From: Rhodococcus zopfii NBRC 100606 = JCM 9919
Lineage (GTDB): Bacteria; Actinomycetota; Actinomycetes; Mycobacteriales; Mycobacteriaceae
Direction of reading: 5' to 3'
Assembly (NCBI RefSeq): GCF_001895025.1
Contig: NZ_BCXI01000007.1
Location: forward strand, 1 to 64,000
DNA: 64,000 bases
This document shows positions 1 to 64,000 of this stretch, piece by piece. Numbering within the stretch: the first letter of the stretch is position 1; each line of letters starts with the position of its first letter. The notes under the pieces are model-generated. The model worked only from the letters and a program-made list of their open reading frames with translations. It was not told where the DNA came from and made no database searches. A program made the position numbers and the translations under genes.

Positions 1-1
1 G

Positions 2-709
2 GCCGCACCCGCCGCGACGGCGCAGGCCGTCGGCGGCGGCCACGCGGTCACCGGCTACTTCGTCGCGGTCCCGCACGCCGCCACCGCCCGGCACATCCTG
101 GTGCCCACCGACGCCGGTGTCGTCGCCGTCGCCGCGACCGCCGACGGTGTCACCGCGACCGCGAGCCCGTCCGCGGCCGGGAGTGCCGAGTTCTCCGTGC
201 GGTTCGACGGCGCGGTCGGCGTGCTCCTCGGCGACGGGGCCGACCCCGCCGCCGACGTCGCGGTCCTGTACCGGCTCGCGCTCGCATCGATCGGTGCGTA
301 CGCGGACGGCTTGCTCGACGGCGCAACGGCATTGACCGCCGAACACCTGAGCACGCGGCATCAGTTCGGTAAGCCGCTCGCGGCCTTCCAGGCTGTCGCG
401 CAGCAGATCGCCGACGTCTACGTCACCGCGCGCACCCTGCACGTCGCGGCGCTCGCGTCGGCCTGGCGCGTCACTCACGACGGTGCCCGCTCGGCGACGG
501 TGGACGACGATCTCGACGTCACGGCGTACTGGATCGCCGAGGAACTGCCGCCCGCGATGCGGGTTCTGCACCACCTGCACGGCGGCATCGGGGTCGACGT
601 GACCTATCCGCTGCACCGTTATTCCTCGACCGCCAAGGATCTGGCGCGCCTGCTCGGCGGCGCCTCGTACCGACTCGACCTCGTGGGGGCCCGGTGTTCA
701 TCGATCTGA
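2..709 (+). CDS. fadE28: Acyl-CoA dehydrogenase FadE28 (ChsE1), 3' part only
   Basis: The open frame runs from the window edge (frame starting at base 2) to a TGA at 709, so about 235 C-terminal residues are visible. It carries a typical acyl-CoA dehydrogenase C-terminal region with an RHQFGKPLAAFQAV segment and a later LHGGIG segment that contacts FAD. The next four genes follow exactly the order of the M. tuberculosis igr operon (fadE28-fadE29-Rv3542c-Rv3541c-ltp2), so I assign it as FadE28. In that system FadE28 and FadE29 form an alpha2beta2 enzyme that dehydrogenates the C3 (propionyl) side-chain CoA thioester of cholesterol (3-oxo-4-pregnene-20-carboxyl-CoA). It overlaps fadE29 by 16 nt. 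The 5' end and promoter lie outside the window. Confidence 0.88.
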   Translation, partial: AAPAATAQAVGGGHAVTGYFVAVPHAATARHILVPTDAGVVAVAATADGVTATASPSAAGSAEFSVRFDGAVGVLLGDGADPAADVAVLYRLALASIGAYADGLLDGATALTAEHLSTRHQFGKPLAAFQAVAQQIADVYVTARTLHVAALASAWRVTHDGARSATVDDDLDVTAYWIAEELPPAMRVLHHLHGGIGVDVTYPLHRYSSTAKDLARLLGGASYRLDLVGARCSSI

Positions 710-1845
710 CCGACGAGCAGCGCGCGCTGCAAGCGGAACTGCGACGTTACTTCGCGGATCTCATCTCCCCGGCGGAGGCCGCGATCATGCGCACCGAGCG
801 GCACGGCCCCACCTACCGTGAGGTCATCCGCCGCATGGGCAAGGACGGCTGGCTCGGCGTCGGCTGGCCCACGGAATTCGGTGGCCGCGGGTTCGGTGAG
901 ATCGAACAGCAGATCTTCGCCAACGAAGCGGTCCGCGCCGACGTTCCGTTGCCGAGCGTCACACTGCAGACCGTCGGGCCGACCCTGCAGGTGTACGGCA
1001 CCGAGGAGCAGAAGCGGAAGTTCCTGCCCGCCATCCTCTCCGGCGAGGTGCACTTCGCGATCGGCTATTCCGAACCGGAGGCCGGCACCGACCTGGCCGC
1101 GCTGCGCACCAGCGCCGTGCGCGACGGCGATTCCTATATCGTCAACGGCCAGAAGATCTTCACCACCGGCGGCCACGACGCCGACTACATCTGGCTCGCG
1201 GTGCGCACCGGTCCCGCCGACTCGCGGCACCGTGGCATCTCGATCCTCATCGTCGACACGACCGACCCGGGCTTCAGCTGGACCCCGATCATCACGTGCG
1301 ACGGCGCCCACCACGTCAACGCGACCTACTACAGCGACGTGCGGGTCCCGGCGAACATGCTTGTGGGGGAGGAGAACAGGGGCTGGAAACTGATCACCAC
1401 CCAGCTCAACCACGAGCGTGTCATGCTCGGACCGGCCGGCAAGGTCGGCGGTCTCTACGACCACGTGGCCGAGTGGGCGAAGAAGAATGATCTGCTGGAC
1501 GAACCCGACGTGCGGCGCGCGCTCGGGGAGATCCGCGCAACCTTCCGCCTCAACGAACTGCTCAACTGGCAGGTCGCGGCGAGCGAATCCGACGCCGTGG
1601 ACATCGCGGACGCCTCGGCCACCAAGGTGTTCGCCACCGAACGTATCCAGCGGGTCGGCCGGCTCGCCGAGGAGATCGTCGGACGCCACGGCGACCCCGC
1701 CGACCCCGGCACGGGTGAGCTGCTGAGCTGGCTGGACATGCAGATCAAGCGGAATCTCGTGATCACCTTCGGCGGTGGCGTCAACGAGGTGATGCGCGAA
1801 CTGATCGCGACGGCGGGACTGGGCATGCCCCGGGTTCCGCGGTGA
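694..1845 (+). CDS. fadE29: Acyl-CoA dehydrogenase FadE29 (ChsE2)
   Basis: This 383-residue protein is a full-length acyl-CoA dehydrogenase. An N-terminal helical domain is followed by a WPTEFGGRG motif, a GYSEPEAGTDLAAL FAD/substrate motif near residue 125 and a long C-terminal helical domain. It is the partner of the preceding FadE28; mycobacterial homologues form one heterotetramer acting on the three-carbon cholesterol side-chain CoA. The GTG start at 694 lies inside fadE28 and the stop overlaps the next gene region, so the operon is translationally coupled. Family membership is certain. The igr assignment rests on gene order and on the unusual two-gene enzyme, which together are strong. 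Confidence 0.92.
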   Translation: MFIDLTDEQRALQAELRRYFADLISPAEAAIMRTERHGPTYREVIRRMGKDGWLGVGWPTEFGGRGFGEIEQQIFANEAVRADVPLPSVTLQTVGPTLQVYGTEEQKRKFLPAILSGEVHFAIGYSEPEAGTDLAALRTSAVRDGDSYIVNGQKIFTTGGHDADYIWLAVRTGPADSRHRGISILIVDTTDPGFSWTPIITCDGAHHVNATYYSDVRVPANMLVGEENRGWKLITTQLNHERVMLGPAGKVGGLYDHVAEWAKKNDLLDEPDVRRALGEIRATFRLNELLNWQVAASESDAVDIADASATKVFATERIQRVGRLAEEIVGRHGDPADPGTGELLSWLDMQIKRNLVITFGGGVNEVMRELIATAGLGMPRVPR

Positions 1846-1859
1846 GAGAGGAACTTCCG

Positions 1860-2882
1860 ATGGCGATACCCGACGAGATCCTCGCCGCCGCCGAACGTGT
1901 CCGTGGCGACGGCCCGTCGAAGCCCCGCTCCGGACGCGATCCGGTGAACATGCCGATGATCCGCAACTGGCTCGAGGCGATCGGCGACGAGAACCCGATC
2001 TACACCGACTCCGATGCCGCGGTCGCGGCCGGGCACGGCGGGCTCGTCGCGCCCCCGGCGATGGCCCAGGTGTGGACGATGCGCGGACTCGGCGCGCAGC
2101 GCGAGGCGGACGATCCGCTCGGCCGGATGACCGGCATCCTCGACGACGCCGGCTACACCTCCGTGGTCGCGACCAACTGTGACCAGGTCTATCACCGCTA
2201 CCTGCGGCCCGGTGAAGAGGTCACGATCGAATCCACCCTCGAGGACGTGGTGGGTCCGAAGAAGACCGGTCTCGGCGAAGGCTGGTTCTTCACCACCCGC
2301 AACATCTGGAAGGTCGGCGACGAGATCGTCGCCGAAATGCTGTTCCGCATCCTGAAATTCGCGCCGCCCGCCAGGGAAGCGGTCGCGGCCGCGGTCGCAC
2401 CGGCGGTTCCGGACGATCTCGACGCGACACGCCTGCTGCGTCCGTCCGCGTCACAGGACACGCAGTTCTTCTGGGACGGCATCGTCGCGCACGAGCTGCG
2501 CATCCAGCGCCGGCCCGACGGTTCCCTGCAACACCCACCGGTCGCCGCGCTGTGGCTGGACAGGACCGAAACCACCGACTATGTCGTCGCATCCGGGCGC
2601 GGCACCGTCTTCAGTTACGTCGTACACCACGCACCGAAGGTGCCGGGCCGGTCGCTGCCGTTCGTCGTCGCGCTGGTCGAGCTCGAGGAGAGCGCCGGGG
2701 GCGAGCGGAGCGACGGTTCCCGCAGCATCCGCATGCTCGGCGAGCTGCGCGGCGTCGACCCCGCCGACGTGCGCATCGGCATGCCCGTCGAGGTGACCTA
2801 CCTCGACTTCCCGGCCGACGACGAGACCGGCGGCGAGCCGTGGACGCTGTATGCCTGGACACCCCGTCAGGAGACCGCATGA
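1860..2882 (+). CDS. chsH2: ChsH2: MaoC-like hydratase subunit with C-terminal DUF35 domain
   Basis: Residues about 1-170 are a MaoC/hot-dog domain and about 190-335 a DUF35 (OB-fold) domain, the two-domain layout of Rv3542c. With ChsH1 it hydrates the 17(20)-enoyl-CoA made by FadE28/29, and the DUF35 part of the mycobacterial-type protein binds the aldolase Ltp2. The hot-dog half reads GDENPIYTD (D43, Y48), so the usual catalytic His is Tyr, and ChsH1 must supply the active dyad. The DUF35 part has no cysteines where zinc-ribbon DUF35 proteins carry a C-x2-C pair. I chose ATG 1860 because AGAGG precedes it and it aligns with the mycobacterial N-terminus. A GTG at 1842 overlapping the fadE29 stop is possible. 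Confidence 0.92.
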   Translation: MAIPDEILAAAERVRGDGPSKPRSGRDPVNMPMIRNWLEAIGDENPIYTDSDAAVAAGHGGLVAPPAMAQVWTMRGLGAQREADDPLGRMTGILDDAGYTSVVATNCDQVYHRYLRPGEEVTIESTLEDVVGPKKTGLGEGWFFTTRNIWKVGDEIVAEMLFRILKFAPPAREAVAAAVAPAVPDDLDATRLLRPSASQDTQFFWDGIVAHELRIQRRPDGSLQHPPVAALWLDRTETTDYVVASGRGTVFSYVVHHAPKVPGRSLPFVVALVELEESAGGERSDGSRSIRMLGELRGVDPADVRIGMPVEVTYLDFPADDETGGEPWTLYAWTPRQETA

Positions 2883-3298
2883 ACACCGCGCATTCGAACA
2901 CCGGGACGGTGACGGCGGGGGAGACGCTGCCCGCCCTGTCCATCCACGGCGACCCGACCTTCATCGTGTCGACCGCGCTGGCCACCCGGGACTTCCAGGA
3001 CGTCCACCACGACCGCGACCTCGCGCAGCAAAAGGGATCGAAGGACATCTTCGTCAACATCCTCACCGACACCGGGCTGGTGCAGCGCTACGTCACCGAC
3101 TGGGCCGGGCCCCGCGCGGTGATCAAGTCGATCTCGTTGCGGCTCGGCGTCCCCTGGTACGCGCACGACACGCTGGCGCTGACCGGCACCGTCGCCTCGG
3201 TCGACGACGGTTTGATCACCCTGGACATCGTGGGCAGCAACAGCCTCGGTAATCACATCAACGCCAAGGCCACCCTTGTGATCGGAGGTACCGCATGA
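2879..3298 (+). CDS. chsH1: ChsH1: catalytic MaoC-like enoyl-CoA hydratase subunit
   Basis: This single hot-dog domain protein of 139 residues corresponds to Rv3541c. The hydratase motif is present as DFQDVHHD (D38 and H43 equivalent to the Asp/His dyad of MaoC hydratases). It therefore provides the active site that ChsH2 lacks; the two form a heteromeric hydratase adding water across the C17-C20 double bond of the side-chain CoA ester. The start ATG overlaps the chsH2 stop (ATGA), and the stop overlaps ltp2 in the same way, which indicates tight translational coupling. Confidence 0.92.
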   Translation: MNTAHSNTGTVTAGETLPALSIHGDPTFIVSTALATRDFQDVHHDRDLAQQKGSKDIFVNILTDTGLVQRYVTDWAGPRAVIKSISLRLGVPWYAHDTLALTGTVASVDDGLITLDIVGSNSLGNHINAKATLVIGGTA

Positions 3299-4464
3299 GC
3301 GGGTTGTCCCGCCGCGCCGCGATCGTCGGCATCGGCGCCACCGACTTCTCCAAGGACTCCGGACGCAGCGAACTGCGCCTGGCCGCCGAAGCGGTCCGCG
3401 CCGCCCTCGACGACGCAGGGCTGCGTCCCGAGGACGTCGACGGTCTCACTTCGTTCACGATGGACACCAACACCGAGGTCGCGGTCGCGCGGTCGGTGGG
3501 CATCCCGAGCCTGAAGTTCTTCTCGCGCATCCACTACGGCGGCGGCGCCGCATGTGCGACGGTGCAGCAGGCCGCGATGGCGGTCGCCACCGGTGTCGCC
3601 GATGTCGTCGTCGCCTACCGCGCGTTCAACGAACGCTCGGGTGCCCGCTTCGGGCAGGTCAACTCGGCCCTGGCCACCCAGGTCAATTCGTCGGGCACCG
3701 ACAACGCGTTCTCGTATCCGCACGGCCTGAGCACCCCGGCCTCGTTCGTCGCGATGGTCGCGCAGCGGTACATGCACATGACCGGTGCGACCAGTGCCGA
3801 CTTCGGCGCGGTCGCGGTCGCGGACCGCAAGCACGCCGCCACCAACCCGAAGGCGTTCTTCCACGGCAAACCGATCACGCTCGAGGACCACCAGAACTCC
3901 CGGTGGATCGCCGAGCCGCTGCACCTGCTCGACTGCTGCCAGGAATCGGACGGCGGTGTCGCGATCGTGGTTACCAGCCCCGAACGCGCGAAGGACCTGA
4001 AGCAGGCGCCGGTGCTGATCGCCGGCGCCGCCCAGGGCAGTGCGCAGGACCAGTTCATCATGACCAGCTACTACCGGGACGGGTTGACCGGCCTGCCCGA
4101 GATGGGGATCGTCGGCAACCAGCTGTGGGAGCAGTCCGGCCTCACCCCGCAGGACATGCAGACGGCGGTGCTCTACGACCACTTCACCCCGTACGTACTC
4201 ATGCAGCTCGAGGAACTCGGATTCTGCAAGCCCGGCGAGGCGAAGGACTTCATCGCGGACGGCGGCATCGAACTCGGCGGGCATCTGCCGCTGAATACGC
4301 ACGGCGGCCAGCTCGGCGAGGCGTACATTCACGGCATGAACGGCATCGCGGAGGCGGTACGGCAGATCCGCGGCACCTCGGTCAACCAGGTTCCCGACGT
4401 CGAGAACGTTCTCGTCACCGCCGGCACCGGAGTACCCACGTCGGGTCTCGTCCTGTCGAGATAG
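3295..4464 (+). CDS. ltp2: Ltp2: thiolase-fold side-chain aldolase
   Basis: A 389-residue thiolase-superfamily (lipid-transfer-protein/SCP-x like) protein. It lacks the usual thiolase CxS nucleophile context and matches the family of Rv3540c. Known homologues, complexed with the DUF35 domain of ChsH2, catalyse retro-aldol cleavage of the 17-hydroxy side-chain CoA to give androstenedione and propionyl-CoA, the last side-chain step. The ATG overlaps the chsH1 stop by 4 nt. A 10-bp hairpin begins 24 nt after the stop and could end the operon. Assignment is by family features plus exact operon order. Confidence 0.93.
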   Translation: MSGLSRRAAIVGIGATDFSKDSGRSELRLAAEAVRAALDDAGLRPEDVDGLTSFTMDTNTEVAVARSVGIPSLKFFSRIHYGGGAACATVQQAAMAVATGVADVVVAYRAFNERSGARFGQVNSALATQVNSSGTDNAFSYPHGLSTPASFVAMVAQRYMHMTGATSADFGAVAVADRKHAATNPKAFFHGKPITLEDHQNSRWIAEPLHLLDCCQESDGGVAIVVTSPERAKDLKQAPVLIAGAAQGSAQDQFIMTSYYRDGLTGLPEMGIVGNQLWEQSGLTPQDMQTAVLYDHFTPYVLMQLEELGFCKPGEAKDFIADGGIELGGHLPLNTHGGQLGEAYIHGMNGIAEAVRQIRGTSVNQVPDVENVLVTAGTGVPTSGLVLSR

Positions 4465-4477
4465 CATCCCGGCAGAA

Positions 4478-4491
4478 ACCGGTGAGTGGGA
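4478..4491 (+). promoter_or_regulatory. 14-nt element ACCGGTGAGTGGGA, shared with 57964-57977
   Basis: The 14 bases ACCGGTGAGTGGGA are identical to those upstream of the FadD17-like gene. A GAGTGGGA core also lies upstream of the second kshA. Here a TACCGA sequence lies 24 nt further on, compared with TAnnnT boxes at 23 nt in the other two. The element also overlaps the left arm of a hairpin, so a terminator explanation competes. Confidence 0.35.
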
Positions 4492-4514
4492 TCGGTTGTG
4501 GTGGAACCGATCCC
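4488..4514. terminator. Hairpin after ltp2
   Basis: GGGATCGGTT and AACCGATCCC form a perfect 10-bp stem around a 7-nt loop, 24 nt past the ltp2 stop. There is no T-run, so it is a candidate terminator or an operator for the following SDR. Confidence 0.45.
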
Positions 4515-4556
4515 GCTCGGGTACCGATGATCCGGTAGCCGACGACGGGAGTGGAC

Positions 4557-5393
4557 GTGAAAGAGTTCGAGGGCAAGGTCGCGCTGATCACCGGCGGGGC
4601 GCGCGGGCAAGGGCGTTCGCACGCCGTGGCGTTCGCCGAGCGCGGCGCCGACATCGTGATCTGCGATCGATGCGAGAACAGCGACGGGGTGTTCTATCCG
4701 CTCGCAACGGACGACGACCTAGCGGAAACCGTTCGCCTGATCGAGGCGACCGGCCGGCGCGTGATCGCCGAGAAGCTCGACACCGCCGACCGCGGTGCCC
4801 TCGACGCGCTCGTCGCGCGCGCCGCCGACGAGTTCGGCCGTATCGACATCGCGGTCGCCAATGCCGGGGTGTCCGTGGCGGCGCCCGTGCAGATGATGCC
4901 GCAGAACATGTGGGACGAGGCGATCTCGTCGAACCTCACGGGCGTGTTCAACACCATCGGGGCGGTCGCGCCCGGCATGATCGAGCGTGGCTACGGCCGG
5001 ATCGTGACGATCTCCTCGATGCTCGGCCGTGCCGGCAACACGAACATGGCCGCCTACAGCGCGTCCAAGTGGGGGGTCATCGGCCTGACGAAGAGTGCCG
5101 CGCTCGATCTCGCGCAGCACGGAATCACCGTCAACGCCATTGCGCCCGGTAATATCTCGACGCCGATGATTCACAACGATTTCCTGTACGGCATGCTGCG
5201 GCCCGACCTCGAGAAGCCGACCGCCGACGATGTGGCCCCGGTGTTCGCGTCCCTGCACGCGCAGCCGGTGCCGTGGCTCGACCCTGCGGAGATCACCCGG
5301 GTCGTGCTGTTCTTTGCCGCCGAGGCCGCCGCCCACATCAGCGGTACGGTCCTGCCCGTCGACGCCGGCAACGCGGCACGCGTGACCGGCTGA
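4557..5393 (+). CDS. Mycofactocin-type SDR oxidoreductase
   Basis: A 278-residue short-chain dehydrogenase. The nucleotide-binding motif reads TGGARGQGRSH (residues 12-22), the form typical of the family whose members keep a bound NAD and are thought to work with mycofactocin. The catalytic YSASK motif has Tyr at about residue 167 and Lys at 171. The GTG at 4557 has GGGAG five bases upstream; the GTG at 4551 has no properly spaced site, so I chose 4557. It lies on the same strand 92 nt after ltp2 and could oxidise a steroid or side-chain alcohol, but the substrate is not evident. The mycofactocin link is inferred from the motif only; no mft genes are in the window. Confidence 0.82.
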   Translation: MKEFEGKVALITGGARGQGRSHAVAFAERGADIVICDRCENSDGVFYPLATDDDLAETVRLIEATGRRVIAEKLDTADRGALDALVARAADEFGRIDIAVANAGVSVAAPVQMMPQNMWDEAISSNLTGVFNTIGAVAPGMIERGYGRIVTISSMLGRAGNTNMAAYSASKWGVIGLTKSAALDLAQHGITVNAIAPGNISTPMIHNDFLYGMLRPDLEKPTADDVAPVFASLHAQPVPWLDPAEITRVVLFFAAEAAAHISGTVLPVDAGNAARVTG

Positions 5394-5563
5394 TCCCTTT
5401 CCCGGCCGATCCGTGCCGAGGCTGCGTCGTTCGTCTCATCGCTGTGCCGCGAGCGGGATACCGTGGAACCCGCCGGCCGGTGCCGGCCCTTGCCCATCCT
5501 GTTTGCCGGACGGCCGGACGAGTGGACCGGAACGATCGGCGCAGCCGCTCGGAGGGATCAGCC

Positions 5564-6976
5564 ATGTCGGACACGAACGGGTACGTCGTCCCGCACCCCA
5601 CGTGGGAACAGCGCGTCGAGGCCGGTCTCGCGGCGCGTCGCACCACCCCGATTGCCGCCCTCGCCGAGGTCTCTCCCGACGAAGGTCGCGATCCGCTCGC
5701 CCTGTTGGAGCAGCAGGCCGCGACCCGGATCCCGCAACTGATCTCGGTCCGGTACGGGCGGATGTCGAGTTCCCCGTTCGCGTTCTACCGCGGTGCTGCG
5801 CTGGTGATGGCGGACGATCTGTCGCGCACCCCGAACAGCGGCCTGATCTCCCAGTTGTGCGGAGACGCGCACCTGAGCAACTTCGGGCTCTTCGCCACGC
5901 CGGAACGTAAACTGGCATTCGACGTCAACGATTTCGACGAGACCTACCCCGGTCCGTTCGAATGGGACGTCAAACGGCTCGTGGCGAGCCTCGCGGTCGC
6001 GGCCCGCGACAACGGTTTCACCGGGAAGGAACGTAAACGGATCACCCGGGCCTGCGCCGCCGAATACCGCGAGACGATGCTCGCACAGGCCGAGCGGGGA
6101 AACCTTGCCGTCTGGTACTCACACGTCGAACCGTCCACCGAACTCGTGGATCTGCGCGACGAACTCGATTCGTCGATGAAGAAGCGCACCCGAAAACTCA
6201 TCGAGAAGTCGATGACCCGCGACAGCGTGCAGGCGCTCGGGAAACTCACGACGATCGTCGACGGCGAACGCCGGATCATCAGCGCCCCACCGCTCATCGT
6301 TCCGATCGAGGAGGTCTTTGCCGATCTCGACACCGAACTGATCTATCAGGAGCTGCACGAGCGCCTCCGGTCGTACCGATCGACCCTGCAGTGGGACCGT
6401 CGCGTCCTGCTCGAACAATTCGAATTCGTGCAGGCCGCCCGCAAGGTGGTGGGAGTCGGCAGCGTCGGTACCCGCGCCTGGATCATGCTGCTGCGCGGTC
6501 GCGACGACGACGACCCCTTGTTCCTGCAGGCCAAGGAAGCTCAACGATCGGTGCTCGCGGACTATGTGGACGGTCCGACGTTCGCGAACGAAGGTGAACG
6601 CGTCGTCAACGGGCAGCGGCTGATGCAGGCGGCGAGCGACATCTTCCTCGGCTGGCAGAAGGGCACGGGCGCCGACGGAGTGCAGCGCGACTTCTACCTC
6701 CGGCAACTCCGCGACGGCAAGGGCTCCGCGGTCGTCGAGGCGATGACCCCGACAGGGCTGACGCTGTACGGCAGGTTGTGCGGGCGGGTGCTCGCCTACG
6801 GGCACGCGCGGTCGAGCGACCGCGTCGCGATCGCCGCGTATCTCGGCTCCGACAGCGAGTTCGACGAGGCCATCGCGGACTTCGCGGAAGTGTACTCCCA
6901 GCGCAACAAGAACGACCGGAACCAGCTCGTCGACGCGATCGACGAGGGAAAGGTCAAGGCACGCACGGGCATCTGA
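5564..6976 (+). CDS. DUF2252 family protein
   Basis: This 470-residue protein carries the hallmarks of the DUF2252 family: RYGRM, FYRGAA, LCGDAHLSNFG and a DFNDFDE-like DVNDFDET segment, then GPFEWDVKRL. The motifs resemble those of a protein-kinase-like or aminoglycoside-phosphotransferase-like fold, with GDAHLSNFG in the place of the catalytic loop, but no function has been shown that I can rely on. I chose ATG 5564 because GGAGGG lies upstream and the sequence becomes family-like immediately after it; the frame is open further upstream without a good start. It stands alone between the SDR and a run of small envelope proteins. Confidence 0.85.
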   Translation: MSDTNGYVVPHPTWEQRVEAGLAARRTTPIAALAEVSPDEGRDPLALLEQQAATRIPQLISVRYGRMSSSPFAFYRGAALVMADDLSRTPNSGLISQLCGDAHLSNFGLFATPERKLAFDVNDFDETYPGPFEWDVKRLVASLAVAARDNGFTGKERKRITRACAAEYRETMLAQAERGNLAVWYSHVEPSTELVDLRDELDSSMKKRTRKLIEKSMTRDSVQALGKLTTIVDGERRIISAPPLIVPIEEVFADLDTELIYQELHERLRSYRSTLQWDRRVLLEQFEFVQAARKVVGVGSVGTRAWIMLLRGRDDDDPLFLQAKEAQRSVLADYVDGPTFANEGERVVNGQRLMQAASDIFLGWQKGTGADGVQRDFYLRQLRDGKGSAVVEAMTPTGLTLYGRLCGRVLAYGHARSSDRVAIAAYLGSDSEFDEAIADFAEVYSQRNKNDRNQLVDAIDEGKVKARTGI

Positions 6977-7097
6977 CGAGCGCGAACCGACGAGTTTTCG
7001 CGAACTGCCCAGGTTTCGGCTGCGCTCGGGAGCAAGATATCCGGTGAACCTTCCGCGGGGAGGTTCCTCGCACGGACCACTCGGAAAGGTGCACGTC

Positions 7098-7490
7098 ATG
7101 GATTCGTTTTGGGATTACGTGTGGTACACGATCGTGGTGTTCGCCTTCGTGGCGTATCTGATCGTGCTGTTCCAGATCGTGGTCGATCTGTTCCGCGATC
7201 ACCATCTCTCCGGCTGGGTCAAGGCGCTGTGGTTGATCGTCCTGGTGCTGTTCCCGTACCTCAGCGCGTTCGTCTACCTGATCGTCCGCGGCCGGGGCAT
7301 GGCCGAGCGCACGCGTGCAGCGCAGTTCGAGGCCAAACAGGCCACCGATCAGTACATCCGGCAGGTTGCGGGAAAGTCGCCCTCCGAGAGCATTACGGAG
7401 GCGAAGTCCCTACTGGACTCGGGAGTGATCACCGAGGCGGAGTTCCAGCAACTCAAGGCCCACGCACTGGGTCAGACGGCCGCGGGCTGA
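7098..7490 (+). CDS. PLDc_N / SHOCT small membrane protein
   Basis: A 130-residue protein with two hydrophobic segments (about residues 6-30 and 38-60) of the phospholipase-D N-terminal (PLDc_N) type, then a polar region and a C-terminal SHOCT-like helix pair (LLDSGVITEAEFQQLKAHAL). Such proteins are common in actinobacteria. SHOCT segments are thought to be oligomerisation or targeting tags, and no enzymatic part is present. ATG 7098 has GGAAAGG upstream and starts just before the first membrane segment, so I preferred it to the GTG at 7044. Confidence 0.75.
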   Translation: MDSFWDYVWYTIVVFAFVAYLIVLFQIVVDLFRDHHLSGWVKALWLIVLVLFPYLSAFVYLIVRGRGMAERTRAAQFEAKQATDQYIRQVAGKSPSESITEAKSLLDSGVITEAEFQQLKAHALGQTAAG

Positions 7491-7516
7491 CGCGGCGGCC
7501 CCCCGGCCCCCCGTTT

Positions 7517-7571
7517 CCGAGCGAATGTACCGTTCGTCTCCTTCAACCGATCGAACGTGCCCTTCGCTCGG
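7517..7571. repeat. 55-nt stem-loop repeat, copy 1
   Basis: CCGAGCGAA and TTCGCTCGG form the outer stem, with a partly paired inner region. Its reverse complement aligns without gaps to the 55 nt at 31752-31806, with 44 of 55 positions identical by eye. It lies between the converging PLDc_N/SHOCT and SHOCT genes. The outer stem extends to a 12-bp TTTCCGAGCGAA pair. Confidence 0.8.
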
Positions 7572-7600
7572 AAAACAGGGGGTCCGGAGCGCACGACGCG

Positions 7601-7891
7601 TCAGCCGGCGAGGATGCGCGCCTTCTCCGCTTCGAATTCGGCGTCGGTGAGCACTCCCTGTGCCTTCAGCTCGCCGAGCTGTTTGAGCGCCTCGAGCCGG
7701 TCGACGCCACCCGAAGCCGGGGGTGCGGGCGGCGGCGGAGGAGGTGCGGCCTGCTGCTGCGCCTGGGCCTGCTGTTCTTGATCCTGCTGAGCCCAGCGCC
7801 GACCCTGGCGGCGCGAGACCCGATTCGACACGGACGTTGCGGTTCCCGCGATCACGGCGGTCCGGGCGACGCCGCGAAGTAATCCGGGCAT
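7601..7891 (-). CDS. Small SHOCT-domain protein
   Basis: A 96-residue protein with a basic N-terminus, a Gln/Ala-rich stretch, a run of prolines (about residues 50-58) and a C-terminal SHOCT helix pair (LKQLGELKAQGVLTDAEFEAEKARIL). There is no signal peptide or full membrane helix. It converges on the preceding SHOCT protein, with which it may interact through the shared domain; that is inference. Confidence 0.75.
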   Translation of the reverse strand: MPGLLRGVARTAVIAGTATSVSNRVSRRQGRRWAQQDQEQQAQAQQQAAPPPPPPAPPASGGVDRLEALKQLGELKAQGVLTDAEFEAEKARILAG

Positions 7892-7923
7892 GAGTCCAAC
7901 CTTTCTCTCGGATGTGCGGTGTG

Positions 7924-7968
7924 TCAGTTCTCGGGCACTGTCAGTTCTCGGGCACTGTCAGTTCTCGG
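7924..7968. repeat. 17-bp tandem repeat over the DUF6325 stop codon
   Basis: The unit TCAGTTCTCGGGCACTG occurs twice (7924-7940, 7941-7957) and then partially (7958-7968). On the minus strand each unit contains GAGAACTGA, so the last codons and stop of the neighbouring gene have been copied downstream. Confidence 0.85.
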
Positions 7969-8407
7969 TCTCCAGGGCGTCGAGTGATGCCAGAATGCTC
8001 TGTACCGGTACCCGGCCGGAGGCAACGAGCTGAGCTCCGTTGTGGCGCAAGGCAGTTGCCAACGGTGCCGCCCAGGTGTTCTCGTAGATCAGGACCGCTG
8101 CCGAGCACCCCGGTTCCAGCGCTTCACCGGCGTCGGCGAGGTCTGTGTCGTCGAGCAGTCCGGAGAACGCTTCGGCGAACAGGGTCACGTCGAAGTCGCC
8201 CTGGAGTCCGACGTCGGCGATGTCGATCCCGCTGACGGACCCGTCGGCGCTCTTCTGGACGAACTCGAGGTCGAGCACGCGGATGATGCCGCGTCCGACG
8301 AGGTCGACCAGCAGGGGAAGCGCGGAGCCGTCCGGGGGACGGTTCGCGGGAAATTCGATGACGAGATAGTCGACGGGGCCCATCTCGTCGAGTTCGGTAC
8401 CGGTCAC
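7958..8407 (-). CDS. DUF6325 family protein
   Basis: A 149-residue soluble acidic protein beginning near MGPVDYLVIEFPAN, the conserved opening of the DUF6325 family. It has the family's central GIIRVLDLEFVQK and C-terminal LIYENTWAAPLATALR segments. Function is unknown; relatives often lie near SHOCT and small membrane proteins, as here. I chose GTG 8407, with AGGA about 13 nt upstream; an internal ATG about nine codons later is an alternative. The frame stays open far upstream, but that part overlaps the DUF7144 gene on the other strand and does not look like protein. Confidence 0.75.
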   Translation of the reverse strand: MTGTELDEMGPVDYLVIEFPANRPPDGSALPLLVDLVGRGIIRVLDLEFVQKSADGSVSGIDIADVGLQGDFDVTLFAEAFSGLLDDTDLADAGEALEPGCSAAVLIYENTWAAPLATALRHNGAQLVASGRVPVQSILASLDALETEN

Positions 8408-8662
8408 GGCGGTCTCTTTTCCTGAGAGGACGGGTACTGCGTTTCGGCGTTCTCGACGATAGCCCTCCGCGCGGGTCTGCGCCGTGTTTCCGCTGGCAGG
8501 CGGGTATGTGGTCGATATCCCGTGTCGCCCGGTGCAATTCCGGCGACGGCTGCACCCCATACCGGCGGTGAGGGGAGTTCGGGCCGTGATGATCAAAAAC
8601 ATGCCGGGAACGCGTAGCGCGCGCATACTACCGATACCACTCACCTCGTGAAAGGGACGGTC

Positions 8663-9088
8663 ATGTCCGAAGAAGTGCGTGTCAATCCGGAGGCCGGCAG
8701 CGTCAAACAGGGCATCGCTGCGGGCACCTCCATCGGAGCCGCGGTGATCCTCGTGACCCTCGGCATCATCTCCCTCTTCCAAGGAATCGCCGCCGTAGCG
8801 GAGGACGAAGTCTTCGTCCGTGGCGTCGAGTACATGTACAAGCTCGATTTCACCGGTTGGGGCTGGATCCACATCATTCTCGGCATCCTCATGATCCTCG
8901 TGGGTATCGCGTTGATGGCGGGCCAGACGTGGGCGCGGGTCACCGCGGTCATCATCGCGGCGCTGTCGATCATCGCGAACTTCCTGTGGCTGCCGTACTA
9001 CCCGTGGTGGTCGATCCTGATCATCGCGCTCGACATCGTGGTCATCTGGGCGGTGTCGACGTGGAAGCCGCAGCCCGACTACTACTAG
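8663..9088 (+). CDS. DUF7144-type four-helix membrane protein
   Basis: A 141-residue protein with four hydrophobic helices and the conserved GWGWIHIILG and LWLPYYPWWSILIIALDIVVIWAV segments. It has a paralogue in this window at 21364-21783. ATG 8663 has GAAAGGGA upstream and aligns with the paralogue's start. It is probably a small integral membrane protein of the cytoplasmic membrane, and its role is unknown. Confidence 0.78.
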   Translation: MSEEVRVNPEAGSVKQGIAAGTSIGAAVILVTLGIISLFQGIAAVAEDEVFVRGVEYMYKLDFTGWGWIHIILGILMILVGIALMAGQTWARVTAVIIAALSIIANFLWLPYYPWWSILIIALDIVVIWAVSTWKPQPDYY

Positions 9089-9098
9089 ACCCTGAGCA

Positions 9099-10529
9099 AT
9101 GACCACCGGCGCCGGCCCCTCCGGCTCGAGTACCCCGGACGGCCCGCTCGCCTCGGGCGAGCGGGCCGAACTGGAGCGATTGCGAGCCGAGGTCGCGTCC
9201 CTGCGGTCGCGGGCCGCGGGGCCTCCCCCCGCGGCGCTGCCGCGGGAACGCGAACCTCGGCACGCCCTGCGGTGGACGGCCGTGGCGATCCTCACCGTCC
9301 TGGTCGCGGTCCTCGCGCTCGCGACGGTGACCGCCCGATTCGTGCGCGGCGAAGTCCTCGACACGGACCGATACGTCACCACCGTCGCTCCGCTGGCATC
9401 CGATCCGGCGATCCAGGATCAGATCGCCGACTCCGTCACCGACGAGATCTTCGCCCGGGTCGATATCCAGCAACTCACCGCGGACGCGCTGTCGGCGCTC
9501 ACCGACCTGGTACCGGCGACCGGGAACGCGCCGCGTCTCGACCGCGCTATCGATGGGCTGGCGCCGGTGATCGCCGGGCAGGCACGCAGTTTCGTCAACG
9601 AAACGGTGCTGTCCCTGGTGCGCAGCGACCAATTCGACGACCTGTGGATCCAGGCGAACCGTGCCGCCCACACCGGTCTGGTCGCGGTCGTGACAGGCGA
9701 GGTCGGGCCGTCCTCGGTGACGGTGGACGAGTCCGGCACGGTCAGCATCTCGCTGGGCACGGTCATCGACAATGTCAAAGCACGCCTGATCGACCGGGGC
9801 TTCACGTTCGCGGAGAAGATCCCGGCGATCGACAAGCAGTTCGTCCTGTTCCAATCACCGGATCTGGTGCGCGCGCAACGCGCGGTGTCCGCGCTGGACA
9901 AGGCGTCCGGGATCCTGCCGTGGGTCACGATCGCTGCGGCGGTGGCCGCCGTGGTGGTTGCACCCGCGGGCCGGCGCCTGCGCGCCCTCGCGTTCGTCGG
10001 CGTCGCCCTGGCGATCGGGATGCTCGTGCTCGCAATCGCACTGATCATCGGGCGCGCAATCTATCTCGACAAGATCCCGCCCGACGTGCTGTCTCCGGAC
10101 GCCGCCTCCACACTCATCGACACGGTGCTCGTGCCGCTGCGGGCCGCGCTACGCGGTGTCGCCGTCCTCGGCCTGGTGATCGCCGTGGCGGCGTACCTGA
10201 CCGGCGGCTCGGCTTCGGCAACCGCCGTGCGCCGCGGTTTCGGACGCGGACTGGACACCTTGCAGCGGGTGCGCCGTACGCGCCCGCCGAACGAAGTGGA
10301 ACTGTGGGTGGCACGAGCCCGAGTTCCATTGCGGGTGGCAATCATTGCGATCGGTGCGGTGCTGCTGATGTTCTGGCGGTACCCCACGGGTCTGGTGGTG
10401 GTGTGGATCGTGATCGGTGTCCTCCTCGCTCTGCTGGTACTCGAAGTGTTCGTCCGTCCGGTGCGGACGTGGCAGGCGCAGTCCGCTGCCGGCACCCGGC
10501 CACCGGACACCGACGCACCGACCGGGTAG
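9099..10529 (+). CDS. Multi-pass membrane protein of unknown function
   Basis: 476 residues. A short N-terminal heptad-like segment (ERAELERLRAEVASLRSR) is followed by one membrane helix (about 58-80), an extracytoplasmic domain of about 190 residues, and about five more helices from residue 270 to 450. It starts 10 nt after the DUF7144 gene and ends 6 nt before the diacylglycerol-kinase-like gene, so the three are probably one operon. I do not recognise the family; it resembles uncharacterised actinobacterial integral membrane proteins. Confidence 0.65.
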   Translation: MTTGAGPSGSSTPDGPLASGERAELERLRAEVASLRSRAAGPPPAALPREREPRHALRWTAVAILTVLVAVLALATVTARFVRGEVLDTDRYVTTVAPLASDPAIQDQIADSVTDEIFARVDIQQLTADALSALTDLVPATGNAPRLDRAIDGLAPVIAGQARSFVNETVLSLVRSDQFDDLWIQANRAAHTGLVAVVTGEVGPSSVTVDESGTVSISLGTVIDNVKARLIDRGFTFAEKIPAIDKQFVLFQSPDLVRAQRAVSALDKASGILPWVTIAAAVAAVVVAPAGRRLRALAFVGVALAIGMLVLAIALIIGRAIYLDKIPPDVLSPDAASTLIDTVLVPLRAALRGVAVLGLVIAVAAYLTGGSASATAVRRGFGRGLDTLQRVRRTRPPNEVELWVARARVPLRVAIIAIGAVLLMFWRYPTGLVVVWIVIGVLLALLVLEVFVRPVRTWQAQSAAGTRPPDTDAPTG

Positions 10530-10535
10530 CCCACC

Positions 10536-11885
10536 ATGTCCGCCGTCGTCGACGAGGTTCCGGGCGCGGCACGCTGGTGGGCGCGCGCCGCCGGACTCTG
10601 TGTGCTCGCCGCGATCGTCCTGCCGATCGCCGAGGCGGGTGTGCGTGGTGTCGTGCTGCTCGTGATCGTCGGAATCGCGGGGGTCGTGGTCACCGTCGCC
10701 GCGACCTACTGGTTCCTGTCCCGGCGAGGAGCACTGCGGGCGGCTGCGCTCGGGCTGGCCGTCCTGGTGCCGATCGCGGTGCTGGCGTTGTACATCCACC
10801 AGCGGCACCTGTGGGTCGTGGTCGTCGCGGGTGTTCTCATCGCACTCGCCCTCGTGTGTGCCCGCGCGGCATTGCGGATCCACCACGACGAGTCCGCCCA
10901 GCCCGAATATCCCGCGACGCCGGTGACTCGGCCGTTCCTGGTGATGAATCCTCGCTCCGGCGGCGGGAAGGTGATCAAGTTCGATCTGCAGCGCAAGGCC
11001 GAGGCATTGGGCGCCACGGTGGCGCTGCTCGACGGCCCCGAACCGGTCGACGTGGAGGCACTGGCCCTCGAGGCGGTCGCGCGCGGAGCCGACCTGCTCG
11101 GGGTGGCCGGTGGCGACGGCACCCAGGCGCTTGTCGCCGGGATCGCCGCCGCGCACGACCTCCCGTTCGTGGTGATCAGCGCCGGAACCCGCAACCATTT
11201 CGCGCTCGATCTGGGACTGGACCGCGACGATCCCGCCGCGTGCCTCGACGCGCTGCGCGACGGTGTCGAGTTGCACGTCGATCTCGGCGACATCGACGGC
11301 CGCACGTTCGTCAACAACGCCTCGTTCGGGGTGTACGCCGACATCGTGCAGAGCTCGGACTATCGCGACGACAAGACGGGGACCGTGCTCGAGATGCTGC
11401 CGGACCTGCTCGCGGGCAGTCGTGGGGTGCGGCTGCGTGCCCGAATCGACGCGGAACTCGTCGACGGCCCACAGGCGATCCTGGTCAGCAACGGCCCGTA
11501 CACCACCGACGACCTGGCCGGACTGGGCCGGCGTACCAGGCTCGACCGGGGCCGCCTCGGTGTGGTGGCGATCGCGGTGTCCGGCGCGCGGCAGGCGGTC
11601 GGTCTGCTCAACCGGGCGCGCAGCCGAGGCCTCGTGCAGCGCACCGCAACCGAGGTGGTCGTCGATGCCGACGCACCCGACATCCCGGTCGGTGTCGACG
11701 GCGAGTCCCTGCGCATGCCGACACCGGTGCGGTGCACGATCACCCCGGGTGCGCTCCGGGTACGGGTTCCCCGCAACCGCCCGGGCGTCCGTGTTCCCCC
11801 GCCTGCCCTGGATTGGGTGAGGCTGCGCGAACTCGCCCTGCCGCGTCGTCAGTCGTCGGGTTCCGCGTCCCCGGGGGTGCGCTGA
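10536..11885 (+). CDS. Membrane-anchored diacylglycerol/lipid kinase family protein
   Basis: 449 residues. About 110 N-terminal residues hold four hydrophobic helices. The catalytic domain of the diacylglycerol/sphingosine kinase family follows, with VMNPRSGGGK (about residue 135) and VAGGDGTQA (GGDGT near 192-196), the ATP-binding signature, then ISAGTRNHFALDLG and a C-terminal beta domain (VGVDGESL). It likely phosphorylates a membrane lipid such as diacylglycerol; fusion to membrane helices is less common than the soluble DgkB form. It follows the preceding membrane protein by 6 nt, and its 3' end overlaps the converging transporter gene by 37 nt. Confidence 0.8.
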   Translation: MSAVVDEVPGAARWWARAAGLCVLAAIVLPIAEAGVRGVVLLVIVGIAGVVVTVAATYWFLSRRGALRAAALGLAVLVPIAVLALYIHQRHLWVVVVAGVLIALALVCARAALRIHHDESAQPEYPATPVTRPFLVMNPRSGGGKVIKFDLQRKAEALGATVALLDGPEPVDVEALALEAVARGADLLGVAGGDGTQALVAGIAAAHDLPFVVISAGTRNHFALDLGLDRDDPAACLDALRDGVELHVDLGDIDGRTFVNNASFGVYADIVQSSDYRDDKTGTVLEMLPDLLAGSRGVRLRARIDAELVDGPQAILVSNGPYTTDDLAGLGRRTRLDRGRLGVVAIAVSGARQAVGLLNRARSRGLVQRTATEVVVDADAPDIPVGVDGESLRMPTPVRCTITPGALRVRVPRNRPGVRVPPPALDWVRLRELALPRRQSSGSASPGVR

Positions 11886-13501
11886 CCGACGTCCTCGGCG
11901 CCGACCGGCCGACGAGGCAATCGGCCCGTGCCGAACAGTGCCGCCACCGCAATCAGCGCGGTGACCGCGAACGCGACCTGCAGTGCCTCGAGTCGCGCAT
12001 CCGAATTGACGGCGACGATCGCCTGCTGGGTGGCGGCGTCTACGCCGGCCTGGTCGAGCGCGCTCATGAGCTGGGTGTCGGACAGGAACGGAACTCCGGC
12101 TGCCATGTCGGTGGTGGCCTGCTGTTCCACCGACGCCGGGACTGCCGGGTTGTCCTCGATGCCGGCTACCACCGAGGACGTGAGGGTGGCGATGAGAATC
12201 GATCCGATCAACGCGGTGCCCAATGATGCACCGAGGTTCGTGGCGGTGTTCTGCAAGCCGCCGACCTCGGCGCTGCGTGTGTCGGGCACCGCCGACACCG
12301 TGACCGCGCCCAGTTGGGACGCGAGTGCTCCCAATCCCAAACCCATCAACAACATCGGGATCGAGACGACTGCCGCGTTGGCACCGGGGTCCATGCCGGC
12401 GGTGAGAACCAGGATGCCCACGATCATCGACCCGAGCCCGAGCCGGACGACACGCTGCGGATTCGCGTGCGGCCACAGCTTGGGTACTCCGGTCGCCGCG
12501 AGCACCAAGGCGATCGACAGCGGCAGAATTCGGACACCGGTCTGGACCGCACTCAGCTCGAGCACCACCGACAGGAACAGCGGAACCGAGAAGAACACCC
12601 CGGCCTGGACCGCGAACTGCGCGAAGAACATGCCGAGTCCGCCGGTGAGTTGCCGGTTCGTCAGGAGGGCCGGGTCGACCAGCGCCTCACGTCCTCGCTC
12701 CGTCAAGAAATGCTGACGCCGCAGGAACAGGTAGAGCACCAACATGCCACCGAGCACCAGCCAGATGACAGGGGACATGCCGATCACCTGCGGAGCTCCG
12801 GACTTGGAACGGACCCAACCCCATTCGCTCGACCGCAGCACCCCGTAGACGACCATCGTGAGGCCGATCACGGACAACACCGAACTGACGAGGTCGAGCC
12901 GCGTGCGTTGCGGCGGCACGTCCTGCACTTTCCGTAGAACCAGCAGAATCAGCAGCACGACGACGACCTCGCCGAAGAAGACGTACCGCCAGGATGCGAA
13001 CGTCGTCACCGCCCCGCCGAGCAGCGGGCCCACCGCCACGGCCATCGCCCCGGCGGCCGCGACCAGCCCGTACGCCGCTGCCCGACGTTCCGGTGAGAAG
13101 TTCGAGGCGACGAGAGAAACGATGGCGGGCATGATCAGTGCGGCGCCGACGCCTTCGAGCAGTGACCAGCCCAGCAGCAGGATCGCCAGGTTGGGGGCGA
13201 GCCCGGTGACGAACGATCCGATGCCGTAGATGATCAATCCCAGGCCGAACGCCCTGCGTCGGCCGAGGATGGAGCCGATCTTTCCACCGGTGATCATCAG
13301 TGAGGCCATCACGAGGGTGTACAGGGTGATCGCCGTTTGGATGCCGGTGATCGTGGTGCCGACGTCCTGCGCGACCGTCGCCATCGACACATTCATCACC
13401 GAGCTGTCGAGGGTCATGAGGAACTGACCCGACGCGAGCACCGCCAGGACCAGAGTCGATCCGGAACCGACTCCCCGGGCCGGGGGCTTCTCGACGCTCA
13501 T
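11849..13501 (-). CDS. MFS drug exporter, DHA2 family (14 helices)
   Basis: 550 residues with about 14 membrane helices. The N-terminal LDSSVMNVSMATVAQDVG motif and the GGKIGSILGRRRAF loop are typical of the DHA2 (EmrB/QacA) drug:proton antiporters. There is a large extracytoplasmic loop near the C-terminus (residues about 455-515). I chose ATG 13501 (MSVEKPP), since residues encoded upstream are not transporter-like. No regulator gene is adjacent. The substrate cannot be predicted. Confidence 0.85.
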   Translation of the reverse strand: MSVEKPPARGVGSGSTLVLAVLASGQFLMTLDSSVMNVSMATVAQDVGTTITGIQTAITLYTLVMASLMITGGKIGSILGRRRAFGLGLIIYGIGSFVTGLAPNLAILLLGWSLLEGVGAALIMPAIVSLVASNFSPERRAAAYGLVAAAGAMAVAVGPLLGGAVTTFASWRYVFFGEVVVVLLILLVLRKVQDVPPQRTRLDLVSSVLSVIGLTMVVYGVLRSSEWGWVRSKSGAPQVIGMSPVIWLVLGGMLVLYLFLRRQHFLTERGREALVDPALLTNRQLTGGLGMFFAQFAVQAGVFFSVPLFLSVVLELSAVQTGVRILPLSIALVLAATGVPKLWPHANPQRVVRLGLGSMIVGILVLTAGMDPGANAAVVSIPMLLMGLGLGALASQLGAVTVSAVPDTRSAEVGGLQNTATNLGASLGTALIGSILIATLTSSVVAGIEDNPAVPASVEQQATTDMAAGVPFLSDTQLMSALDQAGVDAATQQAIVAVNSDARLEALQVAFAVTALIAVAALFGTGRLPRRPVGAEDVGQRTPGDAEPDD

Positions 13502-13694
13502 GTTCGACCGCTTCCGATCCCGGCCGGAACGACCGCTGGACGAATCGTGTTGGGGCAACCGCTCCCAAGTACAGCAGGTCGCGCCCTGAGCCGCCCGTTT
13601 TCGCACGCGCCGGATTGCCTGTGGTGCCGCGGTGGACTAGACACGGACGAGCATCGTCGCGAATCGGGACGGGCATCGTGGTGAAAGGGGACAT

Positions 13695-14513
13695 ATGCAG
13701 GTCGAGGGCAAGGTTGCGGTGGTCACCGGAGCGGGAGGCGGCATCGGTGCGGCGATCGCGGGAAGTCTGGTCGCGGCGGGGGCCAAGGTTCTGCTCGCCG
13801 ACCTCGACGGCGACGCCGCGCAGCGGGTCGCCGCCGAACTCGATCCCTCCGGAACGGGATCGGCTCTCGGGGTGCGGGCGGACGTGGCCGACAGCGACGA
13901 GATTCGCGCCCTCGTCGACCGTGCGGAGCGCGAACTCGGGCCGGTGGCACTGTATTTCGCGAACGCCGGGATCACCGGCGCGCCCGGTCTCGATGCCGAT
14001 GAGTCCGTGTGGGACCGCGCGTTCGACGTGAACGTGCGCGCTCACATCCGCGCTGCCCAACTGCTCGTGCCGAGGTGGCTCGACCGCGGCGAGGGTTATT
14101 TCGTTTCCACCGCATCCGCGGCCGGCCTGCTGACCCAGATCGGATCGGCCACCTATTCGGTGACGAAGCACGCAGCCGTCGGATTCGCGGAGTGGTTGTC
14201 GGTCACTTATGGCGACAAGGGAATCCGCGTGTCCTGCCTGTGCCCGATGGGGGTCGAGACCGCGTTGCTACGGGAGGGGGAGCGATCCGGAACCGGGCTG
14301 GGCGACACGGCGACCCGCGCCGTCACCTCCGCGGGGAAGGTACTCGCGCCGTCCGAGGTTGCGGAGATCGTCCTCGCCGCGATCGGGGAGGAACATTTCC
14401 TGATCCTGCCGCATGCGGAAGTTCTCGACATGTACCGCTACAAGGGTGCGGACTACGACCGCTGGATCGCCGGGATGCGCCGATTCCAGGCGAAGTTGCT
14501 CGCGGACGGTTGA
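13695..14513 (+). CDS. SDR family oxidoreductase
   Basis: 272 residues of the classical short-chain dehydrogenase type: TGAGGGIG cofactor motif (about residues 11-18), NAGI at about 92, and catalytic YSVTK with Tyr154 and Lys158. AAAGGGG precedes the ATG. The C-terminal part (EEHFLILPH, YRYKGADYDRWI) is like a common actinobacterial subgroup of unknown substrate. It stands just upstream of the DrrAB-type exporter, 81 nt apart, but there is no overlap to show an operon. Confidence 0.82.
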   Translation: MQVEGKVAVVTGAGGGIGAAIAGSLVAAGAKVLLADLDGDAAQRVAAELDPSGTGSALGVRADVADSDEIRALVDRAERELGPVALYFANAGITGAPGLDADESVWDRAFDVNVRAHIRAAQLLVPRWLDRGEGYFVSTASAAGLLTQIGSATYSVTKHAAVGFAEWLSVTYGDKGIRVSCLCPMGVETALLREGERSGTGLGDTATRAVTSAGKVLAPSEVAEIVLAAIGEEHFLILPHAEVLDMYRYKGADYDRWIAGMRRFQAKLLADG

Positions 14514-14594
14514 GCGCCCCGCGGAAAACCGGTCGCGACTTGTCGGTACCGTCGGGCAGACTGGGGGCACACGACGACGGTCAGGGGAGGACCG

Positions 14595-15563
14595 ATGGTT
14601 GATGCCATAGTCGCAGAGGGTCTGATCAAGACCTACGGGAAGGTGCGGGCGCTCGACGGCGTCGATCTGCGCGTACCGGAGGGCACGGTGACCGCATTGC
14701 TCGGACCGAACGGTGCGGGCAAGACCACCGCGGTGCGGGTGCTGACCACTCTGCTGGTGCCGGACTCCGGCCGCGCCGAGGTCGCCGGCTACGACGTCGT
14801 CGCCGATGCCCGTGCCCTGCGGGCGTACATCGGGGCCTCCGGGCAGTACGCGGCGGTCGACGAGTACCTGACCGGCTTCGAGAATCTCGAGATGGTGGGC
14901 CGGCTCTACCATCTCGGTGCCAGACGCAGCCGGGAACGTGCCCGTGAACTGCTCGAACGGTTCGATCTCGTCGAGGCAGGCGACCGCCCCGTCAAAGGCT
15001 ATTCCGGAGGGATGCGCCGCCGCCTCGACCTTGCGGGTGCTCTCGTCGCCGAGCCGCCGGTTCTGTTCCTCGACGAACCCACCACCGGTCTCGATCCCCG
15101 GGCCCGGCTCGGGCTCTGGGAGGTCATCGAACAGCTGGTTGCGCGTGGCACGACGCTGCTGCTCACCACGCAGTACATGGAGGAAGCCGAACGGCTCGCC
15201 GACGACATCGCCGTGATCGACCACGGCAGGGTGATCGCCGAGGGGACCGCCGACGAGCTCAAGAGCCTCGTCGGCAGCGAGCGTATCGAGCTGGGGATTC
15301 CCGATCAGGTGCACCGCGAGGTCGCGGTGCGCGAGCTCGAATCCGTCGCGGCCGGTGAGATCCAGATCGACGGCGGCGCGGGGACGCTGACGATCCCGGT
15401 CGGGTCGTCCCCGGACGGCGGCGCCGAGGCACTTCTCGTCGCGCTGGGCAAGTTGTCCGCTGCGGACGTGCGTGTGGTGGATGCAGCATTGCGCAAACCG
15501 ACACTCGACGACGTGTTTCTCACCCTGACCGGCCACGAGGCAGACGAGGAGGCGGCGAAGTGA
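14595..15563 (+). CDS. DrrA-type ABC exporter ATP-binding protein
   Basis: 322 residues. Walker A GPNGAGKT (37-44), the signature YSGGMRRRLDLAGAL, Walker B VLFLDEP and an H-loop segment are all present. The C-terminal extension (about residues 215-322) is typical of daunorubicin-resistance (DrrA) family ATPases. GGGGAGG is four bases before the ATG. It overlaps the permease gene by 4 nt, so the two make one exporter, likely for a lipid or hydrophobic drug. Confidence 0.9.
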   Translation: MVDAIVAEGLIKTYGKVRALDGVDLRVPEGTVTALLGPNGAGKTTAVRVLTTLLVPDSGRAEVAGYDVVADARALRAYIGASGQYAAVDEYLTGFENLEMVGRLYHLGARRSRERARELLERFDLVEAGDRPVKGYSGGMRRRLDLAGALVAEPPVLFLDEPTTGLDPRARLGLWEVIEQLVARGTTLLLTTQYMEEAERLADDIAVIDHGRVIAEGTADELKSLVGSERIELGIPDQVHREVAVRELESVAAGEIQIDGGAGTLTIPVGSSPDGGAEALLVALGKLSAADVRVVDAALRKPTLDDVFLTLTGHEADEEAAK

Positions 15564-16363
15564 ACACGATGCAGATGGTCGCGTCCGACGGGCTCACCAT
15601 CGCGAAACGCAACGTCATCAAGATCAAGCGTGTGCCCGACCTGATCGTGTTCACGATCCTCTCGCCGATCATGTTCGTGTTGCTGTTCGCGTATGTGTTC
15701 GGCAGTGCCATCGACATCCCGGGCATGTCGTACCGGGAATTCCTCATCGCGGGCATCTTCACCCAGACGGTGATCTTCGGGTCCACGTGGACCGGTCTGG
15801 GCATGGTCGAGGACCTGCAGAAGGGCATCATCGATCGGTTCCGCTCGCTGCCGATGGCGCCGTCCGCGGTGCTGATCGGCCGGACCACGAGCGATGTGCT
15901 CATCAACGTGGTGAGCCTGATCGTGATGTCGCTGACCGGTCTCGTCGTGGGCTGGCGCATCAACACATCACTGGGCGAGGCCGTTGCCGGATACCTGCTG
16001 CTGTTGCTGTTCGCCTACGCGTTGTCGTGGGTCATGGCGGTCATCGGCATGTGGATCCGCACACCGGAGGTGTTCAACAACGCGAGCTTCATGGTGATCT
16101 TCCCGTTGTCGTTCATCGCGAACACGTTCGTCGACCCGTCCTCGATGCCGCCGCTGCTGCGCACGATCGCCGAGTGGAATCCGATGTCCGCGTTGACGCA
16201 GGCGGTGCGCGAGCTGTTCGGGAACACGAACCCGATGATGCCGACGCCCGAGGTGTGGCCGCTGCAGAACCCGATCCTCGCCTCGCTGCTGTGGACCGCT
16301 CTGATGCTGATCGTGTTCGTGCCCTTGGCGATCCACCGCTATCAGAAGGCCGTCAGCCGCTGA
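15560..16363 (+). CDS. ABC-2 type permease (DrrB family)
   Basis: 267 residues with six hydrophobic helices of the ABC-2 membrane family; the family segment NPMSALTQAVRELFG lies near residue 210. The GTG start overlaps the stop of the ATPase gene by 4 nt. It is expected to dimerise in the cytoplasmic membrane and pair with the preceding ATPase. Confidence 0.88.
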   Translation: MNTMQMVASDGLTIAKRNVIKIKRVPDLIVFTILSPIMFVLLFAYVFGSAIDIPGMSYREFLIAGIFTQTVIFGSTWTGLGMVEDLQKGIIDRFRSLPMAPSAVLIGRTTSDVLINVVSLIVMSLTGLVVGWRINTSLGEAVAGYLLLLLFAYALSWVMAVIGMWIRTPEVFNNASFMVIFPLSFIANTFVDPSSMPPLLRTIAEWNPMSALTQAVRELFGNTNPMMPTPEVWPLQNPILASLLWTALMLIVFVPLAIHRYQKAVSR

Positions 16364-16390
16364 TCCTGCAATCACGGCTGAATCCTGCGA

Positions 16391-16825
16391 TCACAGCGGG
16401 CTGTCCATCCACGAGTAGTCGAGGCCGGCCCAGCCGCTGACGAGACCGAACGTTCCCAGCAGCCACAGCGTTGTGAGGACAACGGCGCCGGTGCCGAGCG
16501 CGCCCGCGCCGCGCACGACCCAGGACTGTCGGGAAAACCACGCCATGAACCGGTCGTACCGGGTGCGCACGCCGTGCAGGGTCCGGTGTGCCCACGCGAA
16601 CTCCGACGCGAGGATGCCGAGTCCGGCGAACACGATCAGCCATCCCGGCCCGGGGTAGGGGATCGCAACGACGCCGAGGACCAGCACGATCGTTCCGGCT
16701 GTGGCCACGGTGAGTCGGTAGGTCAGATTCAGAGTGGGTCGTACCGCGATGTGCGTGCGCAGCCGATGCAGGCGCCGCCGGATCGTCGGCGGCGAGGCAG
16801 ATGACTCGACCCGTTCACTGTTCAC
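16391..16825 (-). CDS. TIGR02611-type small membrane protein
   Basis: 144 residues with the IPYPGPGWLIVFAGLGILASEF signature of the TIGR02611/PGPGW membrane family and three or four hydrophobic helices. I chose the GTG at 16825, with GGAG five bases before it; the frame is open to 16960, but that stretch contains the intergenic side of the divergent promoter. It is transcribed away from the adenylation-PCP-acyltransferase gene. Role unknown. Confidence 0.75.
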   Translation of the reverse strand: MNSERVESSASPPTIRRRLHRLRTHIAVRPTLNLTYRLTVATAGTIVLVLGVVAIPYPGPGWLIVFAGLGILASEFAWAHRTLHGVRTRYDRFMAWFSRQSWVVRGAGALGTGAVVLTTLWLLGTFGLVSGWAGLDYSWMDSPL

Positions 16826-17006
16826 GATCGCTCCGGGTTCGTTCCTCTTCGGTCGCGTCGTTTCGTGTGCGACCGGCTCTCCGAGTTCCACTCTACCGGC
16901 GACCACCGAGTGCGGACGGGGGCGTTCGGAGGCCGCGATCGCCGGGCAGGCGTGAATCACCTGGTCGGCGGCCCAGCGACGTAGCGCAAACTCAGGCTGC
17001 CCTTTC

Positions 17007-17025
17007 TCAGGTTTGCCAAGCCTTA
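17007..17025. promoter_or_regulatory. IdeR/DmdR1-like iron box
   Basis: The 19 bases TCAGGTTTGCCAAGCCTTA match 14 of 19 positions of the mycobacterial IdeR consensus (TTAGGTTAGSCTAACCTAA as I recall it) and are an imperfect palindrome. The box directly abuts and overlaps the -10 region of the adenylation-PCP-acyltransferase gene, where a repressor would block transcription. Confidence 0.5.
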
Positions 17026-17031
17026 TAGACT
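17026..17031 (+). promoter_or_regulatory. Probable -10 box of a leaderless promoter
   Basis: TAGACT fits the TAnnnT pattern and ends seven bases before the GTG at 17038, so transcription would begin at or next to the start codon. No Shine-Dalgarno sequence is present upstream of the GTG, which agrees with a leaderless mRNA. Confidence 0.5.
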
Positions 17032-17037
17032 CCTGCG

Positions 17038-19629
17038 GTGCTTTCCCGTTCCACCGAGCTCGTCGAATGCTCGCGGGTTCCGTTCGCCGCGGGCCTTGCC
17101 GCTCACGGGGAGCGGACCGCGCTCATCGTCGACGGCCGCGACGTCACCTACCGTGAACTCGCCGACCGGGTCGACGCCGTCGTACACCGGCTCGGTTCGA
17201 CCCGCCGGCTCGTCCTGATCACCGGCGGCAATGCCCTCGACCCGATCGTCGCCTACCTGGCGGCGCTGGCGGCGGGTCATCCGGTGCTGCTCGTGCCCGG
17301 CGGCAACGCCGACACCCTCGCCGCGATGATCGAGGCGTATCGTCCCGACGTCGTCGTCGACGACGGCCGCTTCGACGAACATGCACCCGGCACCACCCAC
17401 GACCTGCACCCCGATCTGGCGCTGTTGCTGAGCACGTCCGGATCCACCGGCTCGCCCAAACTGGTACGCCTGTCCCACGACAACGTGCAGGCCAACGCCG
17501 AGGCGATCGCCACCTACCTCGATATCCGGAACACCGACCGTGCGATCACGACCCTGCCGATGCACTACTGCTACGGGCTGTCGGTGCTGCACAGTCACCT
17601 GCTGTGCGGCGCGGGGGTGGTGCTCACCGACCGGTCCGTCACGGAACCGGAATTCTGGAACCTGGTCCGGAACCACCGCGTCAGCGCGCTTGCCGGCGTC
17701 CCGTACACGTTCGACCTGCTCGATCGGGTCGGTTTCGCCGACCTGGACCTGAGCTGCCTGCGGTACGTCACACAAGCCGGGGGCAGGCTCGATCCCGAGC
17801 GGGTACGCGGATACACCGCGCTCGGGCAGCGCCGCGGCTTCGACTTCGTCGTCATGTACGGGCAGACCGAAGCCACCGCCCGCATGGCGTACCTGCCGCC
17901 GGAACTGGCCGCGCAGCATCCGGACACCATCGGCATCCCCGTCCCGGGCGGCTCGCTCCGCATCGAACCGGTCCCCGAGAGCGACGACGGCGCCGGTGAA
18001 CTCGTCTACACCGGACCGAACGTCATGCTCGGATACGCGACGACACCCGGCGATCTGGCCCTGGGCCGGGTCGTCGACGAACTGCGCACCGGGGACCTGG
18101 CCGTGCGCACCGACGCGGGGCTGTATCGCATCGTCGGACGCCGATCCCGGTTCGCGAAGCTGTTCGGTCTGCGGATCGACCTGCAGCGCGTCGACGCCGT
18201 ACTCGGCGACCACGGCCTGGTCGCGTGCTGCGCCGGCGGCGACGACCAGCTGGTCGTCGCGGTTGTCGAAGCCGACCCGCGGCAGGTCCGGAAGCTCGCC
18301 GCCCGGGCGAGCGGGCTGCCCGAGCCGGCGGTGCGGGTGGTCCCGGTGGCGGAGCTGCCGCGCACCGAGAACGGCAAACCCGACTTCCGCGCGGTCGCCG
18401 CACTCGCCGACCGCGCGCCCGGCGATCCGTCCGCCGACGGCGGCCCGATCGACCTGTCCCGGCTGCGCTCGCTCTACACCGAGATCCTCGCGACCGACGG
18501 CGTCACCGACGACAGCACCTTCGTCGACCTCGGCGGGGACTCCCTCACCTACGTGCGGACGTCGGTGCGGCTCGAGAAGCTCCTGGGGACCCTCCCCGCC
18601 GACTGGCACACCACGCCGCTGCGCGAGCTGGCCGCCGCGGCCGGCCGTCCCCGGCGCGGGCTGCGCACCGTCGAGACGAACGTGCTGATCCGGGCGCTGG
18701 CCATCGTCCTCATCGTCGGGTCGCATCTGCATCTGTTCGCGCTCGTCGGTGGTGCACACGTGCTGCTCGCCGCCGCCGGGTACAACTTCGCGCGGTTCAA
18801 CCTCGCCGGATCCCGGGGTGTCCGGTTGCGGCACACGCTGGCGTCCGTCGCGCGAATCGCCCTGCCGAGCGCGGTGTGGATCGGAGGGGTCGTCGCTGTC
18901 ACCGGCGCCCACCCGTTGAGCAGTGTGTTCCTCCTCAACGGCGTGTTCGGGCCCGACGCCTGGACCCGCGAGTGGCGGTACTGGTTCGTCGAGGCGCTGG
19001 TGTACATCGTGCTCGGGATCGCCGTGCTGCTCGCGATCCCGTGGGTGGACGAACGGGAACGCCGCTTCCCGTTCGCGTTCCCGATGGTGCTCGTGGTCGC
19101 GGGGCTGCTCACCCGTTATCAGGTGATCGGACCGGACACCCCGACCAGCCAGATCCTGGCGTCGTATGTGGTGTTCTGGCTGTTTCCTCTCGGCTGGGCG
19201 GCGGCACGTGCGGTCGCGGTGTGGCAGCGCGTGGTGGTGAGCGCGATGGCGTTGGTGACGGTGCCGGGTTTCTTTCACGACGAGCCCGGACGGACCGCGC
19301 TGGTCGTCGGCGGGCTGCTACTGCTCGTCTGGGTTCCGAGACTGTGGTGGCCGGCGTTGTTCGTTCGCCCGGTGGAGGTGCTCGCAGGCGCCTCGTTGTT
19401 CATCTACCTGACTCACTTCACGGTCTATCCGTACCTCCGGGACATCGACCCGTGGCTCGCGTTCGCGGCATCGCTGGCGGTCGGGGTCGCCTATCAGCAG
19501 CTCTGGATCGGCCTTGGCCGGCTGTGGGGCAGGTGGCGCCCCCGCTCGTTCGGCGCTCCCGCGGTCGCCGGCCGGGAACCCACCGGGAATCCGGCCCGGA
19601 CCGTGACGGTCACAGGTACGGGCGGGTGA
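17038..19629 (+). CDS. Adenylation-PCP-membrane acyltransferase protein
   Basis: 863 residues in three parts. Residues 1-455 are an AMP-forming adenylation domain, with STSGSTGSPK at 132-141, YGQTEA near 280 and the C-terminal catalytic lysine in NGK (K447). Residues about 465-550 are a carrier domain with DLGGDSL, whose Ser502 is the phosphopantetheine site. From about 560 to 840 there are eight to ten hydrophobic helices like a membrane acyltransferase-3 domain. The design suggests that an acid is activated, loaded on the carrier and passed to an acceptor at the membrane. The promoter carries an iron-box-like site, so a siderophore or envelope modification is possible but not shown. The adenylation domain lacks a downstream condensation domain. 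Confidence 0.78.
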   Translation: MLSRSTELVECSRVPFAAGLAAHGERTALIVDGRDVTYRELADRVDAVVHRLGSTRRLVLITGGNALDPIVAYLAALAAGHPVLLVPGGNADTLAAMIEAYRPDVVVDDGRFDEHAPGTTHDLHPDLALLLSTSGSTGSPKLVRLSHDNVQANAEAIATYLDIRNTDRAITTLPMHYCYGLSVLHSHLLCGAGVVLTDRSVTEPEFWNLVRNHRVSALAGVPYTFDLLDRVGFADLDLSCLRYVTQAGGRLDPERVRGYTALGQRRGFDFVVMYGQTEATARMAYLPPELAAQHPDTIGIPVPGGSLRIEPVPESDDGAGELVYTGPNVMLGYATTPGDLALGRVVDELRTGDLAVRTDAGLYRIVGRRSRFAKLFGLRIDLQRVDAVLGDHGLVACCAGGDDQLVVAVVEADPRQVRKLAARASGLPEPAVRVVPVAELPRTENGKPDFRAVAALADRAPGDPSADGGPIDLSRLRSLYTEILATDGVTDDSTFVDLGGDSLTYVRTSVRLEKLLGTLPADWHTTPLRELAAAAGRPRRGLRTVETNVLIRALAIVLIVGSHLHLFALVGGAHVLLAAAGYNFARFNLAGSRGVRLRHTLASVARIALPSAVWIGGVVAVTGAHPLSSVFLLNGVFGPDAWTREWRYWFVEALVYIVLGIAVLLAIPWVDERERRFPFAFPMVLVVAGLLTRYQVIGPDTPTSQILASYVVFWLFPLGWAAARAVAVWQRVVVSAMALVTVPGFFHDEPGRTALVVGGLLLLVWVPRLWWPALFVRPVEVLAGASLFIYLTHFTVYPYLRDIDPWLAFAASLAVGVAYQQLWIGLGRLWGRWRPRSFGAPAVAGREPTGNPARTVTVTGTGG

Positions 19630-19984
19630 TCAGCTCGATCGCGTGACCGGACGGGTCCTTGAAGTAGACGCCGCGCCCACCGTGTTCGGTGTTGGTTTCT
19701 CCGGGGCGCCGCATGTGCGGGTCGGCCCAGTGCTCGATGCCGGCGTCGAGCAGACGCCGGTACGCGCGGTCGAACAGGTCGTCGTCGACGAGGAACGCGT
19801 AGTGCTGCATCTGGATGTCGACCGGGGGCGCGGCGAACTGGAGCAGCACGCCGTCGTCGAGTTGGAGGTTGGTGAACACGCCCCAGGACGGTGCTTCACC
19901 GAGTTCCAGGAGCTCGCGGAAGAACCGCGCGGACTCGTCGCGGTCGCGGGAGGCGATGATCGTGTGATTGAAGGTTGCGGGCAC
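19610..19984 (-). CDS. VOC (glyoxalase/dioxygenase) family protein
   Basis: A 124-residue two-repeat VOC fold: FNHTIIASRDRDESARFFREL at the start, LQFAAPPVDIQMQHYAFLVDD in the middle and GVYFKDPSGHAIELI at the end, where His and Glu are metal-ligand candidates. I chose GTG 19984, preceded by AAGGA. The gene converges on the adenylation-PCP gene and overlaps its last 20 nt. Substrate unknown. Confidence 0.75.
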   Translation of the reverse strand: MPATFNHTIIASRDRDESARFFRELLELGEAPSWGVFTNLQLDDGVLLQFAAPPVDIQMQHYAFLVDDDLFDRAYRRLLDAGIEHWADPHMRRPGETNTEHGGRGVYFKDPSGHAIELITRPYL

Positions 19985-20205
19985 AGGTTTGTCCTTGCTG
20001 TCGTTCGATTCTCGGGTGGAAGTACATGCGGATGTGCAGGTTCTTCCGGGGGTCCCCGGATCGAACACGGACGGCGACTCGCCGCCCGGACTGCGGTCAG
20101 CTCTCCACCGGATCGCCGATCCGTGTGTGGCGCAATGCCGTCCCGGTGTTCACCCGACGGACCCTACTCGCGTCGGACCGAGACTGCACGCGCTTGCACA
20201 GCGGA

Positions 20206-21285
20206 TCAGCGGCCGTGGAAGGCGGCCCATTCGTTCAGTGCGGTCGAGAACTCGGCCGACATTGGAAGCGGCGCGAAAATGTCGAGGCTGCTGGGCGGCA
20301 CCGGTCCGAGTTCCTTCAGCTGGTGGCTTGCGGTCGCGAAACGGTGGAACTCCAACTCGGTGTGCGCGAGCGCATTCCGCAGCGGCTCGACCTGCGCGCA
20401 GCTGACATTGAGGTCCTTGTCCGAGCAGGTCAGCAGTACCGATGCCGACTCGTCCAGTCCGGCCGCGAGAATGCTCGGGTCCAGACTGTCGGCCTCGGAC
20501 AGGAATTTCGCATTGGCCTCGTTGAGGCCGAGCTGCGCAAGCATCGGATGTACATCGGCCGGGACGGTGCCGGTGGCCCGCAGGGACTCGACGGTGCGAT
20601 CGAGATCGGCTCGGACGGCGTCGGCTTCACCGGCGGGCAGCTGTCCGCCCGCGACCGCGCCGTCGAGCTGGGTCGAGATCTGGGCGTCGAGCAGGTCCAG
20701 GTAGCGGATCGGCAGCGGCTGGAGCAGCCCGATGCCGGCCGACGTGACGCCGCGATCCACGAGCGCCAGCGCGGTGAGCGCGCCCTCGCTGTGGCCGAGC
20801 ACGAGCAATCCGTCGGCGTCGACACCGGTACGGTCGCGCAGCAGGGACGCCGCCGCGGCGGCGTGGTCTACCTGATCGGTGAAGCCGTAGTCTCCGATGT
20901 CCTCCGGCGCCAGGTCGCCGAGTCCGGTCGCGCCACTGCCGAGCTTGTCGAAGCGTAGGCTCGGGATGCCGTGCTCAGCAAGGATGTCCGCGAATCGCGC
21001 GAGCGTGTCGGCTGTGATACCCGGCTGGTTGCCGTTCCGGTCGGTCGGCCCGCTACCGGGCAGCAGCAGTGCCGCGGTCCCGGCGACCGGATGTTCCGGC
21101 GTGCGCAGGCTGCCGAAGAGCGTCAAGCCCTCTGATTCGAAGGTGACCTCGGTGTCGGTGCCGATCGGGGCGATCAGCGAACCGGTGTCGGGTGCGGCGG
21201 TCGCCGTCGCGGGAAGCGTTGAAGCACCCAGCAATGCAAGGACGGGCACGAACGCACAGGCCAACCACCGCTTCGTGTTTCGCAT
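20206..21285 (-). CDS. Secreted alpha/beta hydrolase
   Basis: 359 residues. A Sec-type signal peptide (basic start, hydrophobic core to about residue 22, Ala-rich cleavage region near 30-31) is followed by an alpha/beta hydrolase with GSGPTDRNGN as the oxyanion segment and GHSEG containing nucleophile Ser166. Two Cys (LLTCSDKDLNVSC) may form a disulfide near the acid residue. It is probably an exported esterase or peptidase-like enzyme. It stands alone, 78 nt upstream of the DUF7144 paralogue's end. Confidence 0.8.
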   Translation of the reverse strand: MRNTKRWLACAFVPVLALLGASTLPATATAAPDTGSLIAPIGTDTEVTFESEGLTLFGSLRTPEHPVAGTAALLLPGSGPTDRNGNQPGITADTLARFADILAEHGIPSLRFDKLGSGATGLGDLAPEDIGDYGFTDQVDHAAAAASLLRDRTGVDADGLLVLGHSEGALTALALVDRGVTSAGIGLLQPLPIRYLDLLDAQISTQLDGAVAGGQLPAGEADAVRADLDRTVESLRATGTVPADVHPMLAQLGLNEANAKFLSEADSLDPSILAAGLDESASVLLTCSDKDLNVSCAQVEPLRNALAHTELEFHRFATASHQLKELGPVPPSSLDIFAPLPMSAEFSTALNEWAAFHGR

Positions 21286-21363
21286 GGGTAAGCACCCTAG
21301 CAGCGGTGCGGACAGAACTGATCGCGGCAGGCCGAATGGTCTGCCGCGATCGTCCGCCGCGCA

Positions 21364-21783
21364 TCAGTAGATGCTGCGGTCCGGTTGCCAGGTGGACACC
21401 GCCCAGATGACGACGATGTCGAGCGCGATGATCAGCACCGACCACCAGGGGTAGTACGGCAACCACATGAAGTTCACCAGAATCGACAGCGCGGCGAGGA
21501 TGATCGCGCCCATCCTGGCCCACGTTGCACCCGTCAACAAGGCAAGGCCGACGAGGATTATCACCACTCCGAATCCGATGTGGATCCAGCCCCACGTCGT
21601 GAAATCGAACTTGAACGTGTACTCCACGCCCACCACGAACAGCTCGTTCTCGGCGACCGCGGCGATGCCCTGCAGGAGTTGCAGGATGCCCACGGTGATG
21701 AGAATGACGGCTGCCGCGACGGACGTGCCCGCGGCAACCTTCTGCTTGGTGCTTCCCCGATCGACGGTCACATCATCGGACAC
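21364..21783 (-). CDS. DUF7144-type four-helix membrane protein, paralogue
   Basis: 139 residues, clearly homologous along its whole length to 8663-9088, sharing WGWIH, WLPYYPWWS and LIIALDIVVIWAVSTW. I chose GTG 21783, because GGAAGG lies eight bases before it and it aligns with the paralogue's MSEEV start; the GTG at 21792 sits on top of the ribosome site. Confidence 0.78.
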   Translation of the reverse strand: MSDDVTVDRGSTKQKVAAGTSVAAAVILITVGILQLLQGIAAVAENELFVVGVEYTFKFDFTTWGWIHIGFGVVIILVGLALLTGATWARMGAIILAALSILVNFMWLPYYPWWSVLIIALDIVVIWAVSTWQPDRSIY

Positions 21784-21870
21784 GACGGTCACCTTCCAGT
21801 CGGATATGCCCCCACCCGGAACGCTATTGTGCGCGACGGACCCGGCGTCCCGACGCGGTTTCCGGGAACT

Positions 21871-21887
21871 TCACCCGATCCGGGTGA
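21871..21887. terminator. Short hairpin after the cholesterol oxidase gene
   Basis: TCACCCG and CGGGTGA form a perfect 7-bp stem around ATC, 12 nt past the choII stop. No T-run follows. Confidence 0.4.
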
Positions 21888-21898
21888 CCGACGTGCGC

Positions 21899-23644
21899 TC
21901 AGGGCAGCAGACGATCCAGGAAGCTGTTGCTGAACACCCGATGCGGATCGAGCCGGTTGAACACCTGCCGTGCCGAATCCCAGTTCTCGTTCGCCGGAAC
22001 GCCCTGCCGGTAGGTGTCGGGAAGCGCCCCGGTGAGGATCGAATCGTCGGTGTAGGGAAGGTCGGGGCCGAACGCCCAGCCCTTCGACCATTCGGGCCGG
22101 AACGTGGAATCGCCACCGGCGAAACGTTGGCGCATCCACTGTTCCATCTCCCGGTAGAACGCGAACATGCCGGGGGTGCCCGGGACACCGAGCACGTTCA
22201 GCCAGATCGCGGTGTCCCATTCGGGATGGTCGGGGCGGGGCCGCATCGCCGAGATCGTCGGCGGGCCCGCCGACGGAACGCGCACGTCGTCGGGCTGGTC
22301 CAGCCCACAGCAACGGATTTCGACGGGACCGTTGAGCGGGTACTGGCCCAGCGATCGGTAGTGCTCGATCCGTTCGTGGAACCAGCGGGTGAAGTCGTGG
22401 ATCACGTTGGCGATGTTGGCGCGGCTGGTGAGTACCGCGCCACCGCCCTCGGTCAGCCGAAGCGTGGTGGCCTTGATGTAGAACTGCAGATCCTTCGACC
22501 AGCCCCAGATGTCGCTCGAGTTCGTCGCGGCGAGCCCGGCGACCGTCACTCCGTAGTACGTCTGACCGAATGCCGGTGCGATGGCGGTGTTTCCGGAAGT
22601 GATCTGGCCCAGGAGGTCGGTGATCGGCTCGGGAACGTTGTCGGAGAACGGATAGTTGTAGGGCCCGGTGACCTCGCGGGATGCGGCCGGCTTCTCCGGC
22701 GCGATCGACCACACCTTCATCCACGGCTTGTCCGTGAACGGATACCAGATGGCTTCGGCGCGCCCGTCGGCACGCACGAACGATTCGAAGGTGCGGCCGG
22801 ATGCGCCGGCCGGTGCGAACAGTTCACGCCAGTCGATGTCGGTGAAGCTTCGGCAGCGCATCCGCGCGTTCGGGCCGGCCTGCATCGTGACCGAGGTGAT
22901 GAACGTGCGTCCGAGATTGGTGAGCAGCGCGGTGATGTCGGAGTCGGAGCGGCGGAATGTGCGCAGCCCGTACTCGCTGCCCGTCCACACCACCGCGGTC
23001 ATCTCCGTGACCAGGTTGCTCAGCGAGCCGAACGTGTTGCCGGGCACCGGTTCCTCGCCCTCGGCGGGCAGTGCGGCACCGTGGGCGTCGACGGCGAGCG
23101 ATCCGGCGATCGAGAGGACGCCCGGTGCGGGAAGATTCGCCCAGCCCAGCCCGTGCTCCTGGAGTGCGGTGGTGATCGCGTCGAGCGTTGCGCCGGCGCC
23201 GGCGGTCACGGTCGCGGGGTCGCCGCCCGGCTGCACGCTCACCCCACCCAGATGGGTCATCGTGTCCGCGAGGATCACCCGGTCCACGGACGCACCGTTG
23301 ACGACGGTCAGCGGGGTCCAGCCGTGCATCGCGCCACGTGGCCGGATCGTGTAGCCATTCGCGTGTGCCCAGTTTGCAAGGCGAACAACATCGTTCGGGC
23401 TCGTCGGTGTGCAGGTCCACACCGCATCGAGCATGATTTCCTTGGACCAGTTCTGATAAGCCTGCTGGAACAGGGCGATGCCCTCGGGAAACTGCGGGGG
23501 GGCGGGCAGCGTGGCGCCCGACGATCCGAACGGAAGTGCATGGGCCGGAGCCCAGCCGCCCAAGGCGGTGGCAGCGAGTGCCCCCGCCCCGGCGGCGAGG
23601 AAACCCCGCCGGGACAGGCGCAAAGACTCGTCACGAATCGTCAT
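21899..23644 (-). CDS. Class II (VAO-type, covalent FAD) cholesterol oxidase, exported
   Basis: 581 residues. A twin-arginine signal (SRRGFLAAGAGALAATALG, residues 11-29) is followed by a PCMH/VAO-type FAD domain. The sequence is closely like the Brevibacterium sterolicum class II cholesterol oxidase as I remember it (for example FQQAYQNWSKEIMLDA, RPRGAMHGWTPLTV, GPVEIRCCGLDQ). His107 in GAMHGW corresponds to the His that holds FAD covalently, and the Glu and Arg of VEIRC are the active-site pair. It oxidises and isomerises cholesterol to cholest-4-en-3-one, probably folded in the cytosol and exported by Tat. It is the last gene of the kstD-hsd4B-choII run, 44 nt after hsd4B. Confidence 0.93.
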   Translation of the reverse strand: MTIRDESLRLSRRGFLAAGAGALAATALGGWAPAHALPFGSSGATLPAPPQFPEGIALFQQAYQNWSKEIMLDAVWTCTPTSPNDVVRLANWAHANGYTIRPRGAMHGWTPLTVVNGASVDRVILADTMTHLGGVSVQPGGDPATVTAGAGATLDAITTALQEHGLGWANLPAPGVLSIAGSLAVDAHGAALPAEGEEPVPGNTFGSLSNLVTEMTAVVWTGSEYGLRTFRRSDSDITALLTNLGRTFITSVTMQAGPNARMRCRSFTDIDWRELFAPAGASGRTFESFVRADGRAEAIWYPFTDKPWMKVWSIAPEKPAASREVTGPYNYPFSDNVPEPITDLLGQITSGNTAIAPAFGQTYYGVTVAGLAATNSSDIWGWSKDLQFYIKATTLRLTEGGGAVLTSRANIANVIHDFTRWFHERIEHYRSLGQYPLNGPVEIRCCGLDQPDDVRVPSAGPPTISAMRPRPDHPEWDTAIWLNVLGVPGTPGMFAFYREMEQWMRQRFAGGDSTFRPEWSKGWAFGPDLPYTDDSILTGALPDTYRQGVPANENWDSARQVFNRLDPHRVFSNSFLDRLLP

Positions 23645-23688
23645 GCAAGATCTGCTTTCTCGTCGGGAAGAGGAGATCGGACAGGTAA

Positions 23689-24549
23689 CTACGCGATGGT
23701 GAGAACTACGTCGGCAAGTGCCGGAGCGAGATCGCGTTCGACGACGACGGCGGTGATCAGCAGTCGATCACCGTCGCGCCAGATCCGGACGCGCAACGTC
23801 TCCCCGGGGAAGACCACGCCGGCGAAACGTGCGCGGAACGCCTTGACGCGGGCCGCGTCGCCGTCGAGGACTGCATCGGTCGCGGCCTTGCAGACGATCC
23901 CGTAGGTGCAGAGGCCGTGCAGGATCGGCGCGGGGAAGCCGGCGGCCTTCGCGAACTCCGGATCCGAGTGCAGGGGATTGCGGTCGCCGCACAGGCGGTA
24001 CAGCAGGGCCTGCTGCGGCAGCGTCGGAACATCGACCTCGACATCCGGTTCACGGTCGGGCAATTCGACGGATTCGGACGGTCCGCGCTCGCCGCCGAAA
24101 CCGCCCTCGCCGCGCGCGAAGATCGACGACCGTGCAGTCCACAACGGGTTGCCCTCGGGATCCACGGTGGTCGATTCCTGCACGATCACCGCGGCCTTGC
24201 CCTTGTCCCACACCTCGGCGATGCGGGTGGTGGTGCGGCCCTTGCCGTTTGCCGGGATCGGTCCGTGCACGACGACTTCCTGGCTGCCGTGCACGACCTT
24301 CGCCAGGTCGATCTCGACACCGGGGAACGACACCTTCGGCGGCTCGGCGGCGTGGAAGGTCGCGGCGACCGTCGCGAAGGTCGGCAACACCTGGGATTCA
24401 CCGTCGCGCAGGTAGCGCAGTTCGCTCGCGTCGGTCGGGCGCGAGCCGGCGCCGAGCCCGAGGTGGTAGAGCTGAACCTCGCTGCTGGTCCAGGAGAAAT
24501 CCTGGGAGGGCAGTTCGGCGCCGATTGCGACGGAGGGGTCGATGGGCAC
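23689..24549 (-). CDS. hsd4B: Hsd4B-like MaoC (R)-enoyl-CoA hydratase
   Basis: 286 residues, two hot-dog repeats. The C-terminal repeat holds the hydratase motif GDRNPLHSDP (Asp189, His194) followed by FPAPILHGLCTYG. It is very similar to Rv3538, which lies next to kstD in M. tuberculosis, and acts on side-chain CoA esters during beta-oxidation. GTG 24549 has AAGGA seven bases upstream. It lies 75 nt downstream of kstD on the same strand and is probably in the same KstR-controlled unit. Confidence 0.9.
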   Translation of the reverse strand: MPIDPSVAIGAELPSQDFSWTSSEVQLYHLGLGAGSRPTDASELRYLRDGESQVLPTFATVAATFHAAEPPKVSFPGVEIDLAKVVHGSQEVVVHGPIPANGKGRTTTRIAEVWDKGKAAVIVQESTTVDPEGNPLWTARSSIFARGEGGFGGERGPSESVELPDREPDVEVDVPTLPQQALLYRLCGDRNPLHSDPEFAKAAGFPAPILHGLCTYGIVCKAATDAVLDGDAARVKAFRARFAGVVFPGETLRVRIWRDGDRLLITAVVVERDLAPALADVVLTIA

Positions 24550-24624
24550 GCGGGGATCCTTTCTGACCGGCTGCTCTCTCGGGAGAGCGGCAATGCTGGC
24601 GGGCCTTCCGGCCTCGGCCGCAGA

Positions 24625-26337
24625 CTAGTGCTGTTCCGCCGCCTCGACGGCGGATTCTCCCGTTGACCGGGTTTCCTGGCCCAGGATGTCGAGAACCGCG
24701 AGGTAGGCGAACGTCATCGCGGGACCGATGGTGGCGCCGGGGCCGGCATAGGTGTGGCCCATGACGGGGGAGCTGGCGTTGCCGGCCGCGTAGAGGCCCT
24801 CGATGGCGGTGCCGTCCTCGCGGAGCACGCGGGCATCGACATCGGTGACGAGCCCGCCCTTGGTGCCGAGGTCGCCGGGCACCACCTTGAACGCGTAGAA
24901 CGGGGCCTTGCCGATGACGCCGAGGCTCGGGTTCGGCTTGTTCAGCGGATCACCGTAGTAGTGGTCGTACTGCGATTCGCCGCGGCCGAAATCCTCGTCC
25001 TTACCGATGCGGGCGAAACCGTTGAATCGCTCGACGGTCTCGGTGAGGGTCGCGGCGGGCACCCCGATCTTCTCGGCGAGTTCGCTCACGGACCCGGCCT
25101 TCACCAGCACACCGGCCTTCAGCCAGCGGCCGGGGAACGGCGTGCGCGGGGTGATTCCGGCGAACGTGTAGCGGTCGCGGTAACGCTGGTCGAGGATCAG
25201 CCACGCCGGGATGTTCTCGCCGGGACCGTCGCCGCGGCCGTGGGTTCCGCCGTACATGGCGTGCGTCGCCTCGACGTACGGGGCGGATTCGTTTCCGAAC
25301 CGCTTGCCGGAGCCGTTGACCATGATGCAGCCGGGCAGGCTGCGCTCGGACAGGGCGAACCAGGGACCGCCGGTCAGGGGGAACGACGGACCCCACCAGG
25401 CGTCGTCCATGAAATCCACGGCGCCACCGGCGGCTTGGCCGGCGCGGATGCCGTCGCCGGTGTTGGCCTTGGCTCCGACGGTCCACTCCGTGCCGATCGG
25501 GGCGCGCTGGTACTGCTTGCGCATCTCGTCGTTGTGCTCGAAACCGCCGCTGGCGAGGATGACACCCCTGCGGGCGCGGATGATCCGCTCTTCGCCGTCC
25601 GAGACCACCTTGACGCCGCGCACGGCCCCGTCCTCGACGACGAGATCGGTCAGGGCGGTGTTCAGCAGCAGGGGCACGTTCGCGTCGCGGAGGCCGATGC
25701 GCAGGCCGGCCATGAGTGCCTGGCCGCGGACGAGCAGGTGCTTCCTGGTGAGGTTCGCCCACACGAAGCGCGCGCCGACCTTCACGGCGCGCAGCGGTCC
25801 GCGCGGGTTGCGCATCAGCAGGTTCAGCCACTTGTAGTCGGCCTGCGTGATGACGAAGTTCTTCGGGGCGCGCGCGTAGTCGGGTTCGAGCGTGGCGAGG
25901 TCCGCGCCGAGGCGTCGTCCGTCGAACGGGCTGGGCTCGACCGAGCGGCCGCCGGCGCGTCCGCCCGGGGCCTCCGGGTAGTAGTCGGAATATCCGGGGA
26001 CCCACTGCAATTCGAGGGCACTGTGCTTCTGGACGAAGGACAGCATCTCGGGACCGCGGTCGATGTAGGTGTCGATCTTCTCGGCGGGCACCACGTCGCC
26101 GATGATGCTGTGCAGGTAGGTGCGTGCGGCCTCGGGGGTGTCGTCGACGCCGGCTGCCTTCAGCGCGTCGTTGTTGGGGATCCACACGCCGCCGCCGGAG
26201 CGGGCGCTCGAGCCGCCGTAGCAGGCGGCCTTCTCGATCACGACGACACTCGCGCCCTTGTTGGCGGCGGTGATCGCGGCGGTCATGCCGCCGGCGCCGC
26301 TGCCGACGACGACGATGTCGTACTCCTGCTTGCTCAT
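24625..26337 (-). CDS. kstD: 3-Ketosteroid delta1-dehydrogenase KstD
   Basis: 570 residues. An N-terminal FAD motif (VVGSGAGGMTAA, about residues 9-20) and GGSSARSGGGVW near 42 mark the flavoprotein. The C-terminal GDLGTKGGLVTD and AGNASSPVMGHTYAGPGATIGPAM segments match 3-ketosteroid delta1-dehydrogenases. It introduces the C1-C2 double bond in ring A, which with KshA opens ring B. The ATG at 26337 is only one base past a KstR box; no Shine-Dalgarno sequence fits between, so the message is probably leaderless or has a 1-3 nt leader. Confidence 0.93.
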   Translation of the reverse strand: MSKQEYDIVVVGSGAGGMTAAITAANKGASVVVIEKAACYGGSSARSGGGVWIPNNDALKAAGVDDTPEAARTYLHSIIGDVVPAEKIDTYIDRGPEMLSFVQKHSALELQWVPGYSDYYPEAPGGRAGGRSVEPSPFDGRRLGADLATLEPDYARAPKNFVITQADYKWLNLLMRNPRGPLRAVKVGARFVWANLTRKHLLVRGQALMAGLRIGLRDANVPLLLNTALTDLVVEDGAVRGVKVVSDGEERIIRARRGVILASGGFEHNDEMRKQYQRAPIGTEWTVGAKANTGDGIRAGQAAGGAVDFMDDAWWGPSFPLTGGPWFALSERSLPGCIMVNGSGKRFGNESAPYVEATHAMYGGTHGRGDGPGENIPAWLILDQRYRDRYTFAGITPRTPFPGRWLKAGVLVKAGSVSELAEKIGVPAATLTETVERFNGFARIGKDEDFGRGESQYDHYYGDPLNKPNPSLGVIGKAPFYAFKVVPGDLGTKGGLVTDVDARVLREDGTAIEGLYAAGNASSPVMGHTYAGPGATIGPAMTFAYLAVLDILGQETRSTGESAVEAAEQH

Positions 26338-26338
26338 G

Positions 26339-26352
26339 TAGAACACGTTATA
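26339..26352. promoter_or_regulatory. KstR box of the kstD operon
   Basis: TAGAACACGTTATA matches TnnAACnnGTTnnA at all defined positions. On the coding strand it lies in TTCTATAACGTGTTCTA, in which TATAAC serves as the -10 box; the same 17 bases occur in front of kshA. Confidence 0.88.
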
Positions 26353-26374
26353 GAATTGGTTCTGTCGAGTCCAT

Positions 26375-26405
26375 CCTTTCCGCCCAGATTGTCTGGGCGG
26401 AAAGG
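26375..26405. terminator. 14-bp hairpin upstream of the kstD promoter
   Basis: CCTTTCCGCCCAGA and TCTGGGCGGAAAGG pair perfectly around a 3-nt loop, 22 nt upstream of the KstR box. It probably insulates kstD from transcription coming out of the kshA pair; an operator role is possible. Confidence 0.5.
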
Positions 26406-26448
26406 TCGGTCGCGTTCTCGACCCGCCTCGAAACACATTCCACAAACG

Positions 26449-26495
26449 GGTGATGGGAACCTCGTCCGGTCGGGCCGGGCGAGGTTCCCATCACC
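26449..26495. terminator. 16-bp hairpin after the kshA small-protein gene
   Basis: GGTGATGGGAACCTCG and CGAGGTTCCCATCACC pair perfectly around a 15-nt loop, 12 nt past the stop of the small gene at 26508. It is most likely a transcription terminator, though without a strong T-run. Confidence 0.6.
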
Positions 26496-26507
26496 GTGGA
26501 GCGCGGG

Positions 26508-26846
26508 CTATCTGGGGACGTTCAGTGAACCGTCGAGCACGGCCTGTTCGATGCTGGCCCGCAGGTTCGGGCAGCCCTCGCGCGGTGCGTTCGCGCGGTC
26601 GGTATCCCGGAAGACGGGGCACGTCTCGTTCGGATCGGACTGCCATTGCACACTCGTTTGGCGGAAGCTGTTCTTGCGCACCAGGACGCACGTGTCGCAG
26701 CTTCGGCATTCGATCTCACTGAGGCCCGAGTCCAGATAGTTGATTTTATCGATGGCGGTCTGGGCGGCGATCGCCTCGACCCGGTCCGGCTGATCCGCGA
26801 AACTCGGAGACTTGGCCCACCTGCTCTTCCGGGTCGAGGCGCTCAT
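26508..26846 (-). CDS. Small cysteine protein paired with KshA (copy 1)
   Basis: 112 residues, no recognised family. It carries C47-x2-C50-x25-C76-x15-C92 plus C53, with a conserved VLVRKNS and VQW in the loop. A homologue with the same C-x2-C-x25-C core lies directly after the second kshA (61027-61284). Its ATG is 2 nt past the kshA stop, so it is co-translated with KshA. Four conserved cysteines suggest bound zinc or an Fe-S cluster; roles in electron delivery to, or assembly of, the Rieske oxygenase are possible but unproven. Confidence 0.75.
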   Translation of the reverse strand: MSASTRKSRWAKSPSFADQPDRVEAIAAQTAIDKINYLDSGLSEIECRSCDTCVLVRKNSFRQTSVQWQSDPNETCPVFRDTDRANAPREGCPNLRASIEQAVLDGSLNVPR

Positions 26847-26848
26847 CG

Positions 26849-27994
26849 TCAGACCTCCGCGTCCTGCTTCTTCTCGGCTTCAGCGGCCTTGCGGGCCATG
26901 TTCTCGGCGACCTCCGCCTCCCAGGCTTCGTTGGCCTTGGCGGTGTCGACCTCGAACTCGAAGCGCTGGGTCATCTTGTCGGTGACCTCGGCCACATCGA
27001 CGTAGAACTGCTCGTACCAGCGGCGCAGCTGGTAGACCGGGCCGTCCTCCTCGCACAGCAGCGGATTCTCGATCTTGGTCTTGTTCTTCCAGATCTCGAC
27101 GTCCTGCAGGAAGCCCTCGCCGATGCCCTCGGTGAACTTGGCGGCCATCTTGTCCGACTGTTCGTCGGTCATGCCCGTCGGCCTCTTGACGATGATGCCG
27201 TACTGCAGCATGAACGAGTCCTGCGTGATCGGGTAGTGGCAGTTGATCAGCACCGACTCGACCTTGTATCCGCCGTAGCTGTTGGTCATCGGGTTGATCA
27301 TGTAGGACGGCCCGTAGTACGCCGCGTACGACTCGAGCGTCGACTCCAGGCCGTATTGGGTGGACATGCCCTTGTCGGGGCGGCCGCGGGTGTTGAGGAA
27401 CTGCTCCGCGACGTGACCCTCGAACACGTTCTTGAAGAACGTCGGGAATGCGTAGTGGATGTAGAAGAAATGCGCCATGTCGACGACGTTGTCGATGATC
27501 TCCCGGCAGTTGGAACCCTCGATGAGGATCTGGTTCCAGGTCCAGTCGGTCCACTCGCCGCTGCCGTACTGCTCGATGTCCGGGAGCGTGACCTCCGGCG
27601 GGGGCGGGTTGCCCTCGGGGTCGTTCCAGACGAAGAGCTGGCCGTGCTTCTCGGTGCTGATCCACGCGCGGGTGCGCGCGAGCGGCGGAACGCGGCGGGC
27701 GTAGGGAATGTCGGCGCACTTGCCGGTGCCGTTCCAGCGCCAGTCGTGGAACGGGCACGCGATGTTGTCGCCCTTGACCTCTCCCTGCGACAGGTCGCCG
27801 CCCATGTGGCGGCAGTAGGCGTCGAGGACCTTGAGGTCGCCGTTGGTGTCGGCCCAGACTACGAGCTTCGTGCCGAACGCGTGGACGGAGTGGGGCTTGC
27901 CGTCCCTGAACGTCTTGCTCAGGCCGAGGCAGTGCCAGCCTCGCGCGTACCGCGTCCGGGCTTCTCCGACGTCGATCTCGCGAATCGGTGCCAT
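26849..27994 (-). CDS. kshA: 3-Ketosteroid 9-alpha-hydroxylase oxygenase KshA
   Basis: 381 residues. The Rieske [2Fe-2S] site is C61-R-H63 and C80-P-F-H83. The mononuclear iron ligands are in NVVDMAHFFYIHY (H175, H180) with a later Asp in FLQDVEIW. It hydroxylates C9 of 3-ketosteroids with electrons from KshB, which is not in the window. The leader of about 30 nt has a GGGAAGTGAGGGG ribosome site. It is divergent from hsaA, with a KstR box 28 bp upstream. Confidence 0.95.
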   Translation of the reverse strand: MAPIREIDVGEARTRYARGWHCLGLSKTFRDGKPHSVHAFGTKLVVWADTNGDLKVLDAYCRHMGGDLSQGEVKGDNIACPFHDWRWNGTGKCADIPYARRVPPLARTRAWISTEKHGQLFVWNDPEGNPPPPEVTLPDIEQYGSGEWTDWTWNQILIEGSNCREIIDNVVDMAHFFYIHYAFPTFFKNVFEGHVAEQFLNTRGRPDKGMSTQYGLESTLESYAAYYGPSYMINPMTNSYGGYKVESVLINCHYPITQDSFMLQYGIIVKRPTGMTDEQSDKMAAKFTEGIGEGFLQDVEIWKNKTKIENPLLCEEDGPVYQLRRWYEQFYVDVAEVTDKMTQRFEFEVDTAKANEAWEAEVAENMARKAAEAEKKQDAEV

Positions 27995-28022
27995 GTCCCC
28001 TCACTTCCCTTCGGATTTCTAC

Positions 28023-28036
28023 TAGAACACGTTATA
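28023..28036. promoter_or_regulatory. KstR box of kshA
   Basis: TAGAACACGTTATA, identical to the kstD box. On the minus strand TATAAC forms the -10 box inside the operator. Confidence 0.9.
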
Positions 28037-28125
28037 GAAGTTCCGGGGGATCCGGAAGTGATCGGAGACTTTGGTCCCTATGAAAAGGCGCCGACCAGCG
28101 GCGAGGGGCCGCTCTCGACAGAAAT

Positions 28126-28139
28126 AAGAACGTGTTCTA
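28126..28139. promoter_or_regulatory. KstR box of hsaADCB
   Basis: AAGAACGTGTTCTA matches TnnAACnnGTTnnA except for the first base. TAGTCT (28138-28143) overlaps its end and is a fitting -10 box for hsaA, about 40 nt before the start codon. Confidence 0.85.
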
Positions 28140-28183
28140 GTCTCGAAACAAGCGATCAATTCCGGAGTAGACGGGAGCGTCCA

Positions 28184-31143
<2,960 letters not shown>

Positions 31144-31144
<1 letters not shown>

Positions 31145-31731
31145 TGACCGGCAACGAATCCGGTGCCGGCGTGGGTATCGACCCGCGCCGGTTCCGGAAC
31201 GTCCTCGGGCAGTTCTGCACCGGTGTCACCATCATCACCACCGCCGACGACGACGGACAGCCCGTCGGTTTCGCGTGCCAGTCCTTCGCGGCACTGTCGC
31301 TCGAACCGCCGCTCGTGCTGTTCTGCCCCACGAAGGCCTCGCGGTCGTGGGCGGCGATCGAACGGTCCGGTCGCTTCTGTGTGAACGTGCTCGCCGAGGA
31401 ACAGCAGGACACATGCGCCCGCTTCGGTTCTCGCGAACCCGACAAGTTCGCCGGGATCGACTGGACGCCGTCGCCGTTGGGCTCGCCGATCCTCACCGGT
31501 TCGCTCGCCCACATCGACTGCACCGTCGACTCGGTGCACGACGGCGGCGATCACTGGGTGGTGTTCGGTCGTGTCGACTCGCTGAGCGAGGCACGCGACG
31601 ACAAGGAACGTCCGCTGCTGTTCTACCGCGGGCAGTACACCGGCATCGAACCGGAGAAGACGGTTCCCGCCCCGTGGCGCGACGACCTCGAGGCGTTTCT
31701 CACGACCGCCTCCGAGGACACCTGGCTCTAG
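31144..31731 (+). CDS. hsaB: HsaB: flavin reductase for HsaA
   Basis: 195 residues of the flavin-reductase (FMN-binding split barrel) family, with FCTGVTIITT, GFACQSFAALSLEPPLVLFC and SRSWAAI motifs near the N-terminus. It supplies reduced flavin to HsaA. Last gene of the operon; a stem-loop repeat begins 20 nt after its stop and could end the transcript. Confidence 0.94.
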
Positions 31732-31751
31732 GCTTCACCCCGTCGTCTTCT

Positions 31752-31806
31752 CCGAGCGAACGGTACATTCGGTCGCTTGAAGGAGACGACTGTACCGTTC
31801 GCTCGG
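31752..31806. repeat. 55-nt stem-loop repeat, copy 2
   Basis: Arms CCGAGCGAACGGTACA and TGTACCGTTCGCTCGG form a perfect 16-bp stem around a 23-nt loop containing GAAGGAGACGA. It is the same length as copy 1 (7517-7571, opposite orientation) and about 80 percent identical. It lies between converging hsaB and the serine hydrolase and may work as a two-way terminator. Confidence 0.85.
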
Positions 31807-31902
31807 GAACGGTCGGGTCGTGAGGCGCCGCCGGATCCAGCGGGGTCCGAACGAAGACGGGTCCCGTCCGGCACCGGCGCCGGACGAGACCCGTCTGCCT
31901 GC

Positions 31903-33102
31903 TCAGGTCAGCGTCTGATAGACCCGCGACTCGAACTCGAGGAAGCCGTCGACGGATGCCGGGTCGGAGAAGGGCAGGACCTGCGCTGCCCAGATCCCTG
32001 CAACATCGGCGCTGCGGTCGATCCAGTAGTACAGATTTGCCAGTCCTGCCCAGCCGAGAGCTCCGGCGCTCCGGCCGGTAGGCGCCTGCTCGTCGTTGAC
32101 CATGAAGGAATAGGCCCACGTCTTTCGTTGTCCCGGAAAGAATTCGGCATTGTTCGAGAGTTCGGGTTCGACGCCGCGCAGCATGGTCACCTGCAGGTCG
32201 CCGAGACCGTTGACCACAGCTTTCGCAACGGTCTCCGGCCGCAACACCCGGCCGTTTTCGCCTTCACCGTCGGTCAGCCACATCCGCAGGAAACGGGTGT
32301 AGTCCCGGACGGTCGAGTACAGGCCATGGCCACCCATGTCCACTTCCGGTTCCTGAGGGAGCACCAAGCCGGTCGGAGTCAACATGCCGTCGTCTCCTCG
32401 CTGGTGAATCTCGGTCAGCCGGTCCATCATCGACCGGGTCATGCCGAACGCCGTATCGCTCATTCCGAGCGGCGCGAACACCCGTTCCGCCATTACCTCG
32501 CCGAGTCGCTTACCGCGAATCGCTTCGACCACAAGCCCTGCCCAGTCCATGTTGGACCCGTAGTTCCACCGAGTACCGGGATCGAACAACAGCGGGGTGT
32601 TCAGAGCAGCCCGCGTTGCTGTGATGACACTCGGATACCGTCCCTCGGCGAGGAGCCGATGATACGTCTCGTCGAAGAACGAATAGCCGAGTCCGGCCGT
32701 GTGCAACAACAACATCCGGGTGGTGATCGGCGTCTCGGGGGTCCGCAGTCTCGGCGTTCCGGTGTCGTCGAAACCGTCGATGACGGGCAGGTCTGCGATC
32801 TCGGGGACGTAATCCGATGCCGGTGCGTCGAGGTCGAGCAGCCCTTCCTCGACGCATTGGAGCACGGTGGTGCCGGTGACCGCCTTGGTGGTGGAGAACA
32901 TCGCGAACACCGAATCGGTCGTCATCGGAGCGGTGTCGTTCAGCGAGCGGACGCCGGCCGCGCCTTCGTAGACGGTTCCCGTCGAGCGCGTGACCGAGGC
33001 GACGACGCCGGGAACTCGGTCGGGACCATTGGGAGCGGTGGTGACACGGGCGAGGGCGTCGTCGAGGGTCGAATCCAAAGCGGGCATATTCAGCGTGGAC
33101 AT
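31903..33102 (-). CDS. Serine hydrolase, beta-lactamase/EstB family
   Basis: 399 residues of the class-C-beta-lactamase-like esterase family. The nucleophile motif is S70-T-T-K73 in FSTTKAVTG and the Tyr motif is Y181-G-S-N. There is no signal peptide, so it is probably a cytosolic esterase. I chose the start MSTLNMP at 33102. It is divergent from no regulator, but the AraC gene at 33245-34237 lies just upstream on the same strand, 142 nt apart. Confidence 0.83.
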
Positions 33103-33244
33103 GATCCATCCTTTCGATGTGATGCGCGGCACAACGAAAGGTAGGGGCAATCCTCACTCGTGCACGTCTGCGATCGGAAGGATCCGTCCGGAATCGGCAA
33201 CAACCACCCTGCCGGGACGCAACGCAGCCCAACTGGTGCAGCAG

Positions 33245-34237
33245 TCAGCAGTTGCGCCCCCGCGCCATGGTCTCCGACGGGTTCTCCCCGAACCGGCGGC
33301 GATAGGCGGCGGCAAAGACACCCATGTTGACGTACCCCCACTCACGTGCCACCGATGAAACGGAAGGTGCCCCCGCAGTCAGCGCGCGGTAGACGCCCTG
33401 CAACCGACGCTCGATGAGATAGGCACGAGGCGAGGTCCCCAGATACTTGTTGAATGCACCGTTCAGTGCACGAGCGCTGATGCCCGCTGCCTGCGCCGTA
33501 TCGGCAACGGTGGGTAGGTCTTTGGCGTGGTCCTCGATGTACTGCACGGCCGTTCGCACGTACCCGGGGGCGGCTATCGTCGGGGAATCGGTCAGATCGA
33601 CCCCGGCCGAGTGCGACCACTCGTCCAGCAACTGAGCGAGGATCATCTCTTGGAGATTCCGCCCGATCCTTCCGGTTGCCACCGCCGCGGGCGCAACCGA
33701 GGCCGTTCTCGTGGCGTATGTGAGCAGTGCCAGCCAGGGGCTCTTCGGCCCGCCGATCGCGCACCGATGACTCCACAATCGTTCGTCGGGGACGCGGCCC
33801 CACCACTGTAGAGCCAGATCGGAGAGGAGACGATGCGGAATCGTCAGGTTCAGCTGGAGATGGTCGGCGGCGGCAGCCAGCCGGTAGTCGACGCGACTGC
33901 AATCAGCGACGAACGTCTCGCCCACGGTCAATTCGGTTTCGTGACGCGTTCCGGCGGCGTGACGCGTCCATCCTTGGAGCGTCGTGAGAACGAGGACGTT
34001 ACCTGCGTCGGGGTCGAAGTTCTGAAGATCCACTTCCACCCCGTAGCGGAAGTGCGTCATCGTGATATCGCCGATCGGCACGGAGAACATCGACGATGCC
34101 GGGGTGATGTTCCGGCCGACCGGTTGCACGTCGAAGCTCATGTACTTGTCGTCTGTCCAGACGCGGATCGCGTCCCAATCCGATTCGGGCGACGTGTTGC
34201 GACTGCGCGGTGGTCGAGGGTCGAGATCCGGTGACAC
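33245..34237 (-). CDS. AraC-family regulator
   Basis: 330 residues. An AraC-binding-like cupin region (about 30-190) is followed by a C-terminal double helix-turn-helix (about 225-325) with DLPTVADTAQAAGISARALNGAF and the typical second HTH REWGYVNMGVFAAAYRRRFGENPSE. It probably activates neighbouring or steroid-related genes in response to an aromatic or steroid ligand; targets are not seen. GTG start at 34237. Confidence 0.85.
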   Translation of the reverse strand: MSPDLDPRPPRSRNTSPESDWDAIRVWTDDKYMSFDVQPVGRNITPASSMFSVPIGDITMTHFRYGVEVDLQNFDPDAGNVLVLTTLQGWTRHAAGTRHETELTVGETFVADCSRVDYRLAAAADHLQLNLTIPHRLLSDLALQWWGRVPDERLWSHRCAIGGPKSPWLALLTYATRTASVAPAAVATGRIGRNLQEMILAQLLDEWSHSAGVDLTDSPTIAAPGYVRTAVQYIEDHAKDLPTVADTAQAAGISARALNGAFNKYLGTSPRAYLIERRLQGVYRALTAGAPSVSSVAREWGYVNMGVFAAAYRRRFGENPSETMARGRNC

Positions 34238-34351
34238 CCGTCAAAGGTATGCGACAAGTCCGGAAGATACGAGCATCCTGGCTCGGCGAGACAGTTCAGG
34301 ACGGTCGGGTCCCCGGCCGCCCGCTTGCCCGATCGCCCGGAAACGGCAGAG

Positions 34352-35101
34352 CTAACGCCCCGGAATCTCCACGGCGTCCCCGAATGTCATCGCCAGGTTT
34401 CCGATCGACGAGGACACCAGCGCGCGTCTGGGCAGTCCGAGCGACCGCAATTCGTCCGCGATCGGATGCGTTCCCAGTCGCAGCGTCGCGCCTCCGATCC
34501 GGGTCCGCATCCCGGCCGGATTCATGTCCCAGCCCGTCCGGCGAAGTGTCCCGCCGAGGAACGAATACGCCGCGACGGACGCGGTCGCGCCCGCGCCCGG
34601 AATCGGAATACCGGGAGCAACAGCCAGTTCCGCGATGAGCCGGCCGTCCTCGGACACCGAAGCGCGTTTGGTGGGGCTGTGGTGGTCGGCGTCGAAGTCG
34701 GCGAGGATCTTCGGGAACCCCCAGACGCCGCGACCGGCCGCGAGCGTGAAGTCGCCGTCGACCGGAAGCCGGTGAATCAGCGCACCTGCGCCACCCGAAC
34801 CGAGCTCACGCAGGTCCTGCAGCACCGTTCCGCCGCGCCGATCGTGGTCGCGGACGAGAAAGCAGACCCCGAACTCGTTGTAGGGTCCGAGATCTCCGTC
34901 GAGGTAGTCGACGAACACGAGCGTGCACAGGCCACGCCCGGGTCGGTACTGCAGGATCTCGAGGCCGCTGCCGGCGACCAGCGCCTGCGCGGAGGCCGTG
35001 GGCACCGAGTATATTGCCATGAAGGCTGTCGCGGACCGGACCTGCACGGGCATCGCGACCTCCTTGCCGAGGACGAGGTGCGTGCCGGTGGTGTCGCTCA
35101 T
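34352..35101 (-). CDS. Acetoacetate decarboxylase-family protein
   Basis: 249 residues of the acetoacetate decarboxylase (ADC) fold family. VWGFPKILADF holds K131 at the place of the Schiff-base lysine of ADC; the neighbouring second lysine of true ADC is Ile here, so a changed reaction is likely. AGGGAAGG precedes ATG 35101. A KstR-like box lies 43 bp upstream of the start codon, so the gene may belong to the cholesterol regulon. Substrate unknown. Confidence 0.75.
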   Translation of the reverse strand: MSDTTGTHLVLGKEVAMPVQVRSATAFMAIYSVPTASAQALVAGSGLEILQYRPGRGLCTLVFVDYLDGDLGPYNEFGVCFLVRDHDRRGGTVLQDLRELGSGGAGALIHRLPVDGDFTLAAGRGVWGFPKILADFDADHHSPTKRASVSEDGRLIAELAVAPGIPIPGAGATASVAAYSFLGGTLRRTGWDMNPAGMRTRIGGATLRLGTHPIADELRSLGLPRRALVSSSIGNLAMTFGDAVEIPGR

Positions 35102-35143
35102 GGCTGCCTTCCCTGGGACTTGCGGAACACTCGAATCGAGAAC

Positions 35144-35157
35144 GAGAACACGTTCCA
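35144..35157. promoter_or_regulatory. KstR-like box upstream of the ADC-family gene
   Basis: GAGAACACGTTCCA matches TnnAACnnGTTnnA except for the first base and shares AGAACACGTT with the kstD and kshA boxes. Confidence 0.65.
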
Positions 35158-35189
35158 CTATTGGGGCAGGCTGCGGCGAACGCAAGAGC

Positions 35190-36062
35190 CTACGGCGCTC
35201 CGAGGTTCATCTCGTCCGGGTGCATGCCGACCCGGGTACCGTCGTCGAGGGTCGCGATCTCGCTCAGGTCCAGCTCGGACAGTTCGAAATCGAACACGTC
35301 GATATTCTGCGCGATCCGATCCTCGTGCACCGATTTCGGGATGACGATCAGCCCGTTCTGCAGGTGCCACCGGATCAGGACCTGCGCCGGCGTCTTGCTG
35401 TGCCGATCGGCGATTCGCGTGATGATCGGATCGGTGAGCAGCGTGTTCGGCTTGGACGCCGGACCCCAGCCGGAACCGCTCGTACCGCCGAGCGGACTCC
35501 AGGATTCGACGGCGATACCCAGTTCCGCGGCGGTCGCGCGGATGTCCGTCTGCGGCAGGTGCGGGTGCAGTTCGACCTGGTCGACGGCGGGAAGCAGGCC
35601 ACCGCGATCAGCCAGCAGTTTCAGGTGCCGTGGCTCGAAGTTGCAGACGCCGACGGCCTTGGCTTTCCCCGACGACGCGATCTCCTCCATCGCGTCCCAC
35701 GTGCGCAGCAGGCGCTGGTCGTCGAGCAGCGGCCAGTGCACGAGGTACAGGTCGACGTAGTCGAGGCCGAGTCGTGCCAGGCTCGCGTCGAACGCCGCCA
35801 GCGCCGGCTCGAAGCCCTGGTCCGAGTTCCAGAGCTTGGTGGTGACGAAGAGGTCGTCGCGGGGAACCGACGACGACGCGATGCCGCGACCGACCCCCGC
35901 CTCGTTGCCGTAGGCGGCGGCGGTGTCGATGTGCCGGTAGCCGGCCTCGTCGATCGCGAACCGCACGATGTGCTCGGTCTGCTCGTCGGTGGCCTGCCAG
36001 ACTCCCAGGCCGACCTGCGGGATGGTCGTTCCGGAATTCAGCGTGATCTCGGGAGTGCTCAT
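35190..36062 (-). CDS. Aldo/keto reductase
   Basis: 290 residues of the AKR superfamily with D46, Y51 (HIDTAAAYGNE), K76 (VTTKLW) and the His of LVHW as the catalytic tetrad, and IPKSV near the NADPH site. It is similar to 2,5-diketogluconate-reductase-type proteins common in actinobacteria. It is divergent from the AHSA1-ArsR pair and ends 88 nt from the ADC-family start. Substrate unknown. Confidence 0.85.
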   Translation of the reverse strand: MSTPEITLNSGTTIPQVGLGVWQATDEQTEHIVRFAIDEAGYRHIDTAAAYGNEAGVGRGIASSSVPRDDLFVTTKLWNSDQGFEPALAAFDASLARLGLDYVDLYLVHWPLLDDQRLLRTWDAMEEIASSGKAKAVGVCNFEPRHLKLLADRGGLLPAVDQVELHPHLPQTDIRATAAELGIAVESWSPLGGTSGSGWGPASKPNTLLTDPIITRIADRHSKTPAQVLIRWHLQNGLIVIPKSVHEDRIAQNIDVFDFELSELDLSEIATLDDGTRVGMHPDEMNLGAP

Positions 36063-36115
36063 CGTCCCAGGCTAACCACCGGGGCGCGGCTTCGCCGGTG
36101 GTCCGGTAGAGAAAA

Positions 36116-36133
36116 TGCAACTCGGTGGTTGCA
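36116..36133. promoter_or_regulatory. Inverted repeat, probable ArsR-type operator 1
   Basis: TGCAAC and GTTGCA flank 6 bp. It is the first of two similar sites whose centres are 33 bp apart (about three helix turns) in front of the AHSA1-ArsR pair. Confidence 0.6.
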
Positions 36134-36147
36134 GTCAATCCAAGTAT

Positions 36148-36167
36148 GTGCAATTCTGAAGTTGCAC
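36148..36167. promoter_or_regulatory. Inverted repeat, probable ArsR-type operator 2
   Basis: GTGCAA and TTGCAC form the outer arms of a 20-bp imperfect palindrome. It ends 23 bp before the AHSA1 start codon. Confidence 0.6.
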
Positions 36168-36190
36168 ATCATCTATCGACGGAGGTAATC

Positions 36191-36622
36191 ATGGCCCCGC
36201 TCGACATCACTCGCAGTATCGACATCAAGGCCCCGGCAGCCAAGGTGTGGGCCGCCCTGACCGAACCGGAGTCGATCGCCCAGTGGTTCGGTGACACGGC
36301 AGAATTCGATCCGAGACCGGGAGGCGTGGGGAGTTTCGGCTGGACGAGTCACGACGAGGGTCCGTTCCGTGTGCTGGTCGAGCACGTGGACGAACCGAAG
36401 ACCCTGGTCTACCGGTGGGCACGTGAATCGAACGTCGACCCGGCGCCGGGAAACTCCACGGTGGTGCGATTCGATCTCGCCGAGATCGACGGTGGCACCC
36501 GCTTGACCATGGTGGAGACGGGTTTCGAGGGCCTCGCCGAGCCGCGGTCCGCTCACGACGGCAATGTCGAGGGCTGGCATGCCGAACTGGCCGACCTGGT
36601 GGAGTACGTGGAATCACGGTGA
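36191..36622 (+). CDS. AHSA1/START-like (SRPBCC) protein
   Basis: 143 residues of the SRPBCC ligand-binding fold: IDIKAPAAKVWAALTEPESIAQWFG at the start and a C-terminal helix (GWHAELADLVEYV). ATG 36191 has a perfect GGAGG five bases upstream. Pairs with an ArsR repressor, overlapped by 4 nt, are a common actinobacterial arrangement in which the SRPBCC protein may bind or remove the inducer. Confidence 0.88.
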   Translation: MAPLDITRSIDIKAPAAKVWAALTEPESIAQWFGDTAEFDPRPGGVGSFGWTSHDEGPFRVLVEHVDEPKTLVYRWARESNVDPAPGNSTVVRFDLAEIDGGTRLTMVETGFEGLAEPRSAHDGNVEGWHAELADLVEYVESR

Positions 36623-36945
36623 GCGATATGTCCAAGGATGTTCCGGCGGTGCTGGCGGTACTCGCCGACGAGACCCGCTGGAACATCCTCACCGAGGTCG
36701 GCGTCGAGGACTTGTCCGCCAGTGCGCTGGCAGCCCGGCTGCCGGTCAGCAGGCAGGCCATCGCCAAGCACCTGTCCGTGCTGGCCGACGCCGGGCTGGT
36801 GGAGTCGGTCCGGGTGGGGCGAGAGATCCGCTACCGGGCCGTCGGCACCCGGCTCGGCACGCTCGCCGGTGAGCTCGACGCCATCGGGCGCCGGTGGGAC
36901 CGCCGCATGGAGGCGATCAGACGCATCGCCGAACGGCCCGATTAG
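36619..36945 (+). CDS. ArsR-family repressor
   Basis: 108 residues, a winged helix-turn-helix (about residues 30-80) with VSRQAIAKHLSVLADAGLVESVRVGREIRYR, the SdpR-like ArsR subgroup without visible metal-binding cysteines. It overlaps the AHSA1 gene by GTGA. It likely binds the two inverted repeats in front of the operon. Confidence 0.9.
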   Translation: MSDMSKDVPAVLAVLADETRWNILTEVGVEDLSASALAARLPVSRQAIAKHLSVLADAGLVESVRVGREIRYRAVGTRLGTLAGELDAIGRRWDRRMEAIRRIAERPD

Positions 36946-37125
36946 ATCGGCGGCGCCGCGGGTCACGGCGTTCCCGAGGCGTGGTCCGGATGGGCGACGT
37001 CACTCGGCCGGTGGGACATACGCGCGGGCGAGGCATCGGGCGATCCGGCGGCAAACCCGGGATCGGCGCACGAGAACGGCCGCGCGGGTGCTGATTCCCA
37101 CGCGGCCGTCCGTATCGACCGTCGG

Positions 37126-38175
37126 TTACGACGCGATCGCGGTCAGGTAGTCGCGCGGCTGACCGAACAACTGCGCGGTGCCGTGAGCGCGCTTGAAATA
37201 GAGCTGCGCGTCGTGCTCCCACGTGATGGCGATGCCGCCGTGCAACTGGATCGCCTCGGCCGCGACCTGCTCGAACGCCTCCGAGCAGTAGATCTTCGCG
37301 GCGTAGGCATCCTGCGGATCCTGCGACAGCGCCGCCGCGTACGACATCGACCGGGCGGTTTCGACGAGTGCGTACATGTCGGCCATGCGGTGCTTGAGCG
37401 CCTGGAACGAGCCGATGACGCGACCGAACTGTTTGCGGTTCTTCGTGTAGTCGACGGTGAGATCCAGTGCGGCCTGCGCGGCCCCGACCTGCTCGGCGGA
37501 CAGTGCGACGAGCGCGACGGTCTTCAGCCGCTCGACCAGATCGGCCGGGGACGACAGACGCCGCCCGGCCACCGCGGTGAACGACACCTCCGCCAGCGAC
37601 CGCGTCGGATCCATCGTCGGGACCCGGCGGCGGTCGACCCCGCCGGCTGCCGGATCCACCTCGAACAGCGACACTCCGGCATCGTCGGTGGCGAGCACGA
37701 GCAGGGTCGTCGCGACGTCACCGCCCAGCACGTAGTGGGCGGTGCCGGTGAGCGAATCGCCGGATGCCGTCACACCGGTTGCGGTCCAGCCGGATTCGGA
37801 CGCCCAGCACACCGCGGCGACCTCGCCGGCCGCGATGCCCGGCAACAGCCGGGCGCACGCGTCGTGGTCACCCGACAGCAGCAGCGTCTGCGCGGCGAGC
37901 ACGGCGGAACCGAGCATCGGCGACGGTGTCAGGGTGCGACCGAGTTCTTCGAGCACGACGTGGGTTTCGGCGAGCGACGCGCCGACCCCGTCGAATTCCT
38001 CGGGAATCGCCAGTGCCGCAACCCCGATCTGTTCGACGAGCCGGCCCCACAGGGCGGGGTCGAAGCCGTCCGCTGACGCGATGGCCTTGCGCACGGCGGC
38101 GGAATCGGAGTGCTTCGCCAGCAGATCCCGCACCGACTGCCGCAGGGCGGCACGATCCTCGGTTTCGAACGTCAC
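37126..38175 (-). CDS. fadE33: Acyl-CoA dehydrogenase, FadE33 by gene order
   Basis: 349 residues, acyl-CoA dehydrogenase family, with RKQFGRVIGSFQALKHRMADMY and LHGGIAITWEHD in the C-terminal half. It is the last of three fadE genes downstream of fadD3 in the order fadE31-fadE32-fadE33 of the KstR2 regulon, whose products act on HIP-CoA during C/D-ring breakdown. GTG 38175 overlaps the preceding gene by 4 nt. The number assignment is by synteny, and its partner is probably FadE32, to which it is paralogous. Confidence 0.75.
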   Translation of the reverse strand: MTFETEDRAALRQSVRDLLAKHSDSAAVRKAIASADGFDPALWGRLVEQIGVAALAIPEEFDGVGASLAETHVVLEELGRTLTPSPMLGSAVLAAQTLLLSGDHDACARLLPGIAAGEVAAVCWASESGWTATGVTASGDSLTGTAHYVLGGDVATTLLVLATDDAGVSLFEVDPAAGGVDRRRVPTMDPTRSLAEVSFTAVAGRRLSSPADLVERLKTVALVALSAEQVGAAQAALDLTVDYTKNRKQFGRVIGSFQALKHRMADMYALVETARSMSYAAALSQDPQDAYAAKIYCSEAFEQVAAEAIQLHGGIAITWEHDAQLYFKRAHGTAQLFGQPRDYLTAIAS

Positions 38176-39137
38176 GACGCCTCCAATGCTGCGACGACCC
38201 GCGCCCGGTGCACATCCGGTGTGCCCCAAGCGGTGACCAGCGCCCGGGTCTTGGTCAGCCACAGCGACAGGTCGTGTTCCTGCGTGTAGCCGATCGCGCC
38301 GTGGACCTGTAGTGCCGTGCGAGCCGCCCGGTACGCGGCGTCACCGCAGGCGACCTTGGCGGCTGAGACGTCGCGCGAGGCCGTCGGCAGCCCGTCCCGC
38401 ACGGCGAGGGCTGCACCCAGCAACAGCGGGCGGGCCATCTCCAGGGCGACGGCAACCTCGGCGAGTTGGTGTTTGATCGCCTGGAAGGAACCGATCACGC
38501 GCCCGAACTGCTTGCGCTGCTGCGTGTATTCGGTGCTGGTGTCGAGCAGGGTCCGGCCCAGTCCGAGCAACTGCGCCGCGGTTGCGAGCGCACCCAGATC
38601 GAATGCGCCGGTGAAGTCCGCGGTGCCGAGTGCGTCCGCCGCGGTCACCGCGAACAGCCGTCGGGCCGGATCGACCGATCCGTGCACGTCTCCGGCGACA
38701 CCGGTGGACACGGTCGAATCCTGCACGAGCAGAACCAGATCTGCGGCATCCGCGTCGACCGCATACGGCACGTGCGGAGCCGCTGCGACCGTCGCGAGGG
38801 AACCGGACGCCAGTGCGGCGAGCCGGCCGGGGGCGACCGCGGCAAGCAGTGCCGGTGCGACGGCGACAGTTTCGACGACGGGCCCGGGCACGGCGTGGCG
38901 GCCCAGCTGCTCGACGGCGACGACCAGATCGATCGCGTCGGCGCCGAGACCGTCGTGCTCCTCGGGGACGAGCAGCCCGTTGACGCCCGTCTCGGCCAGG
39001 CGCTGCCACACCTTCAGGCCGGGGGCGGTGTCGCCGGTGTTCCAGGCGCGGATCACCGCCGGCATGTCCGACTTGGTGAGCAGCGCGTCGATGCTCGCGG
39101 CGAAGTCCTCGTGGGACTCGTCGAGTGCGAATCTCAT
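38172..39137 (-). CDS. fadE32: Acyl-CoA dehydrogenase, FadE32 by gene order
   Basis: 321 residues, a shorter acyl-CoA dehydrogenase-like subunit with RKQFGRVIGSFQAIKHQLAEVA and LQVHGAIGYTQEHDLSLW. Length matches Rv3563. Short subunits of this type form heteromers with a second FadE. It overlaps fadE31 by 4 nt and fadE33 by 4 nt. Confidence 0.77.
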   Translation of the reverse strand: MRFALDESHEDFAASIDALLTKSDMPAVIRAWNTGDTAPGLKVWQRLAETGVNGLLVPEEHDGLGADAIDLVVAVEQLGRHAVPGPVVETVAVAPALLAAVAPGRLAALASGSLATVAAAPHVPYAVDADAADLVLLVQDSTVSTGVAGDVHGSVDPARRLFAVTAADALGTADFTGAFDLGALATAAQLLGLGRTLLDTSTEYTQQRKQFGRVIGSFQAIKHQLAEVAVALEMARPLLLGAALAVRDGLPTASRDVSAAKVACGDAAYRAARTALQVHGAIGYTQEHDLSLWLTKTRALVTAWGTPDVHRARVVAALEAS

Positions 39138-40294
39138 CGGTCGCCCTTCGGTAGGCCGAGCAGCCGCTCGGCAATGACGTTCTTCTGGATCTCGTTGGTA
39201 CCCGCGTAGATCGGACCGGACAGCGAGAAGAGGTAGCCGTCGGTCCAGGAGTCGACGAGCTCGGCCTCCGGGCCCTGCAGTTCGAGGGCGGTCTCATGGG
39301 CGGCGATGTCCCATTCGGACCAGAACACCTTGTTGATCGACGATTCGGCGCCGAGCTGACCGCCGGCCTCGAGGCGAGTGACGGTGCCCCACGTGGACAG
39401 CTCGTAGGCCCGCGCACCGATCCACGCGTCCGCCACCCGGTTCCGCAGCGCAGCGTCGCCGTGCAGCGGGGAGGTGCGGTAGAGCTGCAGCAGCCGGTCC
39501 GCGGTCGCGAGGAAGCGGCCGGGGGAGCGCAGCGACAGGCCCCGTTCGTTCGACGCGGTGCTCATGGCGACGCGCCAGCCCTCGTTGACACCGCCGATGA
39601 CACCGGACTCGCCCGGGTTCGCCGGGTCGTCGGGCACGAACACGTCCTCGAGGAAGATCTCCGCGAAGCCCGGCTCGCCGTCGAGCTGGTCGATGGGGCG
39701 GACGGTGACGCCGGGGGAGCGCAGGTCGAACATGAAGTACGTGATGCCCTTGTGGCGCTGCGCATCCGGATCGGAGCGGAACAGGCCGAAACCCCAGTCC
39801 GCGAAGCTCGCCCGCGAGCTCCACGTCTTCTGGCCGTTGAGCAGCCAGCCGCCGTCGGTGCGGGTCGCGGTGGACCGCAGCGACGCCAGGTCGCTACCGG
39901 ATTCGGGTTCGGACCAGGCCTGGGCCCAGATGTCGTCGGCGCGCGCCATCCGCGGCATGATGCGCGCGAGCTGGTCGGCGTTGGCGTGCTCGAACAGGGT
40001 GGGGGCGAGCAGGAAGATGCCGTTCTGGCTGACCCGTCCGGGCGCGCCGGCGCGGTAGTACTCCTCCTCGAAGATCACCCACTGCTGCAGCGTTGCGTCC
40101 CGGCCGCCGAGTTCGGCGGGCCAGGACACGACGGACAGGCGGGCGTCGGCGAGGGTGCGTTCCCACCGCCGGTGCTCCTCGAAGCCGTCCTTCGTGTCCA
40201 TCGACTTCAGGGGTGTGGACGGCACGTTCTCGGCGAGGAACGCCCGCACCTCGTCGCGGAATGCGACAGTGGCGTCGTCGAACTCGAGATCCAT
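39134..40294 (-). CDS. fadE31: Acyl-CoA dehydrogenase FadE31
   Basis: 386 residues, full-length acyl-CoA dehydrogenase: WPAELGGRDATLQQWVIFEEEY, AWSEPESGSDLASLRSTA and the C-terminal GPIYAGTNEIQKNVIAERLLGLP. It corresponds to Rv3562, the first fadE gene after fadD3. ATG 40294 overlaps the crotonase stop (TGATG). It probably dehydrogenates a HIP-derived CoA thioester. Confidence 0.82.
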   Translation of the reverse strand: MDLEFDDATVAFRDEVRAFLAENVPSTPLKSMDTKDGFEEHRRWERTLADARLSVVSWPAELGGRDATLQQWVIFEEEYYRAGAPGRVSQNGIFLLAPTLFEHANADQLARIMPRMARADDIWAQAWSEPESGSDLASLRSTATRTDGGWLLNGQKTWSSRASFADWGFGLFRSDPDAQRHKGITYFMFDLRSPGVTVRPIDQLDGEPGFAEIFLEDVFVPDDPANPGESGVIGGVNEGWRVAMSTASNERGLSLRSPGRFLATADRLLQLYRTSPLHGDAALRNRVADAWIGARAYELSTWGTVTRLEAGGQLGAESSINKVFWSEWDIAAHETALELQGPEAELVDSWTDGYLFSLSGPIYAGTNEIQKNVIAERLLGLPKGDR

Positions 40295-41163
40295 CACTTG
40301 CCTTCCTGGACGGGCCGGGCGCTGGCCGCCATCGACTTGGCGTTCATGCCGCCGAGTGAATCGGTCCCGACCTCGGCGTTGTGGGCGTGCGCGAAGTGGT
40401 GCAGGCCGAACACCGAGTCCATGCCGTTGCGCATGCCCATCTGGTCCTCGCACTGGTTGACGGCACGCTTGGTCAGGGCCAGACCGAAGCGCGGCATCTC
40501 CGTGATCCGCGCTGCGAGCGAGAGGGTTTCGTCCTCGAGTTGCTCGCGCGGCACGACCCGGTTGACCATGCCGACCTCGTACGCGCGCTGGGCGGTGAAG
40601 CGGTCGCCGGTGTAGAGGATCTCCTTGGCGAAGCGGGTGCCGAGCACCCACGGATGCGCGAAATACTCGACCCCCGGAATGCCCATGCGCACCACGGGAT
40701 CGGAGAAGAATGCGTCCTCGGACGCGACGATCAGGTCGCACACCCATGCGAGCATGAGGCCACCGGCGATGCACGCGCCCTGCACCGACGCGATGGTGGG
40801 CTTGGGGATCTCCCGCCAGCGGCGGCACATGCCGAGGTAGACCTCCATCTCGCGGGCGTATCGCTGGTCGCCGCCCGGCTTGTCGATGTGGTCCCACCAC
40901 ATGACGGCCTTGTTGTCGTAGTGCACGTGGTGGTCGCGACCCGGGGTGCCCAGATCGTGGCCGGCCGAGAAGTGCTTGCCGTTGCCGGCCAGGACGATCA
41001 CCTTGACCTCGTCGTCCTCGACGGCGCGCTCGAATGCGGCGTCGAGCGCGTAGGTCATCACCGAGTTCTGCGCGTTGCGGTAGTCCGGACGGTTGAGGGT
41101 GACGATCGCGACCCCGTCACGCACCTCGTAGGTGACGACATCGGGCTCGAACGGGACGGTCAT
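40294..41163 (-). CDS. Crotonase-fold protein lacking both hydratase glutamates
   Basis: 289 residues. The oxyanion-hole segments (AGNGKHFSAGHD, GACIAGGLMLAW) are present, but the two catalytic Glu of enoyl-CoA hydratase are Met137 and Val157. A long loop (about residues 72-105) is inserted after the first oxyanion segment. Family members of this kind are usually annotated as enoyl-CoA hydratase, but simple hydration is unlikely; hydrolysis, isomerisation or ring cleavage may be the reaction. It is joined to fadD3 by a 4-nt overlap and to fadE31 by TGATG, so it belongs to the HIP operon, where the M. tuberculosis locus has no gene between them. Confidence 0.8.
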   Translation of the reverse strand: MTVPFEPDVVTYEVRDGVAIVTLNRPDYRNAQNSVMTYALDAAFERAVEDDEVKVIVLAGNGKHFSAGHDLGTPGRDHHVHYDNKAVMWWDHIDKPGGDQRYAREMEVYLGMCRRWREIPKPTIASVQGACIAGGLMLAWVCDLIVASEDAFFSDPVVRMGIPGVEYFAHPWVLGTRFAKEILYTGDRFTAQRAYEVGMVNRVVPREQLEDETLSLAARITEMPRFGLALTKRAVNQCEDQMGMRNGMDSVFGLHHFAHAHNAEVGTDSLGGMNAKSMAASARPVQEGK

Positions 41164-42707
41164 GATTTCTCCTCACGCAGAACGTTTTTCAGAACCTTGC
41201 CGGATGGGTTGCGGGGCAGGTGGTCGACGAATCGCACCGATCGGGGGACCTTGAAGCCCGCGAGTCGTTCCTTGCAGAACGCGGTCACCGCGTCTTCGGT
41301 GAGATCGGCTCCGGACAGTGTCGCGACGAAGGCGCGCCCGACCTCGCCGGCGCGCTCGTCGGGGACGCCGATCACGGCGACCTCGTGCACGCCGGGCAGA
41401 CGCAGCAACGCCGCCTCGATCTCGGCCGGGTACACGTTGAACCCGTTGCTGATGTACATGTCCTTGAGGCGGTCGGTGATGTCGAGATAGCCGCGCTCGT
41501 CGAGAGTTCCGACGTCACCGGTGTGGAGCCAGCCGTCGGCGTCGATGGTCTTGGCGGTCGCTTCCGGATCGTCCAGGTAGCCGAGCATCACATTGGGTCC
41601 GCGCAGCAGGATCTCGCCCTTGTCGCCGATGCGGACCTCGAACTCGGCGGTGGCGCGGCCGGAGGAGGTGGACACGGTGACCGGGTCGTCGTCGGTGCGG
41701 CACATGGTCGCGACGACCGCTTCGGTCTGGCCGTAGGCGGTGAGTACCGCGTCGAAGGCCAGTTCGGTCTGCATGCGTTCGACGAGCGCGACGGGCACCG
41801 GTGCGGCACCGGTGACGGCGACGCGCAGGTTCGACAGGTCGAATTCGTCGCGGCGCGGGTGATCGAGGATGCTCTGGTAGATCGTCGGCGCTCCCGGAAG
41901 CACGCTGATCTGCTCCGCGGACACCATCGCCATGACCTTCTCGACATCGAACACGGCCATCGGCACCACGGTGGTGCCGGAGAGCAGGGCGGCGAGGATG
42001 CCGGCCTTGTATCCGAAGGTGTGGAAGAACGGGTTGATGATGAGGTAGTTGTCCTCGGCCGTCAGCTCCGCGCAGTCGGCCCACGCCTGGGCGACGCCGA
42101 TCGCCTGGCGGTGTGCGCTGAGCACGCCCTTGCTGCGGCCGGTCGTACCGGAGGTGAACAGGATGTCGGAGACGTCGTCGGCGTCGACCGCGGCGGCGCG
42201 CGCATCGGCGTCGGTGCGGGTCGCATCGGTCGCGTGGGCCAGGAAGTCGTCCCAGTCCTGCACGCCCTCGACGGGAGTGTCGGTTCCGCCGAACGGGACC
42301 CGCACGACGAGCGGTACGTGCAGCTCGGGGGCGGCGTCGCGCAGCTGGGCGTAGCGGTCCGTGCCGAGGAACTCGCCGACGACGACGAGCGCAGCGGCGT
42401 GCACCCGGTCGACGATGTCGGCGGCTTCGGCGCCGGTATAGCGCGTGTTGATGGGGACGACGACGCCACCGGCCCAGTGCACACCGAGGGCTGCGACGAC
42501 CCAGTGATGCGTGTTCGGCGACCACAGGGCGACGCGGGCGCCCGGTTCGACGCCGCTTGCGGCGAGTGCGGCGGCGAAGTCCCGGACCTGATCGCGCAGC
42601 TGTGCGAAGGTCAGACGAATATCGCCGTCGGCGATGGCGAGCCGGTCGGCGTGGTCGCCGGCGGCGCGGTCCAGGGCGGCCGGCGTGGTTCTCGGATGTG
42701 CGGTCAC
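41160..42707 (-). CDS. fadD3: FadD3: HIP-CoA synthetase
   Basis: 515 residues of the AMP-forming acyl-CoA synthetase family: LFTSGTTGRSKGVLSAH (about 173-189), YGQTEA, GWLHTGDVG and the C-terminal NPSGKVLKNVL lysine. Position at the head of fadE31-32-33 and divergent from fadE30-ipdF-kstR2-fadA6 matches Rv3561, which activates HIP with CoA. GTG 42707 has AGGGAG four bases upstream; an operator palindrome ends 8 bp upstream of the start codon. Confidence 0.87.
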   Translation of the reverse strand: MTAHPRTTPAALDRAAGDHADRLAIADGDIRLTFAQLRDQVRDFAAALAASGVEPGARVALWSPNTHHWVVAALGVHWAGGVVVPINTRYTGAEAADIVDRVHAAALVVVGEFLGTDRYAQLRDAAPELHVPLVVRVPFGGTDTPVEGVQDWDDFLAHATDATRTDADARAAAVDADDVSDILFTSGTTGRSKGVLSAHRQAIGVAQAWADCAELTAEDNYLIINPFFHTFGYKAGILAALLSGTTVVPMAVFDVEKVMAMVSAEQISVLPGAPTIYQSILDHPRRDEFDLSNLRVAVTGAAPVPVALVERMQTELAFDAVLTAYGQTEAVVATMCRTDDDPVTVSTSSGRATAEFEVRIGDKGEILLRGPNVMLGYLDDPEATAKTIDADGWLHTGDVGTLDERGYLDITDRLKDMYISNGFNVYPAEIEAALLRLPGVHEVAVIGVPDERAGEVGRAFVATLSGADLTEDAVTAFCKERLAGFKVPRSVRFVDHLPRNPSGKVLKNVLREEKS

Positions 42708-42714
42708 AGAGCTC

Positions 42715-42738
42715 CCTACCTAGCAATTGCTTGGTAGG
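42715..42738. promoter_or_regulatory. 24-bp palindrome, probable KstR2 operator 1
   Basis: An almost perfect palindrome (11 of 12 base pairs) centred between 42726 and 42727, with half-sites CCTACC and GGTAGG and the core AGCAATTGCT. It sits between divergent fadD3 and fadE30 start codons (8 and 14 bp away). A second site of the same design lies upstream of echA20. Confidence 0.8.
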
Positions 42739-42739
42739 T

Positions 42740-42745
42740 TATCGT
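42740..42745 (+). promoter_or_regulatory. Probable -10 box of leaderless fadE30
   Basis: TATCGT (TAnnnT) ends seven bases before the GTG at 42752. No Shine-Dalgarno sequence precedes the GTG, and the operator palindrome covers the region just upstream, as for a repressed leaderless promoter. Confidence 0.5.
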
Positions 42746-42751
42746 ACAGAC

Positions 42752-43960
42752 GTGGATCAGAGCGAGAGTCTCGAGAACGCAGAGTTTGCGGCCACCGTCC
42801 GCCAGTGGCTCGAAGAAAACCTGACCGGTGAATTCGCCGAGCTCAGGGGTAAGGGCGGGCCCGGAAGCGAGCACGAGTTCTTCGAACGACGGCTGGCCTG
42901 GGACCGGCATCTGGCTGCCGCCGGATGGACGTGTATCGGATGGCCGGCCGAGTACGGGGGACGCGGCGCCACCCTCGAACAACAGGTGATCTTCCATCAG
43001 GAGTACGCCAGGGCGAACGCGCCCGCGCGGGTCAACCACCTCGGTGAGGAACTGCTCGGTCCGACCCTCATCGCGTTCGGAACCGACGAGCAGAAGCAGC
43101 GCTTCCTGCCCGGAATCCGCAACGTCACCGAACTGTGGGCCCAGGGCTACTCGGAACCGGGTGCCGGATCCGACCTTGCCAACGTCTCGACCACCGCGCG
43201 GCTCGACGGCGACAGGTGGGTGATCAGCGGGCAGAAGGTGTGGACCTCGCTGGCGCACGTCGCGCAGTGGGCGTTCGTGGTGTGCCGCACCGAGCCCGGC
43301 TCGACCCGGCACCAGGGCCTGAGTTTCCTGCTCGTGCCGCTCGACCAGCCCGGCGTCACCGTCCGGCCCATCCAGCAGCTCACCGGCACCTCCGAGTTCA
43401 ACGAGGTGTTCTTCGACGACGCCGTCACCGAGGCGGACCTCGTCGTCGGGGCGCCCGGGGACGGCTGGAAGGTCGCGATGGCGCTGCTCACCTTCGAGCG
43501 CGGCGTTTCCACGCTCGGCCAGCAGATCGGATTCGCCCGCGAACTCGACGGCATCGTCGCGCTCGCCGAGGCCGCCGGCGCCACCGACGATCCGCACATC
43601 CGCGAACGCATCGCCCGCGCCCGGATCGGCCTGCGGGTCATGCGCGCCCACGCGGTGCGCGCCCTCGCCGACGCCGACCCCGGCCAGGCATCCGTGCAGA
43701 AGTTGTTGTGGGCCAACTGGCATCGCGATCTCGGCAAGCTGGCCATGGACGTGCAGGGCGCGGCCTCCCTGATCGGACCCGACCACGACCACGCCGGCAC
43801 TCCGTCCGTGATCACCGACCCCGAACACCTCGAACTCGCCGAGTGGCAGCGGCTGTTCCTGTTCACCCGCGCCGACACCATCTACGGCGGATCCAACGAA
43901 ATTCAGCGCAACATCATCGCCGAGCGGGTGCTCGGCCTTCCTCGAGAGGCACGCGCGTGA
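42752..43960 (+). CDS. fadE30: Acyl-CoA dehydrogenase FadE30
   Basis: 402 residues, full-length acyl-CoA dehydrogenase, with WPAEYGGRGATLEQQV, GYSEPGAGSDLANV and IYGGSNEIQRNIIAERVLGLP at the C-terminus. The first gene of the rightward arm, it corresponds to Rv3560c, which introduces a double bond in the HIP-CoA side chain. GTG 42752 has no ribosome site but lies at the predicted transcription start. The stop overlaps ipdF by 4 nt. Confidence 0.87.
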   Translation: MDQSESLENAEFAATVRQWLEENLTGEFAELRGKGGPGSEHEFFERRLAWDRHLAAAGWTCIGWPAEYGGRGATLEQQVIFHQEYARANAPARVNHLGEELLGPTLIAFGTDEQKQRFLPGIRNVTELWAQGYSEPGAGSDLANVSTTARLDGDRWVISGQKVWTSLAHVAQWAFVVCRTEPGSTRHQGLSFLLVPLDQPGVTVRPIQQLTGTSEFNEVFFDDAVTEADLVVGAPGDGWKVAMALLTFERGVSTLGQQIGFARELDGIVALAEAAGATDDPHIRERIARARIGLRVMRAHAVRALADADPGQASVQKLLWANWHRDLGKLAMDVQGAASLIGPDHDHAGTPSVITDPEHLELAEWQRLFLFTRADTIYGGSNEIQRNIIAERVLGLPREARA

Positions 43961-44757
43961 CCACTTCACCCCTGGCGGAAGTTCCCGTCGAAACCCCCGG
44001 CCACGGACTGCTCGCCGGCAAGAAGGTCGTCGTCACCGCTGCGGCCGGCACCGGCATCGGCTTCGCGACCGCGCGGCGCGCATTGCTCGAGGGCGGCGAC
44101 GTGCTCGTCTCCGACTTCCACGAACGCCGCCTGGCCGAGACCGTCGAGAAGCTGGCCGCCGAGTTCCCGGAGCAGCAGGTCACCTCGATCGTGTGCGACG
44201 TCTCGTCCACCGAGCAGGTCGACGCCCTGATCACCGGTGCCGCCGAGCAACTCGGCCGCATCGACGTCCTGGTCAACAACGCCGGCCTCGGCGGCGAGAC
44301 CCCCGTCGTGGACATGACCGACGACCAGTGGGACCGCGTCCTCGACATCACCCTGACCAGCACGTTCCGCGCGACCCGTGCCGCGCTGCGCTACTTCCGC
44401 AGCGTCGACCACGGCGGGGTGCTCGTCAACAACGCGTCGGTGCTCGGCTGGCGCGCCCAGCACTCGCAGGCGCACTACGCCGCCGCCAAGGCCGGCGTCA
44501 TGGCGCTGACCCGCTGCTCCGCGATCGAAGCCGCCGAATACGGGGTGCGGATCAACGCGGTTGCCCCCTCCATCGCGCGGCACGCGTTCCTCGCGAAGGT
44601 CACCAGCGAGGAACTGCTCGACCGCCTCGCCGCCGGGGAGGCCTTCGGACGGGCCGCGGATGTGTGGGAGATCGCTGCGACCATCGCGATGCTCGCCAGC
44701 GACTACACCACGTACCTCACCGGCGAGGTCGTCTCGATCTCCTCGCAGAGGGCGTGA
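43957..44757 (+). CDS. ipdF: IpdF: HIP-pathway SDR
   Basis: 266 residues, short-chain dehydrogenase with AAAGTGIG (about residues 29-36), VNNAGLGG and YAAAK (Tyr and Lys catalytic pair near 171-175). It matches Rv3559c in position between fadE30 and kstR2. IpdF is reported to act on hydroxylated HIP intermediates (5-OH-HIP). The GTGA overlap with fadE30 shows coupling. Confidence 0.85.
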   Translation: MTTSPLAEVPVETPGHGLLAGKKVVVTAAAGTGIGFATARRALLEGGDVLVSDFHERRLAETVEKLAAEFPEQQVTSIVCDVSSTEQVDALITGAAEQLGRIDVLVNNAGLGGETPVVDMTDDQWDRVLDITLTSTFRATRAALRYFRSVDHGGVLVNNASVLGWRAQHSQAHYAAAKAGVMALTRCSAIEAAEYGVRINAVAPSIARHAFLAKVTSEELLDRLAAGEAFGRAADVWEIAATIAMLASDYTTYLTGEVVSISSQRA

Positions 44758-44827
44758 TCGTCCGCTGCGTCCTTCGGGCTCCCCGGCGGCCCAAAGGGCG
44801 CACCGGGCCGCTTGAAAGGATGGTTCC

Positions 44828-45439
44828 ATGACTCCACCCCGTGACGACGCCGGTAAATCCGGACGCCGCACCGAACTGCTCGCCATCGCCGCCGACCTGT
44901 TCGCCTCCCGCGGCGTGCGGGCGACCACCGTGCGGGACATCGCCGACGCGGCGGGCATCCTGTCCGGCAGCCTGTATCACCACTTCGACTCGAAGGAGTC
45001 GATGGTCGACGAGATCCTCCGGGGATTTCTCGACGACCTGTTCGGCCGCTACCGCAAGATCGTCGCCTCCGGGCTCGACTCCCGCGCGACCCTCGAAGGG
45101 CTCATCACCGCGTCCTACGAATCGATCGACAAATCGCACGCGGCGGTCGCGATCTACCAGGACGAGGCCAAGCACCTCGTCGGCAACGAACGCTTCGCAT
45201 ACATCTCCGAGCTCAACACCGAATTCCGCGACCTGTGGGTCGGTGTGATCGAACGCGGTGTCGCCGACGGCAGCTTCCGGCCCGACGTCGACGTCGAACT
45301 GGTCTTCCGGTTCCTGCGCGACACCGTGTGGGTCGCGGTGCGCTGGTACCGGCCCGGCGGGGCCCTCACCGCCGACCACGTGGCACAGCAGTACCTCAGC
45401 ATCGTCCTCGACGGCCTGTCGGGACCCGAATCCTCATAG
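44828..45439 (+). CDS. kstR2: KstR2: TetR-family repressor of the HIP regulon
   Basis: 203 residues. An N-terminal TetR helix-turn-helix (about 30-60) reads TTVRDIADAAGILSGSLYHHF. Its position between ipdF and fadA6 is that of Rv3557c. Mycobacterial KstR2 releases DNA on binding HIP-CoA. The two long palindromes in front of fadD3/fadE30 and echA20 are the obvious targets. ATG 44828 has GAAAGGA upstream. Autoregulation would come through the fadE30 promoter. Confidence 0.88.
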   Translation: MTPPRDDAGKSGRRTELLAIAADLFASRGVRATTVRDIADAAGILSGSLYHHFDSKESMVDEILRGFLDDLFGRYRKIVASGLDSRATLEGLITASYESIDKSHAAVAIYQDEAKHLVGNERFAYISELNTEFRDLWVGVIERGVADGSFRPDVDVELVFRFLRDTVWVAVRWYRPGGALTADHVAQQYLSIVLDGLSGPESS

Positions 45440-45447
45440 GAGCAAAC

Positions 45448-46602
45448 ATGACCGAGGCATACATCGTCGACGCGGTGCGGACCCCGATCGGCAAGAAGAA
45501 GGGCGGCCTCGCCGGCGTGCATCCCGCCGACCTGGGCGCCCACGTGATCAAGGCGGTCGTCGAACGCACCGGCATCGACCCCGCCGATGTCGACGACGTC
45601 GTGTTCGGTTGCGTCGACGCGATCGGCGGGCAGGCGGGCAACATCGCCCGCACCGCGTGGCTCGCCGCGGGCTACCCGCAGCACGTTCCGGGCGTCACCG
45701 TCGACCGCCAGTGCGGGTCGAGCCAGCAGGCCATCCACTTCGGCGCCCAGGCCATCCTGAGCAACACCGCGGATCTCATCATCGCCGGTGGCGTGCAGAA
45801 CATGTCGCAGATCCCGATCTCGTCGGCGATGATCGCCGGGCAGCAGTACGGCTTCGACACCCCGTTCGGCGGCTCGAAGGGCTGGACCGAGCGCTACGGC
45901 AGCGACGAGGTTTCCCAGTTCAAGGGCGCCGAGATGATCGCCGAGAAGTGGGACGTCAGCCGCGAGGAACTCGAGCGGTGGGCGCTGCAGAGCCACGAAC
46001 GCGCGAAGGCCGCGATCGCCGCGGGTCGTTTCGAGAACGAGATCGTGCCGTTCGGTGACGTGACCGTCGACGAGGGCCCGCGCGACACGAGCCTCGAGAA
46101 GATGGCCGGGCTGCAACCCCTCGTCGACGGGGGGCGCCTGACCGCGGCGGTCGCGAGTCAGATCTCCGACGGCGCGTCCGCGGTGCTGCTCGCGTCGGAC
46201 GAGGCCGTGAAGAAGTACAACCTCGAGCCCCGCGCCCGCATCCACCATCTCAGCGCCCGCGGCGACGACCCGATCTTCATGCTCACCGCCCCGATTCCGG
46301 CGACGCAGTACGCCCTGGAGAAGGCCGGTTTGACGATCGACGACATCGACCTCATCGAGATCAACGAGGCGTTCGCGCCCGTCGTGCTCGCGTGGATCAA
46401 GGAGATCGGCGCCGACCCCGCGAAGGTCAACGTCAACGGCGGCGCCATCGCTCTCGGCCATCCCCTCGGGGCGACCGGCACCAAGCTGATGGCGACGCTG
46501 CTCAACGAACTCGAGCGCACCGGCGGCCGCTACGGCCTGCTCACCATCTGCGAGGGCGGCGGCACCGCCAACGTCACGATCATCGAGCGCGTCGAGGGCT
46601 GA
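45448..46602 (+). CDS. fadA6: FadA6: thiolase
   Basis: 384 residues of the degradative thiolase family: nucleophile Cys89 (DRQCGSSQQA), NEAFAPV, GHPLGATG and CEGGGTANV provide the catalytic His and second Cys. It corresponds to Rv3556c, cleaving a beta-keto thioester late in C/D-ring breakdown. AGGAG is six bases before ATG 45448 and 9 nt separate it from kstR2. Confidence 0.9.
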   Translation: MTEAYIVDAVRTPIGKKKGGLAGVHPADLGAHVIKAVVERTGIDPADVDDVVFGCVDAIGGQAGNIARTAWLAAGYPQHVPGVTVDRQCGSSQQAIHFGAQAILSNTADLIIAGGVQNMSQIPISSAMIAGQQYGFDTPFGGSKGWTERYGSDEVSQFKGAEMIAEKWDVSREELERWALQSHERAKAAIAAGRFENEIVPFGDVTVDEGPRDTSLEKMAGLQPLVDGGRLTAAVASQISDGASAVLLASDEAVKKYNLEPRARIHHLSARGDDPIFMLTAPIPATQYALEKAGLTIDDIDLIEINEAFAPVVLAWIKEIGADPAKVNVNGGAIALGHPLGATGTKLMATLLNELERTGGRYGLLTICEGGGTANVTIIERVEG

Positions 46603-46612
46603 CACAGGACCT

Positions 46613-46657
46613 ACGGTGTCCGTCCTGTCCGGCGGGGTTGGGTAGGACGGACACCGT
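46613..46657. terminator. 14-bp hairpin after fadA6
   Basis: ACGGTGTCCGTCCT and AGGACGGACACCGT form a perfect 14-bp stem around a 17-nt loop, 10 nt past fadA6 and 7 nt from the end of the converging gene. It is likely a two-way terminator. Confidence 0.75.
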
Positions 46658-46664
46658 GATCGTT

Positions 46665-47069
46665 CTAACGGAGTGTCGGATCGGTGACGCGGTCGCTGCT
46701 GCCGGCGGTCCGGAACATCATGTCGATTGCGTCGGCCACCGGATCGGCGGGCAGCACGTGGACGATGTTCTGGTAGATGATGCCGCCGTCGGGGCACCAC
46801 ACCAGTACCCGGCGGGGGCCGGGTGCGACGTTGTGCGCGAGCATCGTTCCCGACGGTTCCAACGGCAGGCTCTGGGTGTTCCCGTCCGCATCGGGGTCGA
46901 CCCGGCAGCTTTCCGGGTGCACCGGCACACCGTGCACGGTCACCTTCACCCGGGCACGCCCCGGGACGACCTCTGCGGTCGCCGCGGCACCGGCGATACC
47001 GGGAGTGGTCAGGATGATCGCCGCGGTGGACAACACGGCTGCGGCTGCGCTCACGTATCGGACTCTCAT
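46665..47069 (-). CDS. Small secreted protein of unknown function
   Basis: 134 residues: a signal peptide (about residues 1-28, ending GIAGAAA), then a beta-rich domain with two cysteines (SCRVDP, VLVWCPDGG) that may pair. I do not recognise the family. It is divergent from the DUF2277 gene. Confidence 0.7.
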   Translation of the reverse strand: MRVRYVSAAAAVLSTAAIILTTPGIAGAAATAEVVPGRARVKVTVHGVPVHPESCRVDPDADGNTQSLPLEPSGTMLAHNVAPGPRRVLVWCPDGGIIYQNIVHVLPADPVADAIDMMFRTAGSSDRVTDPTLR

Positions 47070-47175
47070 TCGGCTCCTTCCGTAGGGATTGTTCGACCAT
47101 ACGATGGGATTGCGTCATACGTCCGTATCTTGCGAGGTGCTGTCGGCCCGGCCGCTCGCGACTACTCTCGGACAC

Positions 47176-47445
47176 ATGTGCCGGAACATCACCGAGCTGC
47201 GCGGACTCGAACCCGCCGCGACCGCGGAGGAGATCGAAGCTGCCGCGCGGCAATACGTCCGTAAGGTCAGCGGCATTCAGAAGCTGTCCGACGCCACCCG
47301 CGAACCGTTCGAGCAGGCCGTCGCGGAGGTCACGGCTACCACCGCCCGGCTGCTGGCCGCCTTGCCGGAGCGGCGGCAACCCCCGGCGACGATCCCGCCG
47401 CTGCGGCGGCCCGAGGTGCAGGCGCGCATCGCGGCGCGCGGCTGA
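47176..47445 (+). CDS. DUF2277 family protein
   Basis: 89 residues beginning MCRNITELRGLEPAAT, with ARQYVRKVSGIQKLS and a final helix VTATTARLLAALP, the conserved parts of DUF2277. The function is unknown. It converges with the P450 gene, 12 nt apart. Confidence 0.83.
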   Translation: MCRNITELRGLEPAATAEEIEAAARQYVRKVSGIQKLSDATREPFEQAVAEVTATTARLLAALPERRQPPATIPPLRRPEVQARIAARG

Positions 47446-47457
47446 ATCGCCGCGCGG

Positions 47458-48864
47458 TCAGCGGGCGCGCGACGACACCGTGGGGCACAGGCCCTGCGGC
47501 ATCAGGGTGAGCCGTTCGGCGATCCGAAGCCGGTAGCGCGGATCCAGGTCGAAGTCGAAGCGGCGCAACAGACTTCCCAGAACCAGGGTAGCCTCGTGCA
47601 GGGCGAATTGGCGTCCGATGCAGGCGCGTTCGCCGGTTCCGAACGGCTTGTACACGTGCCCCGGGCGAGCCCGGACCCGTTCGGGAAGGAAGTGATCCGG
47701 ATCGAACGTCTCGGCGTCCGGACCCCACACCTCGGGGTCGCGGTGCACCGCCGGGAGCAGCACGAGCACCCAGTCACCCTTCCTCAGCCGGTACCGTCCG
47801 CCGAGCGTCGTGTCCGCACGCGCTTCGCGGGCGTAGGCGGGCGCGGTCGGCCACAGCCGCAGCGCTTCGTCGAGCACGCGCCGCACGTACCGCAGCTTCG
47901 CGACCTGCTCGAACGCCGGGGTGTCCTCACCCCACACCGCGTCGACCTCGGCTCGTGCGCGGGCGAACACCTCCGGATTGCGCATCAGATAGTAGAGCGC
48001 GAAGGACAATGCGCCCGAGGTTGTTTCGTGCCCCGCGACCAGGAAGGTGAGTACCTGGTTGCGGATGTTCTCGTCGTCGATCCGGTTCGGGTCGTTCTCC
48101 CGCGCCGCCCGCAGCATGAGCTCGAGCAGATCGTCGTGCCCGGTCGCGCCCGCGGCCTGCCGGCTGCGCACCACCTCGTCGACGACCCGGTGCAGGTAGG
48201 CGCGGTCCAGGTCGTACTGCCGTTTCGCCTCGGGGAACAGGTGCCGCCCGACGACCGGCAGCCGCCGCAGGGCGCTGCGCTGCGAGAACGCCAGCCCGCC
48301 GACCATCGCCTCGACGAACGGATGCGGACGCTCGCGTTCGAACGGCGAGAACGAATAGCTGAACCCGGTGCGGCCGATCGTCTCGAGGGTCAGCTTGGTC
48401 ATGTCGGCCGCCACGTCCACCCGACCGTCGGCGACGGCACGCCGGTCCCAGTGATCGAGCAGGTCGGCCGTCACATCCAGCATCGTCGCGTGGTACGAGC
48501 GCATTGCGGATTGAGCGAAGGCGGGGGTGAGCAGTTCGTGCGCGCGGCGCCAGTTCGGTTCGTCGTTGAACGCGGTGAACAGTCCGTCTCCGCCGAGGCT
48601 GCGCAACGCTTCGACTCCGGGTGCGAGGTGTTTGGCGAAGCGACGGTCGTCGGACAGTTCGGCGGTGAGTTCGCCGGAACACACGAACACGAACCGCAAC
48701 CGGAACGGGCGGCGTTCGAAAACGGGGCCGAGCCGGCGATGCATCTCCATCGAATTCTGGACCGGAGCGCTCAGGGACATGCCCAGCACGTCGCCGAGCA
48801 CGGGCACCCGCCACGGCGGATGCGGGATCTCGGTGTCGAACACGTGCGAGGTGGCAACGGCCAT
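47458..48864 (-). CDS. Stand-alone cytochrome P450 resembling the P450-BM3 heme domain
   Basis: 468 residues. The I-helix motif FLVAGHETTSG, the K-helix EALRLWPTAPAY and heme loop FGTGERACIG (Cys415) are present. The stretch QFALHEATLVLG and the ALRLWPTAPA block are strikingly like the CYP102 (P450-BM3) heme domain, a fatty-acid hydroxylase, but the fused reductase is absent, so separate redox partners are needed. It is divergent from a TetR regulator, as in fatty-acid inducible CYP102 systems. Substrate inferred, not shown. Confidence 0.87.
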   Translation of the reverse strand: MAVATSHVFDTEIPHPPWRVPVLGDVLGMSLSAPVQNSMEMHRRLGPVFERRPFRLRFVFVCSGELTAELSDDRRFAKHLAPGVEALRSLGGDGLFTAFNDEPNWRRAHELLTPAFAQSAMRSYHATMLDVTADLLDHWDRRAVADGRVDVAADMTKLTLETIGRTGFSYSFSPFERERPHPFVEAMVGGLAFSQRSALRRLPVVGRHLFPEAKRQYDLDRAYLHRVVDEVVRSRQAAGATGHDDLLELMLRAARENDPNRIDDENIRNQVLTFLVAGHETTSGALSFALYYLMRNPEVFARARAEVDAVWGEDTPAFEQVAKLRYVRRVLDEALRLWPTAPAYAREARADTTLGGRYRLRKGDWVLVLLPAVHRDPEVWGPDAETFDPDHFLPERVRARPGHVYKPFGTGERACIGRQFALHEATLVLGSLLRRFDFDLDPRYRLRIAERLTLMPQGLCPTVSSRAR

Positions 48865-48903
48865 CTGTTCGTCCCCCGGACAGTCGAACTCTTATTGAAC
48901 CGA

Positions 48904-48923
48904 CGTACAGTAGCCACGGTACG
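48904..48923. promoter_or_regulatory. Inverted repeat between P450 and TetR genes
   Basis: CGTAC and GTACG flank 10 bp in the intergenic space of the divergent pair. It is a possible TetR operator; the match is short. Confidence 0.35.
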
Positions 48924-48960
48924 CCCGGAAACGTGCCTGTCAAGACGTAGATTTGGCGGC

Positions 48961-49545
48961 ATGGCACAACCGCGGCGACGTCTGAGCCCCGACCAGCGGC
49001 GCACCGAGCTGCTCGACATCGGTGCCCGGCTGTTCTCGCAACACGCCTACGAGGACGTGCGCATCGAGGAGGTCGCGGAGCTCGCCGGCGTCTCCCGGGG
49101 GCTGATGTACCACTACTTTCCGACCAAGCGCGAGTTCATGGCGGCGGTCGTGCAACGCGAGTCCGACCGGTTGCTCGCCGTCACCGAACCGGATCCGGCG
49201 CTCTCGGTGCACGAGCGGATCGCGGCGGGGCTGGACGCCTACCTGGAGTACATCGAGTCGCATGCGCAGGGTGTGCTGGCGATCAACCGCGGTGCCGTCT
49301 CGGCCGACGCGAGCATCCGCGGCATCGTCGACGCGGAACTCGACGTGCAGCAGCAGCGCATCGTCGAGGCTCTCGCCCCGCCGGCAGCCGAGCGCGAGCT
49401 CGTCGAACTCGCGGTGCGCGGGTGGATCTCGTTCGTCCGCACCGTGTGCATCGACTGGCTGGACCGTCCCACCATCACCACCGCGCAACTGCGTGGGCTG
49501 TGCCTGGACGCGCTCGCCGGGATGCTCACCACGCGAACGAACTGA
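48961..49545 (+). CDS. TetR-family regulator
   Basis: 194 residues with an N-terminal helix-turn-helix (about residues 30-58, VRIEEVAELAGVSRGLMYHYFPTKREF) and an all-helical ligand domain. It is divergent from the P450 gene, 96 bp apart, and so is probably its regulator. Confidence 0.87.
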   Translation: MAQPRRRLSPDQRRTELLDIGARLFSQHAYEDVRIEEVAELAGVSRGLMYHYFPTKREFMAAVVQRESDRLLAVTEPDPALSVHERIAAGLDAYLEYIESHAQGVLAINRGAVSADASIRGIVDAELDVQQQRIVEALAPPAAERELVELAVRGWISFVRTVCIDWLDRPTITTAQLRGLCLDALAGMLTTRTN

Positions 49546-49577
49546 GCATCCCGGCCGGGTCGGCCGACGATCGCGGG

Positions 49578-51599
49578 TCAGCGCACGATCTGGACGGATG
49601 CGAAGCTCGGTGCCGACGGGTCGAGTCGGATGTGCTGCGGCTTCAGGCCGCTGTCGTGGAGCATCGGGCCCAGCGGCAGCGACCGCGGCAGGCTCGACGC
49701 GTACACGTTGATCCGGAGGCGGTGACCGGGTTGCAGGATCGCGTCGGTGAGCACCGTGGAGATGTCGAGCTGGGTGGGCACGCCGGGCTGGACGAGTTGC
49801 CGCGTGTCGAGCGTCAGATACGGGACCGCGCGAGCGTAGTCGCCGGCCGGGGTGAAGGTGCTGCGGGAGTCGTCGATTCCGCGCAGCGACGCGACGAGCG
49901 CGCCGGAGGTCAGCACGGTCGAACGGCCGTCGGGCGCCACGTCGTTGACCGTCACCGACCAGAAGCCGTCGGGGGCGTCGAGCACGGTGTTCAGGTGCAC
50001 GTTGATCGCGCCGGAGATCTGGGTCGGTTCGGTGACCGGCGCGCCGGTGAAGGTCAGGCCTTCGGCCTCGTTGAACCGGGCATCCTTGGTGCAGTTCGAA
50101 CCGAGCAGCACCGTGAATCCGGCTGTCCCGACCGCTGATTCGCGCGAGCAGAACCCGCGTAGGCCCGGCGCGACCGTCAGATCCCGGGTGTCGGTGGGAG
50201 CTTCGGACGTGAGCGATCCGTCGTAGGCGGCGTGACCGGCGGTGCCGCTCGGCGCACCGGACAGATGGAACTTCTCGAATTCGGCGCCGGCGCGCGGGAA
50301 CTGGCCGGTGGTGGTCCATCCGCCGCCCTGCTGGAACAGCGTGACGGGCCCGTAGTTCTCGATGCCGTTGTCGATGCCCTTGAGCCAATGGTCGAACCAG
50401 GCGCGCTGGAGTGTGCCGAGCTTCGGCGGGTAGCCGGGCTTGCCGAAGTCGGTGCCCGCCACGATGTGGTAGCCGTCGCCCATGACGAGCTGCTTCTCGC
50501 CCGGTGCGACCGGGATGCGGTTGTAGATATCCGGTTCGCTGTTGGCGAAGATGTCGTGCCAGCCGCCGAAGACGAAGGTGGGCACCTCGATCGACTCGAG
50601 ATTCGCGGTGCGCTCCTGGTAGAACGGTCCGTCCTGCGCGACCTCGAGGGCGCCGGGGGAGACCCCCTCGACCGTGGCGGCGGTGACCGCCTCGAGGAGC
50701 TCGGGGAGCTTGGTGGCGGGGTCGGCGAGGCGGTCGCGCAGCCATTGTGCGTCGAAGTTGCCCTGCACCAGTGCCTGCATGTCCGGGATCCACTTGAGCC
50801 CGTTGACGAGGGTGAGCCACATCGGCATGAATCCGATACCGAGCGCGCCGCCGGTGCCGACGATGTCCCGCATCAGGTCGTTGCCGGGTTCCATCGCGAA
50901 CACCGCGTCGAGCGCTGCCGGTCGCAGACCCGCGCCCTGCAGCTGGTTGATCGCCGAATAGGACACGCCACTGGTACCGACGCTGCCGTTCGACCACGGC
51001 TGCTTCGACACCCAGTCGATCACCTCGACGGTGTCCTGCTGTTCGCGCGGGCCGAGGACCTGCCATTCGCCCTGCGAGAAGCCGGTGCCGCGGACGTCGA
51101 CGATGACCTGTGTGTAGCCGTTCTGGACGAGATCGCGGTTGAGGCCGAAAACCTGCACGAGTCCGCCGCCGGTCGTCTTCGCGAGCTCGGTGACTCCGTC
51201 GAACGGGGCCGCGAAGTTCAGTGTGTCGCCGAGTCCCTCGGCCAGGGGCGCGAGGGTCGGATCATCGGCGACGATCGTCCCCAGGGTCGAGAGCAGCTTC
51301 GTGTAGGGCGTGAGGTTGAGGACGACGGGTGTCGGATCGGCGATCGGTGCTCCGTGCGCATCCGCCGGACGGAAGACGTTGGCGCGCAGAACGGTGCCGT
51401 CGCTCATCGTGATGGGGACGTCCCATTCGACGGCGGTGTTCGGGTACGCGTCGGGTGCGTCGACCGCTGCCTGCCAGGCGGCCGCATCGGCACCACCGGA
51501 CGGATCGGCGCCGGCGATCGGTGCGGCGGTGATCGCGGCGGCGGCGGTGGAGGCGACGGCCAGCGCCGCGATCACCCCGCGCAGGAATCGTCTCTTCAC
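49578..51599 (-). CDS. Secreted CocE/NonD (peptidase S15) family hydrolase
   Basis: 673 residues. Signal peptide (residues 1-31, cleavage near GADP). S15-type alpha/beta hydrolase with VDVRGTGFSQGEW and nucleophile Ser213 in GTSGVSYS, a DFGKPGYPP lid region and a C-terminal jelly-roll (PFAM X-Pro dipeptidyl-peptidase C-terminal type) with LQPGHRLRINVYAS. Such exported enzymes act as acyl esterases or peptidases. It stands alone. Confidence 0.85.
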   Translation of the reverse strand: MKRRFLRGVIAALAVASTAAAAITAAPIAGADPSGGADAAAWQAAVDAPDAYPNTAVEWDVPITMSDGTVLRANVFRPADAHGAPIADPTPVVLNLTPYTKLLSTLGTIVADDPTLAPLAEGLGDTLNFAAPFDGVTELAKTTGGGLVQVFGLNRDLVQNGYTQVIVDVRGTGFSQGEWQVLGPREQQDTVEVIDWVSKQPWSNGSVGTSGVSYSAINQLQGAGLRPAALDAVFAMEPGNDLMRDIVGTGGALGIGFMPMWLTLVNGLKWIPDMQALVQGNFDAQWLRDRLADPATKLPELLEAVTAATVEGVSPGALEVAQDGPFYQERTANLESIEVPTFVFGGWHDIFANSEPDIYNRIPVAPGEKQLVMGDGYHIVAGTDFGKPGYPPKLGTLQRAWFDHWLKGIDNGIENYGPVTLFQQGGGWTTTGQFPRAGAEFEKFHLSGAPSGTAGHAAYDGSLTSEAPTDTRDLTVAPGLRGFCSRESAVGTAGFTVLLGSNCTKDARFNEAEGLTFTGAPVTEPTQISGAINVHLNTVLDAPDGFWSVTVNDVAPDGRSTVLTSGALVASLRGIDDSRSTFTPAGDYARAVPYLTLDTRQLVQPGVPTQLDISTVLTDAILQPGHRLRINVYASSLPRSLPLGPMLHDSGLKPQHIRLDPSAPSFASVQIVR

Positions 51600-51693
51600 C
51601 CGGAATCCCCCTGTCGACGGTCAAACCCCCGGAGCAACCTATCCCGATCGGCGGGGCCGGTCAACGATCCTGCGCCCGGTCTCCATCTCCTGC

Positions 51694-52467
51694 TCAGCGG
51701 AATCCGCCGTCGGACCGGACGATGGTGCCGGTGGTGAAACTCGACGCGTCGCTCGCGAGAAACAGTGCAGCGCCGACGATCTCGTGGGGTTCTCCGATCC
51801 GTTGCAGGTGCACGGCCTCGCCCGACTGCCGGATCTGCTCGGGGGACCAGGCATTGGAGATGTCCGTGCGGTACGGGCCGGGCATGAGGGTGTTGACGCG
51901 CACCTCGGGGGCGAGCAGATCGGCGAAGCCCTCGGTCATGGCATTGAGGCCGCTCTTGGCGGAGGCGTAGTGGATGAACGCGCCCGAGGGGTGCAGGGAG
52001 CCGCTGCTGCTCACGCTGATGATCGTGCCGCTGCCCTGCTCCTTCATCCGGGGTCCGACGAGCTGGGTGAGCCGGAACGGACCCTTGAGGTTGAGGCCCA
52101 GCACGCTGTCCCACAGCGACTCGCTGACGTCCGCGATGTTCCGGTAGACCGGCGACATGCCGGCATTGTTGACCAGGATGTCGATGCGCCCGAACATCGC
52201 GTACGTGGCGTCGACGAGGCCCTCGATCTCGTCCCAGCGGCCCATGTGGCAACCGTAGGCGAGTGCGCGCCGTCCGGTGGTCTCCTGGATTTCGGCGACC
52301 ACCTTCTCGCAGTTCTCGATCTTGCGGCTCGCGACGATGACATCGGCGCCGGCTTGCGCGAACGCGAGCGCAATCTCCTTGCCCATGCCCCGGCTGCCGC
52401 CGGTGACGAGCGCGACCTTGCCGTCGAGGCGGAATCGATCGAATGGAGCGGGGATCGCGTCGGTCAT
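51694..52467 (-). CDS. SDR family oxidoreductase
   Basis: 257 residues, classical SDR: TGGSRGMG (about 22-29), NNAGMSP, SSSGSLHPSGAFIHYASAK with the Tyr-x3-Lys pair near 162-166. It lies downstream of ipdC on the same strand but has a 150-nt gap with its own palindrome, so it is probably a separate unit. Substrate unknown; a CoA ester or steroid alcohol is possible from context. Confidence 0.82.
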   Translation of the reverse strand: MTDAIPAPFDRFRLDGKVALVTGGSRGMGKEIALAFAQAGADVIVASRKIENCEKVVAEIQETTGRRALAYGCHMGRWDEIEGLVDATYAMFGRIDILVNNAGMSPVYRNIADVSESLWDSVLGLNLKGPFRLTQLVGPRMKEQGSGTIISVSSSGSLHPSGAFIHYASAKSGLNAMTEGFADLLAPEVRVNTLMPGPYRTDISNAWSPEQIRQSGEAVHLQRIGEPHEIVGAALFLASDASSFTTGTIVRSDGGFR

Positions 52468-52506
52468 GGGGCTGCCTCTCGTCCAGAAATGTTGTTCCCA
52501 TTCTCA

Positions 52507-52519
52507 AGAATGATATTCT
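52507..52519. promoter_or_regulatory. 13-bp palindrome upstream of the SDR gene
   Basis: AGAAT and ATTCT flank GAT, 40 bp upstream of the SDR start. The AT-rich context in otherwise GC-rich DNA suggests a promoter/operator. It does not fit the KstR or KstR2 patterns. Confidence 0.4.
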
Positions 52520-52616
52520 GAACCTATCGGACGGCGCCCCGATCTGGGAAGGGCCCCGCAACGGAAAGCGCCACCCGCGCCCGGAAAGGGCGGGGCGGCG
52601 CTTCGGTGCAGCGAGG

Positions 52617-53681
52617 TTATCGGAGCGCCGACAGTGCGTCGATGCGTTCGACGGCCTCGGTCATGATCCGGTCGATCAACTCCCGGCAGCTCGGCAGGTC
52701 GTCGATCATGCCGACCACCTGACCGGACGCCAGCACGCCCGCCTCGGTGTTGCCCTCGACCAGGCCGGCCTTGAGCAGCATCGGGGTGTTCGCGGCCATG
52801 ATGATCTGCTGCCACGTGCGGTCGCCGGACTTCTTCATGGCAAGGCCGTCCTTGACGAGCGTCGACCACTTCATGCCGGTCATCGACTTGAACTTCATCG
52901 CGTTCCTCGTCGCGGCGACGAGTCCCTTTGCGTAGCTGGACTTCTCGAGCGCGTTGACCAGGTCGGTGTTGAGAACCCGGTGCGGCATACCGTCGACCTT
53001 CACGGAGACCGTGGTGTCCTGCAGGCCCCGCGAAAGGTACTGCTGCTTCACCGAATCCGGCACGGCGGAGTCGGTGGTGAGCAGGAAGCGGGTACCCATC
53101 GCGACCCCCGCCGCACCGTACGCCAGCGCCGCGGCCATGCCGCGACCGTCGAAGAATCCGCCACCGGCGATCACCGGGATGTCGACGGCGTCGAGCACGG
53201 ACGGCAACAGCAGCGTCGTCGCGACACCGCCGGTGTGGCCGCCGCCTTCGCCGCCCTGCACGATCACCGCGTCCGCGCCCCACGAGGCGACCTTCACCGC
53301 GTGCTTGGCGGCACCGATCGACGGGACCACGACGATCCCGTGATCCTTGAGCTTGGCGATCAGATCCTTCTTCGGTGCCAGCGCGAACGAGGCGACCTTG
53401 ACGTTCTCCCGGATCAGTAGGTCGATGCGCTGCGGGGCGTCCGACGCGTCGGCGCGGATGTTGACCCCGAACGGCTTGTCCGTCAACGACTTCGTCTTCG
53501 CGACGGCGGCCTCGAGCTCGTCGTAGGTCATCGTCGCGGACGCGAGGATGCCGAGACCGCCGGCGTTGCAGGTGGCCGCGGTCAGGCGCGGGCCGGACAC
53601 CCAGCCCATGCCGGTCTGCACGATCGGATGCTCGATGCCGACCAGCTTCGTCAGCGCCGTGTTCACACGAGGGGTGCTCAC
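52617..53681 (-). CDS. ipdC: IpdC: NPD-family flavin oxidoreductase of the HIP pathway
   Basis: 354 residues of the nitronate-monooxygenase/enoyl-reductase-like TIM-barrel family: HPIVQTGMGWVSG near the start, VVVPSIGAAKHAVK, IVQGGEGGGHTGG (the FMN-binding glycine-rich loop) and VIAGGGFFDGRG. It corresponds to Rv3553, next to ipdB. GTG 53681 overlaps the ipdB stop by 4 nt. It is needed for ring C/D degradation in mycobacteria, acting on a HIP-derived CoA ester. Confidence 0.9.
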   Translation of the reverse strand: MSTPRVNTALTKLVGIEHPIVQTGMGWVSGPRLTAATCNAGGLGILASATMTYDELEAAVAKTKSLTDKPFGVNIRADASDAPQRIDLLIRENVKVASFALAPKKDLIAKLKDHGIVVVPSIGAAKHAVKVASWGADAVIVQGGEGGGHTGGVATTLLLPSVLDAVDIPVIAGGGFFDGRGMAAALAYGAAGVAMGTRFLLTTDSAVPDSVKQQYLSRGLQDTTVSVKVDGMPHRVLNTDLVNALEKSSYAKGLVAATRNAMKFKSMTGMKWSTLVKDGLAMKKSGDRTWQQIIMAANTPMLLKAGLVEGNTEAGVLASGQVVGMIDDLPSCRELIDRIMTEAVERIDALSALR

Positions 53682-54436
53682 GCCGAGACCTCGCGGTCGC
53701 GCAGGCACTTCGGATCCAGGACCTCGCGGATGATCCGCAGTTCCTCCGCGCTGGGATCGCGGGTGACACCGGCCTCGGCGAGGTCGGCGACCGCGAACGA
53801 GGTGTTCTCCGCGACCTCCTCAGCGGTGACACCCGGGTGCAGGCTCAACGCGCGGAAGGTGTGGCCGGGACCGCCGAAGTCGAAGACACCGAGGTTGGTG
53901 ACGACTCGATACACGTTCAGGTATCTGTATGCCGGGTTCTCCGGGTCGACCTTGTCCCAGCCGACGCCCGCGACGACGTCGACCTTGTCGCAGAACACGC
54001 GCTTGTTGTGCTTGCCAACCCAGTAGCTGGTGGCGTGGTTGATGGTGTTGCCGGGGGCCCCGCGCACACCGAACATCTGGCGGGTCGGTTGCTGCAGCGG
54101 GCCGAACGCCGACAGGTTCTGGTTGCCGTGCCGGTCGATCTGGTTGGCGCCCATGATGACATGGCGTCGGCCGGACGCGACGACGTCGAACACCTTGCGG
54201 AACGGCATCCAGCCCTCGATCGCGCCCTTCCCGCCGACCGCGGGGGTGTCGGCGAGGATCAGCGCCTCACCGTCGGTGATGAGCAGATCCGGCTCGGTGG
54301 TCAGACGCGCCAGGCGCGCACCGATCAGCGCCATCGTGGACATCGGGCTGGCCATGATCTCGCCGGCGCCGGCAAAGATGTCGGCGCACGCGATGGCGCA
54401 GTACTCGGCGCGAGTGACGGTTTCGGTGGAGGTCAT
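53678..54436 (-). CDS. ipdB: IpdB: ring C hydrolase subunit B
   Basis: 252 residues of the CoA-transferase beta fold. Together with IpdA it forms a heterodimer that, despite the CoA-transferase fold, hydrolyses COCHEA-CoA to open ring C. Sequence blocks such as GANQIDRHGNQNLSAFG are typical. ATG 54436 overlaps the ipdA stop (ATGA). Confidence 0.92.
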   Translation of the reverse strand: MTSTETVTRAEYCAIACADIFAGAGEIMASPMSTMALIGARLARLTTEPDLLITDGEALILADTPAVGGKGAIEGWMPFRKVFDVVASGRRHVIMGANQIDRHGNQNLSAFGPLQQPTRQMFGVRGAPGNTINHATSYWVGKHNKRVFCDKVDVVAGVGWDKVDPENPAYRYLNVYRVVTNLGVFDFGGPGHTFRALSLHPGVTAEEVAENTSFAVADLAEAGVTRDPSAEELRIIREVLDPKCLRDREVSA

Positions 54437-55314
54437 GCCTGCTCCTCGGCGAAGTTCTTGACGGCGGCCTGGTAGTCGCCCTCGGACCCGGACAGGAATC
54501 GGTCGACGAACGCCTGCCACGACTCGGGGGTCTTGGCGGCCTCGGCGTAGTGACGCTGGAACTTCTCGTCGCGGCCGTAGGACTCGCCGGCGAGGGTGAA
54601 GTGGGCGCCGCCCGGGGCCTCGACGACACCGTCGACCATCATGCGGTTGAGGATCAGCTGCTGCAGCGGAACCTCCTTGACGAGCTGCTCGGTCTCGACG
54701 ATTTTCTCGACGGAGACGAAGCGCTTCTCGGCGGCCAGGCAGTACAGGTCGTCGAAGTACGGGTCGACGCCCTGGTAGCCCGCATTGCCGTGGGCGTCAC
54801 CGATGTTGAGGTGCACGAACGCCGCGTCCAGGTTCAGCGCGGGCATCGCGATCAGCGTCTCGCGCTTGCCGGAGGCGTCGGCGTACGGGGAGGTGACGGT
54901 CTGCAGTTCGTCGCCCCAGAAGTTCTGCACGTCGGAACCGAGACCGGCGCGGATCGGCAGGAACGGCAGGCGCGCGGCGGCGGCTTCGAGACCACACTTG
55001 ACCATGCCCTCGTCCATCTCGCGGGCGACGATGGCGCCTTCGGTGCGGGCCTTGGAGAACCACGGGTCGTAGAACGGCGCCGAATCGAGCGATACGAAGC
55101 CGTAGTACGCCTTCTTGACCTTGCCGGCCGAGCACAACAGGCCCAGGTCCGGTCCGCCGTAGGTGACGACGGTCAGATCCTTCACATCCGAACGCAGGAT
55201 CGCGCGCACGAACGCCATCGGCTTGCGCCGCGAACCCCAGCCGCCGAGGCCGATGGTCATGCCGCTGCGCAGCTGTCCGACGGCCTCGTCGAGAGTAATC
55301 CTCTTGTCACGCAC
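54433..55314 (-). CDS. ipdA: IpdA: ring C hydrolase subunit A
   Basis: 293 residues of the CoA-transferase alpha fold, closely matching Rv3551 in length and in blocks such as AFVRAILRSDVKDLTVVTYGGPDLGLLCSAGKVK (in parts). I chose GTG 55314 with GGGAGAG upstream, which gives the mycobacterial N-terminus (DKRITLDEAVGQLRSGMTIG); the frame is open to 55341. It lies 13 nt after echA20. Confidence 0.92.
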   Translation of the reverse strand: MRDKRITLDEAVGQLRSGMTIGLGGWGSRRKPMAFVRAILRSDVKDLTVVTYGGPDLGLLCSAGKVKKAYYGFVSLDSAPFYDPWFSKARTEGAIVAREMDEGMVKCGLEAAAARLPFLPIRAGLGSDVQNFWGDELQTVTSPYADASGKRETLIAMPALNLDAAFVHLNIGDAHGNAGYQGVDPYFDDLYCLAAEKRFVSVEKIVETEQLVKEVPLQQLILNRMMVDGVVEAPGGAHFTLAGESYGRDEKFQRHYAEAAKTPESWQAFVDRFLSGSEGDYQAAVKNFAEEQA

Positions 55315-55327
55315 TTCTTTTCTCTCC

Positions 55328-56089
55328 CTACTTGTTCGCACGCGGCTTGCCGGTTGCGACGAATTCGTCGCGGTGCTCGTCGGCGACGCCGGCGAGGTTC
55401 AGCTCGAAGGTGAAGCCCTGTTCGATGCGGTAGGCGGTCTTCACGTCGACCGGGTCGATGCGGTTGATCGCTTCCTTCGCCCGGCGGATCACGCGGGTGT
55501 CCTTGGCGGCGATCAGACCGGCGACCTCGAGTGCGGCGGCGTCGAGTTCGGCGCGCGGCACCACCTTGTAGACGGAGCCGAAGTGGTGCAGCTGCTGTGC
55601 CGTGACGTTCTGCGCCGTGTAGTACAGGGTGCGCATCAGGTGCTGCGGCACGAGGCGCGACAGGTGGGTGGCGGCGCCGAGCGCACCGCGGTCGACCTCG
55701 GGGAGACCGAAGACCGCGTCGTCGGAGGCGACGATGACATCGGCGTTGCCGACCAGGCCGATGCCGCCGCCCACGCAGAAGCCGTTGACGGCGACCACGA
55801 CCGGGACCTCGCAGTCGTAGACGGCGGAGAACGCGGCCGCGCAGCCGTGGTTGGCGGCGATGAGGGCGTCGAATCCCTCGGTGGCCTGCATTTCCTTGAT
55901 GTCGACGCCGGCGTTGAAGCCGCGGCCTTCGGAACGAAGGATCACGACGTGGGTGTCCGGGTCCTTGCCGGCGGCGAGGACAGCGTCGGCAAGTTCGAAC
56001 CATCCGGCGGACGGAATGGCGTTCACGGGCGGGTAGTCGACGGTGACCGTGGTGATTCCCGCGCCGTCGGAGGTGGAGGTGATGCCCAT
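55328..56089 (-). CDS. echA20: EchA20: ring D-opening crotonase
   Basis: 253 residues, crotonase fold. GRGFNAGVDIKEMQ and NGFCVGGGIGLVG form the oxyanion hole; of the two hydratase Glu only E131 (FGLPEVDRG) remains, consistent with the hydrolase role reported for EchA20 on the five-membered ring D of HIEC-CoA. ATG 56089 has AGGA about seven bases upstream. It heads echA20-ipdA-ipdB-ipdC; a KstR2-like palindrome lies 26 bp upstream. Confidence 0.9.
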   Translation of the reverse strand: MGITSTSDGAGITTVTVDYPPVNAIPSAGWFELADAVLAAGKDPDTHVVILRSEGRGFNAGVDIKEMQATEGFDALIAANHGCAAAFSAVYDCEVPVVVAVNGFCVGGGIGLVGNADVIVASDDAVFGLPEVDRGALGAATHLSRLVPQHLMRTLYYTAQNVTAQQLHHFGSVYKVVPRAELDAAALEVAGLIAAKDTRVIRRAKEAINRIDPVDVKTAYRIEQGFTFELNLAGVADEHRDEFVATGKPRANK

Positions 56090-56114
56090 GGCATGTTCCT
56101 TACGTCGGTACCGA

Positions 56115-56132
56115 ACCAAGCGATTGCTTGGT
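56115..56132. promoter_or_regulatory. Probable KstR2 operator 2
   Basis: ACCAAGC and GCTTGGT flank GATT in a perfect inverted repeat. The right half and core (ATTGCTTGGTA) are identical to the palindrome between fadD3 and fadE30, so one regulator likely binds both. Confidence 0.8.
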
Positions 56133-56210
56133 AAGCTAGCACACACCCGCCCCCGGGCACAGATCCGCGATCAGGCGACGGTGGATCGGAACTGCAGGAT
56201 GGATCGGGCC

Positions 56211-57893
56211 TCAGCGGCCGGGCTGGTCGTCCTCGGAGGGCCTGCGCCGCACGATCTTGCCGGTTGTATTGCGCGGCAGAAGATTCCGCGTCAGATTCCA
56301 GCGCGTGGGTACCTTGAAGTACGCGAGCCGATCGGCGAGATAGGCGGTGAGTTCCTCTTTCGTCGTCTCCGTCCCGGGGGCGAGAACCACGACCGCGCAC
56401 ACCTCCTCACCCCATTCGGGATGCGGAGTACCGCTGACCAGGCATTCGCGCACGGCCGGATGTCCATCGAGCACCCGTTCGACCTCCGACGGGTAGATGT
56501 CCTCACCGTTCTGCTGGATCATGTCGGCGCGCCGGCCCAGCAGACGCAGGCGGCCGTTCTCGATCACACCGAGGTCGCCGGTCCGCAGCCACCGATCCGG
56601 GGTGATCGCTGCCGCCGTCGCGGCCTCGTCGCCCCAGTAGCCGAGCATCACGAACGGGCTGCGCACGCACACCTCGCCGACGTGACCGTCCGGCAGCCAC
56701 CCGCCGCGCTCGTCCCGGATCTCCATGCTCACCGTGATGACCGGTGGACCCACCGTGCCCGGATACTGCTCGAGTTCCTGCGCGCTGGCCACCGCGATCG
56801 ACGTGCTGCACTCGGTCATGCTGTAACTGTCGACGACCGTGTATCGGCCGAACGGCAGCCGCTCCCGCAAACGCTGCTTGAACTCGGGGGACGTCGGTTC
56901 CGACGACAGGGTGAACCGGATCAGCGAACCCAGGTCGTATGCGTCCAGATCGGCGACCTCGAGCATCCGCGCCGCCATCGACGGCACCGCGTTCCAATGC
57001 GTGATCTGCTCGTTCTCGATGATCTCGAGGACGCGGCGCACGCCGAACCACCCCTGGTTCATCACGACGGTGCTGCCGGTTGCGAGCCGCGGGACGATCG
57101 TGTTGTGCAGGCTCGTGATGTGACACAGGGGAGAGGTCAGCAGATACCGCGCTTCCCAGGGGGCGTCCCGGTCGTACACCTCGCCGCTCCACGCCGCGCT
57201 GATCGAATCGGCGAAACGATGATAATCGGTGACCGCCAACAGGTTCCGTTGCGAATGCAGCGCACCCTTCGGGTCGCCACTCGTACCCGACGTATAGAGC
57301 AGAACCGCCGGATCGTCCTCGTCGACCCGCGGCGCCGGCGGCCGTGCCCCGGCGAACTCGGCGATGAGCCGGGGGAGATCGTCCTCGACGGTCAGCACGA
57401 CCGTGTCGGGTAGACCGAGACCGGCGACGGACTCGGCGCGCTGCTCGTCCGCGAACAGCACCCGCGGTGCGGAATTGCGGATGCCGAACTCGAGCTCGGG
57501 CTGCGCCCACCACGCGTTCAAGCCCACCGTGATCGCGCCGAGCGCCTGCGTCGCCCAGAACGCGGTGACCCATTCGGGCCGGTTCGCCGACAGGATCGCG
57601 ACACGGTCGCCGACGCCGACGCCGTACCGCTGCTGCAGTGCTGTCGCGAGCGCGTACGCCTCCCGGGCGTGCTCGGCGAACGAGATCCGGCGCGTCGCCG
57701 TGACGAGATACTCGCGGTCGCCCCACGCCTGTGAACGCTCCAGCAGATCCGCGACAGCGGTGTCACGGTTCCGCATGACGGGCATCTCGGCGCCGAGCAC
57801 GTCGCTCATCACGATCTCGAAGGTCCCGCCACGCCCGGTCAGGCGTGAGACCAGCTGCCCGAGGAAGAGCTGAGGATCGGGTGGCACGGTCAT
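56211..57893 (-). CDS. AMP-forming acyl-CoA synthetase
   Basis: 560 residues: [17 protein letters not shown] (about 225-241), [16 protein letters not shown] and C-terminal NTTGKIVRR with the catalytic Lys. The N-terminal 55 residues before the synthetase core are unusual for the family. ATG 57893 has GGGAGG six bases upstream. It is divergent from the FadD17-like gene. A steroid side-chain or bile-acid-like substrate is suggested only by the neighbours. Confidence 0.82.
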
Positions 57894-57969
57894 TGCGAGC
57901 CTCCCTTCTCGACCGAACGTCCGGGCGAAGACTCTCACGCTCGACGCCCCGCCATCCGAACGTACCGGT

Positions 57970-58012
57970 GAGTGGGAACTGCGCAGATGCCCCGGGTGGC
58001 CGCTCCTAACGT
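57970..58012 (+). promoter_or_regulatory. Shared promoter layout A (FadD17-like gene)
   Basis: GAGTGGGAACTGCG is followed after exactly 23 bases by TAACGT (TAnnnT), a probable -10 box. The same layout with GAGTGGGACCTGCG and TACCGT occurs upstream of the second kshA (59752-59794). The upstream box would lie just upstream of -35, an activator position. Confidence 0.55.
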
Positions 58013-58062
58013 GCTTCACCGGACGCCCGCGCGGGGGCGTCCACAACGATTCGGAGGTGGCA

Positions 58063-59730
58063 GTGCAGACGTTCGCCGAGGTCGTGCGTGCCCGCAAGGG
58101 TGACGACAAGGTCGGAGTTCGGTTCGAGGATCAGCAGTGGACCTGGGACGAGGTGGTGCAGCACAGCGCGGATCGTGCCGCCGCGCTCGTCGCGGCCGTG
58201 CCGGCGCCGCACGACCGGCAGCGTCACGTCGGCATTCTGCTCGAGAACGTGCCGGACTTCGTGTTCTGGATCGGGGCCGGTGCCCTCGCGGGAGCCGTGG
58301 TCGTCGGGATCAACGCCAGCCGCAGCGGGCCCGAGATCGCCGACGACATCCGTCAGGCCGATGTGGACCTGCTCGTCACCGAATCGCGCCTGGCCCACCT
58401 CGTCGACGGCACCGGCCACGGGCTGTCCGCCGACCGCATCCTCGACATCGACGCACCCGGCTACGCGCGGTTCCTCGACCCGCACCGCGGGTCCGCGCTG
58501 CCCGACACGGTTCCCGCGGCCGACGACCTCGCGTTGTTGCTGTTCAGTTCCGGATCGACCGGCAGGCCGAAGGCCGTGATCGTCACCCAGGGCCGGCTCG
58601 GGCGGCTCGTCGACGTGCTCGTCGAACGCACCCACATGCGCCGTGACTCGGTCGCGTACCTGTGCATGCCGCTGTTCCACGGCAATGCCGTCATGCTCAA
58701 TCTCGGCACCGCGATGCGGGCCGGCGCGACCGTCGGCCTCATACGCAAGTTCTCGGCGAGCCGATTTTCCGAGGACATCCACCGCTTCGGTGCGACCTTC
58801 GTCAACTACGTCGGCCGCGCCCTGTCGTACGTGCTGAACCGGCCCGAGGATCCCCGCGACCGCACCGGCACCCTCGAGGTGGCGTTCGGCACCGAAGCGT
58901 CCGAAGTGGACGTCGCCCGGTTCTCCGAACGGTTCGGCTGCACCGTCATCGAAGGCTACGGCTCGAGCGAAGGCGTCCTGCGCATCAACCGCACCCCCGA
59001 CACCCCGACCGGGTCGCTCGGGATCGCCGCCGGCGGCACCGACGCGCGTGTCCTCGACGAGAACACCGGGCTCGAATGCCCCCGTGCCCGGTTCGACGAA
59101 ACGGGCAGGCTGCTGAATCCGGACGCGGTCGGGCAGATCGTCGCGATCGGCGCGGCCGCATCGTTCGAGGGCTACTACAACAACCCCGGCGCGGTCGCGG
59201 ACCGGATCCGCGGCGACGACTTCTGGACCGGCGACCTCGGCTACCGCGACTCCGACGGCTACTTCTACTTCGCGGGACGGGCCTCGGACTGGCTGCGGGT
59301 GGACAGCGAGAACTTCGCGGCGGCGCCCGTCGAGCGGATCCTGCAGCGCCTCCCCGGTGTGCTGTCGGCACCGGTGTTCCCGGTGCCGGATCCGACCACC
59401 GGCGACCAGGTGATGTGCGCCGTCGAACTGGACGCCGGTGCCGTGTTCGACCCCGCCGTGTTCGGGCACGAACTGGCCGCCCAACCGGACATGGGCGACA
59501 AGTGGTGGCCGCGGTTCGTGCGGGTCACCGACCGGCTTCCGCTGACCGGCAGCAACAAGATCGACAAGGCGCCGTTGCGGGCCGTCGCGTGGTACACCGA
59601 CGACCCCGTCTACGTGCGCGTCGGGCGCACAGCCGACTACGTTGCGCTCGACGAGGGGGCCCGCGCCGGCATCGAACGCGACTTCGCGGTGAACGGTCGC
59701 GCGGCGTTGCTCCCGGCGCCGGTGGCCTGA
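58063..59730 (+). CDS. FadD17-like acyl-CoA synthetase
   Basis: 555 residues: [16 protein letters not shown] (about 164-179), [29 protein letters not shown] and a C-terminal NKIDKAPLR lysine. It is like Rv3506 (FadD17), a steroid side-chain CoA synthetase of M. tuberculosis, in [17 protein letters not shown] and [15 protein letters not shown]. The GTG at 58063 has GGAGG five bases upstream and is preferred over the GTG at 58057. Located before a second kshA, it probably activates a steroid acid. Confidence 0.83.
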
Positions 59731-59742
59731 GCTCCGGTCCGG

Positions 59743-59761
59743 GGTCCCACCGAGTGGGACC
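59743..59761. repeat. Perfect short palindrome GGTCCCAC-CGA-GTGGGACC
   Basis: 8-bp arms around 3 bases, 13 nt after the FadD17-like stop. Its right arm is part of the GAGTGGGA element of the kshA2 promoter; it may be an operator or a small terminator. Confidence 0.5.
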
Positions 59762-59794
59762 TGCGATTCGGCCGTCTCCGGGCTCACCTACCGT
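59752..59794 (+). promoter_or_regulatory. Shared promoter layout B (second kshA)
   Basis: GAGTGGGACCTGCG, 23 bases, then TACCGT. 13 of the 14 upstream-box bases and 5 of 6 of the -10 box match layout A at 57970-58012. Confidence 0.55.
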
Positions 59795-59870
59795 GAGGGC
59801 GATAGAAGCGCGAAAATTCTAGTAGCACTTTCGATTCCACCGACCACCACTGCAGAGAGGACGGCCAGCC

Positions 59871-61046
59871 GTGAGCTTGGAAACCTCCGGTACTTCCGAC
59901 ATCCGCGAGATCGTCACCGGTACTGCCCCCGCCCGCTTCGCCCGCGGCTGGCACTGCCTCGGGCTGGCGGAGAGCTTCCGGGACGGGAAGCCGCACTCCG
60001 TCGAGGCGTTCGGCACCAAGCTCGTCGTGTGGGCCGACGCCGCCGGGCAACTCGCGATCCTCGACGGGTACTGCCGGCACATGGGCGGCGACCTCAGCCA
60101 GGGCACGGTCAAGGGCGACGACATCGCCTGCCCGTTCCACGACTGGCGGTGGGGCGGCAAGGGCAAGTGCACGAACATCCCCTACGCCCGCCGGGTCCCG
60201 CCGCTCGCGAAGACGCGGGCGTGGCAAACCCTCGACCAGGACGGCCTCCTGTTCGTCTGGCACGATCCGGAAGGCGACCCGCCCCCGCCGGACGTCGCGA
60301 TCCCCCGTATCGAGGGCGCGCTGTCCGACGAATGGACCGAGTGGGTCTGGTACACCACCGCGGTCGACACCAACTGCCGCGAGATCATCGACAACATCGT
60401 CGACATGGCGCACTTCTTCTACGTGCACTACTCGTTCCCGACGTACTTCAAGAACGTGTTCGAAGGCCACGTCGCGACGCAGGTCATGCACGGTCAAGCC
60501 CGCGACGACATGCGCCCGAACACCCCGGGCCAGCCGAAACTTCTCGGCAACGAGTCCACCGCGTCGTACTTCGGTCCGTCGTTCATGATCGACGACCTGA
60601 AGTACCGGTACGAGGGTTACGACGTCGAGTCGGTGCTGCTCAACTGCCACTATCCGGTGTCCGCCGACAAGTTCGTGCTCATGTACGGCATGATCGTCAA
60701 GAAGTCGCCGCAGCTGCCCGCCGAGGTCGCTCTCGAAACCGCGAAGAAGTTCGGTGATTTCATCGCCCGCGGCTTCGAACAGGACATCGAGATCTGGAAG
60801 AACAAGACCCGGATCGAAAACCCGCTGCTGTGCGAGGAGGACGGCCCGGTCTACCAGCTGCGCCGCTGGTACGAGCAGTTCTACGTCGATGCCGCGGACG
60901 TCGCCCCGGAGATGACCGACCGGTTCGAGTTCGAGATGGACACCACGCGCCCGGTCGCGGCGTGGATGAAGGAAGTCGAGGCGAACGTTGCCGCCCGGGC
61001 GGCGCGCGCGACAGGGGCGGACACGGATGCAGCCCCTGCGGTGTAG
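59871..61046 (+). CDS. kshA2: Second KshA-type Rieske oxygenase
   Basis: 391 residues, with Rieske ligands C68-R-H70 and C87-P-F-H90 and iron ligands in DNIVDMAHFFYVHY (H181, H186). It is a clear paralogue of 26849-27994, sharing long blocks such as WKNKTRIENPLLCEEDGPVYQLRRWYEQFYVDAA (in parts), but carries a longer N-terminus and differs most at residues 190-250, the part facing the steroid. Rhodococci have several KshA paralogues with different steroid preference. It lacks a KstR box and uses promoter layout B. The small Cys gene overlaps its end by 20 nt. Confidence 0.9.
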   Translation: MSLETSGTSDIREIVTGTAPARFARGWHCLGLAESFRDGKPHSVEAFGTKLVVWADAAGQLAILDGYCRHMGGDLSQGTVKGDDIACPFHDWRWGGKGKCTNIPYARRVPPLAKTRAWQTLDQDGLLFVWHDPEGDPPPPDVAIPRIEGALSDEWTEWVWYTTAVDTNCREIIDNIVDMAHFFYVHYSFPTYFKNVFEGHVATQVMHGQARDDMRPNTPGQPKLLGNESTASYFGPSFMIDDLKYRYEGYDVESVLLNCHYPVSADKFVLMYGMIVKKSPQLPAEVALETAKKFGDFIARGFEQDIEIWKNKTRIENPLLCEEDGPVYQLRRWYEQFYVDAADVAPEMTDRFEFEMDTTRPVAAWMKEVEANVAARAARATGADTDAAPAV

Positions 61047-61284
61047 TGAATGCCGGGCTCAGGTGCTGGTGCGGAAGAACAGCTGGGAGCACACCGAGGT
61101 CCAGTGGAATGCGCAGGCGCGGAGCCTCTGCCATGAGTTCGGCAGCGCGTCCGCGTCGGGGCGGCGACCGGGCGCTCCGGTGCTCAGCTGTTCGGCGATG
61201 GAAGCGGACCTCACCCGCGCCGCAGCCGAGGGGCTGATCGACGTCCTCGACGACGCACCCATCCCCGGCCCGATCCTCCAGTAG
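61027..61284 (+). CDS. Small cysteine protein paired with KshA (copy 2)
   Basis: 85 residues, homologous to the 26508-26846 protein: C6-x2-C9-x25-C35-x19-C55 with the same VLVRKNS and VQW residues in the loop. ATG 61027 lies inside the end of kshA2 (20-nt overlap), so it is translated together with the oxygenase. The third Cys of the copy-1 CxxCxxC motif is Gln12 here. No known family. Confidence 0.72.
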   Translation: MQPLRCSECRAQVLVRKNSWEHTEVQWNAQARSLCHEFGSASASGRRPGAPVLSCSAMEADLTRAAAEGLIDVLDDAPIPGPILQ

Positions 61285-61335
61285 CCCAGTCCGATTCGCG
61301 GCGAATCGCGGACCGGCAGTATTCGAAGGACAGTG

Positions 61336-62139
61336 ATGACCGAACCCCTGCAGATAGACAGTGCCCGTTACGGCAAGTGGGCGGTGATCGCCGGCGGCTC
61401 CGAGGGAGTCGGTGCAGCCTTCGCCGACGAACTCGGTCGCGCCGGATTCGACCTTCTGCTGATCGCCCGCAAGCCGGGGCCGCTCGAGGACACCGCTGCC
61501 GCGGTGCGCAGGCACGGCGTCGAGGTACGCACTCTCGCACTGGATCTGCTCGACGACGATGCCGTCGAGCAGATCCGGACGGCCACTGCGGACCTCGAGG
61601 TGGGACTGTTCATCTTCAACGCCGGAGCCAACAGCTACGGCCACGAATTCGTCACCGGCGACCTCGACGGTTTCCGCGGCGTCATCGACCTGAACGTGCA
61701 CCGGCAGGTCGAACTCGCGCACCTGTTCGGGGCGCGGATGAAGGACATGGGCCGGGGCGGGATCATGCTGCTCGGATCCCTCGCCGGCTACATGGGTTCG
61801 GAGCATCAGAGCATCTACGCGGCGTCGAAGGCGTTCAGCCGCGTGTTCGCGGAGAGCCTGTGGCTCGAGCTCGCCCCGTACGGCGTGGATGTCCTCGAAC
61901 TGATCCTCGGCGTCACCCGCACCCCCGCGATGCAGCGCGCCGGACTGAACTTCGACGTGCCGGGCATGCTCGTGTCCGAGCCGGAGGACGTCGCCCGCGA
62001 AGGTCTCGCGCACCTGGCCGACGGCCCGGTCCGGGTTGCGGGCGGCAACTACAAGGCCGCGATCAAGCGCAGCGGCTTCCCTCGCGACGCCATGGTCCGC
62101 GGTGCGGCCGAGGCGATGCGCGCACTGCTCAACCGCTGA
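61336..62139 (+). CDS. SDR family oxidoreductase
   Basis: 267 residues with the GGSEGVGAAFADEL cofactor motif (about residues 21-34), FNAGANSYG and a YAASKAF catalytic pair. ATG 61336 has GAAGGA five bases upstream; the GTG at 61333 is less well placed. It follows the small Cys gene by 51 nt on the same strand, so it may be in the kshA2 unit. Substrate unknown. Confidence 0.82.
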   Translation: MTEPLQIDSARYGKWAVIAGGSEGVGAAFADELGRAGFDLLLIARKPGPLEDTAAAVRRHGVEVRTLALDLLDDDAVEQIRTATADLEVGLFIFNAGANSYGHEFVTGDLDGFRGVIDLNVHRQVELAHLFGARMKDMGRGGIMLLGSLAGYMGSEHQSIYAASKAFSRVFAESLWLELAPYGVDVLELILGVTRTPAMQRAGLNFDVPGMLVSEPEDVAREGLAHLADGPVRVAGGNYKAAIKRSGFPRDAMVRGAAEAMRALLNR

Positions 62140-62144
62140 CCCCC

Positions 62145-62186
62145 CGTGCGCGTTTTCGGTAGTTCCCGCTACCGGAAGCGCGCACG
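62145..62186. repeat. Stem-loop repeat, family B, copy 1
   Basis: CGTGCGCGTTTTCGGTAG pairs with CTACCGGAAGCGCGCACG (16 of 18 positions, remainder wobble) around TTCCCG, six bases after the SDR stop. It shares GTGCG, TTT and GGTAGTTCC with copy 2. Confidence 0.75.
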
Positions 62187-62197
62187 AGGAGTGTTAT

Positions 62198-62236
62198 GGA
62201 AGACGTCCACGACATATGTTGGGCGTCTTCCTTTTT
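62198..62236 (+). terminator. Intrinsic terminator of the SDR/kshA2 unit
   Basis: GGAAGACG and CGTCTTCC stems (with further pairing) enclose about 15 bases and are followed directly by TTTTT, the clearest intrinsic terminator in the window. Confidence 0.75.
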
Positions 62237-62435
62237 GGTCCCTGCTTCCCCCGCGCTCATCAAGGATTTCGGCAGCGACGCCACGACGGGCGCGTATCGC
62301 CGAAGCCCGTGCGGGTGGCGGAGGCTGCCACGGCAAGCCGTGGCCGCAGCGTCCGGTCGTCCGTGAGCCGGAGTCGGACGACTACGTTCGACCGGCGTCC
62401 CACCTGACGTCCGCGCTGGACCATCGTCGCCGATG

Positions 62436-62483
62436 ACCCGTGCGTGGTTTTGGTAGTTCCAACTACCGAAACCACGCACGGGT
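62436..62483. repeat. Stem-loop repeat, family B, copy 2
   Basis: Two 23-nt arms pair at 22 of 23 positions (plus one wobble) around CC, eight bases past the stop of the OYE-family gene on the minus strand. It is related to copy 1 at 62145-62186. Confidence 0.8.
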
Positions 62484-62490
62484 CCGGGGG

Positions 62491-63636
62491 TCACGTCAGG
62501 GTGCGCGCGTGCACGCCCTGATCGAATTCGGGGAGTGGACCACCGGCACGCAGGGTCGCGGCGAGGTGCGGATCGGCCAGATGCAGGCGGCCGATCGCGG
62601 CGAGATCGAACTCGCCTGCGGCGAGCCGGCGCTCGAGTTCGGGAATGTTGTCGCGGGACGGGGCGGCCGCGCCGAGACGGGTTTCCCGCAACGTGGTCGC
62701 GATACCGACGCTGCCGACGGCCATCGACATCGCGCCGGTGAGTTTCTTCGCCCACCCGGCGAGCGACAGGTCGCTGCCCTCGAAGGCGGGGTCGTCGAAG
62801 CGGCGGATGCTCGCGTCGAAGACATCGACGCCCGCGGCGGCGAGCGCGCCGAGGATCGTGCCCAGCTCCTCCGGTGTTTCCGCGATCCGCGCGGTGTAGT
62901 CCTGCTGCTTGTGCTGCGAGAACCGGAAGAAGACGGGTGTGTCCTCGCCGATCTCGGCCCGGATCGCCGCGACCACCGCGGCCGGGAAGCGGGTGCGTCG
63001 CCCTAGGTCGCCGCCCCAGTCGTCGTCGCGGCGGTTGGTGCTCGCCCACAGGAACGCGTCGAGCAGGTAGCCGTGACCGCCGTGCAGTGCGATCCCGTCG
63101 AACCCGACGTCCAGCGCGGCGCGCGCCGCGCGCGTGTACGCGGAGATCACGTCGGCGATGTCGTCGGCGGTCATCGGCCGGCACGGCCGCGACGCCTGCG
63201 TGACGTACTCGTCCGGGTACGTCGTGACGCCGGGCTCCCCCCACAGGCCCGAGGGCCGCATCGGCGTCAGGTCCGGATCGACTGTGCGGGTCATCGCGCC
63301 CCACAGCGGCCCGACGTGCCACAGCTGCGGGATGATCCGGCCGCCTTCGGCGTGGACGGCGTCGACGACGCGCCGCCAGCCGTCGAGGGCGTCGTCGCCG
63401 TGCATTCGCGGGACCCGCGGATTGTCGACGGCGGTCGGATGGTCGATCGCGACTCCCTCGGTGACGATCAGGCCCGTGCCGCCGCCGGCACGGCGCCGGT
63501 AGTACTCGGCGACGTCGCGTCCCGGCACGCCGCCGGGGGAGTGCGACCGGGTCATCGGCGACATCACGATGCGGTTGGGCAGCTCGAGCGAACGCACCGC
63601 GAGAGGGCGGAAGAGCGGGGACAGGGTACTCGTCAT
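62491..63636 (-). CDS. Old-yellow-enzyme family NADH:flavin oxidoreductase
   Basis: 381 residues, FMN TIM barrel of the OYE family: LPNRIVMSPMTRSHSPGGVPG near the start, WHVGPLWG, HGGHGYLLDAFLWASTNRRDDDWGG with the paired catalytic His residues and IGRLHLADP. ATG 63636 chosen. Such enzymes reduce activated C=C bonds of enones, which would suit a 3-ketosteroid or its fragments. It follows the luciferase-like gene by 4 nt on the same strand. Confidence 0.87.
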   Translation of the reverse strand: MTSTLSPLFRPLAVRSLELPNRIVMSPMTRSHSPGGVPGRDVAEYYRRRAGGGTGLIVTEGVAIDHPTAVDNPRVPRMHGDDALDGWRRVVDAVHAEGGRIIPQLWHVGPLWGAMTRTVDPDLTPMRPSGLWGEPGVTTYPDEYVTQASRPCRPMTADDIADVISAYTRAARAALDVGFDGIALHGGHGYLLDAFLWASTNRRDDDWGGDLGRRTRFPAAVVAAIRAEIGEDTPVFFRFSQHKQQDYTARIAETPEELGTILGALAAAGVDVFDASIRRFDDPAFEGSDLSLAGWAKKLTGAMSMAVGSVGIATTLRETRLGAAAPSRDNIPELERRLAAGEFDLAAIGRLHLADPHLAATLRAGGPLPEFDQGVHARTLT

Positions 63637-63640
63637 GCGC

Positions 63641-64000
63641 TTATCGGGAACTTTCGTCGATACCGGACGGGGTTTCGGGAGAGGCGGATTCGAACGTGAC
63701 ACCGGCTTCGCCGGCGAACTCGTGCAGCGCCGCGAGCTGATCGCAGTAGTGGTCCGCGTCGGTGGAGACGAACGTCGCGCTCACGACGGTGGCGCCGACC
63801 GCGCAGCGACGTTCGAGGGCGCGCAGGGTGGCGTCGCGGTCACCGAGCGGATCGAGTGGGCGACCGCTGTCGAGGACGACCTCGAATCCGGCCGGCAGAT
63901 CCGCCTTGCGGAGCATCTCGTCGATCTGCTGCACGGTGAGGCCGAACGGCAGCCAGCCGTCGCCGAGCGTGACCGCGCGCCGCAGCGACCGGGTGGTGCG
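63641..64000 (-). CDS. Luciferase-like (LLM) flavin/F420 oxidoreductase, C-terminal part
   Basis: Only the C-terminal 119 residues are inside the window; the frame is open to its right edge. RRAVTLGDGWLPFGLTVQQIDEM is the conserved C-terminal block of LLM-class oxidoreductases (the GDGWLPF region). It lies 4 nt before the OYE-family gene, so the two are likely co-transcribed. Confidence 0.75.
   Translation of the reverse strand, partial: RTTRSLRRAVTLGDGWLPFGLTVQQIDEMLRKADLPAGFEVVLDSGRPLDPLGDRDATLRALERRCAVGATVVSATFVSTDADHYCDQLAALHEFAGEAGVTFESASPETPSGIDESSR

What the first reader, a model, noticed from the sequence alone, without database searches (positions are those of the whole stretch)
26508..27994. 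An unnamed four-cysteine protein accompanies each KshA oxygenase
Both kshA genes in the window are followed at once by a small gene: 2 nt after kshA1 (112 residues) and overlapping kshA2 by 20 nt (85 residues). The two proteins share C-x2-C-x25-C-x15/19-C with an invariant VLVRKNS and a VQW motif, while the flanking parts differ. The two kshA units have different promoters, so the link is not simply shared operon history. A metal-binding protein translated together with a Rieske oxygenase may be an extra electron carrier, a cluster-assembly helper or a stabilising subunit of KshA. I know of no described function.
Basis: partly seen in the sequence, partly recalled or inferred. Interest (0 to 1): 0.78.

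Follow-up and report, generated by a model that had tools for sequence, protein, structure and literature searches.

The report
Unnamed third gene of steroid hydroxylase
A small, never-named protein with four fixed cysteines is usually encoded directly beside the steroid-ring-opening enzyme KshA in steroid-eating actinobacteria, sometimes between KshA and its reductase, which suggests that a textbook two-part enzyme may have a third part whose role is unknown.

Summary
Window genes 26508-26846(-) and 61027-61284(+) directly follow kshA1 and kshA2. They form one family without a match in Pfam, NCBIfam or PHROGs. In 116 distinct members, four cysteines, one Thr and one Trp are invariant. Of 118 loci examined, 106 directly adjoin kshA (104 after it, 2 before it); [quoted passage not shown] Of 298 genomes of the order, 100 encode KshA, and these same 100 encode the small family strongly; a control shows that another steroid gene behaves alike, so co-occurrence marks the pathway and neighbourhood marks KshA. 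KshA and the small protein diverged together (r = 0.75). Function is not shown. I favour a metal-binding, perhaps zinc-ribbon-like, accessory subunit that stabilises KshA or helps it meet KshB. The bolder reading, an electron carrier missing since KSH was first purified as a three-component system, is not excluded. Against an obligatory role: KshA plus KshB alone are reported active in vitro; 20 of 60 KshA copies have no such gene on either side; two proteobacterial KshA loci lack it. Nine literature searches gave no described function.

The parts
26508..26846 (-). small four-cysteine gene 1 (112 aa), directly after kshA1; predicted N-terminal helix plus cysteine core
26571..26708 (-). conserved core of gene 1, first to last conserved cysteine (C47..C92)
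26849..27994 (-). kshA1, oxygenase of 3-ketosteroid 9-alpha-hydroxylase
28023..28036 (.). KstR-type palindrome (motif recalled) upstream of kshA1
   Evidence: 2 exact matches in the window, 0.11 expected
24625..26346 (-). KstD-like 3-ketosteroid dehydrogenase gene (name by eye; used as a reference query), downstream of the small gene, with its own KstR-type box at 26339-26352
59871..61046 (+). kshA2, second KshA
61027..61284 (+). small four-cysteine gene 2 (85 aa), overlaps kshA2 by 20 bases; lacks the N-terminal part of gene 1
61042..61191 (+). conserved core of gene 2 (C6..C55)

Best explanation
The small protein is an accessory subunit of the KSH system. It is translated in step with KshA (gene spacing: shown; coupling: inferred), binds a metal through four invariant cysteines in a ribbon-like fold, more likely zinc than an iron-sulphur cluster (inferred), attaches to KshA through the conserved V-x-V-K-K-x-S / T-S-[VI]-Q-W hairpin (inferred), and keeps the labile oxygenase folded and loaded or positions it for the shared reductase KshB (inferred). 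It would be needed for full activity in the cell but not for basic turnover of overproduced KshA plus KshB.
For: Adjacency: 12 of 12 loci of the first scan lie 1-2 bases after a KshA gene; 38 of 51 matches in 33 genomes chosen from 31 genera; 51 of 54 matches outside the window's family seen directly after KshA, 3 not looked at; 106 of 118 distinct loci adjoin KshA. Of the 118, 23 have kshB directly downstream; they come from six families of genomes (f1, f2, f4, f83, f86, f88). In 102 pairs a start codon lies between 23 bases before and 13 after the kshA stop, 37 overlapping (the start nearest to the stop was chosen, which favours short gaps). Four Cys, Thr and Trp invariant in 116 of 116. Co-divergence with KshA: r 0.75 over 70 units, largest of 1000 permutations 0.19. 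KshA is reported to lose activity on purification, and R. rhodochrous KshA, purified in air, to stay active only when purified with KshB (PMC4064121, section 4), so a stabiliser would have work to do. Two low-confidence models agree on three strands, with the C-x2-C turn between strands 1 and 2, then helices; sub-threshold Zn-ribbon profile matches in 6 of 54 members.
Against: No metal, binding or mutant data. Models are weak (mean pLDDT 63.9 and 66.8) and matched no solved fold. KshA plus KshB alone are reported active in vitro (PMC4064121, PMC6153880). 22 of 60 strong KshA copies have no small gene directly after them; two of these have it just before, so 20 of 60 have none on either side, and 9 have none in the 8-10 kb fetched. 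Two actinobacterial plasmid loci (L147, L148) and two proteobacterial KshA loci (L145, L146) lack it too. 9 of 118 copies follow a KstD-like gene instead. A KshA C-terminal tail motif did not clearly separate KshA copies with and without the gene.
Confidence: 0.45

Rival explanations
1. It is a third redox component: an iron-binding or iron-sulphur electron carrier between KshB and KshA, in the gene position that ferredoxins can take in three-component Rieske systems (that gene order is recalled).
For: Gene order oxygenase-small-reductase in 23 of 118 loci; four invariant cysteines. The first KSH preparation, from Nocardia sp. [quoted passage not shown] Added free plant-type ferredoxin improved androstenedione conversion in a system of surrogate reductase plus KshA (PMC10992505, abstract).
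Against: KshB carries its own [2Fe-2S] cluster and KshAB suffices in vitro. The cysteine spacing fits no ferredoxin or rubredoxin pattern that I know (recalled), and the C3-C4 distance varies from 11 to 23. No ferredoxin family matched: best Fer4 0.19 in 1 of 32 members.
Confidence: 0.2
2. It is an assembly helper that delivers or guards the Rieske cluster or the mononuclear iron while KshA folds, then leaves.
For: Tight spacing to kshA, four cysteines, reported lability of KshA.
Against: No match to a cluster-assembly family over a cut-off. Recombinant KshA from E. coli is reported active without it. Copies beside a KstD-like gene (9 of 118) are not explained.
Confidence: 0.15
3. It serves the ring-A/B steroid pathway rather than KshA alone, for example as a scaffold that holds KshA, KshB and KstD together or as a small regulator; its place by kshA reflects cluster architecture.
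For: 9 of 118 copies follow a KstD-like gene and one an HsaB-like gene; in 8 of these 9 and in the HsaB case a KshA lies about 4-18 kb away on the same contig. 15 of 118 have KstD downstream. The control gene HsaC is found in all 32 KshA genomes that I place in a draw of 101, so genome-level co-occurrence is not specific to KshA.
Against: KshA is a direct neighbour in 106 of 118 loci, in two old KshA lineages and outside the family of the window.
Confidence: 0.15

Closest known systems
Ferredoxin component of three-component Rieske oxygenases
   Same: Small, cysteine-bearing, encoded between oxygenase and reductase in 23 of 118 loci
   Different: No ferredoxin family match; cysteine spacing unlike ferredoxins (pattern recalled); KSH works in vitro without a third component (PMC4064121, PMC6153880)
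Zinc-ribbon proteins (e.g. Zn_ribbon_RPAB4, PF03604)
   Same: C-x2-C turn between two predicted strands; sub-threshold profile matches in 6 of 54 members, best 0.0027
   Different: Second cysteine pair is 11-23 residues apart, not C-x2-C; no match over a curated cut-off
DmmA-like subunit of dimethylamine monooxygenase (PF22289, NF041259)
   Same: Cysteine-rich protein encoded beside a reductase-like gene (by eye); sub-threshold matches of our family in 2 of 32 members, best 0.0039
   Different: DmmA-like sequences have C-x2-C...C-x2-C; profile-profile probability 3.7%: not shown to be the same family
M. tuberculosis Rv3527, hypothetical protein numbered directly after kshA Rv3526
   Same: Presumed member by gene order (inference; its sequence was not compared). 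[quoted passage not shown]
   Different: No function described in the passages seen; membership not tested here

Membership tests
Component of the KSH (KshAB) system | Encoded with kshA or kshB across separate lineages | tested here: met
   not for every KshA copy (20 of 60 have none on either side)
Component of the KSH (KshAB) system | Binds KshA or KshB, or changes KSH activity | not testable with these tools
   no binding or activity data
Ferredoxin of three-component Rieske oxygenases | Member of a ferredoxin profile family | tested here: not met
   nothing over a cut-off; Fer4 only 0.19 in 1 of 32
Ferredoxin of three-component Rieske oxygenases | Ferredoxin cysteine pattern (recalled) | tested here: not met
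   C-x2-C in 114 of 116 (C-x1-C in 2), then x23..26-C, then x11..23-C
Ferredoxin of three-component Rieske oxygenases | Carries an iron-sulphur cluster that passes electrons | not testable with these tools
   needs purified protein
Zinc ribbon | Two C-x2-C (or C-x2-H) knuckles on a three-stranded sheet | tested here: inconclusive
   one knuckle and three strands predicted at low confidence; second pair widely spaced; fold searches without a significant match
DmmA-like_C (PF22289) | Profile match over the cut-off and C-x2-C...C-x2-C | tested here: not met
Named family in Pfam, NCBIfam or PHROGs | Match over the library's cut-off | tested here: not met
   P0001, P0002: none up to E 10; 32 members of A2; 54 members of A4, Pfam only; P0001, P0002, PHROGs: none up to E 1

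The most novel reading that the evidence does not exclude
KSH in actinobacteria is really a three-component Rieske system, and this protein is the long-missing third part: a new kind of cysteine-ligated metal protein in the ferredoxin position, matching one of the two iron-sulphur proteins of the 1982 Nocardia preparation.
Probability: 0.18. Interest if true: 0.85.

Novelty: new variant of a known kind. Interest (0 to 1): 0.64.

Why it matters
KSH starts the opening of the steroid ring system, is relevant for making pharmaceutical steroids, and is described as essential for M. tuberculosis pathogenicity (PMC4064121, abstract). It is treated as a two-component enzyme. A conserved third gene beside it, found in each of the 100 KshA genomes among 298 searched in the order, makes three open points testable: why the first preparation had three components, why KshA is hard to keep active, and what the hypothetical gene after kshA does.

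Tried and rejected
Natural fusion of the small protein with KshA as proof of contact: long open frames looked promising, but where checked they were read-through frames; no in-frame fusion among 102 pairs.

DmmA-like family: weak Pfam and NCBIfam matches followed with 11 DmmA-like sequences; profile-profile probability 3.7%. Set aside.

KshA C-terminal tail as docking site: motif W-x2-[ED][VI]-x2-N in 67 of 70 KshA with the gene directly after, 10 of 10 with it elsewhere in the cluster, 5 of 8 without it (one of the 8 cut off by a contig end), 0 of 1 with the gene before kshA; no tail was found by my pattern in the two proteobacterial KshA, one plasmid copy and one other. Not discriminating.

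Genome co-occurrence as evidence for KshA in particular: set aside after the HsaC control.

Literature: nine searches of the open-licence library and the passages named in the full report gave no described function for the protein; most subscription papers are not in that library.

Full report
What is there. The window (68% G+C; [quoted passage not shown] Each is followed at once by a small gene, 26508-26846(-), 112 aa, and 61027-61284(+), 85 aa. P0001 alone finds the second gene at E 1.1e-6. The own genome (6.3 Mb, 146 contigs) has two KshA genes and two strong members of the small family, both pairs in this window; a third weak hit (E 0.42) is not credible. Gene 1 is under purifying selection: dN/dS 0.10-0.14 against three relatives.

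Not a named family. P0001 and P0002 match nothing in Pfam or NCBIfam up to E 10 and nothing in PHROGs up to E 1. Scanning the 32 members of profile A2 (Pfam, NCBIfam) and the 54 of A4 (Pfam) gave only scattered weak matches.

Adjacency. All 12 loci of the first scan lie 1-2 bases after a KshA gene. In the family-wide search 239 of 301 genomes had a match. For 33 genomes chosen by me from 31 genera (22 with and 11 without a match there), all matches of the small protein and of KshA_C were compared: 38 of 51 small genes start within 600 bases after the KshA_C end on the same strand. The other 13 were fetched: two lie just before kshA, eight next to or one gene away from a KstD-like gene, one at the edge of a short contig, one by an old-yellow-enzyme-like gene, one by an HsaB-like gene (names by eye; KstD and HsaB also by tblastn). 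In nine of the 13 a KshA lies about 4-18 kb away on the same contig. Conversely, 22 of the 60 strong KshA genes (over 250 bits) have no small gene directly after them: two have it just before, nine have it elsewhere in the cluster, two are cut off by a contig end, and nine have none in the 8-10 kb fetched. Outside the window's family, 47 of 54 matches directly follow KshA by coordinates; of the other seven, whose KshA row was not in the truncated list, four were fetched and directly follow KshA too, and three were not looked at. Over 118 distinct loci, tblastn with seven reference proteins gives KshA upstream in 102, KstD in 9, HsaB in 1, none in 6; of these six, two precede kshA and two (L070, L124) follow kshA by coordinates. 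So 106 of 118 adjoin KshA. The loci are not a random sample: most came from best-scoring matches, often with 1.5 kb flanks, and the 13 non-adjacent ones above were fetched on purpose.

Between oxygenase and reductase. Downstream of the 118, the reductase gene kshB is found in 23 and KstD in 15 with kshA upstream. The 23 come from six families of genomes: seven loci in the window's own family f1, one each in f2 and f4, two in f83, four in f86 and eight in f88. These eight f88 loci have the order kstD-kshA-small-kshB, mostly with overlaps of a few bases (L149-L152, L154-L156, L158 = L140). In 102 pairs a start codon of the small gene lies between 23 bases before and 13 bases after the kshA stop, 37 of them overlapping; most common are 2 bases after (36) and overlaps of 1 or 4 bases (17 and 15) (the start nearest to the stop was taken, which favours short gaps). 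No in-frame fusion exists among them.

Co-occurrence and its control. In 298 genomes of the order, KshA (E <= 1e-60) is in 100 and the small family (E <= 0.01) in 101; the lists are the same except G755, a weak hit at 0.0059. In 396 genomes of the phylum, KshA is in 15 and the small family in the same 15 and two more at E 0.001 and 0.007; one of the 15 is outside the order (G642), with kshA, small gene and kshB in a row (L157). But HsaC, another steroid gene, behaves alike: in a draw of 101 genomes it is found in 35, among them all 32 KshA genomes that I place in that draw, at E 7e-80 or better, and three others with weaker hits (46 genomes without a match are not named in the answer, so I took the draw from the run of handle numbers). 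Co-occurrence therefore marks the pathway; the neighbourhood marks KshA. A Burkholderia and a Sphingobium KshA locus show no small gene within 6 kb, and two actinobacterial plasmid loci none within 8 kb (L147, L148).

Anatomy. In 116 distinct members (the window's included), four cysteines, one Thr and one Trp are invariant; V-x-V, K, S, Q, L, I, A and G are frequent (84-99% of rows). Spacing: C-x2-C in 114 of 116 (C-x1-C in 2), then 23-26 (25 in 103), then 11-23 residues (18 in 65). The P0001 type has about 40 extra N-terminal residues that the P0002 type lacks. AlphaFold2 models on 14 rows are of low confidence (mean pLDDT 63.9 and 66.8) but agree: three strands with the C-x2-C turn between the first two, short helices around the third cysteine and a helix after the fourth; P0001 has one more helix at its N-terminus. 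Fold and sequence searches of solved structures gave nothing usable.

History. KshA and small-protein distances correlate at r = 0.75 over 70 units under 90% KshA identity; the largest of 1000 permutations is 0.19. Shared descent of a linked unit explains this without direct contact. In a tree of 90 KshA rows (70 of them chosen because the gene is adjacent, and six fetched loci gave no row) the kshA1-type group has the gene adjacent in 50 of 50 rows, the weakly supported group with kshA2 in 16 of 20, and a third group has it elsewhere in the cluster in 9, absent in 5, before kshA in 2 and after kshA in 3 of 19. So the two window units are two old lineages, not a recent copy. Their different promoters (KstR-type box before kshA1 and the KstD-like gene only) do not argue against shared history.

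What is known. Seen: PMC4064121 (review: abstract, section 4 whole, passages), PMC6153880 (passages), PMC10992505 (abstract and outline), PMC6429209, PMC2905415, PMC3207917, PMC4881515, PMC3068626, PMC9782250, PMC6680482, PMC4967059, PMC5520151 (passages), PMC3182942 (term search, no hit). Strijewski 1982, Capyk 2009 and Petrusma 2009 were not seen, only as cited. The review says that KSH was first partly purified from Nocardia sp. [quoted passage not shown] It also says that M. smegmatis KshA activity was greatly reduced on purification and that R. rhodochrous KshA, purified in air, stayed active only together with KshB, while M. tuberculosis KshA was purified anaerobically; KshA plus KshB made in E. 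coli convert androstenedione (reconstitution also in PMC6153880). Free ferredoxin can feed KshA. In M. tuberculosis the gene numbered after kshA, Rv3527, is listed as a hypothetical protein proven essential in macrophages and mice (PMC6429209), as hypoxia-repressed and reaeration-induced (PMC2905415), and in a table of 3' untranslated transcripts (PMC3207917). That Rv3527 belongs to this family is my inference from gene order.

Judgement. Shown: a conserved, unnamed, four-cysteine family tied to kshA by position and co-divergence in most but not all copies. Inferred: metal binding, contact with KshA, a supporting role. I put 0.45 on an accessory subunit that stabilises or positions KshA, 0.2 on an electron carrier, 0.15 on an assembly helper, 0.15 on a wider pathway role, and the rest on something else. 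It sits like a third component of a Rieske system by position; it is not a ferredoxin by family or cysteine pattern.

Noticed in passing
window 42121, 42722, 53994, 56115: Four near-matches (1 mismatch) to a recalled KstR2-type palindrome, 0.38 expected by chance; kshA2 seems to lie in a second steroid cluster, unlike kshA1.
   Followed up: no
G000:C7:67979-68854, just right of the window: A second HsaC-like gene (46% identical to the one at 30245-31144) close to the kshA2 cluster.
   Followed up: no
L095, L098, L099: KshA-like proteins of 374-379 aa near TetR-like regulator genes (by eye) and without the small gene; what they hydroxylate is unknown.
   Followed up: partly
L076, L077, L079-L084, L122: Copies of the small gene next to a KstD-like gene; in 8 of the 9 a KshA lies 4-18 kb away on the same contig: the small gene can leave kshA but stays in the steroid cluster.
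   Followed up: partly
G000:C11:8727-8861 and 11214-11345 (L175, L181): Two DmmA-like_C genes close together in the own genome, the first followed by a reductase-like gene (by eye).
   Followed up: no
window 26508-26846, residue C53: A fifth cysteine, three residues after C50, occurs in part of the family only: in P0001 and L001-L011, not in P0002 or L012.
   Followed up: no
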